A DNA stretch of 64,000 nucleotides from an uncultured Fodinibius sp. (GTDB taxonomy: Bacteria; Bacteroidota; Rhodothermia; Balneolales; Balneolaceae), in the NCBI GenBank assembly GCA_913056235.1, contig CAJXMW010000007.1, positions 1-64,000 of the forward strand, in the 5' to 3' direction. The translations under genes and the position numbers were made by a program. Under the pieces are notes generated by a model, which saw only the letters and a list, made by a program, of their open reading frames with translations, made no database searches and was not told the DNA's origin. Positions 1 to 64,000 of the stretch are shown piece by piece (the stretch's first letter is position 1; the number at the start of each line of letters is the position of its first letter).

Positions 1-29
1 GAATCGTGATTTTTTCATAGTAGAAAGTA

Positions 30-569
30 GTGAATTTTCTCTACTTTCAAACGGTCAACTTTCGGGGAAGCCTACAGATGCACGAGCTTCAACAGACCAA
101 TGCTGATTTATGTATTGGCAGTTTCGAATGTCATACTAACGGGCAAATACAGTCGAAACGGGATATTGAGGAATTCGTTGATCTGTCCAACAGGGAAATT
201 ATTCAGAAACTATTAATACGAGTTATCGCTCCCTTTCACCAGAACGCGATGTTATTCAGCCGGGGTCTTCTGCAGCGGGTAGGCCAAATGGATCCGGAAA
301 TGTTACGATCCCAAGATAAAGATTTTGCTATTCGACTGCTGCAAAATAGTACTGAAACCATATTTATTGAAGATTCGGTGTACATCTATAATCGGTACTC
401 TCGTTCTCTGGAGAAGCGGTTGGCTAACAGGCTCAGGGGGATGAAGTATAAACTGGTTCTTATCAGAAAATATTTTTCGGGCTGGCGACGCTTCATTTTT
501 CTATCATGGGGCATTGTAGTTGGAATAGGCAAGTTTATTCATGATTTGTTTGGCACTTATAAGAAGTGA
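30..569 (+). CDS. Glycosyltransferase family 2, C-terminal part (5' end outside window or frameshifted)
   Basis: The protein reads like the second half of a GT2 sugar transferase. A stretch around residues 70-105 carries the typical 'hxxAMLFSR...VGxMDPxMLxxQDKDFAIRLL' pattern (acceptor-side loop followed by an acidic ED/KD motif), and the C-terminus is basic with one hydrophobic segment. The nucleotide-binding N-terminal half (usual GT2 DGS and DxD motifs) is missing. Two in-frame TAG codons at 18-23 prevent extension upstream. The open frame here begins with GTG at 30; the first ATG is at 78. Frame 2 is open from the window start to about position 115 and joins this frame if one base is removed from the GGGG run at 64-67, so a frameshift (real or a sequencing error) is likely. 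The GT2 assignment is moderately sure; the start is uncertain. Confidence 0.5.
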   Translation: MNFLYFQTVNFRGSLQMHELQQTNADLCIGSFECHTNGQIQSKRDIEEFVDLSNREIIQKLLIRVIAPFHQNAMLFSRGLLQRVGQMDPEMLRSQDKDFAIRLLQNSTETIFIEDSVYIYNRYSRSLEKRLANRLRGMKYKLVLIRKYFSGWRRFIFLSWGIVVGIGKFIHDLFGTYKK

Positions 570-594
570 TTAGGTGATTGAGTAACTAAGTAAC
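566..594 (+). repeat. TGATTA-type degenerate repeat, single copy (sense orientation)
   Basis: Consecutive 7-8 bp units of the form GTGATTA / GGTGATT / GAGTAAC / TAAGTAAC lie just at and after the stop codon of the glycosyltransferase. It belongs to the same family as the arrays at 3155, 4501, 5725, 10611 (sense) and 3372, 4906, 5955, 9648 (reverse). No opposite-oriented partner was seen nearby. Confidence 0.5.
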
Positions 595-748
595 ACAGAT
601 ATAAAGTGACAATATTACTTTTTTTCAGTCCGAAAGTATTGAGAACTCAATACCTGCTGGCTCAAAACATATTTCAAACATTTCATTTCGAAGCTTTACT
701 GGATTCTAATATATTTCCATTGCGATCTATGAATTTAGAACGGCTTAT

Positions 749-1279
749 ATGCAATGGATTAAATCTGATGTTGGTAAGTTTTTACTTAAAGCAGTTGGCA
801 TTTATATATGTTGGTATTTGCTTTATGAGCTTTGGTTGTTGCCAGAAGGTAGCTTGGATGAGTGGTTGACGACGAATATCGTTTCGGTCTCAGCGGGTAT
901 CCTGCAATCAATGGATTATGATATTTTTGCCTATAACCGCCTGATTGGTATCGGGGAGTCAGCAGGGATTTACCTTGCGGATGGTTGCAGTGGTATTGCG
1001 GCTATTGGATTGTTTATAGGCTTTGTGATCGCTTATCCCGGTGCTTGGATTCCGCGTTTCGCATTCATCCTGGCCGGTATTGGTATTATCTATCTGGTCA
1101 ATATTGTACGGACCGTTACGCTTGTGATTGTGCAGGTACGGTGGCCGGAAATGTTTGGGGTTACCCATGATTACTCGACCACTGCAATTTTTTACTTAGT
1201 CATTTTTGGATTATGGATAATCTGGGCAAATATGAGTGATCGCAACACCACCGAAACAGAAGTTTCAATGAGCTCTTGA
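749..1279 (+). CDS. Exosortase/archaeosortase family protein
   Basis: Predicted multi-pass inner-membrane protein of 176 residues with the three residues that define exosortases: Cys80 in 'DGCSG', Arg121 in 'NIVRT' and His140 in 'THDY', each at the edge of a hydrophobic segment. Exosortases are cysteine transpeptidase-like enzymes that process proteins carrying a C-terminal sorting tail and couple them to surface polysaccharide. The length fits the short Bacteroidota forms. The next gene starts 1 base after the stop and is probably co-translated. An upstream glycosyltransferase is consistent with an envelope or exopolysaccharide locus. No protein with an obvious PEP-CTERM-like tail is encoded in the window, so the substrate is unknown. 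Confidence 0.82.
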   Translation: MQWIKSDVGKFLLKAVGIYICWYLLYELWLLPEGSLDEWLTTNIVSVSAGILQSMDYDIFAYNRLIGIGESAGIYLADGCSGIAAIGLFIGFVIAYPGAWIPRFAFILAGIGIIYLVNIVRTVTLVIVQVRWPEMFGVTHDYSTTAIFYLVIFGLWIIWANMSDRNTTETEVSMSS

Positions 1280-1280
1280 G

Positions 1281-1781
1281 ATGTCAAGCTTATCAGAAAT
1301 CTTTGAGAGGGAAAACGCCGGGTTTATCGCCAAAAGATTTCTATTTTGCTTAGTGATCGTCCTTGTTTATGTGTTCCTCTGGCGACCCGTTCGTGTGGCA
1401 GTAACTAAACATCTGGTTTATCCTCCGGTAAAACACATTGATAGTACAGGAGATAGCTTCGTCGCCAGCTTCAATAATGGAGCATTATTCATTGAATACA
1501 GCTACGGTGATATTTCCAAGGAATTGAAGTATCGCCCTCAGTTTGGGTTTTTCTTTTTGGTTGCCTTGATGGCACTGCTGTTTGTAAGTAGTACGCCCAG
1601 GCATTACTATTTGCTCGTGGGGATTCATCTGGTGGCCACACTATTGGCCTATGTTTTGTTGATGACAGGAGTGTTGGGCATCCAGGCTGGGTTTGTGTTA
1701 ACAGATGCTGTTGCAGGATATTTGACACCTGCTCTGTCGTTAGCTATAGTTCCATTGGTGATGACGGGGATGATAGAATAA
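1281..1781 (+). CDS. Membrane protein of unknown function, exosortase partner
   Basis: 166-residue protein with one N-terminal hydrophobic segment (about residues 18-34), a polar middle of about 50 residues with mixed beta-like sequence, and three C-terminal hydrophobic segments (about 88-104, 108-130, 140-164). I do not recognise the family. It starts one base after the exosortase stop codon, so it is almost certainly in the same transcript and may assist the exosortase or form part of its membrane complex; that role is inferred only from position. Confidence 0.7.
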   Translation: MSSLSEIFERENAGFIAKRFLFCLVIVLVYVFLWRPVRVAVTKHLVYPPVKHIDSTGDSFVASFNNGALFIEYSYGDISKELKYRPQFGFFFLVALMALLFVSSTPRHYYLLVGIHLVATLLAYVLLMTGVLGIQAGFVLTDAVAGYLTPALSLAIVPLVMTGMIE

Positions 1782-1844
1782 ATAACAGATTTTGCTATCG
1801 ATCCTGCATAGTGATAGCGCGTTGTAAATAATTCTAGTACTGAT

Positions 1845-3161
1845 ATGGAACCTGTAGAAATTTTAAAAGATTTGTTTTTGTCAGGTTTGGAGGCTTGCTC
1901 ACCGAGTCAGACCGTACAGGCAGTTGCTGCTTTGGAGGGGGCGAAACTCACTATTAAAGAACAGGAATTTGATATCAGCGGGCGGCCAGTATATGTATTG
2001 GCAGTAGGCAAGGCGGCAGTGCCGATGTATAGGGCTATCGAGGATCTGCTGGGAAGTCATATTCATCGTAGTTTGGTGATTACTCCTGATAACCAGAAAG
2101 CTCAGCAATGTAATGCTGATCGAGTCATTATCGCTTCTCATCCTGTACCGGAGAGGCGGAGTTTCAAAGCGGGCCAAAAAGCAGTGCAGTTTTTAAAGGA
2201 AGTGCCCGAAAATGGGCTGCTGCTCAACATGCTGTCCGGGGGAACCTCATCGCTGATGTGTTATCCGGCCGAGGATATTTCTATTGAGGAGCTCAATTCT
2301 GTTTTTGGGTTACTGAATGATTCGGGAGCAACGATCAGCGAGATCAATACCGTACGCAAGCACTGCTCGCAAATCAAAGGGGGGCAGCTACTGCGATATC
2401 TAAATACTGGGGCCGCGATGGTAGATCTGGTGATCTCGGACGTGCCGGATGATGATCTGTCGGTTATTGGCAGTGGTCCTACAACGCCGGATTTGTCAAC
2501 CTACCAGGATGCTTATCACATTTTATTGAAGTATGAATTGTGGCATTGTTTGCCGGTCTCGGTACGGAAGCACATCGAGAAGGGACTCAACGGAGAGCGA
2601 ATGGAAACGCTGAAACCTGGCGAAGATTCACTGAAGCAGCATCAGGCGCATATTATTAGTTCTGCCCGGTTGCTTGCGGATAAGATTTCGGAGCTTGCCT
2701 CAAGAAAAGGGTTGAGCACGCAGGGAGCTGAAGAGGCATTTAACTGCGATGTTGAAAAGGTATCGGAAAAAATAGCGGCGGAAGTTCTAAATGTTGCTGA
2801 TGAAAATATCTCCCAACCTACGGTATTTATCTACTTCGGAGAAAGTACGGTGCAGGTGACCGGTGATGGCAAAGGGGGACGAAATCAGGAGCTGGCTCTG
2901 CGCGGTGCAATGAAAATTGCTGGCCGTCCCAATATTACTTGGCTGAGTGCGGGTACGGACGGTATTGACGGTCCCACAGATGCGGCCGGTGCTATTGTGG
3001 ATGGCACAACGATATCAAAGGCTCGTGAGCAAGGGTTGGATCCCAAAGAATACCTGCGCAATAATGATAGTTACCACTTCCACGAACAGATGGGAACGCT
3101 TGTAAAAACAGGGCCCACCGGCAACAATCTGATGGATCTGGCATTGGTACTTATTGAGTAA
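1845..3161 (+). CDS. Glycerate 2-kinase, GckA/TtuD type (DUF4147 + MOFRL)
   Basis: 438 residues, the normal length for type-II glycerate kinases, which phosphorylate D-glycerate with ATP to 2-phosphoglycerate in the cytoplasm and feed lower glycolysis. The N-terminal Rossmann-like domain shows 'VLAVGKAAVPMY' (about 51-62), 'SGGTSS' at 131-136 and 'ISDVPDDDLSVIGSGPT', all conserved in this family. The C-terminal MOFRL domain carries 'GDGKGGRNQELAL'. The gene stands alone, 63 bases after the exosortase partner; no glyoxylate or tartrate genes are nearby. Phosphoglycerate mutase (gpmI) lies elsewhere in the window and would be needed only if 3-phosphoglycerate were the product. Confidence 0.9.
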   Translation: MEPVEILKDLFLSGLEACSPSQTVQAVAALEGAKLTIKEQEFDISGRPVYVLAVGKAAVPMYRAIEDLLGSHIHRSLVITPDNQKAQQCNADRVIIASHPVPERRSFKAGQKAVQFLKEVPENGLLLNMLSGGTSSLMCYPAEDISIEELNSVFGLLNDSGATISEINTVRKHCSQIKGGQLLRYLNTGAAMVDLVISDVPDDDLSVIGSGPTTPDLSTYQDAYHILLKYELWHCLPVSVRKHIEKGLNGERMETLKPGEDSLKQHQAHIISSARLLADKISELASRKGLSTQGAEEAFNCDVEKVSEKIAAEVLNVADENISQPTVFIYFGESTVQVTGDGKGGRNQELALRGAMKIAGRPNITWLSAGTDGIDGPTDAAGAIVDGTTISKAREQGLDPKEYLRNNDSYHFHEQMGTLVKTGPTGNNLMDLALVLIE

Positions 3162-3410
3162 TTAGGTGAATAGTGAGTAGGTAAATGGTGAATAGTGATT
3201 GAGTGGCAGAGTAATAAAGGCTCAAAGTAACAGAGTCGTAAAGACTAAAGGTTGCTGGCTGATATAAATTACTTGTCACACTGAACTTGCCGTGTCTCAG
3301 GATCTGTGGCAGTTATAGTTACTATTTTGATAGAATGTATTTAGTAGCTATTTGCAACTTGTTTTCTTGAAAACTTAATAACTTAGTTACCTAATAACCC
3401 AATCACTACC
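3155..3410. repeat. Repeat-bracketed intergenic unit without a gene
   Basis: The gap between the glycerate kinase and batA begins with a sense-strand TGATTA-type array (3155-3215: units such as GTAATTA, GGTGAAT, AGTGATTG) and ends with a reverse-complement array (3372-3410: units such as CTTAATA, ACTTAGTT, CCAATCAC). Between them lies a copy of another dispersed sequence at 3274-3310 (TGTCACACTGAACTTG ... CAGGATCTGT). No convincing ORF is present. The arrangement matches the units around the four-helix-bundle gene (4501-4951) and its relic (5725-6007), so this may be an emptied copy. Confidence 0.5.
3274..3310 (+). repeat. Degenerate dispersed 'GTCACACTGA...CAGGATCT' repeat
   Basis: The sequence TGTCACACTGAACTTG followed by GTGTCTCAGGATCTGT resembles short intergenic repeats of the form 'GTCACACTGAGCTTGTCGAAG...CAGGATCT' that I recognise from many environmental genomes. 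Recognition is from memory; only one copy is seen in this window. Confidence 0.35.
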
Positions 3411-3487
3411 TTTAAATACAATTTGGTTTATTTTTGGGAGTTAATTATTCTCACTCTGGTTGAATTTCTCTTTAATTATTGTCGATT

Positions 3488-4510
3488 ATGATTTGGCAGG
3501 ATAGCGTTTATTTGTGGTTTCTGTTGGTAATTCCACTGCTGATAGCAGCTAGTTGGTGGTACAACAAAGAGCTGGATGAAAAACGGAAAAACTTTTTTGG
3601 AGCTGATCTTTTTGAGCGGTTGCGGTCAGGATTTTGGCCGTTGGGCAAACGTATCCGAACCGTCTGTTTATATGGGGGTATTGGGCTGCTTATCATTGCT
3701 GCAGCGGGACCTAAAATTGGTACCGAAGTACGCGAGGTGAAGCGGCAGGGCGTTGACCTGTTGATTGCTCTTGATCTTTCAGCCAGCATGAATGCCGAGG
3801 ATGTAAAACCGAGTCGCTTGGAAAAAGCGAAGTACGAAATATCCAGACTCATAGAACGACTCAACGGCGACCGTGTGGGGCTTATCGTCTATACCGGCGA
3901 AGCCTATTTACAGTCTCCCATGACTCTGGACTATTCGGCCCTGCGCTTGTTTCTGAATATCGCTGAGACCGATCAGATGCCGTCCTCGTCCACGGACTTT
4001 AGTGCCGCCATGGAAACGGCCTCGGAAGCTTTTCAGTCGGGTGAAGAGGAGAGTCAGGATAATAAGGCGGCTAAGGTCTTGATGGTCATATCCGACGGCG
4101 AAAACCACGACAATTCCTATGATGATGCCCTACAGCAGCTTACTGAGCAAAATGTGTCTGTTTATACTCTCGGTATTGGCACCAAATCAGGTTCAAATAT
4201 TCCATTATATGATGACTCCGGCTCGTTGATGGGCTATAAACGCAATGAGCAAGGCCAGATTATCACTACGAAATTGGAGCCGCAGGTACTGCGCAATATT
4301 GCCGAACAGGGAGGGGGTGAGTACTATGAAATTCGAAGCGGCGGTTCGGGTATCGATGCTTTCCTAGGCCGTTTGGATGAGCTCCAGCAGGGAGAATTTG
4401 CCAGCCAGGAATACGCAGACTTCAAAAATCAGTACCAGTGGTTAGCTGGTTTTGGCCTCCTTTTTCTGTTGATTGGGATGATTTTTCCTGAATTTAAATT
4501 GAGTGATTAA
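3488..4510 (+). CDS. batA: BatA-like von Willebrand factor A membrane protein
   Basis: About 340 residues. Two N-terminal hydrophobic segments (about 9-24 and 59-75) precede a VWA domain with the metal-binding MIDAS motif DLSAS at about 96-100 and later conserved Thr and Asp residues (MVISDGE). A third membrane segment lies at the C-terminus. This is the BatA/BatB architecture of the Bacteroides aerotolerance locus, whose function is thought to concern envelope stress. An earlier TTG at 3479 exists, but ATG 3488 gives the normal family N-terminus. Its usual partner MoxR is 29 kb away at 32.3-33.3 kb, and DUF58 and tetratricopeptide Bat proteins are absent here, so the locus is split in this organism. 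BatA versus BatB cannot be separated with certainty. Confidence 0.82.
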   Translation: MIWQDSVYLWFLLVIPLLIAASWWYNKELDEKRKNFFGADLFERLRSGFWPLGKRIRTVCLYGGIGLLIIAAAGPKIGTEVREVKRQGVDLLIALDLSASMNAEDVKPSRLEKAKYEISRLIERLNGDRVGLIVYTGEAYLQSPMTLDYSALRLFLNIAETDQMPSSSTDFSAAMETASEAFQSGEEESQDNKAAKVLMVISDGENHDNSYDDALQQLTEQNVSVYTLGIGTKSGSNIPLYDDSGSLMGYKRNEQGQIITTKLEPQVLRNIAEQGGGEYYEIRSGGSGIDAFLGRLDELQQGEFASQEYADFKNQYQWLAGFGLLFLLIGMIFPEFKLSD

Positions 4511-4541
4511 GAGATTAGGCTATAAAGTGATAAAGTTAATC
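4501..4541 (+). repeat. Left (sense) TGATTA-type repeat of the four-helix-bundle cassette
   Basis: Units GTGATTA / AGAGATTAG / AAGTGATA / AAGTTAATC begin within the last codons of batA and end just before the four-helix-bundle gene. The opposite-oriented partner is at 4906-4951. Confidence 0.55.
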
Positions 4542-4554
4542 AAGAGAGCTTATT

Positions 4555-4905
4555 ATGCGACCACATTACAAACTGGATGCTTGGAAAAATTCAATGGATT
4601 TGGTGGATGAGATATATCAAATTACACGTGAATTTCCGCCTGAAGAAAAGTTTGGGTTGACTTCTCAAATGAGACGAGCAGCAATTTCGATTCCAAGTAA
4701 CTTGGCTGAAGGAGCAGCAAGAAAAGGGCAGGCAGAATTTGCCAATTTTATAAATATAGCGAAAGGATCACTCAGTGAACTAGAAACTCAGCTTATTATT
4801 TCAAAGCGTCAGAACTATATTAATGATATATCTGATTTGGTTGACTTGATTGGTAAAATAGCAAGTCAATTGTCAGGTTTGTATAAATATATAAAGTCTA
4901 AATAG
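4555..4905 (+). CDS. Four-helix-bundle protein (S23 / 23S rRNA intervening-sequence protein family)
   Basis: 116 residues, standard length. Family hallmarks are visible: an N-terminal 'LDAW' (7-10), 'LTSQMRRAAISIPSN' (35-49), 'AEGAAR' (51-56), 'FANFINIAKGSLSELETQL' (62-80). These proteins form pentameric four-helix bundles, are best known from intervening sequences inside 23S rRNA genes of some bacteria, and are related to the Avd accessory protein of diversity-generating retroelements. No rRNA gene or reverse transcriptase is present here. The gene sits between inverted arrays of short degenerate repeats (4501-4541 and 4906-4951), and a relic of its 5' end lies 1.2 kb downstream, which suggests a small mobile or formerly mobile cassette. 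Its molecular role is unknown. Confidence 0.88.
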   Translation: MRPHYKLDAWKNSMDLVDEIYQITREFPPEEKFGLTSQMRRAAISIPSNLAEGAARKGQAEFANFINIAKGSLSELETQLIISKRQNYINDISDLVDLIGKIASQLSGLYKYIKSK

Positions 4906-4951
4906 GGTAATTCAGTACCTAATCACTTCATTACTTAATCACCTAAATAAC
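4906..4951 (-). repeat. Right (reverse) TGATTA-type repeat of the four-helix-bundle cassette
   Basis: Units CCTAATCAC / TTCATTACTTAATCAC / CTAAATAAC are the reverse complement of the pattern at 4501-4541. The array starts right after the stop codon of the four-helix-bundle gene and ends at the start codon of the HAD gene. Confidence 0.55.
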
Positions 4952-4956
4952 TCTTG

Positions 4957-5718
4957 ATGATTAAACTTTTTATTACAGATATTGACGGTTGTTTGAGCAG
5001 ACCTTTTAAAACGCCTGACTGGGATCTGCTTTCTCAGCTTCGGCGCCTCAACGAGCAAAGTAGTAATGATATGGCCGTGCCGCCGTTGTCGATCTGTTCC
5101 GGACGTCCCTTCCCGTATGTTGAGGCGGTAGCTCAGTGGCTGGGCGTGGATCAGCCGGTTGTATTTGAAAGTGCGGGCATCTACGAGCTGGAGACCAATA
5201 AGATCGATTTTTTGCCGGCTTTTGACGATGAGGCAGAGTTGCAGGTTGAAGAGCTAAAAAGTTGGTTACGGGAGCAAATTGTCCCCGATTATCCGGGATT
5301 AATTATCGAGTTTACTAAGCGTATGGATGCTGGCGTTATTCATCTGGATAGTGATGTTATTGATGAACTGTATCCCAAAGTGGTGGAGCATGTAACAGAG
5401 CATTATCCACGTTTTGAAGTACATTATACCGATGTTTCAATTAATATAATCTTAGCAAAAAATAATAAACGGAATGGTATTTTAGAGCTCTGTGAAGTGC
5501 TCGATCTGGATCCACAGGAGGTGGCATATATAGGGGATAGTGGGGGCGATATTCCGGGATTCAAAATCGTGGGACGATCTTTTGCCCCATCTAATGCTGC
5601 CGAAGCGGTTCAAGATGAAGCTGATATAGTGGTAGAAGGGAAGGTCACCGAAGCGGTACTGATGGCTTATCGTCAGGTCATTCAAGACAATCGCAAGACG
5701 CTGGCCGAAGCAAGCTAG
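4957..5718 (+). CDS. HAD-superfamily hydrolase (Cof/IIB-type phosphatase)
   Basis: About 253 residues. Motif I is 'FITDIDGC' with the nucleophile and acid-base Asp at positions 8 and 10; motif II is 'SICSGRP'; a Lys in 'AKNNKRNG' and motif IV 'YIGDSGGDIP' (about 190) follow. The long cap between motifs II and III is the IIB type found in sugar-phosphate and phosphoglycolate phosphatases. The C-terminus has the usual 'ADIVVEGKVTEAVLMA'. A TTG at 4954 directly precedes ATG 4957; the ATG is preferred. The substrate cannot be read from the sequence; the glycerate kinase nearby makes a glycolate/glycerate link possible but unproven. Confidence 0.8.
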   Translation: MIKLFITDIDGCLSRPFKTPDWDLLSQLRRLNEQSSNDMAVPPLSICSGRPFPYVEAVAQWLGVDQPVVFESAGIYELETNKIDFLPAFDDEAELQVEELKSWLREQIVPDYPGLIIEFTKRMDAGVIHLDSDVIDELYPKVVEHVTEHYPRFEVHYTDVSINIILAKNNKRNGILELCEVLDLDPQEVAYIGDSGGDIPGFKIVGRSFAPSNAAEAVQDEADIVVEGKVTEAVLMAYRQVIQDNRKTLAEAS

Positions 5719-5724
5719 CGTTTT

Positions 5725-6007
5725 GTGAATGGTTATTGAGTAATTAGATGATTACGTAATTCAACTTTAATTAAATCAAGGGAGATCTTTAATGACCGCA
5801 TTACAAACTGGACGCTTGGACTACCGAGCAGTTGTATGCATGGGAGACTACAACCATACCCTGAACCAGAATGAAGAGGCTCGTCAAACATAAAAAACCT
5901 AGTATAAAAGGTTCCGGCTGTTTGAGGGAGTCTTAGCTATTACAATTTATAGCTCTTAATTACTTAATCACTTTGTCTCTCAGTCACCTAATTACTTAGT
6001 CACTTCA
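5725..6007. repeat. Internally deleted four-helix-bundle cassette (relic)
   Basis: A sense TGATTA-type array (5725-5763) and a reverse array (5955-6007) bracket about 190 bases. Just inside the left array the text closely repeats the start of the intact four-helix-bundle gene: an upstream 'ATCAAG(A/G)GAG' and then, after the ATG, 'CATTACAAACTGGA(T/C)GCTTGGA' (intact copy near 4537-4583, relic near 5774-5820). After that point the two copies no longer match, and the relic has lost two bases near its ATG and so is out of frame. This is a decayed, shortened copy of the same cassette. Confidence 0.6.
5792..5820 (+). pseudogene. 5' fragment of a second four-helix-bundle protein gene
   Basis: About 29 bases from an ATG at 5792 match the first codons of the gene at 4555 with a few substitutions and a two-base deletion after the ATG. 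The resulting frame encodes only a short unrelated peptide ending at a TAA near 5890, so it is not a functional gene. Confidence 0.6.
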
Positions 6008-9000
6008 CTGAATGGCATCTTTTTTCTGTTTTTTCAGAAGCTCAAAGTACTGTTCAATCAGCTGCTGATAATCCTCGGTAAACTTGGTTCTGTTGGGATC
6101 GTTGAGCATCTTGCGAATTCGTTGCTGGAGTTGCTCAAGTGTGACATTGGGAGGAACCGTTTCCGGATTTTCTTCAGCTGTGGTTGCTTTCCGCCGATCT
6201 TCTTTACCGCGTTCCTGTACCGCCTTTTCGGCACTGAGCATGCGGGATAAAATGTTTTGCTGGCGCTGCATTAAGCTTTTGTCGAGTTGGCCGCCCCGCA
6301 GGTCGTTGATAGCGTCCTCCATCTGGTCTGACATCCGTTCAAGATCACTCAGGACGCGGTCCCCGGATTCCAGCTCTCCTTTGCGTTGCAGCTCTTTCAG
6401 CTGTTTGCGAATCTGATTTTGCTGTTTCGACATCTGGTTCAGTCGTTCCATCTGATCTTTAGTCAGCCGGTTGCCCTGGATATCGTTGATCATCTGCTGA
6501 ATTTGCTTGTTGAGCTGTTGCTGCTGGCCGGACATTTGCTTCAGTTGTTCGGTGAGTTGCTGCATGCTCATGCTTCCGCCCGATCCACCTTGTTGTTGGT
6601 TTTGTAGCTGTTCCAGCAGAGAAGCAACCATTGTTGATAGCTCATTAATGCCACCGAGCGTTTGCCGTTGGGCAAAGGTCGAATTTGACTTATCACGTTC
6701 GGCCAGCATATTAACGGCGCGTGACAGATCTCCTTCAACCTGAGCTTTCTTCTTATTTATTTTATTTGAAAAGCCTGGTATTTGAGAAGAGACTTTGAAC
6801 AACGAATCAGAAAGCATAGAAAACTGGCTACTGATGTTCCGTTCTTTTCGGGCTTTATCGACAAAAGCTTGAGACCGCGGCGGCAGATTTTCTGTTTCCT
6901 TGGTAAGCTCTTCCTGGTTCGTGGACAGGTTAATCAGTGAGTATAGCACGTACTTCAGCGCCGCCATATTTACCTGCATGCGCTGCTGGTTAAGCTGCTG
7001 TTTGGCACTGCGCATTTGTTGGGCCGTTTGCTGCATCTGTTTCTGAATCTGGCGCTGTTGTTTTTTGGTGCCGGAATTTTTCTGCTGGCCAGAGTTCTGT
7101 TGCTTTTTAAGCTGCTCCATGTTCTTTTGCAGCTGCCGCTTCGTTTGTTCCATCTGCTTACCGGCATCCTGCTGCAGTTTCTGGATTTGATTCTTGGCCT
7201 TCTTAGGAGCATTTTCATTTAGCTTTTGCAACTGCTCCTGCACTTTGTCAAGATCCTGCTTTACTGCTTCTTGTTGTTCCAGATCTTCCGACGGTGCTTG
7301 GTCAGACTCACTTATCTGCTGCTCCTGCTCGGCCAGTTCTTCAAGCGATGTAGCCAATTTTTCCAGGTCACTATTCATTTTTAGCGATTTGAACAGCTCA
7401 ACGGTACGCTCAATACGCTGCTTGTATTGCTCTTCATTGAATTCATAATCCTCAAGAGCCTTGCGCATTTGATCCGGTGTCATCTTGTCCAGTGAATTCC
7501 GGAGTTTCTCCAACGCTTTTTGAAGTTCCGGATCATTGATCTCTTTCATCAGTTTTTGTAGCTCATCATACGCCTGCATGGTTTCAGGTGACATAGATTG
7601 GCTCTTTTCAATCTCTTTTCGAATGTCCTGAAACTTTTGATTGAGTTTTTCAACCTGCTTGTCAATTTCTTTGCGCTTTTCTTCCACCTTTTCAAGTTGC
7701 TGCTTCTGTTCCCAGTTTGTTTCGGGATTCTGTTGTAGTTGTTTCTTGAACTGATCGTATTCCCGCTGCATCTGGTCGAATGATTGAGATAGGGTGTCCA
7801 GCGATTGCGTAACTTCATTTTCTTGGGATTCCAGCTCATCCATATATTCTGTCATCGACGGAAAGGTGATCATCAACTTTTGAGAATTGCCAATATTGGC
7901 ACCATCATAGGCATCATTGTCGCGCACTTGAATCCAATAGGTTAAGACATCGCGTGGCTTGGGATCCAACTGGGGAACCTCCCAGGTATAGTTTTGTGAT
8001 TGATTCATTGCCGGTCTGGGCAGCGACAGGGTTCCGTTTTGCGGTTTATCGGTAAATGCACGTTGCAGTTCATACCGCAAGACGGCTCCAGTGAGCCCAA
8101 AATCATCACCGGCTTCGTATTCCAGCTCCAGATTTTCCGGGGTTTTCATTTTCATATTGTCAGTTGGCGACAGCAGGCTAACAAAGGGAGCTTGGTCCTC
8201 ACGTGGCTCAACAACAAAACGGAATTTGTTTTTATTGAATAGTCCCGCACTGTCAGACATGCTGAATGAAAGAGTATCGGTTGAGTTAACCGTCCACTGA
8301 TGCTGGAACACCGTTGAGTCGCCATTAGCCAACGAAGGAGTAAACGAATCCACGGAAGTTCCTCGGCGGACTGAGAAGTGTGCAACCGGTTTGTTGGTGA
8401 TGCCCGTAAGGCTTATTTCTGATCCTTTATAGGCTTGTATCTTGGAAAATGGGTAGCTGTATTTGGTGGTATCGAGACCGGTGTAATCAGGAGGGATGAC
8501 ATTTAATGACAACTGCTCCAGGCGCGGCCGAAGCTGAACGCGTACATTAAACTGCTTGGTCCGGAAACCATCCATCACAAAATAGTAACTCCCATTAGTG
8601 GTCAACGAAATAGGAGAAAAGGCAGCAAGGGTTTTATCCTCATCCATAGATACGGGATTACGCTGCCTGAACTGCTCTTCAATGTCAGTTTTAAATGCCA
8701 GGGATAGCTTTTTCGGCTGTTCGCCCTCAAAGTTTATTTTTGGGATAAATGATTCCCCCTGTTCCAGCGTAATAGTACCCGGTTCTATAGTATAATTATA
8801 GGGATTGGGTGGGGTGTAGGCGACCCACATATGAACAAGCCGATCCATTGCAGAGGGTTGCCAAAGTGTAAATCCTACCAGGAACAGCAGCGTAATAACA
8901 GCCCCCGCCAAGCCCGCACGATAGTACTTGTATACTTGATGGTCTTTAACAAATTTTTCCAGCCGAGATTTAACGTCCGATTCCGCTAATTGATCCAGGT

Positions 9001-9388
9001 TTTGCCTGATAGCTGCATTCTGCAGCGGCGGTTTTTTAGTTTGGGCATCAAAATATAAATCAAGAGCATCGCTGAGTTCAGACTTGCCGGATGTCCTTCC
9101 AAATTTGTGATAAAAATCTTTGAAAGAAGGCCGATTGAGCTTAGTATAATAGTAGATGATAGTGCCTGTGGCCGTTGCAAGAAGTATGGTAACTATCCCT
9201 ATCTTTACGGCAGAGGGCATGTAGAAGAGGTATTCCAGCAGGCCTGCAAGAGTAAGACCGCTGAAGAGAATAGCCAAAAAAATCACGCCCAAAGCAATGC
9301 GATGCTTCCGAAGGAGTCCTCGAAAATGTTGTTTAACGATGGCAATAAATCGTTCAGTAAGACTATGTGATAATTGATCCTTGGCCAT
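6005..9388 (-). CDS. DUF4175-family membrane protein with long glutamine-rich coiled coil
   Basis: 1127 residues. Three hydrophobic segments near the N-terminus (about 31-52, 58-80 and 156-177) anchor it in the inner membrane. A presumably periplasmic beta-rich part (about 190-520, including Ig-like repeats such as 'FVSLLSPTDNMKMKTPENLELEYEAGDDFGLTG') is followed by about 580 residues of very Gln/Lys/Glu-rich coiled coil. This matches DUF4175 proteins of Bacteroidota, whose function is unknown; in related genomes they often lie near Bat/MoxR genes, and batA is 1.5 kb away on the other strand. The strong low-complexity composition explains the many spurious antisense ORFs. The start is ATG 9388; the stop lies next to a repeat array. 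Confidence 0.8.
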   Translation of the reverse strand: MAKDQLSHSLTERFIAIVKQHFRGLLRKHRIALGVIFLAILFSGLTLAGLLEYLFYMPSAVKIGIVTILLATATGTIIYYYTKLNRPSFKDFYHKFGRTSGKSELSDALDLYFDAQTKKPPLQNAAIRQNLDQLAESDVKSRLEKFVKDHQVYKYYRAGLAGAVITLLFLVGFTLWQPSAMDRLVHMWVAYTPPNPYNYTIEPGTITLEQGESFIPKINFEGEQPKKLSLAFKTDIEEQFRQRNPVSMDEDKTLAAFSPISLTTNGSYYFVMDGFRTKQFNVRVQLRPRLEQLSLNVIPPDYTGLDTTKYSYPFSKIQAYKGSEISLTGITNKPVAHFSVRRGTSVDSFTPSLANGDSTVFQHQWTVNSTDTLSFSMSDSAGLFNKNKFRFVVEPREDQAPFVSLLSPTDNMKMKTPENLELEYEAGDDFGLTGAVLRYELQRAFTDKPQNGTLSLPRPAMNQSQNYTWEVPQLDPKPRDVLTYWIQVRDNDAYDGANIGNSQKLMITFPSMTEYMDELESQENEVTQSLDTLSQSFDQMQREYDQFKKQLQQNPETNWEQKQQLEKVEEKRKEIDKQVEKLNQKFQDIRKEIEKSQSMSPETMQAYDELQKLMKEINDPELQKALEKLRNSLDKMTPDQMRKALEDYEFNEEQYKQRIERTVELFKSLKMNSDLEKLATSLEELAEQEQQISESDQAPSEDLEQQEAVKQDLDKVQEQLQKLNENAPKKAKNQIQKLQQDAGKQMEQTKRQLQKNMEQLKKQQNSGQQKNSGTKKQQRQIQKQMQQTAQQMRSAKQQLNQQRMQVNMAALKYVLYSLINLSTNQEELTKETENLPPRSQAFVDKARKERNISSQFSMLSDSLFKVSSQIPGFSNKINKKKAQVEGDLSRAVNMLAERDKSNSTFAQRQTLGGINELSTMVASLLEQLQNQQQGGSGGSMSMQQLTEQLKQMSGQQQQLNKQIQQMINDIQGNRLTKDQMERLNQMSKQQNQIRKQLKELQRKGELESGDRVLSDLERMSDQMEDAINDLRGGQLDKSLMQRQQNILSRMLSAEKAVQERGKEDRRKATTAEENPETVPPNVTLEQLQQRIRKMLNDPNRTKFTEDYQQLIEQYFELLKKQKKDAIQ

Positions 9389-9728
9389 TGAAATCTGTTA
9401 GTTTAGAACCACGGAAAACGCAGAAAGGTTGCAGGGAGTCAAGTCTTTTTAATAAACGAAAATATTGGCTATCAATTTTGTAAAAAAATAATGCTCGCGA
9501 CACGTGGGAGATCGTAGAAGGGTTTAGCAAAAACAAAAGATTTTTCAATCGGTTAACGGTTTATTGCTACTCATCCTCCTACGCCTCCTTCAGTTCTTAT
9601 TTTTGGGCACTATTACAGAATAGATCACAAGGAGGACTCCAAAATTCACTCAGTTACGTAATATCTTAATCACCTAGTCACCATCTATTCTAAATCACTT
9701 TCTTCCTCAATCGTTCTGCAACTAGTTA
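9389..9728. other. Intergenic region with TGATTA-type repeat
   Basis: 340 bases between two minus-strand genes. It holds a reverse-oriented TGATTA-type array at 9648-9700 (units CTTAATCAC, CTAGTCAC). The part near 9400 should contain the promoter of the DUF4175 gene, but no clear box was found. No credible ORF is present. Confidence 0.4.
9648..9700 (-). repeat. TGATTA-type degenerate repeat, single copy (reverse orientation)
   Basis: Units CAGTTACG, TATCTTAATCAC, CTAGTCACC and AAATCACTTT match the reverse orientation of the repeat family. It lies downstream of the MBL hydrolase gene (minus strand). The nearest sense copy is at 10611-10642, on the other side of that gene, so the MBL gene is flanked by opposite-facing arrays too, but in outward rather than inward order. 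Confidence 0.45.
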
Positions 9729-10604
9729 CTAAATGTGATCTAACGTGAGTTGTTCATTTACTGCATATTTGCCGTCCTCTTTTTTGACGGTAATCACTTC
9801 TTCAGCGGCATCATGCTCCAAGAATAAGTACCAGCCTTCTTCCACAGCTTGATCCAGGAACTTTTCTTTTTCCTCCAAGGTAGTCACGGGATACATATCG
9901 TAGCCCATCACCCAGGGTAGGGGCAGGTGTACATGCGTCGGGATGAGGTCAGCGGCAAAGACGACGGTTTGTCCTTCTGCGGTAATCTTGGGAAGCTGCT
10001 GGCTGATAGTGTGACCATTTACCGGGATGGCTTCAAGCCCTTCTTCATAGCTATGATGTTCGTTAACAACATTCAGCTTATCCCAGCTGGCGATAGGCTC
10101 GATGTTATCTTTTAGAAAGCTTGCCTTTTCACGTGGATTGGGATTTTGGGCCGTTTCCAAGTGCTTTTTTGTCACGTGGTAACGGGCATTGGGAAAAGTG
10201 TGTTGCAGATCCCCATCCTCATCGTAATAGGTTGTGCCGCCGCAGTGGTCAAAATGCAGGTGCGAAAAAATAACGTCGGTAACATCTTCGGCAGAAAAGC
10301 CGTGGTGATTGAGTGAGCTCAGCAGATCCGCCTCCGAATAATCCAGCTGATAAATATCTTTAAACTTCTCGTCGAACTTGCTGCCCGATCCGTTATCCAC
10401 CAGATACACATTGCCGGTATTTTCTGATTCGATTAGCAGGCAGCGCATAGCCATGTGGATGCGGTTGCTGTCATCAACTTCAATGTAGCGCGACCACAAC
10501 GTTTTAGGCACTACGCCAAACATGGCGCCTCCATCCAGTCGAAACCGGCCGGCATCAATATTATACAGTTTAAAGGGACCAAGTGATGTTTTCGATAGTT
10601 CCAT
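9729..10604 (-). CDS. Metallo-beta-lactamase-fold hydrolase
   Basis: About 291 residues. The zinc-binding signature HxHxDH is seen as 'HLHFDH' at 115-120, followed by 'NGHTISQ' (third His), 'FAADLIPTH' (bridging Asp) and a late His in 'LEHDAAEE'. The spacing fits the lactonase/AttM-like branch and general MBL-fold esterases, so a lactone or ester substrate is possible but not shown. A TTG immediately precedes the chosen ATG (10604). The upstream neighbour on the same strand is a MerR-type regulator 74 bases away, separated by a repeat array; co-regulation is possible. Confidence 0.85.
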   Translation of the reverse strand: MELSKTSLGPFKLYNIDAGRFRLDGGAMFGVVPKTLWSRYIEVDDSNRIHMAMRCLLIESENTGNVYLVDNGSGSKFDEKFKDIYQLDYSEADLLSSLNHHGFSAEDVTDVIFSHLHFDHCGGTTYYDEDGDLQHTFPNARYHVTKKHLETAQNPNPREKASFLKDNIEPIASWDKLNVVNEHHSYEEGLEAIPVNGHTISQQLPKITAEGQTVVFAADLIPTHVHLPLPWVMGYDMYPVTTLEEKEKFLDQAVEEGWYLFLEHDAAEEVITVKKEDGKYAVNEQLTLDHI

Positions 10605-10610
10605 CAAATA

Positions 10611-10642
10611 TGGTGATTGGGTGATTAAGAAATTAGGTAATG
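10611..10642 (+). repeat. TGATTA-type degenerate repeat, single copy (sense orientation)
   Basis: Units GGTGATT / GGGTGATTA / AGAAATTAGGTAA lie between the MerR-type gene and the MBL gene. Same family as the arrays near 566, 3155, 4501 and 5725. Confidence 0.5.
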
Positions 10643-10677
10643 CATTTTACCGCCGAGGTGAATATCAAAAGGAGCTG

Positions 10678-10998
10678 TTAAAGCTTTTCCAAGAGTTTAT
10701 TAAGGAAAAGGCGAATTTCTTTCAGGTCTTTTTTTACGCTGACGGGTAATTCTTTGTCATCTTCGACACCGTCTTTTTCAAGTACCTGCTGGGCACCCTC
10801 GGTACTGTATTTCTTTTCCTGGATGAGCTCCTTGAGTTTTAAAATTGTCTCAATATCACTTTCTTTATAGACGCGATTGCCCGCTTTGTTTTTCTTGGGA
10901 CTCAGTTGGTTGAATACGGTCTCCCAGTAACGCAATACATGGGCTTCCACTTCAGTGATGTCGCTGACTTCGCCTATGGAGTAATAAAGTTTTTTCAT
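10678..10998 (-). CDS. MerR-family transcriptional regulator (short)
   Basis: 106 residues. The first 70 form a MerR winged helix: 'YYSIGEVSDITEVEAHVLRYWE' (helix-turn-helix and wing) and 'NRVYKESDIETILKLKELI'. The remaining 36 residues are a charged helix, too short for a ligand-sensing domain, as is usual for the small MerR proteins of Bacteroidota that recognise DNA without a metal site. No Cys is present, so it is not a metal sensor of the classical type. Target genes are unknown; the nearest candidate is the MBL hydrolase downstream. Confidence 0.85.
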   Translation of the reverse strand: MKKLYYSIGEVSDITEVEAHVLRYWETVFNQLSPKKNKAGNRVYKESDIETILKLKELIQEKKYSTEGAQQVLEKDGVEDDKELPVSVKKDLKEIRLFLNKLLEKL

Positions 10999-11086
10999 AA
11001 GGAACCTAAAAGCGTATCTTTATTGCTAATTATACATGATCTGCCGGATTATTTCTAACTCTTTGAGACAAAATATTTAAAAACCG

Positions 11087-12043
11087 TTGCCTGAAGAACA
11101 TTCAAATAGATCAAGTGTGGAGCTGAGCGTTGTTGTACCTCTCTATAACGAGGATGAGTCGATTAGTGAACTTACAGATAAAATTAACGAAGCGCTGGCT
11201 GACTTGTCAGCCTTCGAAATTGTTTTTGTTGATGATGGATCTTCGGATCAATCCTGGACGGAAATACAGAAACAATCGCAGCGCCATTCTCATGTATCAG
11301 GTATTCGACTCCAGCGTAATTATGGCAAGAGCTCGGCCTTGCAGGCAGGATTTGAACAAGCTGAGGGCGACTACATTGCCACCATTGACGCGGATTTGCA
11401 AGATGATCCATTTGAAATCCCACAGATGCTACAGCAGCTCAAGGAAGAGGATCTACACTTGGTGAGTGGATGGAAAAAGAAGCGTCAAGATCCTATTTCA
11501 AAAACAGTGCCTTCACGATTTTTTAACAGGGTTACCTCCATGGTGACCGGGATCAATCTCAATGATTTTAACTGCGGACTCAAAGTGTATCGGCGCGATG
11601 TAATCGATCATATTTATCTCTATGGAGAATTGCACCGGTATATCCCGTTTTTGGCTAAGCTGGAAGGATATGATCGTATAGGCGAAAAAGCGGTTAAACA
11701 TCATCCCCGAAAATACGGGGAAACCAAGTTCGGCATCTCCCGATTCATGCACGGCTTTTTGGATCTTCTTACGTTATTGTTTGTGAATCGATATCTACAG
11801 CGTCCCATGCACTTTTTTGGTACGCTCGGATTCCTGTTTCTGCTCGTTGGTGGTATCATCAATCTGTATTTGTCTATCGAGAAGATATTTTATAATCAGC
11901 CACTTGGCGATCGCCCCCTGTTGTTGTTGGGCGTGATGATGATGGTATTGGGAGCTCAGATATTTTCTATCGGCTTTTTGGGTGAACTGATCCAAAAACG
12001 GAACGAGAAGCAACAGAAACCCAATATCAAAGAAACGGTTTAG
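11087..12043 (+). CDS. Polyprenyl-phosphate glycosyltransferase, GT2 (GtrB/DPM1-like)
   Basis: 318 residues. The GT-A domain starts with 'VVPLYNEDESI' (17-27) and shows 'VDDGSSD' (48-54) and the metal-binding DAD at 101-103 in 'DADLQDDP'. Two C-terminal membrane segments (about 233-253 and 268-292) give the GtrB/ArnC-like layout of enzymes that load a sugar on undecaprenyl or dolichyl phosphate at the inner membrane. No ATG lies at the expected N-terminus; TTG 11087 is the likely start (GTG 11117 would remove ten residues). The gene is followed by a SAM-dependent methyltransferase, compatible with envelope glycan or lipid modification. Confidence 0.85.
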   Translation: MPEEHSNRSSVELSVVVPLYNEDESISELTDKINEALADLSAFEIVFVDDGSSDQSWTEIQKQSQRHSHVSGIRLQRNYGKSSALQAGFEQAEGDYIATIDADLQDDPFEIPQMLQQLKEEDLHLVSGWKKKRQDPISKTVPSRFFNRVTSMVTGINLNDFNCGLKVYRRDVIDHIYLYGELHRYIPFLAKLEGYDRIGEKAVKHHPRKYGETKFGISRFMHGFLDLLTLLFVNRYLQRPMHFFGTLGFLFLLVGGIINLYLSIEKIFYNQPLGDRPLLLLGVMMMVLGAQIFSIGFLGELIQKRNEKQQKPNIKETV

Positions 12044-12100
12044 ACGGATTTCTTGATGCAAAGCTTTGGTTTGTATCCCAATCAACTGAAAGATTTGTAA

Positions 12101-12184
12101 ATGAGTCCCAGTTTTGAGGGAGTTTGGCTTCCGACATTACTTACAGTTGGCATCCTTATGATGCTGACAACTAAATATTATTAG
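12101..12184 (+). CDS. Possible 27-residue single-pass membrane peptide
   Basis: A short ORF opens with ATG 12101 and ends with TAG 12184, 18 bases before the methyltransferase start. About residues 8-22 are hydrophobic (PTLLTVGILMMLT), followed by a polar tail. There is no clear ribosome-binding site and no known family. It could be a small membrane peptide, a leader, or chance. Confidence 0.2.
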   Translation: MSPSFEGVWLPTLLTVGILMMLTTKYY

Positions 12185-12202
12185 AGGAATATAAGGTTAT
12201 CA

Positions 12203-13030
12203 ATGAGTCGCATTGCCTACGATCCGGTTAAGGACCGGTTTGCAAATATTATTCGAAAATTTCGTTTCCTGCGAACGCTGTTCTATAAGCTGCTGGATCT
12301 TTTTTTTCTGCGTAGCTGGTATGTCCGGGATATCCTGCGGGAGTATGGATCCGAGCTTGATCGCCAGGGGGAGTGGAAGCTGCTTGATGCCGGTTCGGGT
12401 TTTGGACAGTATGATCGCTTTATCCTGGATGAGTTTCGGAATGTGAAAGTTAAGGCCATCGATGTAAAAGCGGATTATCTGCGAGATTCCCGGCATTATT
12501 TTGAGCAGGCAATCCGGGAGAACAGAATCGACTTTCAGCAGGAAGATCTGCTTGAGCTGGATTATCCCGAAAAGTTTAACTTTGTGATTTGTATTGATGT
12601 ACTCGAACATATCGAAGAAGATCGCACCGTAATGCAGAATGTTTATCAAGCGCTCAAACCCGGCGGCTATTTTTTGATGCATTCGCCGTCCATCTATTCC
12701 GAGGAGGATGCTGACGGAGATGATTCGTTTGTGGATGAGCATGCGCGGGTGGGCTATTCCGAGGATGATATTGCCGAAAAATTGGAGTCGTCTGGTTTTG
12801 AACTTACGGATGTGGCCTACACGTACGGCTCAAAAGGGCATCTGGCCTGGGAGCTGCTTATCAAATATCCCATGCTGTGGCTTACCAATATGAAGCTTTG
12901 GGCGCTGCCGCTAATGGCAATTTACTATGTGTTTACGTTGCCGGTTGGGTTGGTGCTTATGGCGCTGGATCTGCGTGACGAAAACGAACAGGGGACGGGA
13001 ATTTACGCTTTGGCACGCAAGGTTAATTAG
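12203..13030 (+). CDS. Class I SAM-dependent methyltransferase with C-terminal membrane segment
   Basis: 275 residues. The SAM-binding motif I 'LLDAGSGFGQYD' is at 60-71 and the later 'FVICIDVLEHIEED' is the usual motif IV region of small-molecule methyltransferases. A hydrophobic stretch near the C-terminus (about 225-255, rich in Leu/Ala/Val) suggests membrane attachment, so the substrate may be a lipid or lipid-linked glycan. It follows the GT2 gene by 160 bases on the same strand. The exact reaction cannot be deduced. Confidence 0.8.
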   Translation: MSRIAYDPVKDRFANIIRKFRFLRTLFYKLLDLFFLRSWYVRDILREYGSELDRQGEWKLLDAGSGFGQYDRFILDEFRNVKVKAIDVKADYLRDSRHYFEQAIRENRIDFQQEDLLELDYPEKFNFVICIDVLEHIEEDRTVMQNVYQALKPGGYFLMHSPSIYSEEDADGDDSFVDEHARVGYSEDDIAEKLESSGFELTDVAYTYGSKGHLAWELLIKYPMLWLTNMKLWALPLMAIYYVFTLPVGLVLMALDLRDENEQGTGIYALARKVN

Positions 13031-13181
13031 CGGTTTGATGGAAGATACCTAATAGCAATCTTTCCCGACAAAACGTAATAGATACTCTTGCATTTTCAAT
13101 CAAGTACTCCTGTCAGTTCTCCGGTAGGCATTTAACATATTACCAGTGAAACACTACTCAATTTTAACCTAAGCGGGAGCT

Positions 13182-13529
13182 ATGATGAAAGAAAAGAAAC
13201 CAGAAGTAACACCGACTAAAACCTTGGATAAGAAGAAATCAACGAAACGGGAGAAATATATCGATCAACTTACCCAGCAACTCAAGGATTGGGATAAAGA
13301 GCTTGAAGAGTTTGAGGAGAAGAATGAAAAGCGGTTATCAGAACTAGGACAAGATCTAAATAAACAGGTTGAAAAACTAAAAACAAAAAGAGATGAGCTT
13401 CGCAGTAAGTTAGATAAGTTTGAGGACGTAAGTGAAGAGGCTTACAAAAAAGTCAAAGGAGATGCTGAAAAGCTATGGAATGATATCAAAAAAGAGTTCA
13501 AGACAGCTCGCAAAGAGATGAAAAGGTAA
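13182..13529 (+). CDS. Small highly charged coiled-coil protein, unknown function
   Basis: 115 residues, almost entirely Lys/Glu/Asp/Leu helix with heptad-like spacing (about 25-110), no signal peptide and no membrane segment. The start ATG 13182 follows 'GGGAGCTATG', a weak purine-rich site; an ATG at 13185 is equally possible. It is followed by a strong terminator (13557-13585), so it is a separate transcription unit. The composition resembles stress- or DNA-associated coiled-coil proteins, but no family is recognised. Confidence 0.65.
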   Translation: MMKEKKPEVTPTKTLDKKKSTKREKYIDQLTQQLKDWDKELEEFEEKNEKRLSELGQDLNKQVEKLKTKRDELRSKLDKFEDVSEEAYKKVKGDAEKLWNDIKKEFKTARKEMKR

Positions 13530-13556
13530 CAATATTAAATGGTATCTGAGGAACTG

Positions 13557-13592
13557 GCCCGTAAAGTATTTATTCTTTTACGGGCTGGTTTT
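13557..13592 (+). terminator. Rho-independent terminator
   Basis: Nine-base stem GCCCGTAAA (13557-13565) / TTTACGGGC (13577-13585) with an 11-base loop, followed by TGGTTTTTC. It ends the coiled-coil gene and faces the convergent universal stress protein gene. Confidence 0.8.
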
Positions 13593-13637
13593 TCTTGGCT
13601 TTGCCGTCCTCATTTTGTTTCTATTTCTCTATTTTTA

Positions 13638-14480
13638 TTAGCTATAAAACTCTTGATCTCCCGGTACTACAAGAAGAGGTCTGCTTACCGAATAACTCAT
13701 TTCCTTTGAATGTTTTTTTCCAAATAATGAAAACGACTTCTCATAGCGAACCATTATAACGATTGATGGAGTATCTGCTTTCACTTTTTGGTTCATAGTG
13801 TCAAGAAAATCAGAAGAAGGAGCCTGCTCAAATTCAATCTTGTCATAGGCAATCGATTCGCATACCAGTTCACGGAATCCTCGGAATAGAATCTCATTCT
13901 GCAGGTCAGACTCCATCGCGGCGTGAAAGATGGTGATCTCCGATTCAAAAAGTCGCGCAAAGTTTGCGACATACTGCAATGCTTTGAGATCATTATCCTT
14001 GTAACTGGTAGTAAAAAGGAGGCGCTCAAAATTTGGAGTGGAAGATTCTTTGGGGATAGCCAACACGGGTATGGCGGCATGTTCGATTATTTCGGCAGTG
14101 GTATTGCCTAAAAATATTTTTTCGAAACCGCTGCGTCCTCTGGTACCCATTATGATAAGATCACTGTTTACATTCTGAGCTTCCTCGAGAATTGTATACA
14201 AGGCCCGTCCCGACTGAATCTGAGTTTTGATGTTCAGTTTTGCATACTTCTTTTGTTGTTGAATGTCTTTAAAGATTTCCTGGAGTAGTATATCTACCTT
14301 GTGAGAGACACTTTTTTTGACTTCCTGGGCCAACGGGGCAAAATCATACGGTTCCTCGATGGAGTGTAATAGATGTATGGTTGCCCCGGTTTGATGCGCT
14401 ATTTCCAGCGCATAGGGCAAAGCTTGTTTGGCATTTTCTGAGAAATCAGTAGGAAATAGGATGTTATTAATAGTTGGCAT
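13638..14480 (-). CDS. Universal stress protein, tandem-domain (second gene)
   Basis: Two UspA-type domains in about 280 residues. The first begins 'INNILFPTDFSENAKQALPYALEIA' and contains the ATP-binding-type motif 'IIMGTRGRSGFEKIFLGNTTAEI'; the second half is shorter and ends with 'YSVSRPLLVVPGD'. A start at 14498 would add six residues, but ATG 14480 is preceded by AGAGGAAC three bases upstream, a good ribosome-binding site, and gives the family start. The gene overlaps the end of the next USP gene by 14 bases (translational coupling), so both are one operon. USPs respond to starvation, redox or osmotic stress; the specific role is unknown. Confidence 0.88.
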   Translation of the reverse strand: MPTINNILFPTDFSENAKQALPYALEIAHQTGATIHLLHSIEEPYDFAPLAQEVKKSVSHKVDILLQEIFKDIQQQKKYAKLNIKTQIQSGRALYTILEEAQNVNSDLIIMGTRGRSGFEKIFLGNTTAEIIEHAAIPVLAIPKESSTPNFERLLFTTSYKDNDLKALQYVANFARLFESEITIFHAAMESDLQNEILFRGFRELVCESIAYDKIEFEQAPSSDFLDTMNQKVKADTPSIVIMVRYEKSFSLFGKKHSKEMSYSVSRPLLVVPGDQEFYS

Positions 14481-15363
14481 TTTGTTCCTCTCTGGCATCT
14501 TTGGTTATAAGTGGACTTTCGACCTGCTCTTTGCCGATGAGCATTAACAGTGGCACGTTTGAATAGAAGGCCATTTCTTTGGAATGATCGCGTTCGGCAA
14601 GTTTCTCCCAGAATGTTTTCTTGTAGCGTACCATCACCAACAGTGATGTTGGATGCTCCATGATGTAATCAGCGATACCGGGGAAGAAATCGCGTTCATA
14701 CTTAAGGTGAAACGTCATATTTTCATATTTCAATTTAGAAGTAATCAGATCACGGAATCCGCGAAACTTAATTTCGCTTTCAATATCTTTTTGCTTTGCA
14801 ATATGCACTACCTGAATCGTGGAGTCGAAAAGCTTTGCCAGTTCAATCGTCTGTTTTAGTGCTGCGATGTCTCCTTCTTTATAGTCGGTCGTAAAAACGA
14901 TGTTTTTCAGTTTATCGATAGAACTGCCCTGAGGAATGGCCAACATCGGTATTTCTGATTTTTGAATCACGTTGGTCGTAACACTTCCAAATATTGCATT
15001 CCTGTTGCTGGTGGCACCTTTTGTCCCCATCACGATAAGGTCCGGCTTTTCTTCGTTTATATAATTGAGTAAACTCGTTACAGGTTGGCCAGATTGGAGC
15101 AGCGTGGCAAATTCAAGGTCTTTATACTTTTTCTTTTTATGCAATCCTTTGATAAGCTGATCGAAATGTTCGTTGGCATCCTGTATGGTGTCGTCTTTGG
15201 ATGCTTCAAAATTGGGAGCCAGGTCCATCGTATCCTGGCTGGCATGATACAGGGTTACCCTTGCTCCATTTCTACTTGCAATCTCGGCCGCAAAGGAGAG
15301 TGCATGCTCAGCATTCTTTGAGAAGTCAGTCGGGAATAAAATATGAGTTATTGGGAAAGCCAT
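14467..15363 (-). CDS. Universal stress protein, tandem-domain (first gene)
   Basis: 298 residues with an N-terminal UspA domain starting 'ITHILFPTDFSKNAEHALSF' and the motif 'LIVMGTKGATSNRNAIFGSVTTNVI' (G-x2-G-x9-G-S/T type, nucleotide binding), then a second, more divergent domain. It is a clear paralogue of the downstream gene, with the same domain order and a similar 'KEMAFYSNVPLLMLIG' end. Upstream AAGGATC serves as the ribosome-binding site. It is the first gene of the two-gene operon, transcribed away from the membrane-anchored protein at 15.7 kb. Confidence 0.88.
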   Translation of the reverse strand: MAFPITHILFPTDFSKNAEHALSFAAEIASRNGARVTLYHASQDTMDLAPNFEASKDDTIQDANEHFDQLIKGLHKKKKYKDLEFATLLQSGQPVTSLLNYINEEKPDLIVMGTKGATSNRNAIFGSVTTNVIQKSEIPMLAIPQGSSIDKLKNIVFTTDYKEGDIAALKQTIELAKLFDSTIQVVHIAKQKDIESEIKFRGFRDLITSKLKYENMTFHLKYERDFFPGIADYIMEHPTSLLVMVRYKKTFWEKLAERDHSKEMAFYSNVPLLMLIGKEQVESPLITKDAREEQNANY

Positions 15364-15676
15364 GGTTAGATCCTTTTTGTGTTAAACCGTCTTGTCGTGC
15401 ACCTGCTTTAAAACAAAGATGACAATTTAGTAGTATCGATGATGTAAGTATTCCTTCTCTCCCTTTGTAAGGTAAAAGATGTTATTTCAAGTTTTTAGCG
15501 GATTTCGGAGTGTTCAATTGATGTAAGTAAAAACCCTACATCTGCACCATAAAAAGAACTACAGTATTGTCAGCTTGCGTGGTTCAAAGTAGAAGATAAA
15601 AATTGTCGATCATTTGGTAACAAAAGAGTACATATTCAGCTGTAGCTTTTAACACTAATGATAAAATAGGTCAATT
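15364..15676. other. Divergent intergenic region
   Basis: 313 bases between the minus-strand universal stress operon and the plus-strand gene at 15677. It must hold both promoters, but no box matching TTG-N20-TAnnTTTG was found on either strand. Short near-inverted words occur (GATGTAAGT ... TACATC near 15519-15542), which could be a regulatory site; nothing further is visible. Confidence 0.35.
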
Positions 15677-16132
15677 ATGGATACGCAAGAAGCTATCAAA
15701 AATGTAAAACTGGTAGGTGGAAGCCTCGCACTGTTGTCAGTAGCTGGAATCGCCTATGCTGTTACCCGCGGCCTCAACCACAGACGAATGTATAACCGTC
15801 CCTTTGATCCTCAAACCATCGAAGAATTGGAAGGAAAAATATTAGAGGTTGGACACTCCAACGAGAAGAAGGATGAGATCCGGGGTGTTTATTTGAATCT
15901 ACAAACTGAGGATGAGGTAATTCCGGTGCATTTGGGTCCGGCATGGTATCTGAATCATCAAGAGCGGAAATTTAAAACCGGTGAAAAGATTGAGGTCATA
16001 GGATCGCGCACGAAATATAATGGGCATGAAGCAATCACGGCGATGTTAGTTATCAAAGGTGATGAAGAGCTAAAACTCCGAGATAAACAGGGCGCTCCCT
16101 ATTGGCACGGATGGCGAAAGCGAGCTAGTTAA
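15677..16132 (+). CDS. Membrane-anchored protein with OB-fold-like domain, unknown function
   Basis: 151 residues. An N-terminal hydrophobic segment (about 12-30) anchors the protein; the remainder (about 50-145) reads as a small beta-barrel: 'LEGKILEVGHS', 'GVYLNLQTEDEVIPVHLGPAWYL', 'KTGEKIEVIGSRTKYNGHEAITAMLVIKGDEELKLRDKQGAPYW'. The pattern of a 'G...V..DG' strand, a 'HLGP.WYL' loop and a closing 'G.PYW.GWR' is shared by small OB-fold-like exported proteins of unclear function. It lies between the stress proteins and an MgtC-like transporter but is on the opposite strand to both. Confidence 0.65.
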   Translation: MDTQEAIKNVKLVGGSLALLSVAGIAYAVTRGLNHRRMYNRPFDPQTIEELEGKILEVGHSNEKKDEIRGVYLNLQTEDEVIPVHLGPAWYLNHQERKFKTGEKIEVIGSRTKYNGHEAITAMLVIKGDEELKLRDKQGAPYWHGWRKRAS

Positions 16133-16141
16133 AATTTGCGG

Positions 16142-17407
16142 TTAAAGCAAAATAATGGCAATTAACCCCACTGCTGCAGTCAAAAGCGTGAACCATATCA
16201 AGGGCTTGCTTTTTTGATATCCGACCCAAGAAGCAAAAAGTGCTGTTTTTACACATGTATTGGTAACAGCGGCTATGATAATACCTGAGGTTGCTACCAG
16301 TGGGGTGGTGCCATCTTTTACCATTTGTGAAAGTGATAGCGTGATGGCGTCCACATCCATAAGTCCTGAAAGAAGGGCCAGCACATAGAGTCCCTTTTCG
16401 CCGAGCCAATGCTCCATGGCCGTGGCAAGCAAAAGAATAAGTGCAAGCAACAAGCCAAATTGCAGGGCTGTAAAAAAGCGAAGTGGGTTTTTTAAATCCA
16501 GTGAAGATTCCTCTGCAACATTGCTACTTTGTTGTTTCCAAAAGTATATACTGCCACCGGCTGTAGTGAGCAGCATCAGTGAGAGTGGAATCCAAAGAGG
16601 ATGTAGCAGAGCAATATTTACAACGGCTACTTCTATAAATATCCGTAGAATCATAATGGATGAAGCCAGTAAAACGCCGGCGACAAAAATAGAAATTGAG
16701 CTTTTTTTCTTCTTTGCGAGTTGAGCCAAACTAATGGTGACAGCCGTAGAAGATGCAATTGCACCGGTGATAGCTGTGAGAATAATGCCGATCTGTTCTC
16801 CAAGGTGTTTGACAAGTACGTAACCAACAAAAGAGAGTCCCGAAATGAGTACGACCATCCACCATATCCAGTAGGGATTTAGAGTCTCCCAGGGACCATA
16901 GCCTTGGTTGGGAAGGAGGGGCAGTAGGATAATGGAGATCACCAGTAATTGAATGCCGGCGTAAATCTCTTTTACTTCGATTTTTGTGAGCCAACGATGC
17001 AGAACTGGTTTTATACTCAACAATCCCATGACCACAACGGCCGCTCCCAGGGCATACATATGATAGCCAAAGGTTGCCCATGCCCCCAGAGAAAAGGTGA
17101 TCATCAGGCTTATTTCAGTGGTAATGCCAATATCCTTGTGTTGCTGAGCTTTCCACTGGATGATGTATGAGGCTACTACCAAAGCAGAGAATGCAATAAA
17201 AACGGCTGCCAGGATCCAGTTGCCAACAAAGGCCGCCAGTTTTGCCCATATGCCTCCTAATAATCCCACAAGACTGAAAGTACGGATACCGGCAACACGA
17301 TCTCCTTCGTCTTCCTTGCGTCCGCTCCAGCCGCGCTCGATGCCGATGAGCAGTCCGAGCCCAAGTGCTGTCAGCAGGTCCAACAATATTTTGAAGTGTT
17401 GTTCCAT
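16142..17407 (-). CDS. MgtC/SapB-family multi-pass membrane protein (DUF4010-containing)
   Basis: About 421 residues with roughly a dozen hydrophobic segments. The N-terminal part carries the MgtC/SapB signature 'LGLLIGIERGWSGRKEDEGDRVAGIRTFSLVGLLGGI' (about residues 18-54); the C-terminal part has the DUF4010-like 'SGLMDVDAITLSLSQM' motif. Such proteins sit in the inner membrane; roles in magnesium homeostasis and acid/phosphate stress have been proposed. A TTG at 17410 precedes ATG 17407; the ATG is preferred. The stop codon is 9 bases from the stop of the convergent gene at 15677. Confidence 0.85.
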   Translation of the reverse strand: MEQHFKILLDLLTALGLGLLIGIERGWSGRKEDEGDRVAGIRTFSLVGLLGGIWAKLAAFVGNWILAAVFIAFSALVVASYIIQWKAQQHKDIGITTEISLMITFSLGAWATFGYHMYALGAAVVVMGLLSIKPVLHRWLTKIEVKEIYAGIQLLVISIILLPLLPNQGYGPWETLNPYWIWWMVVLISGLSFVGYVLVKHLGEQIGIILTAITGAIASSTAVTISLAQLAKKKKSSISIFVAGVLLASSIMILRIFIEVAVVNIALLHPLWIPLSLMLLTTAGGSIYFWKQQSSNVAEESSLDLKNPLRFFTALQFGLLLALILLLATAMEHWLGEKGLYVLALLSGLMDVDAITLSLSQMVKDGTTPLVATSGIIIAAVTNTCVKTALFASWVGYQKSKPLIWFTLLTAAVGLIAIILL

Positions 17408-17520
17408 CAACCGCTATTACATGTGCTTTGATTTAGCTTAATAAAAGCTTTCTATAAATCTCGGTAATTTAAGATCCAAATCCTACCAAATTATTTGCCT
17501 GTAATGGGTTACAGCAACTT

Positions 17521-19899
17521 TTATAGATCAATAACAATGCCCAGGGTGGGAAGGACGGATGTGTTATCAACTTGCTCGATTTCTACAATTTGACGGGGAC
17601 TGGCAACGGTGCCGTCTTGGTTGCGCTCAAGGCCATATTCCGGGGGATTGGGAAGTTCGTTCAACAAAACATTTTGTATATCCAGGTACAGGTTGAGCGT
17701 CCAGTTATTAAAATTCCACTTCTTGTCGATGCGTACATCCAGCGAGTTGAACGTATCGAGTCGATTACTGCCGAGATTGGAATAGTCGAACTGGAGATTG
17801 GGATAACTGCTTCGGCTGGCATCGCGATCGAGAGTGGGATAGGGCGGGCCGCCCAGGATTCTAAGCCGGGCGCCGAACTCCCAGTTATTGCCAAATTTGT
17901 ATCCTCCCGTAAAGGTGAGTAAATGACGATTATCCCACACCGAGGGTAGATATTCTTGTTGGTCAAAGCCGGTAAATTCGCTCCAGTAGAGGGTGTAAGC
18001 CAGTATCCCGTAAAAATTTTGGCGCAGCTTCTGCTGAAAGGTAAACTCCGCACCGTAGGCTCGTCCCTTACCCATGCTACGGATGCGCTCATTGCCAAAG
18101 ACTTCAAAGTTAGCGCCCAGGTTGGCCAGCGATACGCTGTCGGTTACAGAAACTGGATAGTTGCTGTATCGTTTCAGAAATCCCTCTAATGAGAACTGTG
18201 TTGATTTTCGAGGTTTAAATGAAATACCGGCCACATAGTGATCACTGCGGATGTAGTCAGCATCCTTGTTAACAAATTGGTTGCTATTATTTTGAAAGCC
18301 AAGAATGGTATTGGGTGGGATTTTATAATAACGACCCGCTGAAGCATTGACTTTCCACCGGTTATTCGGATCCAGCCCGTAGGAGACCGCCAGCCGAGGG
18401 GAGAGCGTATTCCATAATTTATTACCACCTCTCGTAAAGGTATTGCCATCGACACGGATACCCAGTGAAGTAGAAAGCCTGCCCTGTCGCCACTCTCTGC
18501 TGACTTGCCCAAACAGTCCATAACGCAGGAAGTTAAAATCTGTCTCAAAGCTGATATTATCAGCGGCGCGAAAAGTTTCTGTTTTGAAAAAATTATGCTC
18601 ACCCAAAACACCCACCGTGATAGTCCATTGGTCAATAAATCTGTTATACTCGCTTCTGATGGCAGTAAGCCATTCGCGCGACTCAGTATTCTGAATCAGG
18701 CCTTCTTGGTTCTCATTGTCCCGGTAGCGGCTAAACGTATTGCCAAATCCAGTGGTTCTCAGTGATGTTTTAAGGTAACCATCCTTGTTTTTAAAACGGT
18801 GTTTCCAGCTTAGGCCGGCCGTGGAGCTCCACTGCGAGATGATGGGCACTTGCTCCAGCGTGGCCTGTTGTTCTGCGGTAATGTTGTCTGGCTTGTTGAT
18901 GCTAAAATCATCAATCGATCCCAAGCCGATAATATTGAACTCGTTGTAGGGATCGGCCTTGTGATTAATTTTATATTGGTAATCCCAATAATCTGGTAAA
19001 AACGGGAGGCCAATAAAGTTAAACAACAGCTGGAGATATGAACGGCGCACCGAAGCAATAAAGGTGGTATTGGAATAGTCTTCATTTTCTTTTTTAAACA
19101 GTGGTCCTTCAGCTGTAACGGCTGCTTCGCTGGCTCCAACACGCAGGTTTGCCTGGTACTCACTGGCATTACCATTGCGCTGATCGAATTGCAGCACGCC
19201 CGAAAGTGCGTTGTCGTAGCGCGCGTGAAAAGAGCTGCTGCTTAAATTGAACCCTTCAAAAAACGAAACGTTAAGTAATCCTACCGGCCCGCCTGCGCTG
19301 CCCTGTGTTGCAAAGTGATTGATTACCGGTATTTCAATGCCATCAAGATAGTAAACATTTTCGCTGGGGCCACCGCCGCGGATGATTACGTCATTTCGAA
19401 ATCCACCGATAGAACCTGACACTCCGGGTAGTGATTGTACGACTTTAGCGATGTCATTATTTCCGCCGGGATAAGAAGCAATTTCAACTTGGCTGAGTTC
19501 TTTACGCGAGAGTGGACTTTCAGCCGGTTGCTGAAAGGGATCAGGGCCTACTGTAATTTGTCCGAGTTCTTCTACAGATGGAGGCAGCTGGATATTGATA
19601 TCCGGATTTCCTCCAGACCGTATGACCACGTTATATTTTGTTACCGACTGATAACCAACATAGCTAACTGTTAAATTATAGGTTGTTGCGGGGATGTTGG
19701 TGATACGGTAATAACCGCTGGTATCGGTGGATGCTCCCTTGTTTGTGCCTTCCAACAGTACGGAAGCTCCAGTCAGGGGTTCTCCGGTCTTTGCATCTGT
19801 AACGTATCCGGTTAGCGTACCCGTGGATTGGGCCGAAAGGGTGTAGACACAACAGGTAACGGCAATAAGTACGAGCAGGCTAAATTTTTGGAAGCGCAT
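17521..19899 (-). CDS. TonB-dependent outer-membrane receptor with CarboxypepD-like N-terminal domain
   Basis: 792 residues. A signal peptide (about 1-23, ending AQS) is followed by a carboxypeptidase-regulatory-like domain (about 25-110: 'GTLTGYVTDAKTGEPLTGASV'), a plug domain with 'PGVSGSIGGFRNDVIIRGGGPSENVYYLDGIEI', and a beta-barrel ending in an aromatic-containing C-terminal strand (VLPTLGIVIDL). TonB receptors import siderophores, glycans or peptides with energy from ExbB/ExbD/TonB; ExbB/ExbD are encoded at 46.5-48.6 kb. No SusD-like partner is adjacent, so the substrate is unknown. The gene is single, followed convergently by the MgtC-like gene. Confidence 0.92.
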   Translation of the reverse strand: MRFQKFSLLVLIAVTCCVYTLSAQSTGTLTGYVTDAKTGEPLTGASVLLEGTNKGASTDTSGYYRITNIPATTYNLTVSYVGYQSVTKYNVVIRSGGNPDINIQLPPSVEELGQITVGPDPFQQPAESPLSRKELSQVEIASYPGGNNDIAKVVQSLPGVSGSIGGFRNDVIIRGGGPSENVYYLDGIEIPVINHFATQGSAGGPVGLLNVSFFEGFNLSSSSFHARYDNALSGVLQFDQRNGNASEYQANLRVGASEAAVTAEGPLFKKENEDYSNTTFIASVRRSYLQLLFNFIGLPFLPDYWDYQYKINHKADPYNEFNIIGLGSIDDFSINKPDNITAEQQATLEQVPIISQWSSTAGLSWKHRFKNKDGYLKTSLRTTGFGNTFSRYRDNENQEGLIQNTESREWLTAIRSEYNRFIDQWTITVGVLGEHNFFKTETFRAADNISFETDFNFLRYGLFGQVSREWRQGRLSTSLGIRVDGNTFTRGGNKLWNTLSPRLAVSYGLDPNNRWKVNASAGRYYKIPPNTILGFQNNSNQFVNKDADYIRSDHYVAGISFKPRKSTQFSLEGFLKRYSNYPVSVTDSVSLANLGANFEVFGNERIRSMGKGRAYGAEFTFQQKLRQNFYGILAYTLYWSEFTGFDQQEYLPSVWDNRHLLTFTGGYKFGNNWEFGARLRILGGPPYPTLDRDASRSSYPNLQFDYSNLGSNRLDTFNSLDVRIDKKWNFNNWTLNLYLDIQNVLLNELPNPPEYGLERNQDGTVASPRQIVEIEQVDNTSVLPTLGIVIDL

Positions 19900-20038
19900 A
19901 ATCTTGATAAGATTTACAAACGGGATAACTATCTGATCACAACTTGTATCAGTGTTTTATTGCCAATTAATTGAAAAGGATGAAAAAGCGTTCCACTGAA
20001 CAGCGTAGGTTACAAGAGAGAAGCTTACCGCAAAAAAG

Positions 20039-20068
20039 AAGCCCTTGCAGGAAAACCTGCAAGGGCTT
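20039..20068 (-). terminator. Terminator of the tRNA operon
   Basis: Perfect 13-base stem: AAGCCCTTGCAGG (20039-20051), loop AAAA, CCTGCAAGGGCTT (20056-20068). On the minus strand it is followed by TTTTTT (complement of the A run at 20032-20037), so it terminates the minus-strand tRNA transcript. Confidence 0.85.
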
Positions 20069-20072
20069 TTGG

Positions 20073-20145
20073 TACCGCGTACGGGATTCGAACCCGTGCT
20101 ACTGCCGTGAAAGGGCAGCGTCCTAAACCCCTAGACGAACGCGGC
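20073..20145 (-). tRNA. tRNA-Glu(UUC), copy 1
   Basis: On the minus strand a 73-base cloverleaf: acceptor GCCGCGT / ACGCGGT, anticodon stem CTGCC/GGCAG with loop CTTTCAC (anticodon TTC = Glu), and T-loop GTTCGAATC. This copy happens to be followed by genomic CCA (complement of 20070-20072); the other Glu copy is not. It is the last tRNA of the cluster, and the terminator starts a few bases downstream. Confidence 0.95.
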
Positions 20146-20256
20146 ATAAATCAATAAAAAAGCTTTACCGAACCAACGTTCAGCAAAGCTGAAAATCAAG
20201 GCTTCAAGGATAAGATTTTTACCTTTTCTACACAACTTGATTTCCCGAAAAATATG

Positions 20257-20331
20257 GGAGCCCGATGGGATTTGAACCCACGGCCTCCAGGGCCACAACC
20301 TGGCGCTCTAACCAGCTGAGCTACGAGCTCC
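20257..20331 (-). tRNA. tRNA-His(GUG)
   Basis: 75 bases on the minus strand. The anticodon stem CCAGG/CCTGG encloses TTGTGGC (anticodon GTG = His). The acceptor has the extra 5' G (G-1) opposite C73 that is typical of tRNA-His; seven further pairs GAGCTCG/CGGGCTC include one G-T. The D and T arms are standard. CCA is not encoded. Confidence 0.95.
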
Positions 20332-20413
20332 ATTTATTGGGAAGTAAAATACGAAGATCGAAGTTCAAAAGAGAATCAATCATCTCCATATGATGCTTCC
20401 TGCAAATACCAAG

Positions 20414-20486
20414 TACCGCGTACGGGATTCGAACCCGTGCTACTGCCGTGAAAGGGCAGCGTCCTAAACCCCTAGACGAACGCGGC
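20414..20486 (-). tRNA. tRNA-Glu(UUC), copy 2
   Basis: 73-base tRNA identical to the copy at 20073-20145 in every position, including the anticodon loop. The flanks also agree for several bases on the 5' side (GCGGCATAAA then a one-base difference). This points to a recent local duplication. CCA is not encoded here (the following bases are CTT). Confidence 0.95.
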
Positions 20487-20509
20487 ATAAAATCAATAAG
20501 TCAACGAAG

Positions 20510-20580
20510 AGGCGACGGGCGGACTCGAACCGCCGTAGGAGGTTTTGCAGACCTCTGCCTAACCACTCGGCCACGTCGCC
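20510..20580 (-). tRNA. tRNA-Cys(GCA)
   Basis: 71 bases, acceptor GGCGACG/CGTCGCC, U73 discriminator as expected for Cys, anticodon loop CTGCAAA within GAGGT/ACCTC (anticodon GCA = Cys). Part of the minus-strand cluster. Confidence 0.95.
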
Positions 20581-20597
20581 ATAAAAGGTCATTCCAG

Positions 20598-20671
20598 TAC
20601 GCCCGACAGGACTCGAACCTGTAACCTACTCCTTAGAAGGGAGTTGCTCTATCCAGTTGAGCTACGGGCGC
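20598..20671 (-). tRNA. tRNA-Arg(UCU)
   Basis: 74 bases, acceptor GCGCCCG/CGGGCGT with a G-T first pair, anticodon loop CTTCTAA within ACTCC/GGAGT (anticodon TCT = Arg). CCA is not encoded. Confidence 0.95.
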
Positions 20672-20741
20672 CTAAACTCAAAAGGCAAATTGCAAATTAG
20701 ACCCTGATTAAAAATTGACTGCAATTTGAAATTTATGATTG

Positions 20742-20815
20742 TCGGGGAGACTGGATTTGAACCAGCGACCCTTCGCTCCCAAAGCGAATGCGCTACCGGA
20801 CTGCGCTACTCCCCG
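20742..20815 (-). tRNA. tRNA-Pro(UGG)
   Basis: 74 bases, acceptor CGGGGAG/CTCCCCG, anticodon loop TTTGGGA within TTCGC/GCGAA (anticodon TGG = Pro). It is the first tRNA of the minus-strand cluster, about 100 bases downstream of a promoter candidate. Confidence 0.95.
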
Positions 20816-20920
20816 TAAATAACGGATTCAACTACGTAGAGTTGAACCACTTTAGTCAGTAAGTCAAAAAGTGCATAAGAACAAATTGGTGTCTTGCCCT
20901 CGGCCTTTTCAGAAAGATGT

Positions 20921-20951
20921 CAAATATAAGAGTCTTACTGTCTCAAATCAA
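20921..20951 (-). promoter_or_regulatory. Promoter of the tRNA operon (Bacteroidota type)
   Basis: On the minus strand TTG (complement of 20949-20951) is followed by a 20-base spacer and TATATTTG (complement of 20921-20928), an exact match to TTG-N20-TAnnTTTG. It lies about 105 bases upstream of tRNA-Pro and downstream of the GT2 stop codon. Confidence 0.65.
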
Positions 20952-20970
20952 TTTGAATACCAAATGAATT

Positions 20971-21930
20971 TTATTCATTAACCTTGGTCCACCATTCTGA
21001 TAGAAATCCAATGCCATAGGCTGTTAACTGGATAAAAGAGGCCGCCGTACTGAGTAATCCGATCCACAAACTTTTGTTCTTACGTGTTGAATGCCCACAA
21101 ATAAGTGCGAAGAACAACAGAAAGGGGATAAGTAGCAGGTTAAATAGTTCCATATTCCAAAAGGGAAGCGTCAGAAAAAAAGCCATGCCCACGGTGAAAA
21201 TCGCAGGCAGGGTGTGAACGAATTTGATTTCGGAGGGGTAAAACCTGCTGATGTTAATGCGCGCCCGACCGAAGAAGTGGAGTTGATTAAAAAACTGTTT
21301 TAAATTTGTGCGTCGTTTATGAAACACATACGCATCAGGGATAAGGCCGGTGCTAAAACCATTTTCAATGATGCGGATGCTGAATTCAATATCTTCGCCC
21401 ATCCGGGTGATGCGATATCCGCCCGTTTGTTTAAAAACCTCGCGCGATATCCCCATATTAAAACTTCGGGGATGAAAAGTGCCGGCATGTTTTTCTCGTC
21501 CCCTGATTCCGCCCGTTGTCAGGGGAGAGGTCATGGCATAGCTGATTGCTTTCTGTACGGGGCTAAAGCTTGGATGTTCGCGGTCGGGTCCGCCATAGGC
21601 ATCAAGGTTATGGTTGCTGAGATAATCGGTTACCGTTTGAAAATAATGGGATGGAATCAGGCAGTCGGAGTCGAAGACGATAAAATAATCGCCTTTGGCA
21701 CGCTCGAATCCATAGTTGCGACTGAATCCTTGTCCAGAGTTTTCTTTATAATAGTAGGAGATATCCAGCTCGTCGGAGTACCGATCAACGATGTGATCGC
21801 ATTTTTCATCGGAACCATCTTCAATAATAAGCGTTTCAAAGTTTTTGTAGCTCTGCTGAGTAAGACTTTCCAGTAACTCCGCAACTTCTTGTGGTCGGTT
21901 ATAGACCGGAATAATGACCGAAAAAAACAT
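20971..21930 (-). CDS. Glycosyltransferase family 2 with C-terminal membrane segments
   Basis: 319 residues. The GT-A fold begins 'VIIPVYNRPQEVAELLESL' (5-23), with 'IIEDGSDEKC' and the metal-binding motif 'VFDSDC' (about 89-94). Acceptor-region text 'GISREVFKQTGGYRITRMGEDIEFSIRI' is typical of the family. Two or three hydrophobic segments (about 235-290) lie near the C-terminus, so it acts on a membrane-associated acceptor. It is isolated between the tRNA cluster and a secreted protein gene. The sugar specificity cannot be inferred. Confidence 0.85.
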   Translation of the reverse strand: MFFSVIIPVYNRPQEVAELLESLTQQSYKNFETLIIEDGSDEKCDHIVDRYSDELDISYYYKENSGQGFSRNYGFERAKGDYFIVFDSDCLIPSHYFQTVTDYLSNHNLDAYGGPDREHPSFSPVQKAISYAMTSPLTTGGIRGREKHAGTFHPRSFNMGISREVFKQTGGYRITRMGEDIEFSIRIIENGFSTGLIPDAYVFHKRRTNLKQFFNQLHFFGRARINISRFYPSEIKFVHTLPAIFTVGMAFFLTLPFWNMELFNLLLIPFLLFFALICGHSTRKNKSLWIGLLSTAASFIQLTAYGIGFLSEWWTKVNE

Positions 21931-22064
21931 CTGTTGTCTTTAAATTTCGAATAGGCCAAATCTACAAATAATATCACAGAATTATAGCTAGATACAGGTG
22001 AAACTCTGGTAAAAAATTCCGTTCTTAATCACTTAAAATTTAACAATTGATCATACCCCCATTT

Positions 22065-23189
22065 ATGGTTGCTAAGACTTTGCGCATCCTTTTTCTATTT
22101 CTTTTTCCATCACTTGTTCTGGGACAATCGATTGAATTATCAGTATCCCCGGCAACATCTGATAATAATCCCTCGACTTTTACCTTGCAGGGCGATGAGG
22201 TGACTATTACGGAGAGTAATATCCGTTTTGCCACATCAGGTAATAGCATAACTAGTTATAAGGCCGTAGGTATTTCTCCTGATGAAACCTTGTTGAGCAT
22301 ATTAAAGAGAGAATCAGGCAAGAGTAAAATGACGGTGTACAATACCAAAGGACAAACACTTATGTCGTATTCCGGTAGCCAGATTGGAGCCGAAGATCCG
22401 TCACTGTCGATTTACCCTTTTAATAACGGCAACCTGATTTTGCGGGAAAATATCACTCATTTTACGTTTTACGATACACTAGGGGATATTTTTAAAACGG
22501 TTTCCAACAGCAGTGGTAGCGAGCAAGGAGAGACGATTTCCAAAGTTGTGATGAATCCCAGTGGCCAAACGGTGGTGCTTTATAATCCCAAGATTAAGCG
22601 CGGCAGTCAATTAGGATCCAAAGCACAAGTGATGACGGCAGCCAAGGATTTCAGCAATATTTTGTATAGCAAAGATCGATATATCAAAAATATAACAGTG
22701 TCTGCAGATGGAAATATGATTGTTGCTATTACGGCAAAATCGGGGACCGAGGATCAAGTGCAGATTATGGATAAATTTGGCAATAATCTGAATACTATTA
22801 CGACAGATGAAAGTCTCACTGATGCATCGCTTTCGGCTGATTTAGAATATGTTACTCTTTACTCAGAGCAGCGTGTGATGGTCTATAGTACTCTGGATGG
22901 GGATAGCCAGGGGGCAACCAGTTTTCGATCACCGGTATTTTTAGCAGATTATTTTCCAAAGGATAATGTGCTATTGGCACTGACCGGCAGCTATTCTGAG
23001 GGCTCGGGTATTATTAGGAACGCTTCGTTCCGTGCTATTAACCTTGAGCAACGGTCAATTACCAGTAAAGAGTTTTCCAGCTCACTCGGATTTAGTAAAG
23101 CTCTGACACCGCGTTTTGTACGTACCGCAAAAGGAACCTATCGTTTAGAAGGTGCAAGCAAACAGATAGAGATAGAGACTAGTTTCTAA
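22065..23189 (+). CDS. Secreted protein with beta-propeller-like repeats, unknown function
   Basis: About 374 residues from ATG 22065; an earlier in-frame TTG (22047) would precede the signal peptide unnaturally. A signal peptide ends near residue 21 (FPSLVLGQ). The rest is built of short repeated units ('SPDETLLSILKR', 'SADGNMIVAITAK', 'SADLEYVTLYSEQRVMVYS') that resemble WD40/YVTN-type beta-propeller blades, though I cannot assign a family with confidence. It converges on clpC across a bidirectional terminator. Confidence 0.7.
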   Translation: MVAKTLRILFLFLFPSLVLGQSIELSVSPATSDNNPSTFTLQGDEVTITESNIRFATSGNSITSYKAVGISPDETLLSILKRESGKSKMTVYNTKGQTLMSYSGSQIGAEDPSLSIYPFNNGNLILRENITHFTFYDTLGDIFKTVSNSSGSEQGETISKVVMNPSGQTVVLYNPKIKRGSQLGSKAQVMTAAKDFSNILYSKDRYIKNITVSADGNMIVAITAKSGTEDQVQIMDKFGNNLNTITTDESLTDASLSADLEYVTLYSEQRVMVYSTLDGDSQGATSFRSPVFLADYFPKDNVLLALTGSYSEGSGIIRNASFRAINLEQRSITSKEFSSSLGFSKALTPRFVRTAKGTYRLEGASKQIEIETSF

Positions 23190-23222
23190 TGGGCAACATG
23201 TTTTAAAATATTGTAGGAATTT

Positions 23223-23250
23223 AAAAAGGCCTCCAAACGGAGGCCTTTTT
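23223..23250. terminator. Bidirectional terminator
   Basis: Twelve-base stem AAAAAGGCCTCC (23223-23234) / GGAGGCCTTTTT (23239-23250) with an AAAC loop. T tracts are present on both strands, so it serves the secreted-protein gene and the convergent clpC gene. Confidence 0.85.
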
Positions 23251-23275
23251 AAGTCTTTGAAATGTTAGTTGTTAA

Positions 23276-25894
23276 TTAAGCCTTAGCTTCGGATTTCGAC
23301 TCTTTGGATTCAGAGTCGTCATCGTCCCTTTTGTCTTGTGCTGCCTTAATCTCTTCATCACTAGTCTCAATCTCAGTTGTTTCCTCGGTATCAGACCAGT
23401 CGAACAGGAGTCCGTCGCGCGACTTGTTCATCTTAATTTTGATTGTCGCTCCTTCCTCATGCTCAGATTCAAGCAGCTCTTCCGCCAGTGGCTCTTCCAC
23501 ATATTTCTGGATAGCACGCTTGAGCGGTCGGGCACCATACTTCTGATCGAATCCTTTTTCACTTAAGAAGTCTTTGGCGCCTTTTGTGAGCTCAATTTCG
23601 TATCCAAGATTTCGGATGCGTTCGAAAAGATCATCAGAGAGAAGTTCAATGATTTTGAAGATATCTTCCTTCTCGAGCGCACGGAACGTGATAACATCAT
23701 CGATACGATTCAGGAATTCAGGATTGAATACCTTCTTAAGAGCATCCTGAATGGTTGATTTCATCTTCTCATAATCGAAGCTATTTGGTCCAGAAGAGAA
23801 GCCAATACCTTCGCCAAGATTACGGATATCACGAGCGCCGATGTTCGACGTCATGATGATAATGGTATTGCGGAAATCAACTTTGCGACCAAGACTATCG
23901 GTTAGAATTCCGTCGTCGAGTACTTGCAACAGGATATTGAATACATCAGGGTGCGCTTTCTCGATTTCATCGAGAAGGACTACGCTGTATGGCTTGCGTC
24001 GAACTTTCTCGGTTAACATGCCACCCTCTTCATACCCAACATAGCCGGGAGGCGCACCTACCAATCGAGAGACCGAGAATTTTTCCATGTACTCACTCAT
24101 ATCGATACGAATCAGTGCCTCTTCTTTGTCAAAGAGATACTGAGCCAGCACTTTGGCCATCTCAGTTTTACCGACGCCGGTAGGTCCAAGAAAGATGAAC
24201 GAACCAATTGGTCGCGTGGGATCTTTGAGCCCAGCTCGCGTACGCTTGATTGCCTTGGTAAGCTTTACAATAGCCTCATTTTGGCCAATAACCTGCTTAG
24301 AAAGTTCCTCTTTCATCTTGACCAGCTTCTTGCTCTCGCTCTGGCTGATCTTGCTGACAGGAACACCGCTCATCATGCCAACGACCTGTGCAACATCATC
24401 TTCTTCGACATCATAAACAATTTCTTCAGCTTCTTTTTCCCATTCTTTCTGGGCTTGTTCAAGCTCTTCGGTCAAGCGTTTTTCTTTATCACGCAGACGG
24501 GCAGCTTCTTCGAAACGCTGCTTCTTGACCATGCCGTTTTTCTCTTTGCTGGTATTTTCGATTTCTTCTTCCAGATCAATGATATGCTGCGGCACGTGAA
24601 TATTTGACAAGTGTACGCGAGCACCGGCTTCGTCAAGTGCATCAATTGCTTTGTCAGGCAAGAAATGGTCCGTAACATAGCGATCTGTTAACTTTACACA
24701 GGCTTCAATAGCTTCTTCTGAATAGCTTACGCTGTGATGTTCCTCGTACTTTTCTTTAATCTGCGTAAGAATTTCAGTGGTTTCTTCCGGTGTGGTCGGG
24801 TCAACCATAATTTTCTGGAATCGTCGTTCCAGAGCACCATCTTTTTCAATATGTTGTCGATATTCATTGAGCGTAGTGGCACCAATTGCCTGAACTTCGC
24901 CGCGGGCAAGAGCAGGTTTCAGCATGTTGGATGCATCCAACGAACCGCTGGCACCGCCAGCACCTACGATAGTGTGGAGTTCGTCAATAAACAGAATGAC
25001 ATTCTTGGTTTTCTCCAGTTCACCCATTACGGCCTTCATGCGCTCCTCGAACTGACCGCGGTATTTCGTTCCGGCCACGAGGGCAGCAAGGTCAAGAGCG
25101 ATGACACGTTTGTCATAGAGTACGCGTGAGACTTTGCGTTCAACAATACGTGTGGCCAACCCTTCGGCAATAGCCGTTTTACCAACACCAGGCTCACCAA
25201 TGAGCACCGGGTTGTTTTTCTTACGTCGGCTCAACACCTGGGCAACGCGTTCAATCTCTTTTTCTCGACCGATAATAGGATCGAGCTTTCCATCTTCGGC
25301 CAGTTCCGTCAAGTCGCGACCAAAATTATCGAGTACAGGCGTTTTTGATTTTTCCATTTTCTTTTCTCTAGAGCTTCCAGACGATTTAGAACCACCTTTG
25401 GATGATGAGAGACTTGCGGACACAGAGCGTGAGTCCTGGCTGTCATCATCCGAAGATTTTCCTGAAATAATTAGATCTAATTCTTCACGAACCGCATCAT
25501 ATGATACATTGAATTGTTGTAGGATTTGAGCGGCGATATTTTCATCATCTCGAAGCAGCGACAATAACAGATGTTCAGTTCCAATAGTGTCACTTTTGTA
25601 AAGCTTGGCTTCGAGGTAAGTAATGCGTAGTACCTTTTCTGCTTGTTTGGTAAGTGGAATATTGCCCACTTTTACGGATCCGCCAGTACCGCGTACCGTA
25701 TCTTCAACTGTTTTTTTCAGTTTGAAGAGATCACAATTTAAATTTTTGAGAATCTTAACTGCTACTCCTTCTCCAAGGCGAACAATGCCGAGGATCAGGT
25801 GTTCAGTGCCGATATAGTCATGTCCCAGTCGCAGTGCTTCCTCACGGCTGAATTGAATGACATCACGAACTTTGCTAGAGAAATTGCCCTCCAT
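23276..25894 (-). CDS. clpC: ATP-dependent Clp protease ATP-binding subunit ClpC
   Basis: 872 residues. Two Clp-N repeats (about 5-145), a serine-rich linker (150-180), first AAA+ module with Walker A GEPGVGKT at 233-240, a UVR motif region (about 430-460, '[15 protein letters not shown]') that identifies ClpC rather than ClpA/B, a second AAA+ module with Walker A GPTGVGKT at about 573-580 and arginine-rich sensor regions, and an acidic C-terminal tail (about 840-872). ClpC unfolds substrates for ClpP in the cytoplasm. The acidic, low-complexity tail is longer than in Bacillus ClpC. No ClpP gene is in the window. Confidence 0.95.
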
Positions 25895-26238
25895 AAAAAT
25901 CGAACCTTCAAGTGGTTTTTGAGTTAATTGTCATTCGTAAAACGAGTGACTAGAATATTTAGTTCATATTCTTTAACGAAAGTAGTACTGGGATCTTGCA
26001 AAAGCAAACAAAAACAGATTCTACCTGTTTCTAAAAAAATTAAGCACTTCTAAACCCGATAATCAATAATTTACTTTTTATAGCCTCATGCTACCCATAA
26101 TTGTAGCTATAAAAGTTATCACTTCTTATCTACAGAAGCTAAAATTCTTACAGGTGATTAATCATCTGAGATCATAAAAATAGATATGAATCTACAGTTT
26201 TATTGGACCTTAAAATTACAAAGTTGGGAGGTTGATTT
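25895..26238. other. Intergenic region upstream of clpC and downstream of gpmI
   Basis: 344 bases between two minus-strand genes. The upstream side should carry the clpC promoter: TACTTTCG (complement of 25977-25984) lies 20 bases downstream of TTG (complement of 26005-26007), one mismatch from the Bacteroidota consensus. The gpmI side shows no strong terminator. Nothing else was seen. Confidence 0.35.
25977..26007 (-). promoter_or_regulatory. Candidate clpC promoter
   Basis: TTG-N20-TACTTTCG on the minus strand, matching TTG-N20-TAnnTTTG except the final TTTG reads TTCG. Distance to the clpC start is about 80 bases. Weak but consistent with four exact promoters of the same spacing elsewhere in the window. 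Confidence 0.35.
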
Positions 26239-27777
26239 CTACTCTTCAGCAGAATTAAAAAGTGGAGACCCCGTCATTTCTTCCGGTTGACGGATTCTCA
26301 TCATTTTGAGTAGTGTTGGCGCTACATCAGCCAGAATACCATCGTTCATTTCTTGGGCATCAGGTTCATTCAGAATTAATGCAGGTACCAAGGCTGTTGT
26401 ATGTGCCGTGTGTGGGCTGCCGTCTTCTTTAATCATGCAGTCGGCATTACCGTGGTCGGCAATGATCAACATTTTATAGCCGTGCTCAGTAGCAAGTGGC
26501 ACAAGTCTTTCAAGCTGTTGGTCAATGGTTTCCACTGCTTCAATAGCGGCTTGCATGTCGCCGGTGTGGCCCACCATGTCGGGGTTCGCATAGTTAAGGA
26601 TGCAAAGATCATTATTTTCTGTCATCAGTTGATCGCACAAGGCATCAGTCACTTCGGGGGCACTCATCTCTGGCTGCATGTCGTACGTAGCTACTTTCGG
26701 GCTTGGGATAAGGATACGTTCCTCACCTTTGAACGGAGTTTCTTCGCCTCCGTTGAAGAAGTAAGTCACATGGGGATACTTCTCCGTTTCAGCAATGCGT
26801 AGCTGTTTCAAGCTATGTTTGCTGATCACTTCGCCCAGCGTATTTTCCAAATCAAGCGGGGGATAGGCTACTTCTACTTGTTCAAAGGTATCATCGTACG
26901 AAGTAAAGGTAGTGTAATGCAGATTTAGATCTTGCTCCACCTCAAACTCATCGAAGTCCTCCTCGGTCAGCGCACGGGTAATCTGTCGGGCTCGGTCGCC
27001 GCGAATATTATAGAAGATTACGACATCCTCTTTTTGGATACGAGACTCAGGCGAAGTGTCAATAAGTTTAGGTTTGACAAATTCGTCTGTTATATCCTCG
27101 TCATAAGAAGCTTGGAGCGCTTTCTCGGGATCGTCAAATTGTTCCCCTTCGCCGTGTACAAGCAGATCATAAGCCAGTTTGGTACGCGGCCATCGATTGT
27201 CTCGGTCCATGGCGTAGTAGCGTCCGACTATGGAAGCGATTTTACCGGTCCCAATCTTGTCGGCTTGTCGTTTAAACTCCGTAACATAATCTACGCCGCC
27301 ATGGGGAGAGGTATCACGCCCATCCGTAAAAGCATGCACAAAGGTATCCTCAATACCAACCTTTTTAGCAAACTTAAGCAGGGCAAAGAGGTGATTATTG
27401 TGGCTATGAACACCGCCATCTGAAAATAGTCCCATGATATGGATACGGCCTTTCTGCTTGGCCTTTTCGAATGCGGCATTTAATATGTCGTTCTCGAAAA
27501 AGCTGCCATCCTCAATAGCTTTGTTGACGCGTGTGAGCTCTTGGGGAACAATACGACCGGCTCCAATATTCAGATGACCCACTTCAGAATTGCCGAATTG
27601 ACCATCCGGCAGGCCAACGTCGCTGCCGCTGGCCGAAAGTTTGGAATGGGGAAATCGTTCGAAAAGTGAATCGATAAACGGCTTTTCCGCCTTGTCAATG
27701 GCGCTAACATCGGGATTCTCGGCTAACCCGAAGCCGTCCAGGATAATAAGAAGTGCTTTCGAATGTGGGCTAGCCAA
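26239..27777 (-). CDS. gpmI: 2,3-bisphosphoglycerate-independent phosphoglycerate mutase
   Basis: 512 residues, usual length. The enzyme interconverts 3- and 2-phosphoglycerate in glycolysis. Visible metal-site residues are Asp14 in 'ILDGFG' and the phosphoserine nucleophile Ser64 in 'GNSEVGH'; later 'DGRDTSPHGG' and 'ADHGNAD' complete the alkaline-phosphatase-type site. The start is TTG at 27777: no ATG exists upstream before an in-frame stop, and the family N-terminus begins here. It starts 16 bases after the rpsT stop codon, so both are in one minus-strand transcript. Confidence 0.93.
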   Translation of the reverse strand: MASPHSKALLIILDGFGLAENPDVSAIDKAEKPFIDSLFERFPHSKLSASGSDVGLPDGQFGNSEVGHLNIGAGRIVPQELTRVNKAIEDGSFFENDILNAAFEKAKQKGRIHIMGLFSDGGVHSHNNHLFALLKFAKKVGIEDTFVHAFTDGRDTSPHGGVDYVTEFKRQADKIGTGKIASIVGRYYAMDRDNRWPRTKLAYDLLVHGEGEQFDDPEKALQASYDEDITDEFVKPKLIDTSPESRIQKEDVVIFYNIRGDRARQITRALTEEDFDEFEVEQDLNLHYTTFTSYDDTFEQVEVAYPPLDLENTLGEVISKHSLKQLRIAETEKYPHVTYFFNGGEETPFKGEERILIPSPKVATYDMQPEMSAPEVTDALCDQLMTENNDLCILNYANPDMVGHTGDMQAAIEAVETIDQQLERLVPLATEHGYKMLIIADHGNADCMIKEDGSPHTAHTTALVPALILNEPDAQEMNDGILADVAPTLLKMMRIRQPEEMTGSPLFNSAEE

Positions 27778-27793
27778 GACTACTCAGGTTTGT

Positions 27794-28045
27794 TTAAAGG
27801 CTGTTTACGTGATCTGCAATTTTGGACTTTTTGCGTGCTGCAAAGTTCTTATGAACAAGTCCTTTGGCAGCCATCTTATCAAGATATGAGCTCGCTTCTT
27901 TAAAAGCTGCTTCTGCTTCTTCCTTTTCCGTCGTATCCAGAGCCTTTTTAACAAGGGTCTTCATTTTGGAACGCTGCGATTGATTTCGCTGACGACGTTT
28001 TTCATTCTGACGTACACGCTTAACTGCTGATTTATGTTGAGGCAT
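27794..28045 (-). CDS. rpsT: 30S ribosomal protein S20 (bS20)
   Basis: 83 residues, highly basic helical protein with the family start 'PQHKSAVKRVRQNEKRRQRN' and 'KGLVHKNFAARKKS' near the C-terminus. It binds 16S rRNA early in small-subunit assembly. It is the first gene of the rpsT-gpmI transcript, with a well-matched promoter 68 bases upstream. Confidence 0.95.
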   Translation of the reverse strand: MPQHKSAVKRVRQNEKRRQRNQSQRSKMKTLVKKALDTTEKEEAEAAFKEASSYLDKMAAKGLVHKNFAARKKSKIADHVNSL

Positions 28046-28112
28046 GGATTCTAAAGTTTCTTATCAGTTCTTCAAATTAATTTGTATTTTCTTCGCCATC
28101 TCAGAAAGCCCC

Positions 28113-28143
28113 CAAAGTTAAAATTTCTGAAAGTGTTAAACAA
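28113..28143 (-). promoter_or_regulatory. rpsT promoter (Bacteroidota type)
   Basis: On the minus strand TTG (complement of 28141-28143), a 20-base spacer, then TAACTTTG (complement of 28113-28120): an exact match to TTG-N20-TAnnTTTG. It lies 68 bases upstream of the S20 start codon. Confidence 0.7.
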
Positions 28144-28194
28144 GAAATCATTGAAAAATTAGTAAAAGAAAGCTAAGTTAGGAGACTTTCGTTT

Positions 28195-28851
28195 ATGATT
28201 ATAGTGATTGACGGGCCTGCCGGCTCTGGTAAAAGTACGACAGCACGAGCCGTGGCCAATAAGCTACATATTGAGTATATCGATTCCGGGGCGCTCTATC
28301 GAACAGCAACACTTTTATATATAGAAGCGGATCGGGATCGGGACACGTTCTTTCGTTTGATGGAACAAAAAGATATTTCGTTCCGATATGAAAATCAGAA
28401 ATTTTGTGTTTTTATCGATGGACAATCAGTAACTGATGATATTCGAACACCGCAAGTTGCTGAGTATGTGAGCGAAGTGGCTGCCATGCCGCGCGTTCGG
28501 GCTTTTGTAAACAATCTGATGCGTAAAGTGGTGATCGATGGTGTTTATATTGCCGAGGGCCGTGATTTGGGCACTGCAGTCTTTCCGGATGCTGAGCTAA
28601 AGTTTTTTATGTCAGCTAATTTAGAAGAACGCGCACGACGTCGTTTTAATGAGCGCAAGGCGGATAACCCGAAACTGACGTTCCAGAAAGTGAAAGAAAA
28701 TATTGCCCAACGTGATCAGCAGGATTCTAAGCGCGAAGCCGATCCGTTGAAAAAAGCGGATGACGCAATTGAAATTGATACAACGAACTTGACTTTCGAA
28801 CAACAGGTAAATCAAATTTGTTTGGAAGTGAAACAACGATTGACAAACTAA
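28195..28851 (+). CDS. cmk: Cytidylate kinase
   Basis: 218 residues. The P-loop is at the N-terminus in 'DGPAGSGKST' (5-14); 'SGALYRT' and 'GRDLGTAVFPDA' are CMP-binding and lid-proximal motifs of the Cmk family. It phosphorylates CMP/dCMP for nucleotide recycling. It precedes rpsA on the same strand, a gene order conserved in many bacteria, and an AGGAG lies upstream of the ATG. Divergent from rpsT. Confidence 0.95.
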   Translation: MIIVIDGPAGSGKSTTARAVANKLHIEYIDSGALYRTATLLYIEADRDRDTFFRLMEQKDISFRYENQKFCVFIDGQSVTDDIRTPQVAEYVSEVAAMPRVRAFVNNLMRKVVIDGVYIAEGRDLGTAVFPDAELKFFMSANLEERARRRFNERKADNPKLTFQKVKENIAQRDQQDSKREADPLKKADDAIEIDTTNLTFEQQVNQICLEVKQRLTN

Positions 28852-28881
28852 GTACAAACTAAAACTATAATTTTAACTCTA

Positions 28882-28905
28882 TCCCACCCCGAAATTTCGG
28901 AGTGC
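28882..28905 (+). promoter_or_regulatory. Palindrome/hairpin in the rpsA leader
   Basis: The 12-base perfect palindrome CCGAAATTTCGG (28889-28900) extends to CAC (28885-28887) and GTG (28902-28904) with one mismatch pair, in the 76-base gap between cmk and rpsA. As RNA it can fold into a hairpin ending 22 bases before the S1 start codon. No protein or ligand is known; S1 autoregulation is possible. Confidence 0.35.
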
Positions 28906-28927
28906 GGTAATTTTAACTAAACTCATA

Positions 28928-30919
28928 ATGACCGAAGAACTAAAACAAGAACAAACTGAAAACGAAAATACAGAAGAGCAGGCGACAGCTACCGAAGAGG
29001 TGTCTGAAGAATCTGCTATTGAGGCTACCTCAGAAGAAGAGGTTCGCGTAGAACCGGAACAAGAAGAGGTGGCGACATTCACCGGCGATGTAGAAGGTGA
29101 TGAAACATATACATACGATCAGTTGCAGGCGGCATCGGAAGATTATACCGATGAAGAATTCCATGAACTTGAAGGAATGTATGAAGACACGCTCAACGAG
29201 ATTGAAGAAAAAGAGATTGTTACCGGGCGTGTTGTCTCTGTTGACCAAGACTATGTAGTTGTTGACATTGGATTTAAATCTGAGGGAATGGTTCAAACGA
29301 ACGAATTTCCTGATGAAGTAGTCGAAAATCTGCAGCCAGGAGATGAAGTTGATGTATTTCTGGATCAGGTAGAAGACCAAGAAGGGCAGCTGATTCTATC
29401 TCGTCGTAAGGCTGATATTCTGCATGCGTGGGAGACTATTGAACGAGCAGCAGAAACGGGAGAAATTGTTGAAGGCACGATTAATCGCCGGATTAAAGGT
29501 GGTATGGTCGCAGATATTATGGGCATTGACGCCTTCCTTCCTGGATCACAGATAGATGTACGACCTGTTCGAGACTTTGATGCCTATGTAGGCAAAACCA
29601 TGGAGTTCCAGGTAGTCAAGCTGAATATGTCTGCCGAGAATGTTGTGGTCTCACACCGTGCTCTTATTGAATCTGATCTTGAAGAGCAGCGTGAAGAGAT
29701 CCTTTCTACGATCGAAGAAGGGCAGGTGCTCGAAGGTATCGTCAAAAACATTACCGACTTCGGAGTCTTTATCGACCTTGGTGGTGTGGACGGCCTGCTG
29801 CACATTACAGACCTCTCTTGGGGACGCGTCGATCATCCATCCGAAATTGTTTCACTGGATCAACGTCTCAACGTTGCCGTTATCGACTTTGACGAGGAAA
29901 CAAAACGCGTTTCGCTTGGTCTCAAGCAGCTGCAACCGCATCCCTGGAACGAAATCGACCTCAAGTATCCTGAAAATATCAAGGTACAGGGTCGGGTTGT
30001 TTCTATCGCTGATTACGGTGCCTTTATTGAGCTTGAAAAAGGCGTTGAAGGACTTATCCACATTAGTGAGATGTCGTGGACGCAACACATCAAGCATCCG
30101 TCGCAGCTTGTTAGCAAAGACGATATTATCGACTGCGTAGTGCTGAATGTGAACGAGCCCGAGAAGAAAATATCACTTGGTGTCAAGCAGCTCGAGAAAG
30201 ATCCCTGGGAAGACATCGACGAGCGTTACCCAGTTGGCTCCAAGCACAAGGGCACTGTTCGCAACCTTACGAACTTCGGTGTATTTGTTGAACTCGAACC
30301 CGGCATTGACGGACTCATTCATATCTCCGACTTGAGCTGGACCGAGAAGATCAACCATCCGAACGAGGTTATCGACAAAGACCAAGAAATCGAAGTAGTT
30401 ATTCTGGCGATCGACTTTGAGAACCGCCGAATTACACTTGGTCACAAGCAGATTGAAGAGAATCCCTGGGAGCAGTTTGCTGAAGAGTATAGTGGAACAA
30501 ACAAGGTCGAAGGTGAAGTCATCAAGACTACCGAGAAAGGCGTGTTTGTGAAGCTTCCTTATGAACTCGAAGGCTTTATCCCTGCCAGTAAAACAGAAGC
30601 TGATGGCGAACCATCAGAAAACTTTGCTGAGGGCGACAGCGTTGAAGCGTATGTGATTGAGCTGGATGAAACCAACAAGAACATTACACTCAGTCAGCGT
30701 GAGCAAGACGTTAAGAAAGCTGAATCAACAGCGAAGAAGAGTCGTGAAAAGAATGAACCCGCACCCGAAACAGGTACACCTACATTGGGTGAAATGTCGG
30801 GTCTTGCTGACCTCAAGAAAGAGATGGCTGACAAAGAAAAAGCAGCCCGAAATCTTCAGAAGAAAGCTGAAGAAGTTGAGGAAGAAGAAAACGACGAAGA
30901 TGCTGACGAGGAAGAGTAA
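28928..30919 (+). CDS. rpsA: 30S ribosomal protein S1 (bS1)
   Basis: 663 residues. An acidic Glu-rich N-terminal part (1-90) is followed by six S1 (OB-fold) repeats, e.g. 'GRVVSVDQDYVVVDIGFKSEG' (first), 'GIVKNITDFGVFIDLGGVDGLLHITDLSW' (third) and 'GTVRNLTNFGVFVELEPGIDGLIHISDLSW' (fifth), and a charged C-terminal tail. S1 binds mRNA on the 30S subunit and supports initiation on leaders without strong Shine-Dalgarno sites, which fits the sparse SD sites in this window. The long acidic N-terminal extension is characteristic of Bacteroidota-type S1. Followed by a strong terminator. Confidence 0.95.
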   Translation: MTEELKQEQTENENTEEQATATEEVSEESAIEATSEEEVRVEPEQEEVATFTGDVEGDETYTYDQLQAASEDYTDEEFHELEGMYEDTLNEIEEKEIVTGRVVSVDQDYVVVDIGFKSEGMVQTNEFPDEVVENLQPGDEVDVFLDQVEDQEGQLILSRRKADILHAWETIERAAETGEIVEGTINRRIKGGMVADIMGIDAFLPGSQIDVRPVRDFDAYVGKTMEFQVVKLNMSAENVVVSHRALIESDLEEQREEILSTIEEGQVLEGIVKNITDFGVFIDLGGVDGLLHITDLSWGRVDHPSEIVSLDQRLNVAVIDFDEETKRVSLGLKQLQPHPWNEIDLKYPENIKVQGRVVSIADYGAFIELEKGVEGLIHISEMSWTQHIKHPSQLVSKDDIIDCVVLNVNEPEKKISLGVKQLEKDPWEDIDERYPVGSKHKGTVRNLTNFGVFVELEPGIDGLIHISDLSWTEKINHPNEVIDKDQEIEVVILAIDFENRRITLGHKQIEENPWEQFAEEYSGTNKVEGEVIKTTEKGVFVKLPYELEGFIPASKTEADGEPSENFAEGDSVEAYVIELDETNKNITLSQREQDVKKAESTAKKSREKNEPAPETGTPTLGEMSGLADLKKEMADKEKAARNLQKKAEEVEEEENDEDADEEE

Positions 30920-30943
30920 GTAATTGCTCTCAAACTCTGATTT

Positions 30944-30976
30944 AAAAGCCTGGAGGTTTTGCCTCCGGGCTTTTTT
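30944..30976 (+). terminator. Terminator after rpsA
   Basis: Stem AAAAGCCTGGAGG / CCTCCGGGCTTTT (one T-G pair) around a TTTTG loop, with T6 following. It ends the cmk-rpsA unit; the convergent lipoprotein gene stops at 30975, inside the structure. Confidence 0.85.
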
Positions 30977-31796
30977 AATTTGTACTTAGTTGAAGCGTGA
31001 ATCCAAAATTTAGTACTGCCCTTTCTAAAGTAATCGAGTAACCCGGAGCAATACGAGCTTGAATGAACGAGTGATCGTTAAGCGGAATTAAGCCATTTAG
31101 TCTTGGTCCAATCGTATGGGTATAAAAAATGCGGTCCGCGGTAATCCAATCTATGATAGGCCCAATGACCAAGCCCGCTTCATTACTGGTGATTTCAAAG
31201 CCCCGTCTTTCGGCTCGGTAGTAGCCGCCCATTGCAAGTCCGAGCTGTTTTTCGGTATGCAACAGTTTCTTTTGCACAATGAGTTCTCCATCGGCAATCC
31301 CAAAGGTAGCGGTCGAATAAAAATTGTTACCGAGATCAACTGTGATATCTGTACTCAACACTGGGAAACCGACATTCATCGACCAGTAGGCATCCGGTTT
31401 TTCGATAATGGGGACCGGTACAGCTATTGAAAAGTAATATGGATTGCGTATTGATAAATCATCTTTGGTGAGATGGGGAAACTGCTCAAATTGATGATCT
31501 ATATAAGAGCTAAACTTTCGTTTCGCATAAGCTAGCTCACCCGACGGAGGTCGAAATGTTACCTTGAGATAATACAGTAAAAAGGAAGGTTTGAATATTG
31601 AAGAATGATCCTGTGGAAGAGTTGAGAAATGCTGTTCGTAAAATAGTTGTCGGGGATCCTGTTTCTGTTTTTGACGAAAGACAAGCTGCTCGCTTGCAGG
31701 GGATGTGAGAGCACATCCACTTGTTAACCAGGTTACTACTAAAACAACGACAATATCACTCTTGACGGAACAGAATTTTTCGCAAATAATATTCAT
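30975..31796 (-). CDS. Lipoprotein, possible outer-membrane beta-rich protein, unknown function
   Basis: 273 residues. The N-terminus has a basic/hydrophilic start, a hydrophobic core (about 14-24) and a lipobox ending at Cys28 (LTSGC), so it is probably lipidated and exported. The mature part is rich in alternating polar/hydrophobic strands with aromatic residues ('YYFSIAVPVPIIEKPDAYWSMNVGFPVL', 'GYSITLERAVLNFGFTLQLSTN' at the end), suggesting a beta-barrel or beta-sandwich, but no family is recognised. A perfect 21-bp palindrome lies 25-45 bases upstream of the ATG. Confidence 0.65.
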   Translation of the reverse strand: MNIICEKFCSVKSDIVVVLVVTWLTSGCALTSPASEQLVFRQKQKQDPRQLFYEQHFSTLPQDHSSIFKPSFLLYYLKVTFRPPSGELAYAKRKFSSYIDHQFEQFPHLTKDDLSIRNPYYFSIAVPVPIIEKPDAYWSMNVGFPVLSTDITVDLGNNFYSTATFGIADGELIVQKKLLHTEKQLGLAMGGYYRAERRGFEITSNEAGLVIGPIIDWITADRIFYTHTIGPRLNGLIPLNDHSFIQARIAPGYSITLERAVLNFGFTLQLSTN

Positions 31797-31820
31797 GAAT
31801 TTGCATCTAAAGCATCATGT

Positions 31821-31841
31821 GATAATAACTATGTTATTATC
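31821..31841 (-). promoter_or_regulatory. Perfect inverted repeat, likely operator of the lipoprotein gene
   Basis: Nine-base arms GATAATAAC and GTTATTATC around TAT form an exact palindrome 25 bases upstream of the lipoprotein start codon (31796). The symmetry and position fit a dimeric repressor or activator site; the regulator is unknown. Confidence 0.55.
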
Positions 31842-31853
31842 TTGAAATTAACT

Positions 31854-31882
31854 AAGGCCCAAGGTAATTACCCTTGAGCCTT
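31854..31882. terminator. Imperfect hairpin, probable terminator
   Basis: AAGGC (31854-31858) / GCCTT (31878-31882) with one mismatch, then CAAGG/CCTTG around a 7-base loop. T-rich sequence follows on both strands, best on plus. It separates the small gene at 31911 from the lipoprotein gene, both on the minus strand. Confidence 0.5.
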
Positions 31883-31910
31883 TCTTTGTAACTATCGAAT
31901 GTCAGAGAAT

Positions 31911-32165
31911 CTATTCTTCCTCTTTGTAAAAGAAGACAATGTTTTTGTCGGGATGCTTGCTACTCTTTATTTCATCACCCGTGTCGCGATTGTGTCCATA
32001 AACCACATTGCGCATTGAATTCAGTTCAGTTTTATCCTCAAAAGATACCTGAATCGCTTTTCCACCGGGTTTGAGTTTCTTGACGGCGTCAATTAACGGT
32101 TTATACTTTGATGAACTCTTTTTTGAAATCTTTATATCTGTTCGGTCAACAAAATTGATGTCCAT
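31911..32165 (-). CDS. Small protein of unknown function
   Basis: 84 residues, no signal peptide or membrane segment, lysine-rich ('IKISKKSSSKYKPLIDAVKKLKPGG') and ending acidic (EEE). The mixed beta-alpha pattern suggests a compact folded domain. A hairpin terminator follows. The family is not recognised. Confidence 0.6.
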   Translation of the reverse strand: MDINFVDRTDIKISKKSSSKYKPLIDAVKKLKPGGKAIQVSFEDKTELNSMRNVVYGHNRDTGDEIKSSKHPDKNIVFFYKEEE

Positions 32166-32240
32166 GAGATATATATTGATTAATGAAGTTACTTCTAAAT
32201 AATAAAGCCCCGTCTAAAGTATCAAATTAATGATCTTCAG

Positions 32241-32287
32241 TAATTGGTGAATTTATAAATCAGGTAAATCGATAAATCACCTAATTA
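32241..32287. repeat. TGATTA-type repeat as compact hairpin
   Basis: TAATTGGTGAATTTAT (32241-32256) and ATAAATCACCTAATTA (32272-32287) are inverted copies (one indel each) around a 15-base loop, directly downstream of the moxR stop codon (minus strand). It uses the same words as the dispersed repeat family and may double as a transcription terminator. Confidence 0.5.
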
Positions 32288-32293
32288 TATGGT

Positions 32294-33301
32294 TTAAGGT
32301 ACCTGAATAGTTGACATGATTTTTTCAATCAGATCTTCAGACGTAATATTTTCGGCTTCGGCTTCGAACGTTGGGATGATACGATGACGAAGCACATCCA
32401 TGGCTATGATCCGCACATCTTCGGGCGTCACATAGGCGCGATGTTCCATAAAGGCATGGGCACGGGCTGCTAGGTTCAGATTGATTGAAGCACGGGGTGA
32501 TGCCCCGAAGTTTATCAGTTCTGAAAGATCTTCCATGTCATACTTTTCGGGATCTCGTGTTGCAAATACCAAGTCGATGATATACTGCTCAACTTTTTCA
32601 TCAATATAAATCTCATTGATTACCTTTCGTGCCTCAAGAATTTTCTGAGTTTTGATAACCGGTTCGAGCTCTTCCTTTTTACCCGTTTTAGCCATCCGCC
32701 GCATGATTTCGAGCTCTTCGCTCTCATTGGGATAGTCAATCTTAATTTTCATCATGAAACGGTCGACTTGTGCCTCGGGCAGTGGATAGGTGCCTTCTTG
32801 TTCAACGGGATTTTGAGTGGCCAAGGCAAGGAATGGGTCATCCAGCGGATAGGTTTCTTCGCCGATGGTCACCTGTTGCTCCTGCATGGCTTCGAGCAGG
32901 GCGCTTTGTACTTTGGCCGGCGACCGGTTTATTTCATCTGCCAAGATAATATTTGCGAAAATTGGTCCCTTCTTAACCGTAAACTCGGCTTCCTTCTGAT
33001 TATAAATCAGTGTACCGATGAGATCGGCCGGTAGCAAGTCAGGCGTGAACTGCAGTCGCTGAAACTTGGTATCTATCACTTTTGCCAGTGATGATACTGT
33101 CAGCGTTTTGGCTAGTCCCGGCACGCCTTCCAATAGTACATGGCCGTCGGCCAGCAGGCCGATGAGCAGTCGGTCGATCATGTATCGCTGACCTACAATC
33201 ACTTTATCCAATTCGTGGTAAATATCTTCAATGAAAGCACTGGATTTCTCAATTTTTTCGCCCAGCTCTTGCATATCTACAGAATTCGAGGTAGTGGCCA
33301 T
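32294..33301 (-). CDS. moxR: MoxR-type AAA+ ATPase
   Basis: 335 residues. Walker A is seen as 'LEGVPGLAKT', Walker B as 'ILADEINRSPAKVQSALLEAMQE', and the C-terminal lid is present; this is the MoxR/RavA branch. MoxR ATPases act as chaperones for VWA-domain partners. BatA, the expected client, is encoded alone at 3.5-4.5 kb, and no DUF58 gene follows here. The gene is divergent from uppP. Confidence 0.9.
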   Translation of the reverse strand: MATTSNSVDMQELGEKIEKSSAFIEDIYHELDKVIVGQRYMIDRLLIGLLADGHVLLEGVPGLAKTLTVSSLAKVIDTKFQRLQFTPDLLPADLIGTLIYNQKEAEFTVKKGPIFANIILADEINRSPAKVQSALLEAMQEQQVTIGEETYPLDDPFLALATQNPVEQEGTYPLPEAQVDRFMMKIKIDYPNESEELEIMRRMAKTGKKEELEPVIKTQKILEARKVINEIYIDEKVEQYIIDLVFATRDPEKYDMEDLSELINFGASPRASINLNLAARAHAFMEHRAYVTPEDVRIIAMDVLRHRIIPTFEAEAENITSEDLIEKIMSTIQVP

Positions 33302-33385
33302 ATTAAATAGTGAATTGTTGTTTAGAATTTGATTGAGTAATAACTATTTTCCTGCGCAGAAATTCCAAATGTCTAAAGGTAATAA

Positions 33386-34201
33386 ATGGAAATCATAGAT
33401 TCTTTTCTTTTAGGACTAATTCAGGGATTAACCGAGTTTTTACCGATCAGCAGCTCTGGGCACCTGGTGCTCGGCGAAGCTATTCTGGGCGGTAAGTTGG
33501 ATAAGAGTATAACCTTCGAGGTTGTTGTCCATTTTGGGACACTCTGCAGCATTCTGATTTATTACCGCCAGAAGATTATTGATATTCTAAGTTCGCTTTG
33601 GGAGCTGCTGCTTAATCCCACTGAATTTTCTAATAAAGCATCTACCGACAGTAACATCAAGCTGAGTGGTTTTATTTTATTGAGTATGATTCCCGCTTTG
33701 ATTGTGGGATTAACGTTAAAAGAAACCATCGAGAATATTTTTCTTGATCCTTTTCCCGTCTCCATTATGCTACTGGTCACGGGCACCATTTTATTTGCGA
33801 CTCAGTATCGCAATCACTTTCCACATGATCTGAAGGCTGGAAGTGCCTTTGGGATAGGGCTGGCCCAGGCATTTGCTATCCTGCCAGGTATCAGCCGGTC
33901 GGGCTCTACCATATCTCTCGGACTTTATCTGGGAGTCAAAAGAGAAAAAGTAGCGAATTTCTCGTTCCTGATGGTGATCCCCGTTATCGCCGGTGCCATG
34001 CTGCTTGAAGTAATAGATATGGTGAGTATGGGAATCCCAATGGCCTCATTCTGGAGTTTGTTAATCGGTTTCCTGACTTCTTTTATCTCAGGATACTTTG
34101 CACTAAAGTATTTGATAATCATGCTCCAGAGCAAGGGTATCCATCCGTTTGCATGGTATTGTTGGGCCGTGGGCTTGGTTGGACTTATCTACTTTTGGTG
34201 A
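33386..34201 (+). CDS. uppP: Undecaprenyl-diphosphatase UppP/BacA
   Basis: 271 residues, integral membrane protein with about eight hydrophobic segments. The two active-site motifs are visible: 'QGLTEFLPISSSGHLVL' near residue 14-30 and 'LPGISRSGSTISLGLYLG' around 173-190. It dephosphorylates undecaprenyl diphosphate to recycle the lipid carrier for cell-wall and glycan synthesis, linking it to the glycosyltransferases of this window. Confidence 0.93.
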   Translation: MEIIDSFLLGLIQGLTEFLPISSSGHLVLGEAILGGKLDKSITFEVVVHFGTLCSILIYYRQKIIDILSSLWELLLNPTEFSNKASTDSNIKLSGFILLSMIPALIVGLTLKETIENIFLDPFPVSIMLLVTGTILFATQYRNHFPHDLKAGSAFGIGLAQAFAILPGISRSGSTISLGLYLGVKREKVANFSFLMVIPVIAGAMLLEVIDMVSMGIPMASFWSLLIGFLTSFISGYFALKYLIIMLQSKGIHPFAWYCWAVGLVGLIYFW

Positions 34202-34246
34202 GCAATATAGAGTCCTTTCAAATAGGACAGATATTGTCAATTTGAG

Positions 34247-34277
34247 TTGATGTGGTTTACAAATTTATCTACCTTTG
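34247..34277 (+). promoter_or_regulatory. nuoJ promoter (Bacteroidota type)
   Basis: TTG (34247-34249), a 20-base spacer, then TACCTTTG (34270-34277), an exact match to TTG-N20-TAnnTTTG, 26 bases before the nuoJ ATG (34303). Confidence 0.65.
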
Positions 34278-34302
34278 AAGCCACTTAAAAGAACAGATTG
34301 AT

Positions 34303-34821
34303 ATGATAACATATTTATTCATTTTTCTTGCTGTTTTGGCTGTAGCATCTGCCTTGGCCATGGTGATTAATAAGAACACCGTCAACAGCGCACTTTTTCT
34401 GGTTTTGAACATGGTATCACTGGCTGGATTGTTTTTGCTTTTGAAGGCACAATTTCTGGCTGTTATCCAGATTCTGGTCTATGCAGGTGCGATTATGGTG
34501 TTATTTCTGTTTGTCATCATGCTGTTGAATGTGCAGGATGAAGAAAGCTTATTTAGCAAATTCCGTATCAAGTATTTTGTGGCATTCCTGCTGGGAGTTG
34601 TGGTCTTTTCTCAAATTTTATACAGCATTGGCAGTTTCTCGGGTACGCTGCCAACGGTAGCACCCGAAATGACCGAAGTTGGAACCGTTGAAGCTATCGG
34701 TGATGTACTCTATTCAGAATATCTACTTCCATTTCATATAATCGCTATGCTTTTGACTGCTGCCATGAATGGTGCCCTGATGTTAGCACAGCATAAAGTT
34801 AGAACTGAGGATAACAAATGA
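34303..34821 (+). CDS. nuoJ: NADH-quinone oxidoreductase subunit J
   Basis: 172 residues, five hydrophobic segments typical of NuoJ (ND6), with the conserved '[19 protein letters not shown]' helix around residues 59-77 that contains the family's pi-bulge region. Membrane-arm subunit of complex I. It overlaps nuoK by 4 bases (ATGA), indicating translational coupling. The hydrophilic-arm subunits (nuoA-I) are not in the window. Confidence 0.93.
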
Positions 34822-35120
34822 TTGGTATTGATTGGTATTTGGCGCTCAGCGCGCTACTGTTTTGTGTAGGAATTATTGGTGTACTTATCCGTAAAAATGC
34901 TATAGTCATATTTATGTGTGTTGAGCTGATGCTCAATGCTGTAAATCTAACATTAGTTTCTTTTAGCAGTCATTATGGAAATGTAGATGGCCAAATTATG
35001 GTATTTTTCTCACTGGCCGTGGCTGCTTGCGAAGCAGTAGTTGGGTTAGCAATCATTATTGCCATTTTTCGAAATAACCTTTCTGTTGACATCAGCAAAA
35101 TCAACCTCATGCGCTGGTAG
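34818..35120 (+). CDS. nuoK: NADH-quinone oxidoreductase subunit K
   Basis: 100 residues, three hydrophobic segments, with '[12 protein letters not shown]' (the conserved membrane Glu) at about 34-45 and '[18 protein letters not shown]' (second Glu). Membrane-arm proton-pumping subunit. Start ATG overlaps the nuoJ stop (ATGA). Normally nuoL follows directly; here a lipoprotein gene and a terminator intervene. Confidence 0.94.
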
Positions 35121-35547
35121 TCTCGTTAGATATTTTTAGTTACAAGGCGACCTGTTCTGGGTTGCCTTTTTATTTTCAGATATAAAAAGAGTAGAAAGAA
35201 TTTGATTTTCATTCCTAGAGTTCAAATTTTGTGAACCGTTGAAGAGAGATGCCAAATATCAATACAAATTTTGGAATAGTAGATTTTTGTTGGTGCGTTC
35301 TAACTTCGGGTAATCACTTTTGCTATGTTCATCAAGGTTAAAATGAGATAAATATTCTCAGTGAATCCATTTGTGAATTCGTTTCTATAAGTTAATTCCA
35401 TTTTACAGACTAGTTTGAAATTGACCTTTTTAGGTACGCTCTAACTACCAGGGTTTTTAATTAATACTAATCAAGAAGAATAAGGGGAAATACAAGTTAT
35501 TTCCTTTGGGGTATAACTCATTAATCTATCATCAAAAAGGAGTTAAT
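35121..35547. other. Intergenic region between nuoK and the lipoprotein gene
   Basis: 427 bases containing a terminator (35144-35168) close to nuoK. The remainder is AT-rich; no ORF longer than about 10 codons and no clear promoter box of the type found elsewhere was seen. It must hold the promoter of the lipoprotein gene. Confidence 0.4.
35144..35170 (+). terminator. Terminator after nuoJK
   Basis: AAGGCGACC (35144-35152) / GGTTGCCTT (35160-35168), nine pairs with one G-T, loop TGTTCTG, followed by T's. It separates nuoJK from the downstream lipoprotein gene, so nuoLMN needs another promoter. Confidence 0.8.
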
Positions 35548-37284
35548 ATGTTACGAACCAAGTTACTACTTTTCATCTTATCAGGTGCGCTATTATTTAC
35601 AGCCTGTAGCGATACTACAACAGATCCCGGAAATGACGACGGAGGGGATGATGGTGAAACTCCAGATCCAACAGCAACCATAAATAATCCCGGTGATGGG
35701 GGAGAGCCGCTGGAAGGAGAGGTTACCTTCTCTGTTGAAGGCGAAACCGAAAGCAGCTTTTCCGAAGTCCGGGTTTTGCTGGATGGCGAACAGATAGCCT
35801 CATCAGAAGATCCCAGCATACCGTACGAAACAACGATTGCAACCCAGAACTATAATAATGGAGACTATAATCTTGTTGCTGAGCTGGATGTTTCTGATCC
35901 AGATACTACGGTTTCGGATACGGTTTCGGTGACACTGGAAAATTATCTTTTTACAGTGGAAACCGATGGCTACATTGAATACCTCAACGAGTATAATGAG
36001 GTTTCATATATGTTTATTTCTGGTCCCGATGGGAATGTGCTTCGGGAAGTGGAGTTGACCAGCAAGAGTGACGGTGTGATGGAATTTTTGCCCCCCAGCT
36101 CATTGAGTGATGGAGCACCCGAGTCCTTGAGTCTTACGTTTGCAGATCAAAATACCGATGATAACGACAGAGAGATCTTTAGCCTGACTACAGCGGTGGG
36201 ACTTCAGCCGTGGTCTCGTATTTCCATGAGCGCCTCCTCATCATCGTCTGAGGTCAGCAAAAGAGACATGAAAGTATACATGCATAATTTTGACCAAACC
36301 CCGCTTTATACCCGGTTCTCTACACCCAATTATGGTGACAATGATTTCTTTGTCCATTATAACAGTAGTCTTGATACAACAATTAGCGTAACAGAAGGTC
36401 ATGATGATTTGGTCATCAATCATACCCCGGATTATCGAAATGTGGAGAATCCCACACCGCTCTATAAGTGGGAAAATGATTTGACTGAAATGCCTGATTC
36501 GGTGGCTTATGATGTATCAAGCGATTTTAATGAAATGGTAAGTCACAACGTGGATATACCTTCCAATGTACGTGTAAATTATTATCAATACTACATGACG
36601 GTGGCACCGAATTCTTTTGAAGAAGGGGATATGTTTTTTGCTTACTTCAATACCGGCTCATACGGAGATGCCAACGGCAGTGATTCCGGTTTGGGTATGT
36701 GGGTTCCTGAGATCAGTGATCGATCGTTTATTACGTATATGGCGGCTAGTGATCCGTCTAACGAAAACATTAGCTATGCAATGCAAACTCCGGTAGGGGA
36801 CTTCCCGGATGAGTTTACGCCCTTAGATTTAGAGGCTCAAATCAACAATAAATCGATGGATGATGTGCAATTAGATATTTCAGGCAATGCAGATTATTTG
36901 AGTATAAGGGTAACGAATTCAACCGATTCATATGCACACAATTGGTCGGTAGCAATACCAGATTCGACAGAATCTTTCGTATTTCCCAAAATCGCTGATA
37001 GCCTCGATCAATCTGTAAATAATTATGACCGTTCTGCTTTCACATTTTCCCAAGTTTATTCAAGCGACTTCGGTAAGTTAGATGGTTATTCTGATTATTT
37101 AGATTGGAGGTTCAGGTCCAGTGATATGACAATTATTGAATGGTATAACAAAACTCGTTATCTCAATAATTCAAGCTCAAAGGAACAAAAACCGGCTATG
37201 AGCCCGACCAAGCAACAAATGCTACGAATTCATGGCCAACAGAAGGTCAAAGAGCCGAAGTTAGATGATCGGCATATACGATAA
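35548..37284 (+). CDS. Lipoprotein with Ig-like domain, unknown function, inside the nuo cluster
   Basis: 578 residues from ATG 35548, which is preceded by AAGGAG five bases upstream, one of the best ribosome-binding sites in the window; an upstream TTG (35506) can be dismissed. Signal peptide with lipobox ending at Cys20 (FTAC). A low-complexity Asp/Gly/Thr-rich linker (about 20-45) leads into an Ig-like region ('ATINNPGDGGEPLEGEVTFSVEG', 'VRVLLDGEQIASSEDP', about 45-115), then a long unrecognised part. Exported, probably surface-anchored. It lies between nuoK and nuoL and is bounded by terminators on both sides; it has no evident relation to complex I. Confidence 0.8.
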   Translation: MLRTKLLLFILSGALLFTACSDTTTDPGNDDGGDDGETPDPTATINNPGDGGEPLEGEVTFSVEGETESSFSEVRVLLDGEQIASSEDPSIPYETTIATQNYNNGDYNLVAELDVSDPDTTVSDTVSVTLENYLFTVETDGYIEYLNEYNEVSYMFISGPDGNVLREVELTSKSDGVMEFLPPSSLSDGAPESLSLTFADQNTDDNDREIFSLTTAVGLQPWSRISMSASSSSSEVSKRDMKVYMHNFDQTPLYTRFSTPNYGDNDFFVHYNSSLDTTISVTEGHDDLVINHTPDYRNVENPTPLYKWENDLTEMPDSVAYDVSSDFNEMVSHNVDIPSNVRVNYYQYYMTVAPNSFEEGDMFFAYFNTGSYGDANGSDSGLGMWVPEISDRSFITYMAASDPSNENISYAMQTPVGDFPDEFTPLDLEAQINNKSMDDVQLDISGNADYLSIRVTNSTDSYAHNWSVAIPDSTESFVFPKIADSLDQSVNNYDRSAFTFSQVYSSDFGKLDGYSDYLDWRFRSSDMTIIEWYNKTRYLNNSSSKEQKPAMSPTKQQMLRIHGQQKVKEPKLDDRHIR

Positions 37285-37304
37285 GTGTTATTTAACTTCG
37301 CTTT

Positions 37305-37333
37305 AAAAGGCTCCCGGTTTTCGGGAGCCTTTT
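37305..37333 (+). terminator. Terminator after the lipoprotein gene
   Basis: Perfect 12-base stem AAAAGGCTCCCG / CGGGAGCCTTTT with a GTTTT loop, located 21 bases after the lipoprotein stop codon and 160 bases before nuoL. Confidence 0.85.
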
Positions 37334-37391
37334 CTGTTTGTAAAATGGGTCTAAATCAGCAATTCTCTCTTTACCTTCACTCACTTTTTTG

Positions 37392-37399
37392 TATCTTTG
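37392..37399 (+). promoter_or_regulatory. Candidate -7 element of the nuoL promoter
   Basis: TATCTTTG matches TAnnTTTG, 93 bases upstream of nuoL and after a terminator, so a promoter is expected here; but no TTG lies at the usual 20-base distance. Uncertain. Confidence 0.35.
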
Positions 37400-37491
37400 C
37401 CACTTGACAATTTACCCTTGGGAATAGATGGGGTAATGGCTACATTTGGGCCGGAAATTTTGTGAGGATACAAATCTGAAATAACGTCTTA

Positions 37492-39513
37492 ATGGAATCT
37501 GCTACAACGCTTACAAGTCTGATTATTCTGCTCCCACTGCTGGGATTTCTCATTAATGGACTTATTGGATTAAGTTCCGAGTCTTATCGCGAAAGGAAAG
37601 CCCTGATTGGCACTATTTCGAATTTAGCCGTTTTTATTCCTTTTGCTATTGCTGTTTACTTCTTCCTGAATATGGGGCATGAGACCGAACCCATTTTTGC
37701 TAATCTCTTTACATGGATCAGCGCAGGGTCATTTAGCGTAGATATTGCCTATCAGCTTGATCAGCTCTCCATTTTGATGACGCTCGTAGTTACCGGGGTC
37801 GGATTTTTGATTCACCTCTATTCGATCGGCTACATGTGGAATGATGAGGGATACTGGAAGTTTTTTGCGTATCTCAACCTCTTCATCTTTGCAATGCTTA
37901 ACCTCGTGATGGCCGACAACCTGTTGCTCTTATTTCTCGGCTGGGAGGGAGTCGGACTTTGTTCGTATCTGTTAATTGGATTTTGGTACACCGACATGGC
38001 CAATTCGGCAGCAGGGAGCAAAGCTTTTTGGTACAACAGGGTAGGGGACTTCGCATTCCTCGTAGCTATGTTTTTAACCTTTCAATATGTAGGCAGTTTA
38101 GACTTTGACAGCATTTTAGGTAATCTTGATGCGATTCCCGCTGACGGTAAATTTTGGATTGGGCTCTTGATGTTTATCGGAGCAACGGGGAAAAGTGCTC
38201 AGATACCACTCTTTGTTTGGTTGCCTGATGCTATGGCCGGCCCCACTTCTGTATCGGCGCTTATTCACGCGGCCACAATGGTTACTTCAGGTATTTACCT
38301 GATTTCGCGGATGTCCGAGATGTTTGTGATGGCGCCTGAAGTGATGATGATTATTGCAGTTATTGGTGCGCTAACAGCTTTTGTAGCAGCAACAATCGCC
38401 TTAACACAGAACGATATTAAACGTGTGCTGGCCTATTCTACAGTATCTCAGCTTGGATACATGTTTTTGGCGCTGGGATCGGGAGCTTTTACCGCAGCGA
38501 TGTTCCATGTTGTGACGCACGCTTTCTTTAAAGCTTGTCTCTTTCTTGGTTCGGGTTCGGTTATTCATGCCATGGAGCATGTGGAACACGGATTGCATGA
38601 CGAGGGCAAGGATGTCCATTTTGATCCGCAGGACATGCGATTCATGGGCGGACTTAAAGAGTATCTGCCTTCTACGTATAAGACATTTTTGATTGCTACT
38701 ATTGCTATTGCTGGTATTCCGCCGCTGGCCGGATTCTTTTCGAAGGATGAAATCCTGGCCTTCACTTTTAATGCTGGATTTGGTGAATTTGCCGGAACGC
38801 TCTACTTGATTCTCTGGGTCATTGGAATGATTACGGCCTTTCTGACGGCCTTTTACATGTTCCGTCTTACATATGGGACGTTTAATGGTGAGTTTAAATT
38901 GCCTGAGAAAATCAGTGAAGCAACGGGTGCCAAGAAGTATCTGCATGAGAGTCCCAAGACGATGACTATTCCGCTTTGGACGCTCGGCGGTCTTTCGGTT
39001 GTTGGTGGATTTTTAGGTGTGCCCAATTTCTTGTTATCTACCTTTACACACCAAGAGGAGCACATTAACCTGTTGCATAACTGGCTGCACTCGGTAACTG
39101 CTGATTTTGGCCTCACCCTTTCACACTCGACCGAATGGATATTGATGGTCGTGTCGATCTTGGTTGCAATTAGCGGGGTTTATGTTGCCTATCGAATGTA
39201 TGGCTCAGGTGCCACTGAAGAATCAGATGCCAGGTTGGCTGAACGTTTCGGAGTCCTCTATGAAACATGGAAAGAAAAGTACAATCTGGACGAATTTTAC
39301 GAAGGGCTTGTTGTTCATCCAACGGTACGCTGGTCGGATAAAGGCCTTGCCAAGTTTGATATTAAGATTGTGGATGGCGTCGTCAATACGGTTGGCGGTG
39401 TTGTGCGACTTTTCGGAAGTGTATTCCGCTATCTTCAAACCGGCGTAACCAGTAGCTATGCTCTGGCGCTCGTCCTTGGTGTTATCATTGTTTTAAGCAT
39501 GTTGATCCTGTAA
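37492..39513 (+). CDS. nuoL: NADH-quinone oxidoreductase subunit L
   Basis: 673 residues, about 16 hydrophobic segments. Antiporter-like core with 'WEGVGLCSYLLIGFW' (conserved Glu), 'DAMAGPTSVSALIHAATMV' (Lys/His-containing discontinuous helix region) and 'GLKEYLPSTYKTFLIATIAIAGIPPLAGFFSKDE'. The C-terminal lateral helix typical of NuoL is present. Largest proton-pumping subunit of the complex I membrane arm. First of nuoL-nuoM-(PCD)-nuoN. Confidence 0.95.
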   Translation: MESATTLTSLIILLPLLGFLINGLIGLSSESYRERKALIGTISNLAVFIPFAIAVYFFLNMGHETEPIFANLFTWISAGSFSVDIAYQLDQLSILMTLVVTGVGFLIHLYSIGYMWNDEGYWKFFAYLNLFIFAMLNLVMADNLLLLFLGWEGVGLCSYLLIGFWYTDMANSAAGSKAFWYNRVGDFAFLVAMFLTFQYVGSLDFDSILGNLDAIPADGKFWIGLLMFIGATGKSAQIPLFVWLPDAMAGPTSVSALIHAATMVTSGIYLISRMSEMFVMAPEVMMIIAVIGALTAFVAATIALTQNDIKRVLAYSTVSQLGYMFLALGSGAFTAAMFHVVTHAFFKACLFLGSGSVIHAMEHVEHGLHDEGKDVHFDPQDMRFMGGLKEYLPSTYKTFLIATIAIAGIPPLAGFFSKDEILAFTFNAGFGEFAGTLYLILWVIGMITAFLTAFYMFRLTYGTFNGEFKLPEKISEATGAKKYLHESPKTMTIPLWTLGGLSVVGGFLGVPNFLLSTFTHQEEHINLLHNWLHSVTADFGLTLSHSTEWILMVVSILVAISGVYVAYRMYGSGATEESDARLAERFGVLYETWKEKYNLDEFYEGLVVHPTVRWSDKGLAKFDIKIVDGVVNTVGGVVRLFGSVFRYLQTGVTSSYALALVLGVIIVLSMLIL

Positions 39514-39527
39514 AATAGAAATTGATA

Positions 39528-41135
39528 ATGGAGTTACTTTTAAACGTCTGTATTTATTTACCGCTCATCGGGATTGCCGGAATTCTGGCAGCCCGCAATG
39601 ATAAGGCTACAAAATGGATTAGCCTTATTGTAACAACAGCAACTTTTCTGTTGTCACTGCCGCTATTATTTAATTTTGATATAGCCAATTCTGCTACAGC
39701 CCAGTATCTGACCGAGGGCAATCCCATATTGGCCGGACTTGATATCAAGTACCTAGTTGGGTTGGATGGACTGAGTTTGCTGCTCTTCATGCTTACGACG
39801 CTGTTTGGGCCCATTGTGATACTCTCATCTTGGGATTCCGTCAAGAAGCACCTGATGGGATATTACTCGATGTTGCTGCTTTTGCAGACGGCCTCGATGG
39901 GGGTCTTTGCCTCACTGGATTTGATTGTCTTTTACGTATTTTTTGAGCTTTCACTCATTCCCATGTACTTCCTGATTGGAATATGGGGTGGTAAAGGACG
40001 TATCCATGCTACGGTTAAGTTTTTCGTCTATACGCTGGTCGGCTCTCTGATCATGCTTGTTGGATTGATTTATGTGGGATACGACGCCGGTGCATTTATT
40101 GATGGCTTTCAATTTACGACCGACTGGCGACTCCTCTCGAGCGGAGCCTATCAAATTGGATTAGTTGAGCAAACGTATCTATTCTTGGCTTTTGCTTTGG
40201 CCTTTTGTATCAAGGTGCCGTTGTTTCCCTTCCACACGTGGCTGCCGTATGCCCACACAGAGGCTCCCACGGCTGGATCTGTCGTGCTGGCGGCCATCAT
40301 GTTGAAAATGGGAACGTACGGACTGTTAAGAGTTTGCCTGCCGCTATTTCCCAATGCATTTACCGAGTTTGCTCCATACATGGCTACGTTGGCAGTTATC
40401 GGAATTATCTACGGCGCGCTGGTAGCGATGGTTCAGAAAGATGTTAAAAAATTGGTTGCGTATTCTTCTGTCAGTCACCTTGGCTTTGTGGTGCTGGGTC
40501 TGTTTGCCTTCAATACTATTGCAGTGCAGGGCGCACTCATCCAGATGATTAACCACGGACTTTCTACAGGTGCCTTATTTCTGATTGTAGGAATGATTTA
40601 TGATCGCACTCATACTCGTGATATCAAGGATTACGGGGGAATTGCAAAGGTAGTTCCGGTATTTGCAGTGATGTTTATGATTGCCACCTTAGCCTCTATC
40701 GGCTTGCCTGGCCTGAATGGATTTATTGGTGAGTTTTTGATTCTGAACGGAACGTTTATTTCTGATGTGATACCGCAAAATGCATTTGTGGTGTTTGCCG
40801 CAATGGGGGTCATCTTAGCGGCAGTATATATGTTGTGGATGTATCAGCGCGTGATGTTTGGTCCGTTGAAGCACGAAGAAAATGAGAAGCTCGTAGATCT
40901 TAACGCAAGAGAAATTGGACTACTCGTACCGCTGGTTATTTTCATGGTCTGGATTGGTATTCGTCCTGTTGACTTCACACAATACTCTGAGCAGCAGGTG
41001 CAAGAACTGCTGGAATCATCCAATGAAAAGAAGACTGCCATCCGGCAATCGGCCAGCGAAAAGGAACTACCCGAATGGGCTTCGAAGTTGTATGATGTTA
41101 CCGATGAATTAGCATCGAAAACTCAAAACAAATAG
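39528..41135 (+). CDS. nuoM: NADH-quinone oxidoreductase subunit M
   Basis: About 535 residues, some 14 hydrophobic segments, with 'YVFFELSLIPMYFLIGIWGG' (conserved Glu) and 'PFHTWLPYAHTEAPTAGSVVLAAIMLKMGTYGLLR', diagnostic for NuoM. A TTG two codons upstream (39522) precedes the chosen ATG 39528. Located 14 bases after nuoL, so co-transcribed. The C-terminal 60 residues are hydrophilic. Confidence 0.95.
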   Translation: MELLLNVCIYLPLIGIAGILAARNDKATKWISLIVTTATFLLSLPLLFNFDIANSATAQYLTEGNPILAGLDIKYLVGLDGLSLLLFMLTTLFGPIVILSSWDSVKKHLMGYYSMLLLLQTASMGVFASLDLIVFYVFFELSLIPMYFLIGIWGGKGRIHATVKFFVYTLVGSLIMLVGLIYVGYDAGAFIDGFQFTTDWRLLSSGAYQIGLVEQTYLFLAFALAFCIKVPLFPFHTWLPYAHTEAPTAGSVVLAAIMLKMGTYGLLRVCLPLFPNAFTEFAPYMATLAVIGIIYGALVAMVQKDVKKLVAYSSVSHLGFVVLGLFAFNTIAVQGALIQMINHGLSTGALFLIVGMIYDRTHTRDIKDYGGIAKVVPVFAVMFMIATLASIGLPGLNGFIGEFLILNGTFISDVIPQNAFVVFAAMGVILAAVYMLWMYQRVMFGPLKHEENEKLVDLNAREIGLLVPLVIFMVWIGIRPVDFTQYSEQQVQELLESSNEKKTAIRQSASEKELPEWASKLYDVTDELASKTQNK

Positions 41136-41139
41136 TACG

Positions 41140-41430
41140 ATGGCTGATCCACTTTCTGACGATAAGATTTCTAATGAGTTGAATAATCTCCCGGCTTGGA
41201 GTCACGAAGATGACAAGCTGAGCAAAGAATTTAACTTCGACAATTTTCGTGATGCCATGGCCTTTATCAACCGCATTGCCTTTGAGGCCGAAGAGCAGGT
41301 GCATCACCCTGAGATTTTCAATGTCTATAATACGGTCAACATTTCGCTGAGTACACATGATGCCGGCGGCAAGGTGACCGACAAGGATGTGAAGCTCGCA
41401 AAAACTATTGAGTCACTGTATAACAAATAA
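41140..41430 (+). CDS. phhB: 4a-hydroxytetrahydrobiopterin dehydratase (pterin-4a-carbinolamine dehydratase)
   Basis: 96 residues, standard length. The signature 'EQVHHPEIFNVYNTVNISLSTHDAGGKVTDKDVKLA' (53-87) contains the catalytic His pair (55-56) and His72-73 region that dehydrate 4a-hydroxytetrahydropterin to dihydropterin after amino acid hydroxylation. Odd location: it lies 4 bases after nuoM and 5 bases before nuoN, so it is co-transcribed with complex I. The PTPS/FolE2 pair at 57 kb would supply its substrate pathway; no aromatic amino acid hydroxylase is in the window. Confidence 0.88.
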   Translation: MADPLSDDKISNELNNLPAWSHEDDKLSKEFNFDNFRDAMAFINRIAFEAEEQVHHPEIFNVYNTVNISLSTHDAGGKVTDKDVKLAKTIESLYNK

Positions 41431-41435
41431 GTTGC

Positions 41436-42884
41436 ATGAATTACTTACACGATCTTAACGCATTTTTGCCTGGCGTAATTACTGGTATTGCCGGACTAAT
41501 CGCCGTAGTTATTGATTCCTACAAGGATGACCACAACGCAATCTATGGGCTGACCGTCTTTTCGCTGTTGGCTGGATTAGCGTTGTCTATTATGGATATG
41601 GTTGGTCCTGTTGGAACAGCTTTTTCGGGGATGATTACCTACGGCGGCGTCTCATCTTTTGGAAATACAGTGGTCCTTTTTGGATCGCTTTTTTGCGTAC
41701 TGATTTCCCGCGAGTATCTCCGTGCTATTAATCACGATTTCGGTGAAGTATATGCAATGATGCTGTTTGGTACCACGGGGATGATTGCTCTTACCATGGC
41801 CAATAACTTGATTATGATTTTTATCGGCATAGAGACTATGTCGATTTGCCTGTATGTATTGGCCGGGTTGATTAGCGAGCGAAAAACAGGAGCAGAATCT
41901 GCACTGAAATACTTTTTACTGGGTGCATTCTCAACAGGTTTCTTGCTTTACGGGATGGCGCTGTTGTATGGCGCTACCGGCTCAATGTATCTGCCTGAAA
42001 TTGCGCAAGCGGCTAGTTCGAGTATGTTGTTTGTGGCCGGTGCGGCTTTACTACTTATTGGCTTTTTCTTTAAGATTTCGGCGGTACCTTTTCACATGTG
42101 GACGCCTGACGTTTACCAGGGCACCCCAACGACGATTACCGCATACATGGCTACAGCTTCAAAGTCAGCCGCTTTTGTGGGACTTATCTTGGTACTCTCT
42201 AAAATGATTCCAGCTGCAACGGCTGAATGGGCTGAAGTCATTGAAGTAATTGCTATCCTCACAATGATTCTGGGTAACCTGATTGCCCTTGTACAAGACA
42301 ATATTAAACGGATGTTGGCTTACTCGAGTATCGCCCATGCCGGCTATCTCTTGGTTGGATTAGCGGCCGGTACACCTGAAGGATACAGCGCAGTACTCTT
42401 TTATCTGTTGGCATACACAATCATGAATGTGGGTGCTTTTGGGGTGGTCGCGTTTTACGAGCGACAACAGGGACTTGATTTCACAGACATTAACAATTAC
42501 GCTGGCCTTGGATTCAAACGACCGCTTATGGGAGTGTTACTTTCATTTTTTCTATTCTCCTTGGCAGGTATTCCGCCCTTCGTTGGCTTTTTTGGTAAGT
42601 ATTTAGTTTTTGCCGCAGCCATTGATGCCGGATTTATCGCGCTTGCCATTGTTGGTGTATTGGCCAGTGCGGCAAGTGTGTATTACTACTTGCGTCCGAT
42701 GGTGTATATGTATTTTCGGGATCCACACAAAGATGTGCCTATTGTCCAATCGGGACTCATTTTCCGATCTGCATTAATCGTGCTGGCGATAATGACAGTT
42801 TATTTTGGCATAGCTTTTGGTGATCTGCATAACCTTCTTGCTTCCTATTATTCCGGGGATTGGATAGCACTGATAGGAGGATAG
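41436..42884 (+). CDS. nuoN: NADH-quinone oxidoreductase subunit N
   Basis: 482 residues, 14 hydrophobic segments, with 'MIFIGIETMSICLYVLAGL' (conserved Glu) and 'FFFKISAVPFHMWTPDVYQGTPTTITAYMATASKSAAFVGL' (about 212-252), diagnostic for NuoN. Last gene of the nuo group; no strong terminator was found directly behind it. Confidence 0.95.
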   Translation: MNYLHDLNAFLPGVITGIAGLIAVVIDSYKDDHNAIYGLTVFSLLAGLALSIMDMVGPVGTAFSGMITYGGVSSFGNTVVLFGSLFCVLISREYLRAINHDFGEVYAMMLFGTTGMIALTMANNLIMIFIGIETMSICLYVLAGLISERKTGAESALKYFLLGAFSTGFLLYGMALLYGATGSMYLPEIAQAASSSMLFVAGAALLLIGFFFKISAVPFHMWTPDVYQGTPTTITAYMATASKSAAFVGLILVLSKMIPAATAEWAEVIEVIAILTMILGNLIALVQDNIKRMLAYSSIAHAGYLLVGLAAGTPEGYSAVLFYLLAYTIMNVGAFGVVAFYERQQGLDFTDINNYAGLGFKRPLMGVLLSFFLFSLAGIPPFVGFFGKYLVFAAAIDAGFIALAIVGVLASAASVYYYLRPMVYMYFRDPHKDVPIVQSGLIFRSALIVLAIMTVYFGIAFGDLHNLLASYYSGDWIALIGG

Positions 42885-43098
42885 ATCAACCCCCTTTTCT
42901 TACTGGCTGTGAAACCATCCATGTAGTACAATATGCTCAAGCTTGGATACGGTGATAATTAGTAAATTTGTTTGTAGCTATAACTCTTTTCTTTTAAAAG
43001 CGATACCCCCTTCAATAGGTGTTATGATGAAATGAATATAAGGTAATAGGTTTCTTTACTCTTCATCCTGGAAATTAGTTTTTTACCTATTATAATGA
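42885..43098 (+). other. Intergenic region between nuoN and the rpsF promoter
   Basis: AT-rich 214 bases with no ORF and no clear hairpin followed by T's. It probably contains the end of the nuo transcript. Nothing specific is seen. Confidence 0.3.
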
Positions 43099-43129
43099 TT
43101 GGAATTAATTGCAAAAAAGCCTATTTTTG
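43099..43129 (+). promoter_or_regulatory. rpsF promoter (Bacteroidota type)
   Basis: TTG (43099-43101), 20-base spacer, TATTTTTG (43122-43129): exact TTG-N20-TAnnTTTG. It sits about 70 bases before the S6 start codon and defines a leader from about 43135. Confidence 0.7.
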
Positions 43130-43200
43130 CGTGCCTGCTGGCGGGTGAAAGTCATCACGTCGGCTGTTCAATGATGAACAACCAAAGGAAATCATATCAC
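43130..43200 (+). promoter_or_regulatory. Structured leader of rpsF, candidate S6:S18 autoregulatory motif
   Basis: The 70 bases between promoter and S6 start are unusually GC-rich for this window and can fold into small hairpins (CCTG/CGGG near 43134-43145, GTGA/TCAC near 43145-43158, GTTCA/TGAAC near 43166-43179). An mRNA leader bound by the S6:S18 complex is known in many bacteria upstream of rpsF-rpsR operons. I cannot confirm the consensus by eye; the position and structure are suggestive only. Confidence 0.4.
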
Positions 43201-43587
43201 ATGAGTAGAAACTATTACGAGTTAACGTATATTATTAGTCCCGTCTTAGAAGACGATGAGTACGACAAGATCGTCGAAAAATTCACCGAGCTTATCCGCG
43301 ATAACGGTGGAGAAATTGACGAAGTTGATGAATGGGGAATCCGGAAGTTCGAATATGAGATGGACGATAAGTCCAGCGGTTATTACGTAAATGCTTACTT
43401 TACCGCTCCCGGCGAACTTATCGAAAAGCTCGAGCGTGCTCTCCGCATTGATGATCAGATTATGCGATATCTCACCTTGAAGTATGATGCAAAAATGATG
43501 CGTCATCGCGAGCAGCAGCGGAAAGGAACTGTTCCCAATGTCTTCGTTGAAGAAAATGATGAGGAAGAAGAGGAAGACGAAGATTAA
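43201..43587 (+). CDS. rpsF: 30S ribosomal protein S6 (bS6)
   Basis: 128 residues from ATG 43201. An in-frame TTG at 43099 would add 34 residues that do not belong to S6 and coincides with the promoter -33 element, so it is rejected. The family core 'YYELTYIISPVLEDDEYDKIVEKFTELI' and 'WGIRKFEYEMDDKSSGYYVNAYFTAPGELIEKLERALRIDDQIMRYLTLKYD' is followed by an acidic tail (EEEEEDED). It forms a heterodimer with S18 in the 30S platform. First gene of rpsF-rpsR-rplI. Confidence 0.95.
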   Translation: MSRNYYELTYIISPVLEDDEYDKIVEKFTELIRDNGGEIDEVDEWGIRKFEYEMDDKSSGYYVNAYFTAPGELIEKLERALRIDDQIMRYLTLKYDAKMMRHREQQRKGTVPNVFVEENDEEEEEDED

Positions 43588-43618
43588 TTCATCTCTATAA
43601 ACCAAAAGATTTTACATT

Positions 43619-43870
43619 ATGATTAAGAATCCATCACACCCGAAGAAGGGTCATATAAAGAAGCGAGAATGCAAGTTTACTAAAGCTGGCATTGAATACA
43701 TCGACTACAAAGACACAGAGCTGTTAGAGCGTTTTATGAACGATCAGGGAAAGATTCTTCCCCGTCGTGTCACTGGGACAAGTGCCAAGTACCAGCGACA
43801 GTTGTCACGTGCCATCAAGCGTGCCCGTTTTCTTGGTTTGGTTCCATATGTAGCAGATAACCTTCGATAA
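43619..43870 (+). CDS. rpsR: 30S ribosomal protein S18 (bS18)
   Basis: 83 residues, basic, with '[49 protein letters not shown]', the S18 signature. It pairs with S6 in the ribosomal platform. 31 bases after rpsF, 18 before rplI. Confidence 0.96.
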
Positions 43871-43888
43871 AAAAATATTTTCTTTCTT

Positions 43889-44347
43889 ATGGCTAACAAG
43901 TACATGAAATTAATTTTAAGAGAAGATGTCGACAAGCTCGGCGAATCAGGTGACATTGTTGAGGTGCGTGCCGGCTATGGTCGCAATTACCTTATTCCGC
44001 AAGGAAAGGCAATGATGGCCACCGATGGTGCTCTCAAGCAGGTTGAGCGGATGAAAGAGAAGGCCGAAAAACGTGCTGAGCTCACCGTCGAACGTGCTCA
44101 GAATATGGCCGATCGCCTTGAAACGACGTCGGTTACTATTCCTGTTGAAGTAGGTGAAAATGAACGTATTCACGGTTCGGTCACTACACAGGATATCGCC
44201 GATGCGCTTGCCGAACGCGACATCGATATTGACAAACGTAAAATTACACTAGACCAAGACATTAAAACGTTAGGTGAATACACCGCTACCATTAGCCTGA
44301 TTAGCGAAATCAAAGCACAGATCAAGGTGTGGGTAGTGAAGCAGTAA
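43889..44347 (+). CDS. rplI: 50S ribosomal protein L9 (bL9)
   Basis: 152 residues: N-terminal globular domain 'MKLILREDVDKLGESGDIVEVRAGYGRNYLIPQGKAM' (6-43), long connecting helix (about 45-80) and C-terminal domain. Located at the L1-stalk base of the 50S subunit. Last ribosomal gene of the operon, with dsbD 34 bases downstream. Confidence 0.95.
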   Translation: MANKYMKLILREDVDKLGESGDIVEVRAGYGRNYLIPQGKAMMATDGALKQVERMKEKAEKRAELTVERAQNMADRLETTSVTIPVEVGENERIHGSVTTQDIADALAERDIDIDKRKITLDQDIKTLGEYTATISLISEIKAQIKVWVVKQ

Positions 44348-44381
44348 GACGTTCCGGCGTTTAACTTCAAGCTCTTGGTAC

Positions 44382-46382
44382 ATGAAAAATTCGATTAAAC
44401 AGGTAATGGGGATCATCGTAATGGTGTTATCCCCATTTTTTGTTCAGGGCCAGATGCTAGACCCAGTCTCATATTCGGTGACTGATGCACCGGATCAAGT
44501 TAAGGCTGGTGAAGTATTTGAAGTCACTGTCAAGGCATCTATTGATGGCAATTGGCACTTGTATTCTATTGCTAATGATCCCGATGCCGGACCTTACCCA
44601 ACCAAATTTTCTTCGGCCAATCCCAAGATGGCTATTGCTGGAGAATTATCCGAAAGTGAGCCTACGATAGAAATGGATCCCAACTTTAATGTTGAGTTGG
44701 GCTGGCACTCAAAACAGGCCACTTTTACCATTCCACTTTCTTTTAAGACGGAAGCATCGGGTTCATCGATGATTGATTTGGAGGTGTTTTACCAAGTTTG
44801 TGATGATAAGAGTTGCCTGCCGCCAAAGACCAAATCCATTACCAAGTCTATTGCCATCAATGGCGTTGCTGATAGCCCATACCAAGGTTTTAAAGATTCT
44901 GATAAGGAGTCATCAACTGAACAAGAAGGGCAACCTGAAGCTACTGAAAGTGTCTCGAAAGAAGCCCAGAGCGTCAATAAGTCTAGCGTAGAAAGTAGTG
45001 GGTACGGTAATAAAAATATTTTTTCTTTCCTCTGGATTGCTCTAACAGCTGGGTTTGCGGCACTACTGACGCCTTGTGTTTTTCCAATGATTCCACTCAC
45101 TGTATCCTTCTTTTCTAAACAGAAGGAGGGGGAGGGCAGCAAAGCAATTGGTCAGGCTGTAGGGTTTGGCTTAGCTATTGTGCTAACGTTTACCATACTG
45201 GGAGCATTGCTGGCACTGCTGGTTGGGGCCTCAGGTGCTAATCAGTTTGCAGCAAATCCATGGGTAAACCTATTTATTGCACTAATACTTGTGGTCTTTG
45301 CTGTAAGTTTGTTGGGGGCGTTTGAGCTTCGTCTGCCGCATCAGCTTACCAACTGGCTGAACCGTAAGAGCAACGAAAGTTCGGGCATGATCGGGATCTT
45401 ATTCATGGCGCTAACGATCAGTGCTGTTTCATTTTCTTGCACGGCTCCGTTTGTAGGAGGAGTCTTAGCCGCTACGGCAGGAGGGGAGTGGTTTTATCCT
45501 ATTATTGGGATGGCCGGTTTTTCAGCGGCTTTTGCGAGCCCGTTTGTGTTGTTTGCGTTATTTCCACGCTGGCTTGAGTCACTTCCTAAAAGCGGCTCTT
45601 GGATGAATATTGTAAAAGTTTTATTGGGATTTATCGAACTTGCTGCTGCGTTCAAGTTCCTATCAAATGCTGATCTTGTATGGCAGTGGGGATTGATTTC
45701 TCGTCCCTTCACCATCGCTGCCTGGATCGCTATCTTTTTGTTGGCGGGCTTGTATGTACTTGGTGTCTATTCAATTAATCACGATTCTAAGCCTGAACAA
45801 ATTGGTACAGGTCGGTTGATGCTTGCCCTTCCGTTGATACTCTTCAGTTTCTATTTAATACCTGGCTTGATGGGTGCATCACTTGGAATATGGGATGCTT
45901 GGTTGCCCCCTAAACAGGCAACTGATGTCAGCGTGGTACAGTCCCTCGCACAGCAGGGGGGCAGAGGTGATAACGTTGCGGAGGCCGAAAATTGGTCAAG
46001 CAACTATGAGGAAGCCAAAACCATTGCCCAAAAAGCGAATAAACCCGTTTTCATTGACTTCACAGGGTACACCTGCACAAACTGTCGAGCTATGGAGACC
46101 AACGTTTTTCCACTGGATCCTATCCAAAAACGATTTGCAAAAATGCAGCAAGTGCGTTTATATACGGATGACGGATCTGATGGTCCGGAAAATCAAAGGT
46201 TTCAGTTTGAATTAACCGGCACTGTTGCTTTGCCAACGTATGTTATTATTGATTCACAAACAGGAAAAGTACTGGAACAACTCGTTGGCTATGCCGATAA
46301 AGAAAAATTTCAACGGTTCTTGGATTCGGGACTTCAGCGGTTTAGCCAAGTTAATACCGAATTCCAGGCCGGAATGAACTAA
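44382..46382 (+). CDS. dsbD: Thiol:disulfide interchange protein DsbD (protein-disulfide reductase)
   Basis: 666 residues. Signal peptide (about 1-24), an N-terminal immunoglobulin-like DsbD-alpha region with 'YQVCDDKSCLPP' (two Cys, about 144-149), a membrane domain with Cys in 'TPCVFPMIPLTVSF' (about 231) and in 'SCTAPFVGG' (about 353), and a C-terminal thioredoxin-like domain with CxxC 'CTNC' at about 565. All three redox centres needed to carry electrons from cytoplasmic thioredoxin to the periplasm are present. Transcribed with rpsF-rpsR-rplI by position. Confidence 0.92.
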   Translation: MKNSIKQVMGIIVMVLSPFFVQGQMLDPVSYSVTDAPDQVKAGEVFEVTVKASIDGNWHLYSIANDPDAGPYPTKFSSANPKMAIAGELSESEPTIEMDPNFNVELGWHSKQATFTIPLSFKTEASGSSMIDLEVFYQVCDDKSCLPPKTKSITKSIAINGVADSPYQGFKDSDKESSTEQEGQPEATESVSKEAQSVNKSSVESSGYGNKNIFSFLWIALTAGFAALLTPCVFPMIPLTVSFFSKQKEGEGSKAIGQAVGFGLAIVLTFTILGALLALLVGASGANQFAANPWVNLFIALILVVFAVSLLGAFELRLPHQLTNWLNRKSNESSGMIGILFMALTISAVSFSCTAPFVGGVLAATAGGEWFYPIIGMAGFSAAFASPFVLFALFPRWLESLPKSGSWMNIVKVLLGFIELAAAFKFLSNADLVWQWGLISRPFTIAAWIAIFLLAGLYVLGVYSINHDSKPEQIGTGRLMLALPLILFSFYLIPGLMGASLGIWDAWLPPKQATDVSVVQSLAQQGGRGDNVAEAENWSSNYEEAKTIAQKANKPVFIDFTGYTCTNCRAMETNVFPLDPIQKRFAKMQQVRLYTDDGSDGPENQRFQFELTGTVALPTYVIIDSQTGKVLEQLVGYADKEKFQRFLDSGLQRFSQVNTEFQAGMN

Positions 46383-46429
46383 CAGGGAATACATCTTAGT
46401 AAAAGCTTTTAAAAGCCATAGCTATTCTT

Positions 46430-46481
46430 GGAAATATATTTCCCTGCCTTTGACATTTTAGATAAAATGATCTATCATTTT
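46430..46481 (+). promoter_or_regulatory. exbB promoter with two palindromes
   Basis: TTGACA (46450-46455), 17-base spacer, TATCAT (46473-46478), a sigma70-like promoter 60 bases before exbB. The perfect palindrome AAAATGATCTATCATTTT (46464-46481) covers the -10, and a second, GGAAATATATTTCC (46430-46443), lies just upstream of the -35. This is the layout expected for repressor control, e.g. by iron, but the sites do not match the classic Fur box. Confidence 0.55.
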
Positions 46482-46538
46482 GCATCTTTAAAAGCCCTTA
46501 TTAATAGTTAACTAATATAATTTAATCGGAGTAATCGT

Positions 46539-47255
46539 ATGACATCGTCTATAGCTCTCTTTTTCCTTCAAGCAGGAGCAAATCAAGGTTTTTTTAACGT
46601 ATTAGTCGAGAAGTTTAATGAAGGTAATGAGGGCGGTTTTATGTGGCCGGTCCTGGTTGCCCTAATTCTTGGATTAGCCATTTTTCTAGAGCGTATTATT
46701 ACGCTAAACTTGGCTGATATCGACACTCGTAAATTTATTGTTGATGTTCAGGAAGCCCTACAAGAAGGTGGCGTTCCTGCGGCCAAAGAACTTTGCGCCG
46801 AAACACGAGGCCCGGTTGCATCTGTATTTCAGGCTGGTCTGATGCGTGTTGATGAAGGGGTCGAAGCAGCGGAAAAGGCCATTTCCTCTTATGGATCCAT
46901 CGAGATGAGTTTTCTCGAGCGGGGATTAGTATGGCTGTCGCTATTTATTGCCATTGCACCGCTTCTCGGATTCCTCGGCACCGTTGTAGGTATGATTCAG
47001 GCATTCGATGCCATTGAGCAGGCTGGTGATATTTCGCCCACACTTGTAGCGGGTGGTATTAAGGTAGCATTGTTGACAACAGCTGCTGGACTCCTTGCCG
47101 GTATTATCCTGCAAATCGGCTACAACTACTGCGTCTCTAAAATTGACCGTCTGATTTCCGAAATGGAAGAAAGTTCCATTACACTTATCGACTCTATTGT
47201 TCAGCTCAAAGAAGGTGAACAGATTGTTGATACTGCTGAGTCCGATAATCAATAA
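46539..47255 (+). CDS. exbB: MotA/TolQ/ExbB proton-channel family protein
   Basis: 238 residues with three hydrophobic segments: one near 28-50 and two around 129-157 and 167-192 in the conserved core ('WLSLFIAIAPLLGFLGTVVGMIQAF' and 'GGIKVALLTTAAGLLAGIILQIGY'). Together with ExbD proteins it converts the proton gradient into movement of TonB (or TolA-like) across the periplasm. First gene of a four-gene operon; two TonB-dependent receptors are encoded in this window, TonB itself is not. Confidence 0.93.
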   Translation: MTSSIALFFLQAGANQGFFNVLVEKFNEGNEGGFMWPVLVALILGLAIFLERIITLNLADIDTRKFIVDVQEALQEGGVPAAKELCAETRGPVASVFQAGLMRVDEGVEAAEKAISSYGSIEMSFLERGLVWLSLFIAIAPLLGFLGTVVGMIQAFDAIEQAGDISPTLVAGGIKVALLTTAAGLLAGIILQIGYNYCVSKIDRLISEMEESSITLIDSIVQLKEGEQIVDTAESDNQ

Positions 47256-47299
47256 ATCGACAAATACACTACTTTTTAAATCAATTCTTACCTAATATT

Positions 47300-47569
47300 A
47301 TGATTGTAACAATAGCACTAGGTTTGGGCTTGGGATTGGTCGGACTCGGCGTGATAGGAATGCTGATCTCCGGTATCCGAAGCGTCATGAAAGGCAAGCA
47401 GGACATCAAAAAAATTGTTACTATGATTGTACCGTTTGTGGTCTTTGGTATCGCATACGGGATCGTAGGAACAATTGTTGAAGCAGCACTTGGGACGATG
47501 TTATTTATGCTGGCTGCCATGGTCCTGCTTATCCTGGCTACAGGTTTGCGTGGAACGCTTAATATATAA
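47300..47569 (+). CDS. Small membrane protein of the exbB operon, unknown function
   Basis: 89 residues, three hydrophobic segments (about 3-24, 42-57, 60-82) with a short basic loop (GIRSVMKGKQDIKKI, about 26-40). No family is recognised. It sits between exbB and the first exbD with small gaps on both sides, so a role in the ExbB/ExbD complex is likely but only inferred from position. Confidence 0.75.
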   Translation: MIVTIALGLGLGLVGLGVIGMLISGIRSVMKGKQDIKKIVTMIVPFVVFGIAYGIVGTIVEAALGTMLFMLAAMVLLILATGLRGTLNI

Positions 47570-47594
47570 ATGTATAACTCTCGACAACTGATCT

Positions 47595-48146
47595 ATGTTT
47601 AACGATAAAAAAGAACGAGAAGATCCGGAAGTTGGTGGTGCAGGAATGGCGGATATCGCCTTCTTGCTGCTGATTTTCTTCCTCCTTGTAACAACTATTG
47701 ATGTTGATACAGGGATTGGATTGCAGCTTCCTCCAGCACCTCAAGAGGATCAGAAGCCACCTCCCATTAAAACGCGTAATATGATGAAGATACTCGTAAA
47801 TGCGCAGGGGATGGTGCTTATGGGTACTGGAGAACCAGAGCCAACGCCCGTGCCTCAGGTAAAGCAAAAGATTAAGGAGTTTGTGACTAACAGAGGCCAA
47901 AATCCAAACCTTTCCGATTCTCCTGATAAAGCTATCGTCTCTATTAAAACACAACGGGCAACTCCATACAATGTTTACATCGACATGCTCGATGAAGTGA
48001 TGGGCGCATACAGAGATCTCCGAAATCAGGCTGCACAGGCCCAGTTCGGGAAAACGTATGATCAGCTCAAGGATGGTAGCCCAGAGAAAGGGAAAGTCAA
48101 GGATACGTATCCAAAGAAAATTTCAATTGCTGAGCCAGATCAATAA
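47595..48146 (+). CDS. exbD: ExbD/TolR-family biopolymer transport protein (first copy)
   Basis: 183 residues. One N-terminal membrane helix (about 18-36) with the functional Asp in 'AGMADIAFLLLIFFLLVTTID'; a periplasmic domain follows with 'QAMVLM...KQRATPYNVYIDMLDEVMGAYRDLRNQ' fold. Longer than the second copy, with a Pro-rich loop (about 45-60) and a basic tail. Forms the proton path with ExbB. Confidence 0.93.
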   Translation: MFNDKKEREDPEVGGAGMADIAFLLLIFFLLVTTIDVDTGIGLQLPPAPQEDQKPPPIKTRNMMKILVNAQGMVLMGTGEPEPTPVPQVKQKIKEFVTNRGQNPNLSDSPDKAIVSIKTQRATPYNVYIDMLDEVMGAYRDLRNQAAQAQFGKTYDQLKDGSPEKGKVKDTYPKKISIAEPDQ

Positions 48147-48158
48147 ACGAGTTTAATT

Positions 48159-48605
48159 ATGGGACATTTTGAAAAAAAATCTGCAAAGACAAGTCAGGAC
48201 GTACCTACTTCGGCGATGCCTGATGTTGTTTTTATGTTGCTCATCTTCTTTATGGTGACAACAGTGCTTCGGGAAGTTACTTTGCAGGTGAAAATCAATT
48301 TTTCCCGAGCAGAAAATATTGAGAAGATTACTCAAAAACGTCTTGTCAGTTACATTTATGTTGGACCGGAGAAGCTATCCGGTAACAAACTTGGCGAAAC
48401 TAAAATCCAGATAGATGATTCTATTATTGAAGATGTTTCGGCCGTTCAACAGCTGATGTATGACAAGCTTAAGGAAGAGCCTAAACTTATCGTTTCACTG
48501 CGTGTGCACGATGAAACTGAGTTCGGAATTGTAACAGATATACAACAAGAACTTCGAGAGGCTGGATCGCTTCGAATTAACTACTCTACGAAGCAAGAAC
48601 GGTAA
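48159..48605 (+). CDS. exbD: ExbD/TolR-family biopolymer transport protein (second copy)
   Basis: 148 residues, single helix around residues 20-38 ('SAMPDVVFMLLIFFMVTTVL', conserved Asp), then the periplasmic TolR-like domain. Distinct in sequence from the first copy, as is typical for Bacteroidota loci with two ExbD proteins that may assemble with one ExbB. Located 12 bases after the first copy and followed by a terminator. Confidence 0.93.
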   Translation: MGHFEKKSAKTSQDVPTSAMPDVVFMLLIFFMVTTVLREVTLQVKINFSRAENIEKITQKRLVSYIYVGPEKLSGNKLGETKIQIDDSIIEDVSAVQQLMYDKLKEEPKLIVSLRVHDETEFGIVTDIQQELREAGSLRINYSTKQER

Positions 48606-48629
48606 TTACACAGAAAACTTACATTCTTT

Positions 48630-48665
48630 AAAAGGCAAGTACACATTTGTGTACCTGCCTTTTTT
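48630..48665 (+). terminator. Terminator of the exbB-exbD operon
   Basis: AAAAGGCA/TGCCTTTT (eight pairs), a mismatch, then GTACAC/GTGTAC around an ATTT loop, with T6 behind. Strong rho-independent terminator 25 bases after the last exbD. Confidence 0.85.
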
Positions 48666-48683
48666 ATTATTAATAGCTAATTT

Positions 48684-49724
48684 ATGGCAAACGATTCTTT
48701 TCGCACTATACAATCCATTGGCCGTTCTGAGCTCATCGACGAGCTGATGGAGCACTCTTCTTTTGAACATTCCTCTGTTTTGCAAGGCCACGGTGATGAT
48801 GCGGCTGTACTGGATAAGGATGGGGCCTATGAATTACTCTCTTCAGAAACATTCATGGAGGGCGTTGACTTCGATCTTACCTATGTTCCCCTGCACCATT
48901 TGGGTTATAAAATCGGTACAGCGGCCGTCAGTGACATTTATGCCATGAATGGCGAGCCGGACGTGGTGCTGGTAAATATGGCTGTTCCCAACAAGATATC
49001 TGTGGATATGCTGAAGGAAATTTACCGCGGCATTGGAGCTGCAGGAAAGGATAATGAATTTCAGATTGTAGGGGGAGATCTCACCGCTTCGCACCAGACG
49101 CTAAGTGTGAGTATCAGTTGTTATGGTCATGTCGATCAGAAAAGGATTACGTATCGCAAAGGGGCCCATGTTGGGGATGCCATTTGTGTAACCGGTGATC
49201 TTGGTGGAGCTATTGCGGGGCTCCGAATATTGATGCGCGAAAAAGAATACTGGCAAGAGCAGGAGAATCAACAGGCTTTTCAACCAGACCTTGAGGATTA
49301 TGAGTATGTTGTCAAACGACAGCTGGTTCCCATTGCCCGCCGCGATTTTGTAGAAAAGCTGGTGGATATGAATATTGTACCTTCCGCTATGATGGATGTA
49401 ACACAGGGACTTGTTAGTGATCTTAAACATTTGGCCAATGCATCAGGAGTGGGCGCATATGTTTATCAAGCAGCATTTCCCATTGCATTAGACACACGGC
49501 AGGTTGCTGATGAGATGAAAGAGGATGTGGATAAATATGCGCTTTACGGTGGCGAAGATTTTGAACTCATGTTTACACTTCCAGAAAAAAAGGTAGAAGA
49601 ACTTTCCGATGAGTTTGAAGACTTTGTTGTTATTGGCAAAGTTACTGAACAAGAAGAAGGTATACGCATGCAACAAGCTGAGGGCGATGTTGCTGTCTTC
49701 GACGAATCGGATGACTCGGAATAA
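48684..49724 (+). CDS. thiL: Thiamine-monophosphate kinase
   Basis: 346 residues. AIRS-type fold with 'GDDAAVLDKDGAYELLSSETFMEGVDFDLTYVPLHHLGYKIGTAAVSDIYAMNGEP' (36-91), which carries the ATP- and metal-binding Asp residues, and 'CVTGDLGGAIAGL' later. Phosphorylates thiamine phosphate to the cofactor thiamine diphosphate, used by the fused 2-oxoglutarate dehydrogenase encoded at 58.7-62.4 kb. Single gene after the exb operon terminator. Confidence 0.92.
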   Translation: MANDSFRTIQSIGRSELIDELMEHSSFEHSSVLQGHGDDAAVLDKDGAYELLSSETFMEGVDFDLTYVPLHHLGYKIGTAAVSDIYAMNGEPDVVLVNMAVPNKISVDMLKEIYRGIGAAGKDNEFQIVGGDLTASHQTLSVSISCYGHVDQKRITYRKGAHVGDAICVTGDLGGAIAGLRILMREKEYWQEQENQQAFQPDLEDYEYVVKRQLVPIARRDFVEKLVDMNIVPSAMMDVTQGLVSDLKHLANASGVGAYVYQAAFPIALDTRQVADEMKEDVDKYALYGGEDFELMFTLPEKKVEELSDEFEDFVVIGKVTEQEEGIRMQQAEGDVAVFDESDDSE

Positions 49725-49886
49725 TTCTCTGCAAAGCCAATATTTATACTCTATCGCCGTTTCGAAGGTGAGCAGGCAAATATTTCTGGGCCTAAAGTTT
49801 AATTGGAATTATGATGGCTCATTGGGCACAGAATGAATATTTACCGTATATTTACTACAATGAAATAATTGCTAAATCCTTGGCAC

Positions 49887-51947
49887 ATGTCAGAGAATAA
49901 GAAATCGCCTAAAAATAACTCCGATACAAAAGACGGGCTCGGAGGAGATAACAGTTCCCCTAAGTTTCCCATCTGGATATATGTTGTTCTGTTGATGGTG
50001 TTATTGGCCGTTCAATTCTATTTTATGAATTCTGACAGCGGCAACAGAATAAAATACAGTACATTCCTGGAATATGTTGAAAAAGGATATGTCGATGATA
50101 TCACTATAGAAAATGGCCAATATATTTATGGCAAGTACAGCGAAAAGGCTGTCAAAGAGGGGATTGTTACACCAGCGAACTCTGAGCAGGAGCAGTGGTC
50201 GCTGACAACCTCATCACAAGGCAACCGCTTTACAACCACCATGCTCGCGGGTGATGATATACGTCCGGTACTCGACAGTAATGAGGTGACTTATGATGTT
50301 ACCATTAAAGAAGACTGGTTTAGCGGTATTTTCGTTTGGTTGCTGTTAATTGGGGTGGCCATAGCTTTCTGGATCTTTATATTCCGACGTATGAATCCTG
50401 GACAGCAGGTGTTGAATATTGGCAAAAACAAGGCGTCGCTGTACGACAAACAAGCTGAAAACCAGATATCATTTAAAGATGTGGCCGGGCTCGAAGAGGC
50501 CAAGGCTGAGGTAGAAGAGGTCGTTGAGTTTCTTCAAAATCCGCAGAAGTTTACCAAGTTGGGCGGCAAACTTCCCAAAGGCGTATTATTGGTAGGTCCT
50601 CCCGGAACCGGTAAAACATTGCTTGCAAAAGCCACAGCCGGTGAAGCCGAAGTGCCGTTTTTTAGTCTTAGTGGTTCAGATTTTGTAGAAATGTTTGTGG
50701 GCGTTGGCGCGGCTCGCGTACGCGACTTGTTTAAACAGGCCAAAGAAAAGGCACCGTGCATCATCTTTATTGATGAAATTGATGCCATCGGCCGCAGCCG
50801 TGGTAAGGGCATGATGATGGGATCGAACGATGAGCGTGAAAATACCCTCAATCAATTGCTGAGTGAGATGGATGGTTTTAACACAGATAAGGGTGTTATT
50901 ATCATGGCTGCGACAAACCGCCCGGATGTGCTCGATTCAGCGCTACTGCGTCCCGGTCGTTTTGATCGCCAGATTCTTATTGACAAGCCTGACCTACGGG
51001 GTCGGATGGAAGTCTTGAAAGTGCATACGCAAAAGCTCAAGCTTTCCAAGGATATTGACCTGAAACTACTGGCTTCTCAAACGCCTGGATTTGCCGGAGC
51101 CGAGTTGGCTAATCTTTGTAACGAAGCTGCTTTGATGGCTGCTCGTCGAGGTAAAGATGCTGTAGAGATGGAGGATTTTCAGGATTCTATTGAACGCGTG
51201 ATTGCGGGTCTCGAAAAGAAAAATAAGCTCATCAGTCCTAAGGAGCGTGAAATCGTTGCTTACCACGAGGCTGGTCATGCCATTGTCGGCTGGTATCTTG
51301 AACACACCGATCCCGTGCTGAAAGTGAGTATTGTGCCACGTGGACTGGCAGCCTTGGGCTATACGCTGCAAACACCGCTTGAAGACCGTTTCTTAATGAC
51401 TACTGAAGAACTCAATGACAAGATTTGTGCTCTGCTAGGGGGACGAATAGCCGAAGAAATTATCTTTGGCCGTATCTCAACGGGAGCACAAAATGATCTT
51501 GAACGAATCACTAATCTGGCGTTTGCCATGGTGGCTGAATATGGTATGAGTGACGAGCTGGGATACTTGTCACTAAAGGATTCTCAAAATCCAGAAAACA
51601 GCTACGGTTTTAACAAAAAATATTCCGAGCATACCGCCGAACGCATCGATGAGGCCGTAAGTGCGATCATCCAACAAAACTACGAGCGCACCAAAGAGCT
51701 CATACTCAAGCATAAGGATAAGCTTGAGCAGATGGCCAAGACCTTGTTAGATAAAGAGGTGCTTGATCATAATGATCTGAAAGATCTCCTTGGCGACCAT
51801 CCCGAAGGAAAGTATCCTGAAGGTATTTTCGCAAGTGAAAAATCAACCGAATCGGCCAATGGTTCGGAAGAACACTCTAACGCCGAGGTGCTCGAAGATC
51901 AGGAACAAGATGCTTCCGAAAGTCCGTCTGCTGACACCGGAAAATAA
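49887..51947 (+). CDS. ftsH: ATP-dependent zinc metalloprotease FtsH
   Basis: About 686 residues from ATG 49887 (an upstream TTG at 49869 is less likely). Two membrane helices (about 28-46 and 140-162) enclose a periplasmic domain; the AAA+ module has Walker A GPPGTGKT at about 237 and '[13 protein letters not shown]' (Walker B); the zinc site HEAGH is at about 459. C-terminal tail is acidic. Degrades membrane and regulatory proteins. A weak TTG/TATATTTA pair lies about 40-60 bases upstream. Confidence 0.95.
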
Positions 51948-52021
51948 CTCGTTTTAGTCTATATCTGCTTCGAACAATTAGATAACTGCGATAGCAGAAT
52001 ACCCTCCTTTATTTGCCGCAA

Positions 52022-52065
52022 ACGGCTGTGTTAACATTAGCTTAAAATTAGAATAACACAGCCGT
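52022..52065. other. Twelve-base inverted repeat overlapping the Pho-box array
   Basis: ACGGCTGTGTTA (52022-52033) and TAACACAGCCGT (52054-52065) are perfect complements with a 20-base loop, between ftsH and the TonB receptor. There is no T run behind it, so it is more likely an operator or an attenuator-like structure than a terminator. It overlaps the direct hexamers described separately. Confidence 0.5.
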
Positions 52066-52090
52066 AACGGTGCCATAACAGTTCTACAAT
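52031..52090 (+). promoter_or_regulatory. Array of five Pho-box-like hexamers plus -10 element
   Basis: Hexamers TTAACA (52031), TTAAAA (52042), ATAACA (52053), GTAACG (52064), ATAACA (52075) lie exactly 11 bases apart, as do PhoB/PhoP half-sites in direct repeat (one DNA turn each). Immediately after comes TACAAT (52085-52090), a -10 hexamer, 26 bases before the TonB-receptor ATG. Binding by a phosphate-starvation activator is the simplest reading; it is not proven. Confidence 0.6.
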
Positions 52091-52115
52091 CTTAGTGTGC
52101 TATTCTTGGTATGTC

Positions 52116-54920
52116 ATGTTAAGACAGAACCCAAAAATAAAATCAGCACACACCGTGAAACGAATACTCAATTCTACCACGACAAAATTTTCTGTCTTAT
52201 TCATCGCTACTATTTTTAGCTTAACTGCACTTTGCTCTGCGCAATCGGGAGCCAAGAATGCCGGTAAAATAGCCGGTAAGGTGGTGAATAGTAAGACAGG
52301 AGAACCGATAATTGGCGCCAACGTATCAATTACCGGGTCAGGCCAGGGCGCTGCAACTGATATTGACGGAAGTTATGTGATTAAGGATGTAAATCCGGGC
52401 ATTTATTCCGTGACGATCTCGTACATCTCTTACGCTAAAAAAACAGTTACTGACGTAGAAGTAGATCCCAATAAAACGACCAGGCTTACAGTTTCGCTTG
52501 AGCCGAAAACTGTTGGCATGGAAGAAGTGACAGTAACGGCCCGGGCCAGCCGCAGTAGTGAAGCAGGACTCTTGGCTATCCAACGTAAATCTGTGCCCAT
52601 GCAGGATGGTATGTCTTCTGAACAGATTTCAAAGATAGGAGACAGCGACGTAGGAGCCGCGTTGAGGCGCGTAACAGGTGTGACCGTTCGTAATGGCAAG
52701 GATATTTACGTGCGCGGACTTGGTAACCGCTATAGTAATATCCAGCTGAACGGATCGCAGGTACCGTCTACAGATCCCAACAAAAAAGAAGCACCGACTG
52801 ACTTGTTTGGCAGTGGGCTTGTTGAGAGCATCATGGTCCAGAAAACCTATACGGCTGACCAGTTGGCCGAATTTTCCGGAGGCTCGGTAAAGATTGAAAC
52901 AAAGCAATTTCCCTATGAGCGTAACTTCACTATGAGTTACTCAACCAGCTTCAATACGGTATCAACATTTGAGAATACGTTATCAAGCCCGGGTAGCCCA
53001 ACTGATTTTCTAGGCTATGATAGCGGTAAGCGAAGTCTGCCATCTGTGTTGAATACGCAACGGGTGAGCCAGCAAAATTCCGGGCAAGTTGTTCAAGGGC
53101 TCCACAACGATTGGGATATCAGCCGCAACAAGGTTGGGATTCCCTCACAAAGTATAAGCGTGAATTATGCTAATCAATTCAACAAGTATAACATGCCGAT
53201 AGGGGTGGTTAGTAACTTTTCTTACAAGTTCGATCGCGAATTTGAGCCTAATAAAACTGAACGTTTTATGCAGTTTTTTAAGCAGAACGGTGAGCCTAAT
53301 TATATCACCAACTATACAAAAGATGAAGGTACCGAGACGGCTGAGACGAGTGCAATGCTCAATATCTTTGCAAAACCTTCTTCCGTTACAAAATTTGGGG
53401 TCAAGACCCTCTATTCGAATTCAGCACGATATAACAAAACCATTGTACAGGGCCCCTATCAAAACGGGGTAACACGTCAGACTGTACTTGATTTTGATCG
53501 CCGCAGCATCTTCTCAACAACCCTCGAAGGGGAAACCTACTTCGATAATTTCTTTGCCTCGAATCTTGAGGGACACATCAGTTACAATCAGGCTCAGCGC
53601 ATCCGTCCCGACCGTCGGTCCACCCGATATAACCTGGTTGGCGACGAGTATCAATTCCAACCATTTGGCGATAACAACGGACACTTCTTTTCTGATCAGG
53701 ATGACAAAAACTACTCGGCTGAAATGAAGTACAAGATGAAGCCGTTTAAGTTTTTGAATATTTCCGCCGGTGGTAATGTGATTGTCAAGGATCGTCATTT
53801 TACTGCACGGCGAATTACGTATCGCGATCAGCTAGCGCCTTATCTGCCAAGTGATCTCAAAACCCAACCTGCGGGTGTTGTTTTGGATGACCAGAATGTT
53901 GCGGGACAGGGCAACAATGGATATCTCGAACTAACCGAGACAACGCAATTTAATTCCGACTGGTATGATGGATTTCAAACTATTTACGCCGGATTCATGA
54001 GTACCAATTGGAAGCCACTGGAAAAGCTCACGCTTGAGCTCGGCTTGCGCGTAGAGCAATCGACACAAACGATTGAGGTTCCCACTGAGGGTATTGACAG
54101 TGATTATGAGGAAGTATCACAAGTGGACAGCACGGACTTTTTACCGGCCGTAAATGTTACCTATCAACTTGCGGATCGAACCAACATTCGATTAGCCTAC
54201 TCCCAGACGTTGGCACGTCCGGAATTCCGAGAGATCTCGAATTTCAATTTCGCGGATTACCTCGGCGGCCAGCGCGTGTATGGAAATCCCGACTTGAAGG
54301 AAACCAATATTACCAATTACGATATTCGCTTTGAGACATATCCAAGCGGTGGACAGATGTTGGCACTTAGCGCTTTTTACAAGCATTTCAAAAATCCCAT
54401 TGAAAAATTCTATCGCTTAACGGATGCCAATGAGGTATTCTTCGACAATGCTCCGGAAGCAGATCTGTATGGCGTAGAAATTGAGGGACGAAAAAATATA
54501 ACGCCTCGTCTGCAGATGGTGGCTAACGCTTCATACATTTATTCTCAATCTCGGATGAATGAAAGTGCCAGCAGCCGGGTAGCAAATGTGGAGCGCCCCA
54601 TGGTTGGGCAGTCGCCGTATATCATCAATGTCTCAGCTTTTTACCAGATCCCTACATTGGATATGGATCTATCGCTGAGCTACAACACCTTTGGCGAACG
54701 CATAGTGACCGTAGGCAAGAATGCTCAGCAGTATGATGAGTATGAGCAGCCATTCCATGACGTGGGAGCTACTATTGATTACCAAGTTGGGAAGTTCGAC
54801 TTGAGTTTAGAAGTGAGCAATTTGTTGAATGATTCGCACCTGTATAAGCAGGGACCCGCTACCACTTTCCGCTATAAGCCGGGTATGAGCTTTAGCCTGG
54901 GTGCTTCGATGGATCTGTAA
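52116..54920 (+). CDS. TonB-dependent receptor, CarboxypepD-like N-terminal domain, likely phosphate-responsive
   Basis: About 934 residues from ATG 52116; an upstream GTG (52095) falls within the promoter. A basic N-terminal region and hydrophobic core (about 22-42) form the signal. Then a carboxypeptidase-regulatory-like domain ('GKIAGKVVNSKTGEPIIGANVSITG', about 48-75), a plug with 'SDVGAALRRVTGVTVRNGKDIYVRGLGNRYSNIQLNGSQVPSTDP' and a long barrel ending with aromatic-rich strands and Leu. TonB-ExbB driven import across the outer membrane is expected. The five-hexamer array upstream and the coupled lipoprotein gene suggest a phosphorus-scavenging role; the ligand is unknown. Confidence 0.9.
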   Translation: MLRQNPKIKSAHTVKRILNSTTTKFSVLFIATIFSLTALCSAQSGAKNAGKIAGKVVNSKTGEPIIGANVSITGSGQGAATDIDGSYVIKDVNPGIYSVTISYISYAKKTVTDVEVDPNKTTRLTVSLEPKTVGMEEVTVTARASRSSEAGLLAIQRKSVPMQDGMSSEQISKIGDSDVGAALRRVTGVTVRNGKDIYVRGLGNRYSNIQLNGSQVPSTDPNKKEAPTDLFGSGLVESIMVQKTYTADQLAEFSGGSVKIETKQFPYERNFTMSYSTSFNTVSTFENTLSSPGSPTDFLGYDSGKRSLPSVLNTQRVSQQNSGQVVQGLHNDWDISRNKVGIPSQSISVNYANQFNKYNMPIGVVSNFSYKFDREFEPNKTERFMQFFKQNGEPNYITNYTKDEGTETAETSAMLNIFAKPSSVTKFGVKTLYSNSARYNKTIVQGPYQNGVTRQTVLDFDRRSIFSTTLEGETYFDNFFASNLEGHISYNQAQRIRPDRRSTRYNLVGDEYQFQPFGDNNGHFFSDQDDKNYSAEMKYKMKPFKFLNISAGGNVIVKDRHFTARRITYRDQLAPYLPSDLKTQPAGVVLDDQNVAGQGNNGYLELTETTQFNSDWYDGFQTIYAGFMSTNWKPLEKLTLELGLRVEQSTQTIEVPTEGIDSDYEEVSQVDSTDFLPAVNVTYQLADRTNIRLAYSQTLARPEFREISNFNFADYLGGQRVYGNPDLKETNITNYDIRFETYPSGGQMLALSAFYKHFKNPIEKFYRLTDANEVFFDNAPEADLYGVEIEGRKNITPRLQMVANASYIYSQSRMNESASSRVANVERPMVGQSPYIINVSAFYQIPTLDMDLSLSYNTFGERIVTVGKNAQQYDEYEQPFHDVGATIDYQVGKFDLSLEVSNLLNDSHLYKQGPATTFRYKPGMSFSLGASMDL

Positions 54921-55032
54921 GCGACGATGATAATCATTTGCTCATGTCGAGTTAACTGTTTCTTAAAGGACGTGCTTTATAATCAACCTTAATCGAAATC
55001 ATCCCAAAATCCATAACCAATAAACTCATATT

Positions 55033-56898
55033 ATGAAGTTTAACCTTACTAAATTAGCGAGTCTTTTAGCACTTGCTTTTGTAATGATAGTGTCAGGATG
55101 TAGCAGTGACTCCGATGAGGATCCCTTAGCTGTTAACTCCTTTAGTCCACCCTCTGGAACCGTTGGTACCGAGGTAACAATATCCGGGCAAAGTTTTGCT
55201 CCTTCTGCATCCGGAAATACGGTAACTTTTGCCGGTGACGTTGATGCATCAGTTACTTCTGCTTCCGAATCACAGCTTTCTGTAACAGTTCCCGAAGGAG
55301 CCATGACGGGTCCTATTACAGTAACTGTTGGCGGTGAGTCTGCTTCTTCCAGCAGTGACTTTACGGTCGAAGAGGGGGAAGCTGATTTGGCTATCAACTC
55401 TTTTAGTCCTAAATCTGCAGAAGTTGGTGAAGAGGTAACCATAACCGGTGCTGGTTTTGCTGATACGCGAAGTGGTAATGCGGTATCTTTCAGCGGTGAT
55501 GCTGTTGCTACGGTAACGTCTGTTTCTTCCACTGAACTTACAGTAGAAGTTCCGCAAGATGCTCAAGACGGTCCGATTACTGTTGAAGTTGATGGGAACT
55601 CCGTTACTTCTTCAGAATCTTTCACAGTTCAAGGAGAAATTCCCGCCTCTTATGAAGACCTCCCGGGTAATAAAACACTCATTTCCAGAGATGAAACCTG
55701 GTCAAATGATACTACATTGTCAGGTCCGCAATATGTACTGCCGGGTGTTACACTTACAGTCGAGGAAGGCGTAACGGTTTCCTTTGAGTACCATAACAAC
55801 AATGCTGATGATGTAGGTACAATTATTACTCTGCCTGCTGATGATGAAAACTTTAGCGAAGATCGTCCTTCCGGTCGATTGGTAGCAGAAGGTACAGCTG
55901 ATAATCCCATTGTGTTTACTTCTACGCAGAAAGAAGTTGCAAGCTGGGGCGGTATTATTTTGGCCGGCGAAGCTAGTAACAATGTTCCTGGCGGACGTGG
56001 TGAGATTGAAGGCTTGAGCAGCGGCGTACAATACGGTGCTGATACCAACGGCGGCGAATCATTCAATGACAACGATGACAGTGGTACACTGAGCTACGTA
56101 CAAATTAACTACTCTGGCTACAGTATCTCCGACGGTAGTGAGCTACAAGCACTGACGCTGTATTCTGTAGGTAGCGAAACACAGATTGATCACGTCAGCG
56201 TTTTCAAATCCGTAGATGACGGCATCGAGTTCTTCGGTGGAACAGTTGATGTCAAATACTTCGTAGTTGTAGGTGCCCAAGATGATACTTTTGACGGAGA
56301 CCAGGGATGGTCCGGTCATGGTCAGTTCTGGTTAGGTGTTCAAACCGAAGGGCTACCAACAAACCGTGGTTTCGAAAATGACGGATGTGCCGATCAAGCT
56401 GATTGTGACGGCGGAAATGGGCCTTCAGAATTCCACGTATACAACGCTACAATTTGGGGTAACGACAATGCCAATGGTGAAACAATGTACGGTATGATGC
56501 TCCGTGAAGGTATCACAGGTGAATACAAAAACATCATTGTTGGTAACTTTGGCAAAAATACTGTAGTCCCCATCTATGTTGAGACTGACGGAACAGAATC
56601 TAACGTGGGTAGCAGCTTGACCTTCGGCGGAAACATTTCCTTCAACAATGCTTCCAACGATTACTCATCGCTGCCATATAGCGTAGAAGATGTTGGTGTG
56701 ACCGAAATCGATCCACAATTCTCGGATGCTGCAAACTATGATTTCTCACTGCAGTCTGGTTCGCCTGCTGCTACGAGTGGAGTTGCCATCCCCAGTGATG
56801 AATTCTACTCTCAGGTTAACTTCAGCGGTGCTGTTGGGGTTAAAGATTCAGAAAATGACTGGACTACCAATGCCAATTGGATTAAGTGGGAAGACTAA
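55033..56898 (+). CDS. TIG/IPT-domain lipoprotein with beta-helix-like C-terminal half
   Basis: 621 residues. Signal peptide with lipobox ending at Cys23 (VSGC). Two IPT/TIG immunoglobulin-like domains (about 35-115: 'NSFSPPSGTVGTEVTISGQSF'; about 119-200: 'NSFSPKSAEVGEEVTITGAGF'), then a region of about 400 residues with parallel-beta-helix-like rungs ('RLVAEGTADNPIVFTSTQKEVASWGGIILAGEA', 'TIWGNDNANGETMYGMMLREG') that resembles surface proteins which bind or hydrolyse polymers. Two Cys (CADQADC) may form a disulfide. Located 112 bases after the TonB receptor and probably co-regulated; a terminator follows. Confidence 0.85.
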   Translation: MKFNLTKLASLLALAFVMIVSGCSSDSDEDPLAVNSFSPPSGTVGTEVTISGQSFAPSASGNTVTFAGDVDASVTSASESQLSVTVPEGAMTGPITVTVGGESASSSSDFTVEEGEADLAINSFSPKSAEVGEEVTITGAGFADTRSGNAVSFSGDAVATVTSVSSTELTVEVPQDAQDGPITVEVDGNSVTSSESFTVQGEIPASYEDLPGNKTLISRDETWSNDTTLSGPQYVLPGVTLTVEEGVTVSFEYHNNNADDVGTIITLPADDENFSEDRPSGRLVAEGTADNPIVFTSTQKEVASWGGIILAGEASNNVPGGRGEIEGLSSGVQYGADTNGGESFNDNDDSGTLSYVQINYSGYSISDGSELQALTLYSVGSETQIDHVSVFKSVDDGIEFFGGTVDVKYFVVVGAQDDTFDGDQGWSGHGQFWLGVQTEGLPTNRGFENDGCADQADCDGGNGPSEFHVYNATIWGNDNANGETMYGMMLREGITGEYKNIIVGNFGKNTVVPIYVETDGTESNVGSSLTFGGNISFNNASNDYSSLPYSVEDVGVTEIDPQFSDAANYDFSLQSGSPAATSGVAIPSDEFYSQVNFSGAVGVKDSENDWTTNANWIKWED

Positions 56899-56946
56899 AA
56901 TTATTTAGGTATCTCACATGCAATGTGTGAGGTGTGCTGATCACAG

Positions 56947-56978
56947 GGAGGTTCCATTGATTTGGGGCCTCCTTTTTT
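56947..56978 (+). terminator. Terminator after the TIG lipoprotein gene
   Basis: GGAGGTTCC / GGGGCCTCC (nine pairs with two G-T) around an eight-base loop ATTGATTT, followed by TTTTTT. Closes the TonB receptor-lipoprotein unit. Confidence 0.75.
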
Positions 56979-57102
56979 AATGATAGTTGCCGTTTGAAAA
57001 AAATAGCATATGGTGCTAACTTAATTCGATCAAAATTCGGGAACACTGGGCGATTTAGAATCGTTGATGATACTCATTATACAATAACAGAAAACGATTA
57101 AT

Positions 57103-57555
57103 TTGGTTTTTGTAACACGAAAAGCACATTTTAATGCCGCTCACCGCTTGCACAATCCCGAGAAGTCTGATGAGTGGAATAAGCAAACGTTTGGTAAGTG
57201 CAACCATGAAAATTGGCATGGCCACAATTATATCCTCAATGTGACCGTGGCTGGCAGCCCGGACGAGGAGACTGGTTATGTTATCGATCTATCAAAGCTT
57301 AAATCTATTATCAACACAACTATTGTGGACAAATGTGACCACAAAAACCTGAACATGGATGTTGATTTCCTGGACGGCATCCTGCCATCAACGGAAAACC
57401 TGGTGGAAGCTTTTTTTAAGGAGCTGCAAACTCCCATTCGGGAAGCAACACACGGCAATGGATTTTTATATGAAGTTGAGCTTCGGGAAACCGAACGAAA
57501 TTCGGCAAAATATTGTCCATACCTTTTGAATAACGAAGTACCCGTTACAGACTAA
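57103..57555 (+). CDS. 6-pyruvoyltetrahydropterin synthase-type enzyme (CxxxxxHGH, PTPS-II-like)
   Basis: 150 residues, standard length for the QueD/PTPS fold. Zinc ligands are His14, His39 and His41. The catalytic Cys33 is separated from H39-G-H41 by five residues (CNHENWHGH), the spacing associated with true PTPS making 6-pyruvoyltetrahydropterin, whereas queuosine QueD enzymes use three. The nearest ATG lies too far away; TTG 57103 follows an in-frame stop (57085) and gives the family start. FolE2, which produces its substrate 7,8-dihydroneopterin triphosphate, follows 25 bases downstream. QueD cannot be excluded without tests. Confidence 0.75.
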
Positions 57556-57580
57556 CTATCAACGAATTGCAGTAAGGCGA

Positions 57581-58480
57581 ATGATTTCTACAAAATTGAA
57601 ACGTTACTACGACCCTACATTCACTGTATCCCAAGAGTACAAGGATAGTTTGCCGGATCTTCAGAATGGTCCTGCATCGCTTATAGAAGGCGCCGACGTA
57701 CCCATTCAACAAGTCGGTATTTCGGATTTTAAGTTGCCACTAAAGTATCCGCGTCCCGACGGAGAGCTGTTAACGCTGGAAACTTCGGTCGATGGATATG
57801 TGGGTTTGGAAGCCGGCAAGAAGGGGATCAACATGAGCCGGATTATGCGCTCGTTCTATGATTTTAAAGACGATGTATTCCATCCCGATAAGCTGGAAGA
57901 AGTTCTGGAAACGTATCGCGAAGATCTCGATTCGCAGTCAGCGTATCTACGACTTTCATTCAATTATCCGATATTGCAGGAGAGCCTGCGCTCTGATCTG
58001 GAAGGGTATCAATATTATACGGTAGCGATCGAAGGCACTATGAACGCTGATGGCGATTTCCGTAAATTTTTGCATCTTGATTTTGAGTACAGCAGTGCCT
58101 GTCCTTGTTCGTATGAGCTCTCAGAGCACGCTCGAGAGCAGCGTGAAGTCGCTAGTATTCCACATAGCCAGCGCAGCGTAGCCAGTATGACTATTGAACT
58201 GGATGAAGAAATCTTTATCGAAGAGCTAGTACAGCATTGCCGCGAAGCCCTAATGACTGAAACGCAGGTAATGGTAAAACGCGAAGATGAGCAGGCGTTT
58301 GCCGAGATGAATGGAGCTTATCAAAAATTTGTGGAAGATGCGGCGCGCCTGTTATATGAAGAGTTCAACGATGAAGAGCGTATCAGGGACTTTGTGATTC
58401 GATGTGTACACATGGAGAGTCTCCACAGCCATGATGCCGTTAGTCGCATCTGCAAAGGCGTGAAGAACGGTCTGCGTTGA
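57581..58480 (+). CDS. folE2: GTP cyclohydrolase FolE2 (type IB)
   Basis: 299 residues, normal length. FolE2 opens GTP to 7,8-dihydroneopterin triphosphate, first step of folate, biopterin and queuosine routes, and can use manganese instead of zinc. The signature '[25 protein letters not shown]' (C174, C176 region) is the metal site; conserved '[18 protein letters not shown]' is the GTP-binding part. AAGG lies five bases before the ATG. Co-transcribed with the PTPS gene and closed by a strong terminator. Confidence 0.93.
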
Positions 58481-58503
58481 TAATTTAATTCATTACACAC
58501 TTT

Positions 58504-58539
58504 AACCTGACAGGGTTCTTAGACCTGTCAGGTTTTTTT
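58504..58539 (+). terminator. Terminator after folE2
   Basis: Perfect eleven-base stem AACCTGACAGG (58504-58514) / CCTGTCAGGTT (58524-58534) with a nine-base loop and T7 behind. Confidence 0.88.
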
Positions 58540-58666
58540 ATTATATGGACTTTCCTTTTCCTATTTGGTTACTAAGCTCAGCTTAGTAACCAGCCCCCTC
58601 AATAAAATTCATACTGTTTTTTGAAGTGTCCATGCTCCAAATAGTTATTTGACTTCGTGTAAAGAA

Positions 58667-58700
58667 AAAGCCCGAAATCCAACGAAGGATTCCGGGCTTT
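58667..58700 (-). terminator. Terminator after kgd (minus strand)
   Basis: AAAGCCCGAAATCC / GGATTCCGGGCTTT, fourteen pairs with one mismatch, loop AACGAA. On the minus strand TTTTTCTTT follows. Confidence 0.85.
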
Positions 58701-58721
58701 GTATTCAATATTGATTTCTAA

Positions 58722-61700
58722 TTAATGCAGCGCTTCATTAACCAGTTTTTCCTGTTCAGCCTTGTGGACTTTCTTCTGTCCGGCAGCAGGTGAAGCCGAA
58801 GCCTGTCGGCCTACATACCGCAGATTCTGTCCATCTTGCAGTTGCTGCATGATACGCGGAGATACAAAGGTCCAGGCGCCCATGTTTTTGGGTTCTTCCT
58901 GGCACCAAACGATATCATCAACATGATCGTATTCGTTGAGAATATTGCTGACATCTTTATCAGGAAATGGATAAAATTGCTCCAATCGGAGAATGGCCAC
59001 ATTGTCGATCTCTTCGTCTTGGCGTTGCTTATACAGATCGTAGTACACCTTGCCAGAGCAGATAATCAGCCGATCGATATCGCTTTTGTCGTTCACTTCT
59101 TTATCAGTAATAAACGGCTGATAATGTCCTGTTGATAGGTCCTCGGCTTTGGATGTAGCCAATGGATGTCGCAGCAGGCTTTTGGGCGACATGATGATTA
59201 GCGGTTTTTTATTATCCTGCTTGGCTTGTTTGCGCAGTATATGGAAATACTGTGCCGGCGTCGTCAGGTTGACCACCTGCATATTGTCTTCAGCGCAAAG
59301 TTGCAGGTAGCGCTCCAATCGAGCTGATGAGTGTTCAGGTCCCTGTCCCTCGTAACCGTGGGGCAGTGTCATAACCAACGATGATTTCTGTCCCCACTTG
59401 GCTTCGCTGGCCGATACATATTGATCGATGGGCACCTGTGCACCGTTGGCAAAGTCGCCGAACTGTGCTTCCCAGATCACCAGCGCATCGAGTTTGGTAG
59501 CGCTGTAGCCGAACTCGAAACCTACGCAGGAAAATTCACTGAGTAAGCTGTTGTAGGGGAAGAATGGTGCCTGATCGTCGCTGAGGTTGTTCAGCGGAGT
59601 AAACTCCTGATCAGTTTCCGTACCGTGCAGGATTGCGTGCCGATGCGAAAATGTACCGCGTTCGGCATCCTGACCAGTCAACCGAACGGTTGTGCCATCC
59701 TTGAGCAGTGACCCAAATGCCAGTGCTTCGGCAAATCCCCAGTCGATTTTGTCGGCATTTGAGTCGACTATTTCGGCGCGCTTGGCTAGCTGCTTCAAAA
59801 GCTTGGGATTTGCATCAAAATCTTTCGGAACAGTGTTCAGTTTTACAGCAATATCTTTCAGCTCCTCTTCGGGATAGGTGGTATCGGGGAATTCCGGCCA
59901 CTCTTCCTGCGTCATTTCGTGACGTTCCATCATCTCCTCGGTGACTTCCATGGGAGATGCATTTTTGGCATCCTCAAAGGCTTGATAGAGCAGATCATCA
60001 AACTCATCGAAGATCTCTTGGGCTTCATCTTCAGTCAGTTCATCTTTGCTGACCAGATCTTTTGTGTAGATGTCACGTACGGCGGGATGATTGTCAATTT
60101 CTTTGTACATACCTGGCTGCGTAAAGGCAGGTTCATCACCTTCGTTGTGGCCGTGCTTACGATAGCAGACCAAATCAATGACTACATCCTTGCCAAACTT
60201 CTGGCGGTACTCAAAAGCCATCTGCATAGCATGCACAGCTTCTTCGGGATTATCACCATTGACATGAAAAATAGGAGCCAGAATTGCCTTCGCCAGATCC
60301 GAAGCATATTCCGTGGATCGCCCGTCTTCGGGCAGCGTCGTAAAACCAATCTGGTTATTGATGATAATGTGAACCGTACCGCCCGTTTTGTAGGCGTCGA
60401 GCTGCGACATGTTCAGTGTTTCGGCCACTACGCCCTGACCGGAGAATGCAGCGTCGCCATGAATAAGAACCGGCAAGAACTTTTTGTCTGCGTTTTCGCC
60501 GTCATGGTCCTGGGATGCACGCGTTGCACCTTCAACCACCGGATTCACCGATTCAAGGTGACTTGGATTCGGCATCAACTCAATATCCACCTTGTCGCCA
60601 TCCGTAGTTTCATAGGCACCTTTCGATCCGAGGTGGTATTTCACGTCACCAGATCCTTGTATGCTATCGGGATCAAGGTTGCCCTCAAAGTCGGCAAAGA
60701 CTTTACGGTAGGGCTTGTTCATGATATTTACCAAAATATTCAAACGTCCCCGGTGGGCCATGCCCATAAATATTTTTTCAACTTTGTCGGCACCCGCTTT
60801 TTCCAGCATATGGTGCATCATCGGGATTAACGTATCAGCCCCCTCAAGCGAGAACCGTTTATGGCCGATATATTTTTTGTGCAGAAATTGCTCAAATGCC
60901 TTTGCCTGATTGAGCTTGTGCAGTATTTCTTTTTTCTGATCTTTGTCCAGATCCGGCGTATTGGTTGTAGATTCCATGCGCTCGCGCAACCATTTCCGCT
61001 CCTCCAGATCGAGGATATGCATAAACTCGGCTCCCATCTTGCCACAGTAGGTTTCGCGCAGCAGGCTAATGATTTCGCGCAGCGTGGCTTTTTCATTGCC
61101 ACCAAGACCACCACAGTAGAATTCACGATCCAGATCCCAGAGCGTAAGATCGTAATAGCTCAAATCCAGTTCGGGACTGTGGCCCGGCTCGTCACTCAGT
61201 GGATCTAAGTCCGAAAGCACATGCCCACGCGTGCGATGCATATTTATGAGTCGCATCACGGCAATAGCACGCTTGTTTTCTTCGAGCGTGGCACCTTCCC
61301 CATCCAGCTGTCCTACATAATTGTCTTCGCCAAAGGGCAGGGGATCATAGGGGATCTCAAGATCTTCAAATATTTCGTCGTAGAAATTTTCCTCGCCGTT
61401 CAGCAAGCTGTGCACTTTCTTCAAGAATGCACCGGATTCGGCACCTTGTATTACGCGGTGATCATAGGTCGAGGTCACATTCATGACCTTGCTGATGCCC
61501 AGCTTATTGAGCACTTCCTGCGACATCGATTGATATTCGGCCGGGTAATCGATAGCACCGGTCGCAATAATAGCACCTTGGGTCTTCATCAATCGCGGAA
61601 CCGACTGCACCGTGCCGATCATACCGGGATTGGTCAGTGTGATTGTAGTACCCTGAAAATCCGAAATCTCGAGGTTGCCATTGCGGGCTTTGTCAATAAG

Positions 61701-62390
61701 ATCCGAATAAGCATACAGAAACTCCTTGAAACTCATCTTGTCCACGCCCTTGATGTTGGGCACGAGTAGATTGCGTGAGCCATCTTTGTTCTGCACGTCG
61801 ATCGCCAGTCCAAGGTTTACTTGACCCGGGATCACTTTGTAGGGATCGCCATCTTTGTAGGCGAACGAGTTGTTCATGTTCGGATACTCTTCCAGCGCCT
61901 TGATAATAGCCCAGGCAATATAGTGCGTAAACGATGACTTGGGTTCGTTACGTTGCTTCAGGTGCCGGTTGATGATGTCGCGATCCTCAATCAGCATCTT
62001 CATCGGCAAAGAGCGTACCGAGGTAGCTGTAGGAACTTCCAGGCTCTCGTCCATATTCTGAACAATCTTGCTGGAAACGCCGGTAATTTTTTCGAGGGTA
62101 GCTCCAGAGGGAATAGATACTTCTTTATCCTCTTTTTGTTTAGGAGCTTCCTTGGCCTGGGGAGTGGGCTTCTCGCGTTTGGCAGAGGGCGCAGTAGGTG
62201 CCGCAGGAGCAGTACCGTTACCGGATTTTTCTGCCTCAGATTTAAGCTCCTCGGCGGTGTCGACCCCTTCAACTTCATCAAAATACTGTCGCCAGTGATT
62301 AGGGACAGAGTTGGGGTCTTCTTTGTATTGATTAAAGAGTTCTTCTACAAGTGCGGAGTTGGGTCCGAAAACTGCTTCGAGCGACTTCAA
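58722..62390 (-). CDS. kgd: 2-oxoglutarate dehydrogenase E1 fused to an E2 succinyltransferase domain (Kgd/OdhA-type)
   Basis: 1222 residues. Residues 1-35 match the E1 N-terminal peptide ('FGPNSALVEELFNQYKEDPNSV'). A Pro/Ala/Lys-rich linker (about 50-95) leads to an E2 acyltransferase catalytic domain (about 105-345) with the DHR motif near 310, but no lipoyl domain. The E1 part (about 380-1222) holds thiamine-diphosphate binding ('GDAAFSGQGVVAETLNMS', about 644) and 'AHRGRLNILVNIMNKPY'. This is the fused arrangement first known from actinobacterial Kgd/OdhA, also seen in some Bacteroidota. It feeds the TCA cycle; lipoyl E2 and E3 partners must be elsewhere. The likely start is TTG 62390: upstream in-frame is a TAA. 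Confidence 0.93.
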   Translation of the reverse strand: MKSLEAVFGPNSALVEELFNQYKEDPNSVPNHWRQYFDEVEGVDTAEELKSEAEKSGNGTAPAAPTAPSAKREKPTPQAKEAPKQKEDKEVSIPSGATLEKITGVSSKIVQNMDESLEVPTATSVRSLPMKMLIEDRDIINRHLKQRNEPKSSFTHYIAWAIIKALEEYPNMNNSFAYKDGDPYKVIPGQVNLGLAIDVQNKDGSRNLLVPNIKGVDKMSFKEFLYAYSDLIDKARNGNLEISDFQGTTITLTNPGMIGTVQSVPRLMKTQGAIIATGAIDYPAEYQSMSQEVLNKLGISKVMNVTSTYDHRVIQGAESGAFLKKVHSLLNGEENFYDEIFEDLEIPYDPLPFGEDNYVGQLDGEGATLEENKRAIAVMRLINMHRTRGHVLSDLDPLSDEPGHSPELDLSYYDLTLWDLDREFYCGGLGGNEKATLREIISLLRETYCGKMGAEFMHILDLEERKWLRERMESTTNTPDLDKDQKKEILHKLNQAKAFEQFLHKKYIGHKRFSLEGADTLIPMMHHMLEKAGADKVEKIFMGMAHRGRLNILVNIMNKPYRKVFADFEGNLDPDSIQGSGDVKYHLGSKGAYETTDGDKVDIELMPNPSHLESVNPVVEGATRASQDHDGENADKKFLPVLIHGDAAFSGQGVVAETLNMSQLDAYKTGGTVHIIINNQIGFTTLPEDGRSTEYASDLAKAILAPIFHVNGDNPEEAVHAMQMAFEYRQKFGKDVVIDLVCYRKHGHNEGDEPAFTQPGMYKEIDNHPAVRDIYTKDLVSKDELTEDEAQEIFDEFDDLLYQAFEDAKNASPMEVTEEMMERHEMTQEEWPEFPDTTYPEEELKDIAVKLNTVPKDFDANPKLLKQLAKRAEIVDSNADKIDWGFAEALAFGSLLKDGTTVRLTGQDAERGTFSHRHAILHGTETDQEFTPLNNLSDDQAPFFPYNSLLSEFSCVGFEFGYSATKLDALVIWEAQFGDFANGAQVPIDQYVSASEAKWGQKSSLVMTLPHGYEGQGPEHSSARLERYLQLCAEDNMQVVNLTTPAQYFHILRKQAKQDNKKPLIIMSPKSLLRHPLATSKAEDLSTGHYQPFITDKEVNDKSDIDRLIICSGKVYYDLYKQRQDEEIDNVAILRLEQFYPFPDKDVSNILNEYDHVDDIVWCQEEPKNMGAWTFVSPRIMQQLQDGQNLRYVGRQASASPAAGQKKVHKAEQEKLVNEALH

Positions 62391-62611
62391 AATGTGGTCT
62401 TATTGAGTGAGTTTTAATTAGTGCTAAATAAACGGCTGTACAAGTTAATTTTGACTGTTATTTTTGGTTTCTTTCAACCATACACAATCAAGCCTAAAGT
62501 TAAGTATTGTAATGTTAAATTACGATTCTTCAGTTAATATTATTTATTGATATACTTGGTTGATTTAAACAATTGGAAATGAGGGTTTAAAGAGGATATT
62601 CAACAATATTT
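62391..62611. other. Divergent intergenic region kgd / pepF
   Basis: 221 AT-rich bases carrying the divergent promoters. No exact TTG-N20-TAnnTTTG was found for either gene; a TAACTTTA word (complement, near 62496-62503) may serve kgd. Nothing further seen. Confidence 0.3.
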
Positions 62612-64000
62612 ATGAGCGATAACGTGAAGGACAAAACAGGGGCAGAAAACGTTCAATGGGATCTTTCTGACCTTTATGAATCAATTGATGATCCCGCTCT
62701 CGAAGCGGACCGGGAAAAGGTTCGTGACCAGGCTGACCAATTTGCTGCTACATATAAAGGCAAAGTAGCAGAGCTTGACGAAGAAGGGATGAAACAGGCT
62801 TTACAAGAGTACGAAGCACTGCTAGAGACTATCGGAAAGATCGGTTCGTATGCTCACCTGATCTGGTCGACGAATACCAACAAGCCGGAATATGGTAAAC
62901 TGATGCAGGAAGCCAATGAGCTCTCGTCAGAAATCCATCAAAAGCTGGTCTTTTTTGATGTTGAATGGCTGGCCGTGGATGATGACGAAGCTGAAAAGCT
63001 GATTGAAAGTGAGGAACTAACGCACTACAAGCATTATCTGGAGACTTCTCGGCGTTATAAGGATTACATCTTGAGCGAGAAAGAAGAGCAGGTGCTCTCG
63101 GCCAAAAAGGTGACGGGACGCAGTGCCTGGAATCGTTATTTCGATGAAACAATGGGAGCAGCCCGCTTTGAGCTGGATGGCGAAGAGCTGACGCAACAGC
63201 AGATACTTAGTAAGCTGCACGAACCCGATCGTGATCTCCGAAAACGGGCACAGGCTTCTGCCACAGAAACCTTTAAAGACCATAGTCGCACGCTCACTTT
63301 TATTTTTAACACACTACTGGCTGACAAGCACACCAACGACAAATTGCGCGGCTACGAGAGCTGGATTTCATCGCGAAACCTGGCTAACGAAATTGATGAT
63401 GAGACAGTCGATATTCTTATTAATTCGGTGACCAATAACTATAGCCTTGTGCACCGTTTTTATGATCTAAAGCGTGAGCTGTTGGGATATGAAGAGCTGT
63501 ATGACTACGATCGTTATGCACCGCTGCTGGAAAGTGAAAAGAATATTAAGTGGGATAATGCCCAGCAAATGGTGCTCGATTCCTATTCAAACTTTCATCC
63601 TGAAATGGGTGAAGTGGCCGGTAAGTTCTTTAACCAAAACTGGATTGATGCGGCCATGAAGCCGGGCAAGCGTGGAGGAGCCTATTCGGCTAGTACGGTG
63701 CCGTCGGTGCATCCATATGTGTTTATGAATTTTGATGGAAAGATTCGTGATGTGCAGACCTTGGCGCATGAGCTAGGCCACGGGGTGCATCAGTATTTGT
63801 CACGAGAACAAGGTGCTTTACAAGCTGATACGCCTTTGACCACGGCCGAGACAGCATCGGTATTCGGCGAAATGCTGGTCTTTCAAAAACTGATGCGCAA
63901 TCTCGAGGATCCCAAAGAAAAGTTAGCCCTGCTGATTGGTAAGATTGATGATACTATTGCCACAGTGTTCCGCCAGGTGTCTATGAATCGGTTTGAGCAT
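62612..64000 (+). CDS. pepF: Oligoendopeptidase F, M3 family (3' end beyond window)
   Basis: The first 463 residues are in the window, and the frame is open to the last base. M3-family helical N-terminal part ('WDLSDLYESIDDPALEADREKVRDQADQFAATYKGKV', 16-52) and the zinc site HELGH at about 386-390 followed by 'TTAETASVFGEML' (third ligand Glu) are visible. The full protein is expected to reach about 600 residues. Cytoplasmic metallopeptidase cleaving short peptides. Start ATG 62612; divergent from kgd. Confidence 0.93.
   Translation, partial: MSDNVKDKTGAENVQWDLSDLYESIDDPALEADREKVRDQADQFAATYKGKVAELDEEGMKQALQEYEALLETIGKIGSYAHLIWSTNTNKPEYGKLMQEANELSSEIHQKLVFFDVEWLAVDDDEAEKLIESEELTHYKHYLETSRRYKDYILSEKEEQVLSAKKVTGRSAWNRYFDETMGAARFELDGEELTQQQILSKLHEPDRDLRKRAQASATETFKDHSRTLTFIFNTLLADKHTNDKLRGYESWISSRNLANEIDDETVDILINSVTNNYSLVHRFYDLKRELLGYEELYDYDRYAPLLESEKNIKWDNAQQMVLDSYSNFHPEMGEVAGKFFNQNWIDAAMKPGKRGGAYSASTVPSVHPYVFMNFDGKIRDVQTLAHELGHGVHQYLSREQGALQADTPLTTAETASVFGEMLVFQKLMRNLEDPKEKLALLIGKIDDTIATVFRQVSMNRFEH

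Follow-up and report, generated by a model that had tools for sequence, protein, structure and literature searches.

Our analysis indicates that the S23 gene of the window (the whole stretch of 64,000 nucleotides that was analysed) is the single gene of a cassette, lying between two inward-facing arms built from a 7-8 nt word, and we read this cassette as a minimal element whose arms would fold an RNA stem around the gene, a reading to which we assign a probability of roughly 0.58. The S23 cassette is likely a mobile unit. Until now S23 genes have been described as riding in rRNA intervening sequences or as isolated genes to which no function is assigned; should they prove to be what a word-armed cassette carries, ordinary laboratory bacteria would allow a test of the long-standing proposal that the intervening sequence is a mobile element with an ORF serving its mobility. 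The features concerned, in window coordinates, are the following:

563-593, + strand: lone AGTGATTA-word array, its facing partner not seen at the threshold of the pattern
3151-3410, strand not applicable: facing word arrays without S23, ahead of the VWA gene
3479-4510, + strand: VWA-domain (BatA/BatB-like) gene, the upstream operon neighbour
4496-4541, + strand: 5' arm of degenerate 8-nt AGTGATTA-type words (words from about 4500)
4555-4905, + strand: S23 / 23S_rRNA_IVP four-helix-bundle gene, 116 aa, of the MRPHYKLDAW lineage
4906-4951, - strand: 3' arm, the words of the 5' arm on the opposite strand (words from 4911), stopping right before the HAD gene
4954-5718, + strand: HAD-family phosphatase gene, the downstream operon neighbour, whose orthologs mark the site in 12 genomes of the genus
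5733-6007, strand not applicable: decayed cassette, with a 5' arm at about 5733-5754, a remnant of the S23 start at 5794-5820 and a 3' arm at about 5956-6007

The first-pass annotation of this DNA, made from the letters alone, had described an S23/IVP-type gene at 4555-4905 between inward-facing word arrays, and both parts of that description hold. In profile searches the protein matched PF05635 (E 8e-37) and TIGR02436 (E 4e-36), its PF05635 score of 126.1 bits against a curated cut-off of 33.8 places it in the family, and the PDB entry 2gsc is a relative by sequence match (E 1.6e-31). The VWA, S23 and HAD genes are all on the + strand, and the first word of the 5' arm forms the last codons and the stop codon of the VWA gene. 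Inverted local alignment of 4496-4554 with 4906-4953 gave a score of 32, which only 1 of 1000 mononucleotide shuffles reached. A "deleted" copy that the same annotation had placed at 5725-6007 is borne out by a 27-nt stretch that matches the beginning of the S23 gene at 93% identity, and by arms whose score was reached in 10 of 1000 shuffles. The "empty" copy reported at 3155-3410 does have facing arrays, but with weaker statistical support, and because 44 of 1000 shuffles score as high, the pair at 3151-3410 is only suggestive as a cassette copy. Within the whole window Rfam at gathering thresholds detected six tRNAs but not a single rRNA, which rules out an rRNA insert at this site and agrees with the earlier statement that no rRNA gene lies nearby; likewise, no transposase adjoins the cassette among the flanking genes scanned. 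The six tRNA genes form a cluster on the - strand at 20073-20815.

Facing arms of 7-8 nt words are widespread at S23 genes, being clear in a majority of the loci and not in all. The locus set consisted of 7 loci from the window's own genome (G000), 30 from the same genus among the matches listed, and 80 GTDB loci, the last being the best 80 of 158 relatives of the window S23, so that they are biased toward it by the way they were picked and include related, non-independent loci. For the 114 of 117 loci with enough flank, drawn from many phyla, the inverted score of the 150-nt flanks had a median of 36, compared with 20 for the controls, 185 genes neighbouring S23 in these loci (Mann-Whitney p 3e-26); 75 of the 114 lay above the 95th percentile of these control genes, and about a third fell short of this arm threshold. 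Against a control made of mismatched S23 pairs, which are able to share words, the 95th percentile was exceeded at 42/77 GTDB loci, 16/30 loci of the genus and 5/7 loci of the window's genome. With 28 further loci from the phylum added, 142 of 145 had 120 nt on both sides, and the computed RNA duplex energy was -51.3 kcal/mol for a locus's own flanks against -40.3 kcal/mol for GC-matched foreign flanks, the own duplex being better than 90% of the foreign ones at 78 of the 142. Shuffles, control genes and foreign-flank duplexes rule out chance or artefact as the source of the arms. The base composition is also skewed, with G exceeding C in the 5' flank at 122 of the 142 loci, C exceeding G in the 3' flank at 116, and both at 101, so the arms tend toward a fixed sense relative to the S23 gene.

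A search of the window's genome (3.97 Mb in 9 contigs, the window being on contig C7) for the repeat words, which the first-pass annotation had called for, returned 21 matches with up to 3 mismatches and 1 for the backward control, and these were grouped by eye into ten places. Arrays also occur unpaired, since six of the ten places (C3:22398, C3:27915, C3:32478, C5:168667, C6:53142 and C7:563) show one orientation only, at a threshold where the pattern can overlook decayed partner arms and also misses the 5' arm at 5733. That annotation had held that arrays found equally often without orientation pairing would count against a cassette, and this expectation came true in part, through these unpaired arrays and through the S23-less arms common at groES/groEL of another genus (see below). 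A compact AGTGATTA-word hairpin with facing arrays 3 nt apart and no S23 was seen right after a gene at C1:1073465-1073528 (L326). The genome has 13 PF05635 matches, several of them broken and two being pieces of one gene; most S23 copies are flanked by facing short words (by eye), and these words differ from copy to copy. One of the 13 resembles the Avd gene found in diversity-generating retroelements, and at C5:255052-256514 (L045) an Avd-like gene, a reverse transcriptase and template/variable-like repeats (by eye) make up an apparent element of this kind.

Comparison of orthologous sites showed that the cassette is present in some relatives and absent in others. At the VWA/HAD junction S23 is present in 6 of the 12 genomes of the genus and belongs to two lineages, one in G000, G003 and G007 and the other in G009 and G002, with a decayed copy in G004. 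All five intact copies lie between arrays (by eye), so the outcome that had been named as fatal to the cassette idea, an S23 gene at this locus in relatives without arrays, did not arise. As for the sites without S23, five of the six show no array by eye (G001, G006, G008, G010 and G011, with junctions of 46-80 nt), and G005 retains an arm residue. No target duplication was found at the cassette ends at this site, where the closest pair of sequences (85.6% identical) is too distant for base-level junctions, and neither an insertion or transposition event nor, among the flanking genes scanned, a recombinase for the cassette was found. The proposal of a tiny non-autonomous mobile element is upheld as far as arms and S23 gene form a recurring unit, but its movement, target duplication and mobilising enzyme were not seen.

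The groES|groEL junction of one dense genus, which we infer to be Chryseobacterium, gave a larger sample, with 108 of 110 fetched junctions readable. S23 genes of three types occupied 52 of them (the ORF reaches 110 aa or more in 46) and 56 had none; of the latter, 54 were gaps of 80-119 nt. Arms without S23 are common here, since 39 of these 54 short gaps score as inverted arrays beyond the 95th percentile of shuffles and represent at least three word families. Where it was measured, purifying selection on S23 is strong, with dN/dS of 0.068 for type A, 0.092 for type B and 0.076 for type C (379, 65 and 3 pairs; Nei-Gojobori script, dS 0.1-1.5). In the consensus stems 90-97% of cells are paired, and two-sided, compensatory changes were found at 0-4 pairs only. 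Within an S23 type the 5' arm scored no better with its own 3' arm than with that of another species (31.1 vs 30.4 in type A, 31.7 vs 32.9 in type B), so that coevolution of the two arms at the species level was not seen. The S23 state was unlinked to the groES/groEL tree (61 changes at 107 sites against 64.3 when shuffled), which may reflect turnover, exchange of alleles or poor resolution, and from which we take no rate.

The words vary between loci and tend to track the S23 lineage. Among 81 loci with clear arms, mean word similarity (5-mer cosine, pairs at different sites) rose with S23 identity from 0.066 at 35-45% (n=1483) and 0.094 at 45-55% (n=814) to 0.210 at 55-70% (n=102) and 0.478 above 70% (n=6), with a Mantel r of 0.25 and a p of 2e-4, also when permuting within GC and genus strata. 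Pairs at the same site with 35-55% identity had low word cosines (0.08 and 0.16; n=6 and 23). Across phyla, in a comparison of 66 Bacteroidota with 43 other loci whose pairs are non-independent, words were shared by 15 of 50 pairs at 52% identity or more, 8 of 369 at 45-52% and 7 of 2419 below 45% (permutation p 2e-4). This match rests mostly on the window's own lineage; over all 66 loci, the closest protein from another phylum had a word match modestly above chance (median rank 0.33, 0.5 expected). The best relatives of the window S23 outside its genus, among the matches listed, are from Burkholderiales at 61-65% identity, and one word is common to the VWA/HAD site of G000, G003 and G007 and to the rfbB/rfbA site of five Burkholderiales loci (L106, L107, L108, L112 and L115). 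The same word at another operon in another phylum suggests that gene and arms travel together, and in the window's lineage the two appear to have been transferred as one unit. The association of word with lineage also gives a direct prediction of what the S23 protein binds.

S23 cassettes sit inside operons, mostly in codirection with the host genes (73/83). This count comes from 97 loci, not collapsed by site, that have 55% GC or less and a called gene no further than 400 nt away on both sides; of these, 73 were +S+, 10 -S-, 11 +S- and 3 -S+; codirection is not evident in the window's genome alone, with three +S+, two -S- and two +S-. The junctions include groES|groEL, dnaK|dnaJ and rfbB|rfbA, named by eye (the simple gene caller makes mistakes where GC is high), and the annotated plasmid junctions cas10|cmr3 and cas6|cas4. 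Of 392 genomes sampled from the window's phylum, 226 have S23 matches, as do 26 of 72,556 plasmid records (E 1e-8). Four of the six plasmid loci fetched were above the arm threshold, L383 was below it, and the repeats at L387 are direct rather than facing. CRISPR operons of cyanobacterial plasmids hold S23 genes at L384, L386 and L387 (cas10|S23|cmr3, cas6|S23|cas4). A phage origin was ruled out, as neither S23 nor GxxExxY genes matched any of 50,697 phage records at E 1e-5, and a search with PADLOC for a defence system was without match.

A promoter-like motif precedes many S23 genes of the window's family. TGTAA[AG] followed at 18-24 nt by TTAC or ATAC, a pattern spotted by eye and counted on the same loci, is found upstream of 16 of 46 such genes (7 from the window's genome, 30 from the genus and 9 others), of 4 of 1012 background windows and of none of 99 other S23 loci. 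In its longer form, TGTAAGGA-N14-GGTCTTACT with up to 3 mismatches, there are 31 sites in G000 and 34 in a second genome, G014, against 7 and 17 for the backward control, and with the spacing two longer the counts were 5 vs 13 and 7 vs 11, respectively. Six of the 13 S23 matches in G000 are preceded by such a site; the window copy has none and is probably read from its operon. A Pfam scan of 20 proteins downstream of sites (from loci L333-L344 in G000 and L358-L377 in G014) found RadC, a helix-hairpin-helix protein, a RecN-like ATPase, a ComM-like Mg-chelatase, PDDEXK_3 twice, a Y1 transposase, a tyrosine recombinase, TPR and one family-less protein in G000, and RecA, RecQ, DHH (RecJ-like), SMC_N (RecF-like), GIY-YIG, a Y1 transposase, PDDEXK_3, S23 and TPR in G014, together with a HU-like protein below the Pfam cut-off; names that go beyond the Pfam names, such as RecJ-like and RecF-like, are our assumption. 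We infer that the motif would be an ECF-type promoter for a regulon of recombination or DNA uptake to which mobile-element genes also belong. Its presence ahead of both S23 and recombination genes suggests that they are expressed together, with recombination or DNA uptake, and points to when these genes act.

The four-helix-bundle gene had been thought to be the only gene of such elements; this holds in the window, but similar short-word repeats flank some GxxExxY (PDDEXK_3) genes. In a small sample of 10 PDDEXK_3/GxxExxY loci (4 from the family, 6 from plasmids), judged by the S23 control threshold of 31.6 rather than by a control set of their own, 6 were above the threshold and L334, L381, L388 and L389 below. 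Facing arms are present at L378, L379, L333 and L363, and L338 and L380 have a word hairpin on each side. The repeats are of the CACAGAG/CGCAGAG or CGCAGAT type, and several of these loci lie inside operons, like the S23 cassettes. We consider it a tentative possibility that S23 and GxxExxY cassettes form one unrecognised class of minimal mobile elements, in which a single small gene between inverted word arrays would have those arrays read by its protein, invade operons as an RNA-level insert and ride the recombination or uptake regulon of the host, with rRNA intervening sequences as the special case of landing in rRNA.

On our reading of the window cassette as a minimal element, the two arms would pair in the operon transcript into an extended, imperfect stem whose loop contains the S23 message. 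Each word of one arm can pair with every word of the other, so such a stem should tolerate words being gained or lost. By analogy with the S23-bearing intervening sequences of 23S rRNA, the stem would be cut by RNase III, and the host genes on both sides would then remain usable. The S23 protein, which is Avd-like, may bind the words, a putative role, and the unit would spread by horizontal transfer and recombination; the gene would afterwards decay, with the arms left in place. Many copies of the window's family would be expressed with recombination or DNA uptake from their own promoter-like site. Our odds for this reading were lowered slightly because two of the GxxExxY cases have a hairpin on each side and because codirection is not evident in the window's genome.

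The frequent arms without S23 could also mean that the arms belong to the host or are repeats in their own right, forming local hairpins, and that S23 merely inserts between pre-existing arrays. This explanation, which we regard as unlikely, draws on the groES/groEL sites of the dense genus, where half of the junctions (54/108) are short gaps lacking S23 and 39 of these gaps are inverted arrays of at least three word families, on the single arrays and the compact same-word hairpin elsewhere in the window's genome, and on the flank in G009, which by eye looks nested, words of one type lying outside those of the other. It does not sit well with the tendency of the word to track the S23 lineage across sites, nor with the lack of an array by eye at five of the six S23-less sites of the window's genus; moreover, the S23 gene at L165, a locus whose arm score is low, is adjoined by TTAGATG words similar to the words of type D, a groESL type without S23. 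It seems rather unlikely to us that S23 instead serves the host in DNA recombination or repair, with the arms as its own operator or RNA sites, and moves only as ordinary genes do. A dN/dS of 0.07-0.09 would suit such a gene, as would the motif shared by 6 of 13 S23 matches in G000 with recA, recQ, radC and RecF-/RecJ-like genes, whereas its patchy presence at the VWA/HAD site, the 1 to 15 S23 matches per genome in one genus, several of them broken, the insertion into unrelated operons and into rRNA (the latter in the account of the Coxiella intervening sequence in PMC4990558) and the listed Burkholderiales relatives as the best outside the genus all argue against it.

We consider it quite unlikely that the cassette belongs to the MITE- or REPIN-type DNA elements and is mobilised in trans by a Y1 (RAYT) transposase or a GxxExxY nuclease. 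Y1-transposase genes with the same upstream motif exist in both genomes tested (G000 and G014), some GxxExxY genes lie between similar repeats, and the S23-less arm pairs resemble miniature derivatives. Nevertheless, the words differ between cassettes, so that a single sequence-specific transposase would hardly serve all of them, the repeat next to the Y1 gene at L342 is a different palindrome, and the arms have a strand sense fixed relative to the gene, which a DNA inverted repeat does not need. MITEs and REPINs with RAYT are short inverted repeats with gene-less derivatives in intergenic positions, and the cassettes resemble them in all three respects; unlike them, the cassettes have arms that are arrays of short words differing by locus, and a gene of their own that is not a transposase.

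The Avd proteins of diversity-generating retroelements belong to a related family (PHROG Avd, E 1.5e-6; bAvd, E 1.8e-4, below its cut-off). In contrast to those retroelements, no reverse transcriptase lies next to the window S23, the reverse transcriptase matches of its genome being on contigs C5 and C1 and the window on C7. A retroelement with its own reverse transcriptase is not supported, as 4 of the 12 genomes of the genus have S23 matches and no reverse transcriptase match at E 0.001. Heptamer arrays of TAACTGA are described in PMC4679880 from Beggiatoaceae, Cyanobacteria and Bacteroidetes, mostly as direct repeats upstream of genes; as it describes them, they share with the cassette arms an intergenic position, and the likeness extends to tandem 7-nt words in distant phyla. 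The main text of that paper has no match to "S23", "23S", "four helix" or "intervening". S23 genes are named in PMC8700078, PMC10053308, PMC11270868 and PMC5524665, whose S23 passages do not mention arms, and PMC11270868 places S23 genes in 16S and 23S rRNA inserts of CPR bacteria. Among the matches listed in the open-licence PMC literature, there was no paper describing word arms at S23 genes that lie outside rRNA.

Among the closest known systems is the S23-encoding intervening sequence of 23S rRNA. As PMC4990558 presents it for Coxiella, the ends of this sequence are complementary, RNase III cuts lie in the stem, and the loop contains an S23 ORF preceded by tandem heptamers. The authors suggest in PMC4990558 that the Coxiella S23 protein is not made and that its gene is decaying; in contrast, the S23 genes at groES|groEL studied here are under purifying selection. 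Unlike the rRNA sequences, the window cassette, known here from sequence, lies between protein genes of an operon and has word arrays for both arms. Nonetheless, it has the complementary ends around an S23 ORF that mark an intervening sequence (1 of 1000 shuffles), and the cassettes have in common with the intervening sequences of the Coxiella and Leptospira type, as outlined in PMC4990558, the protein family, a stem with the ORF in its loop, heptamers and a sporadic distribution.
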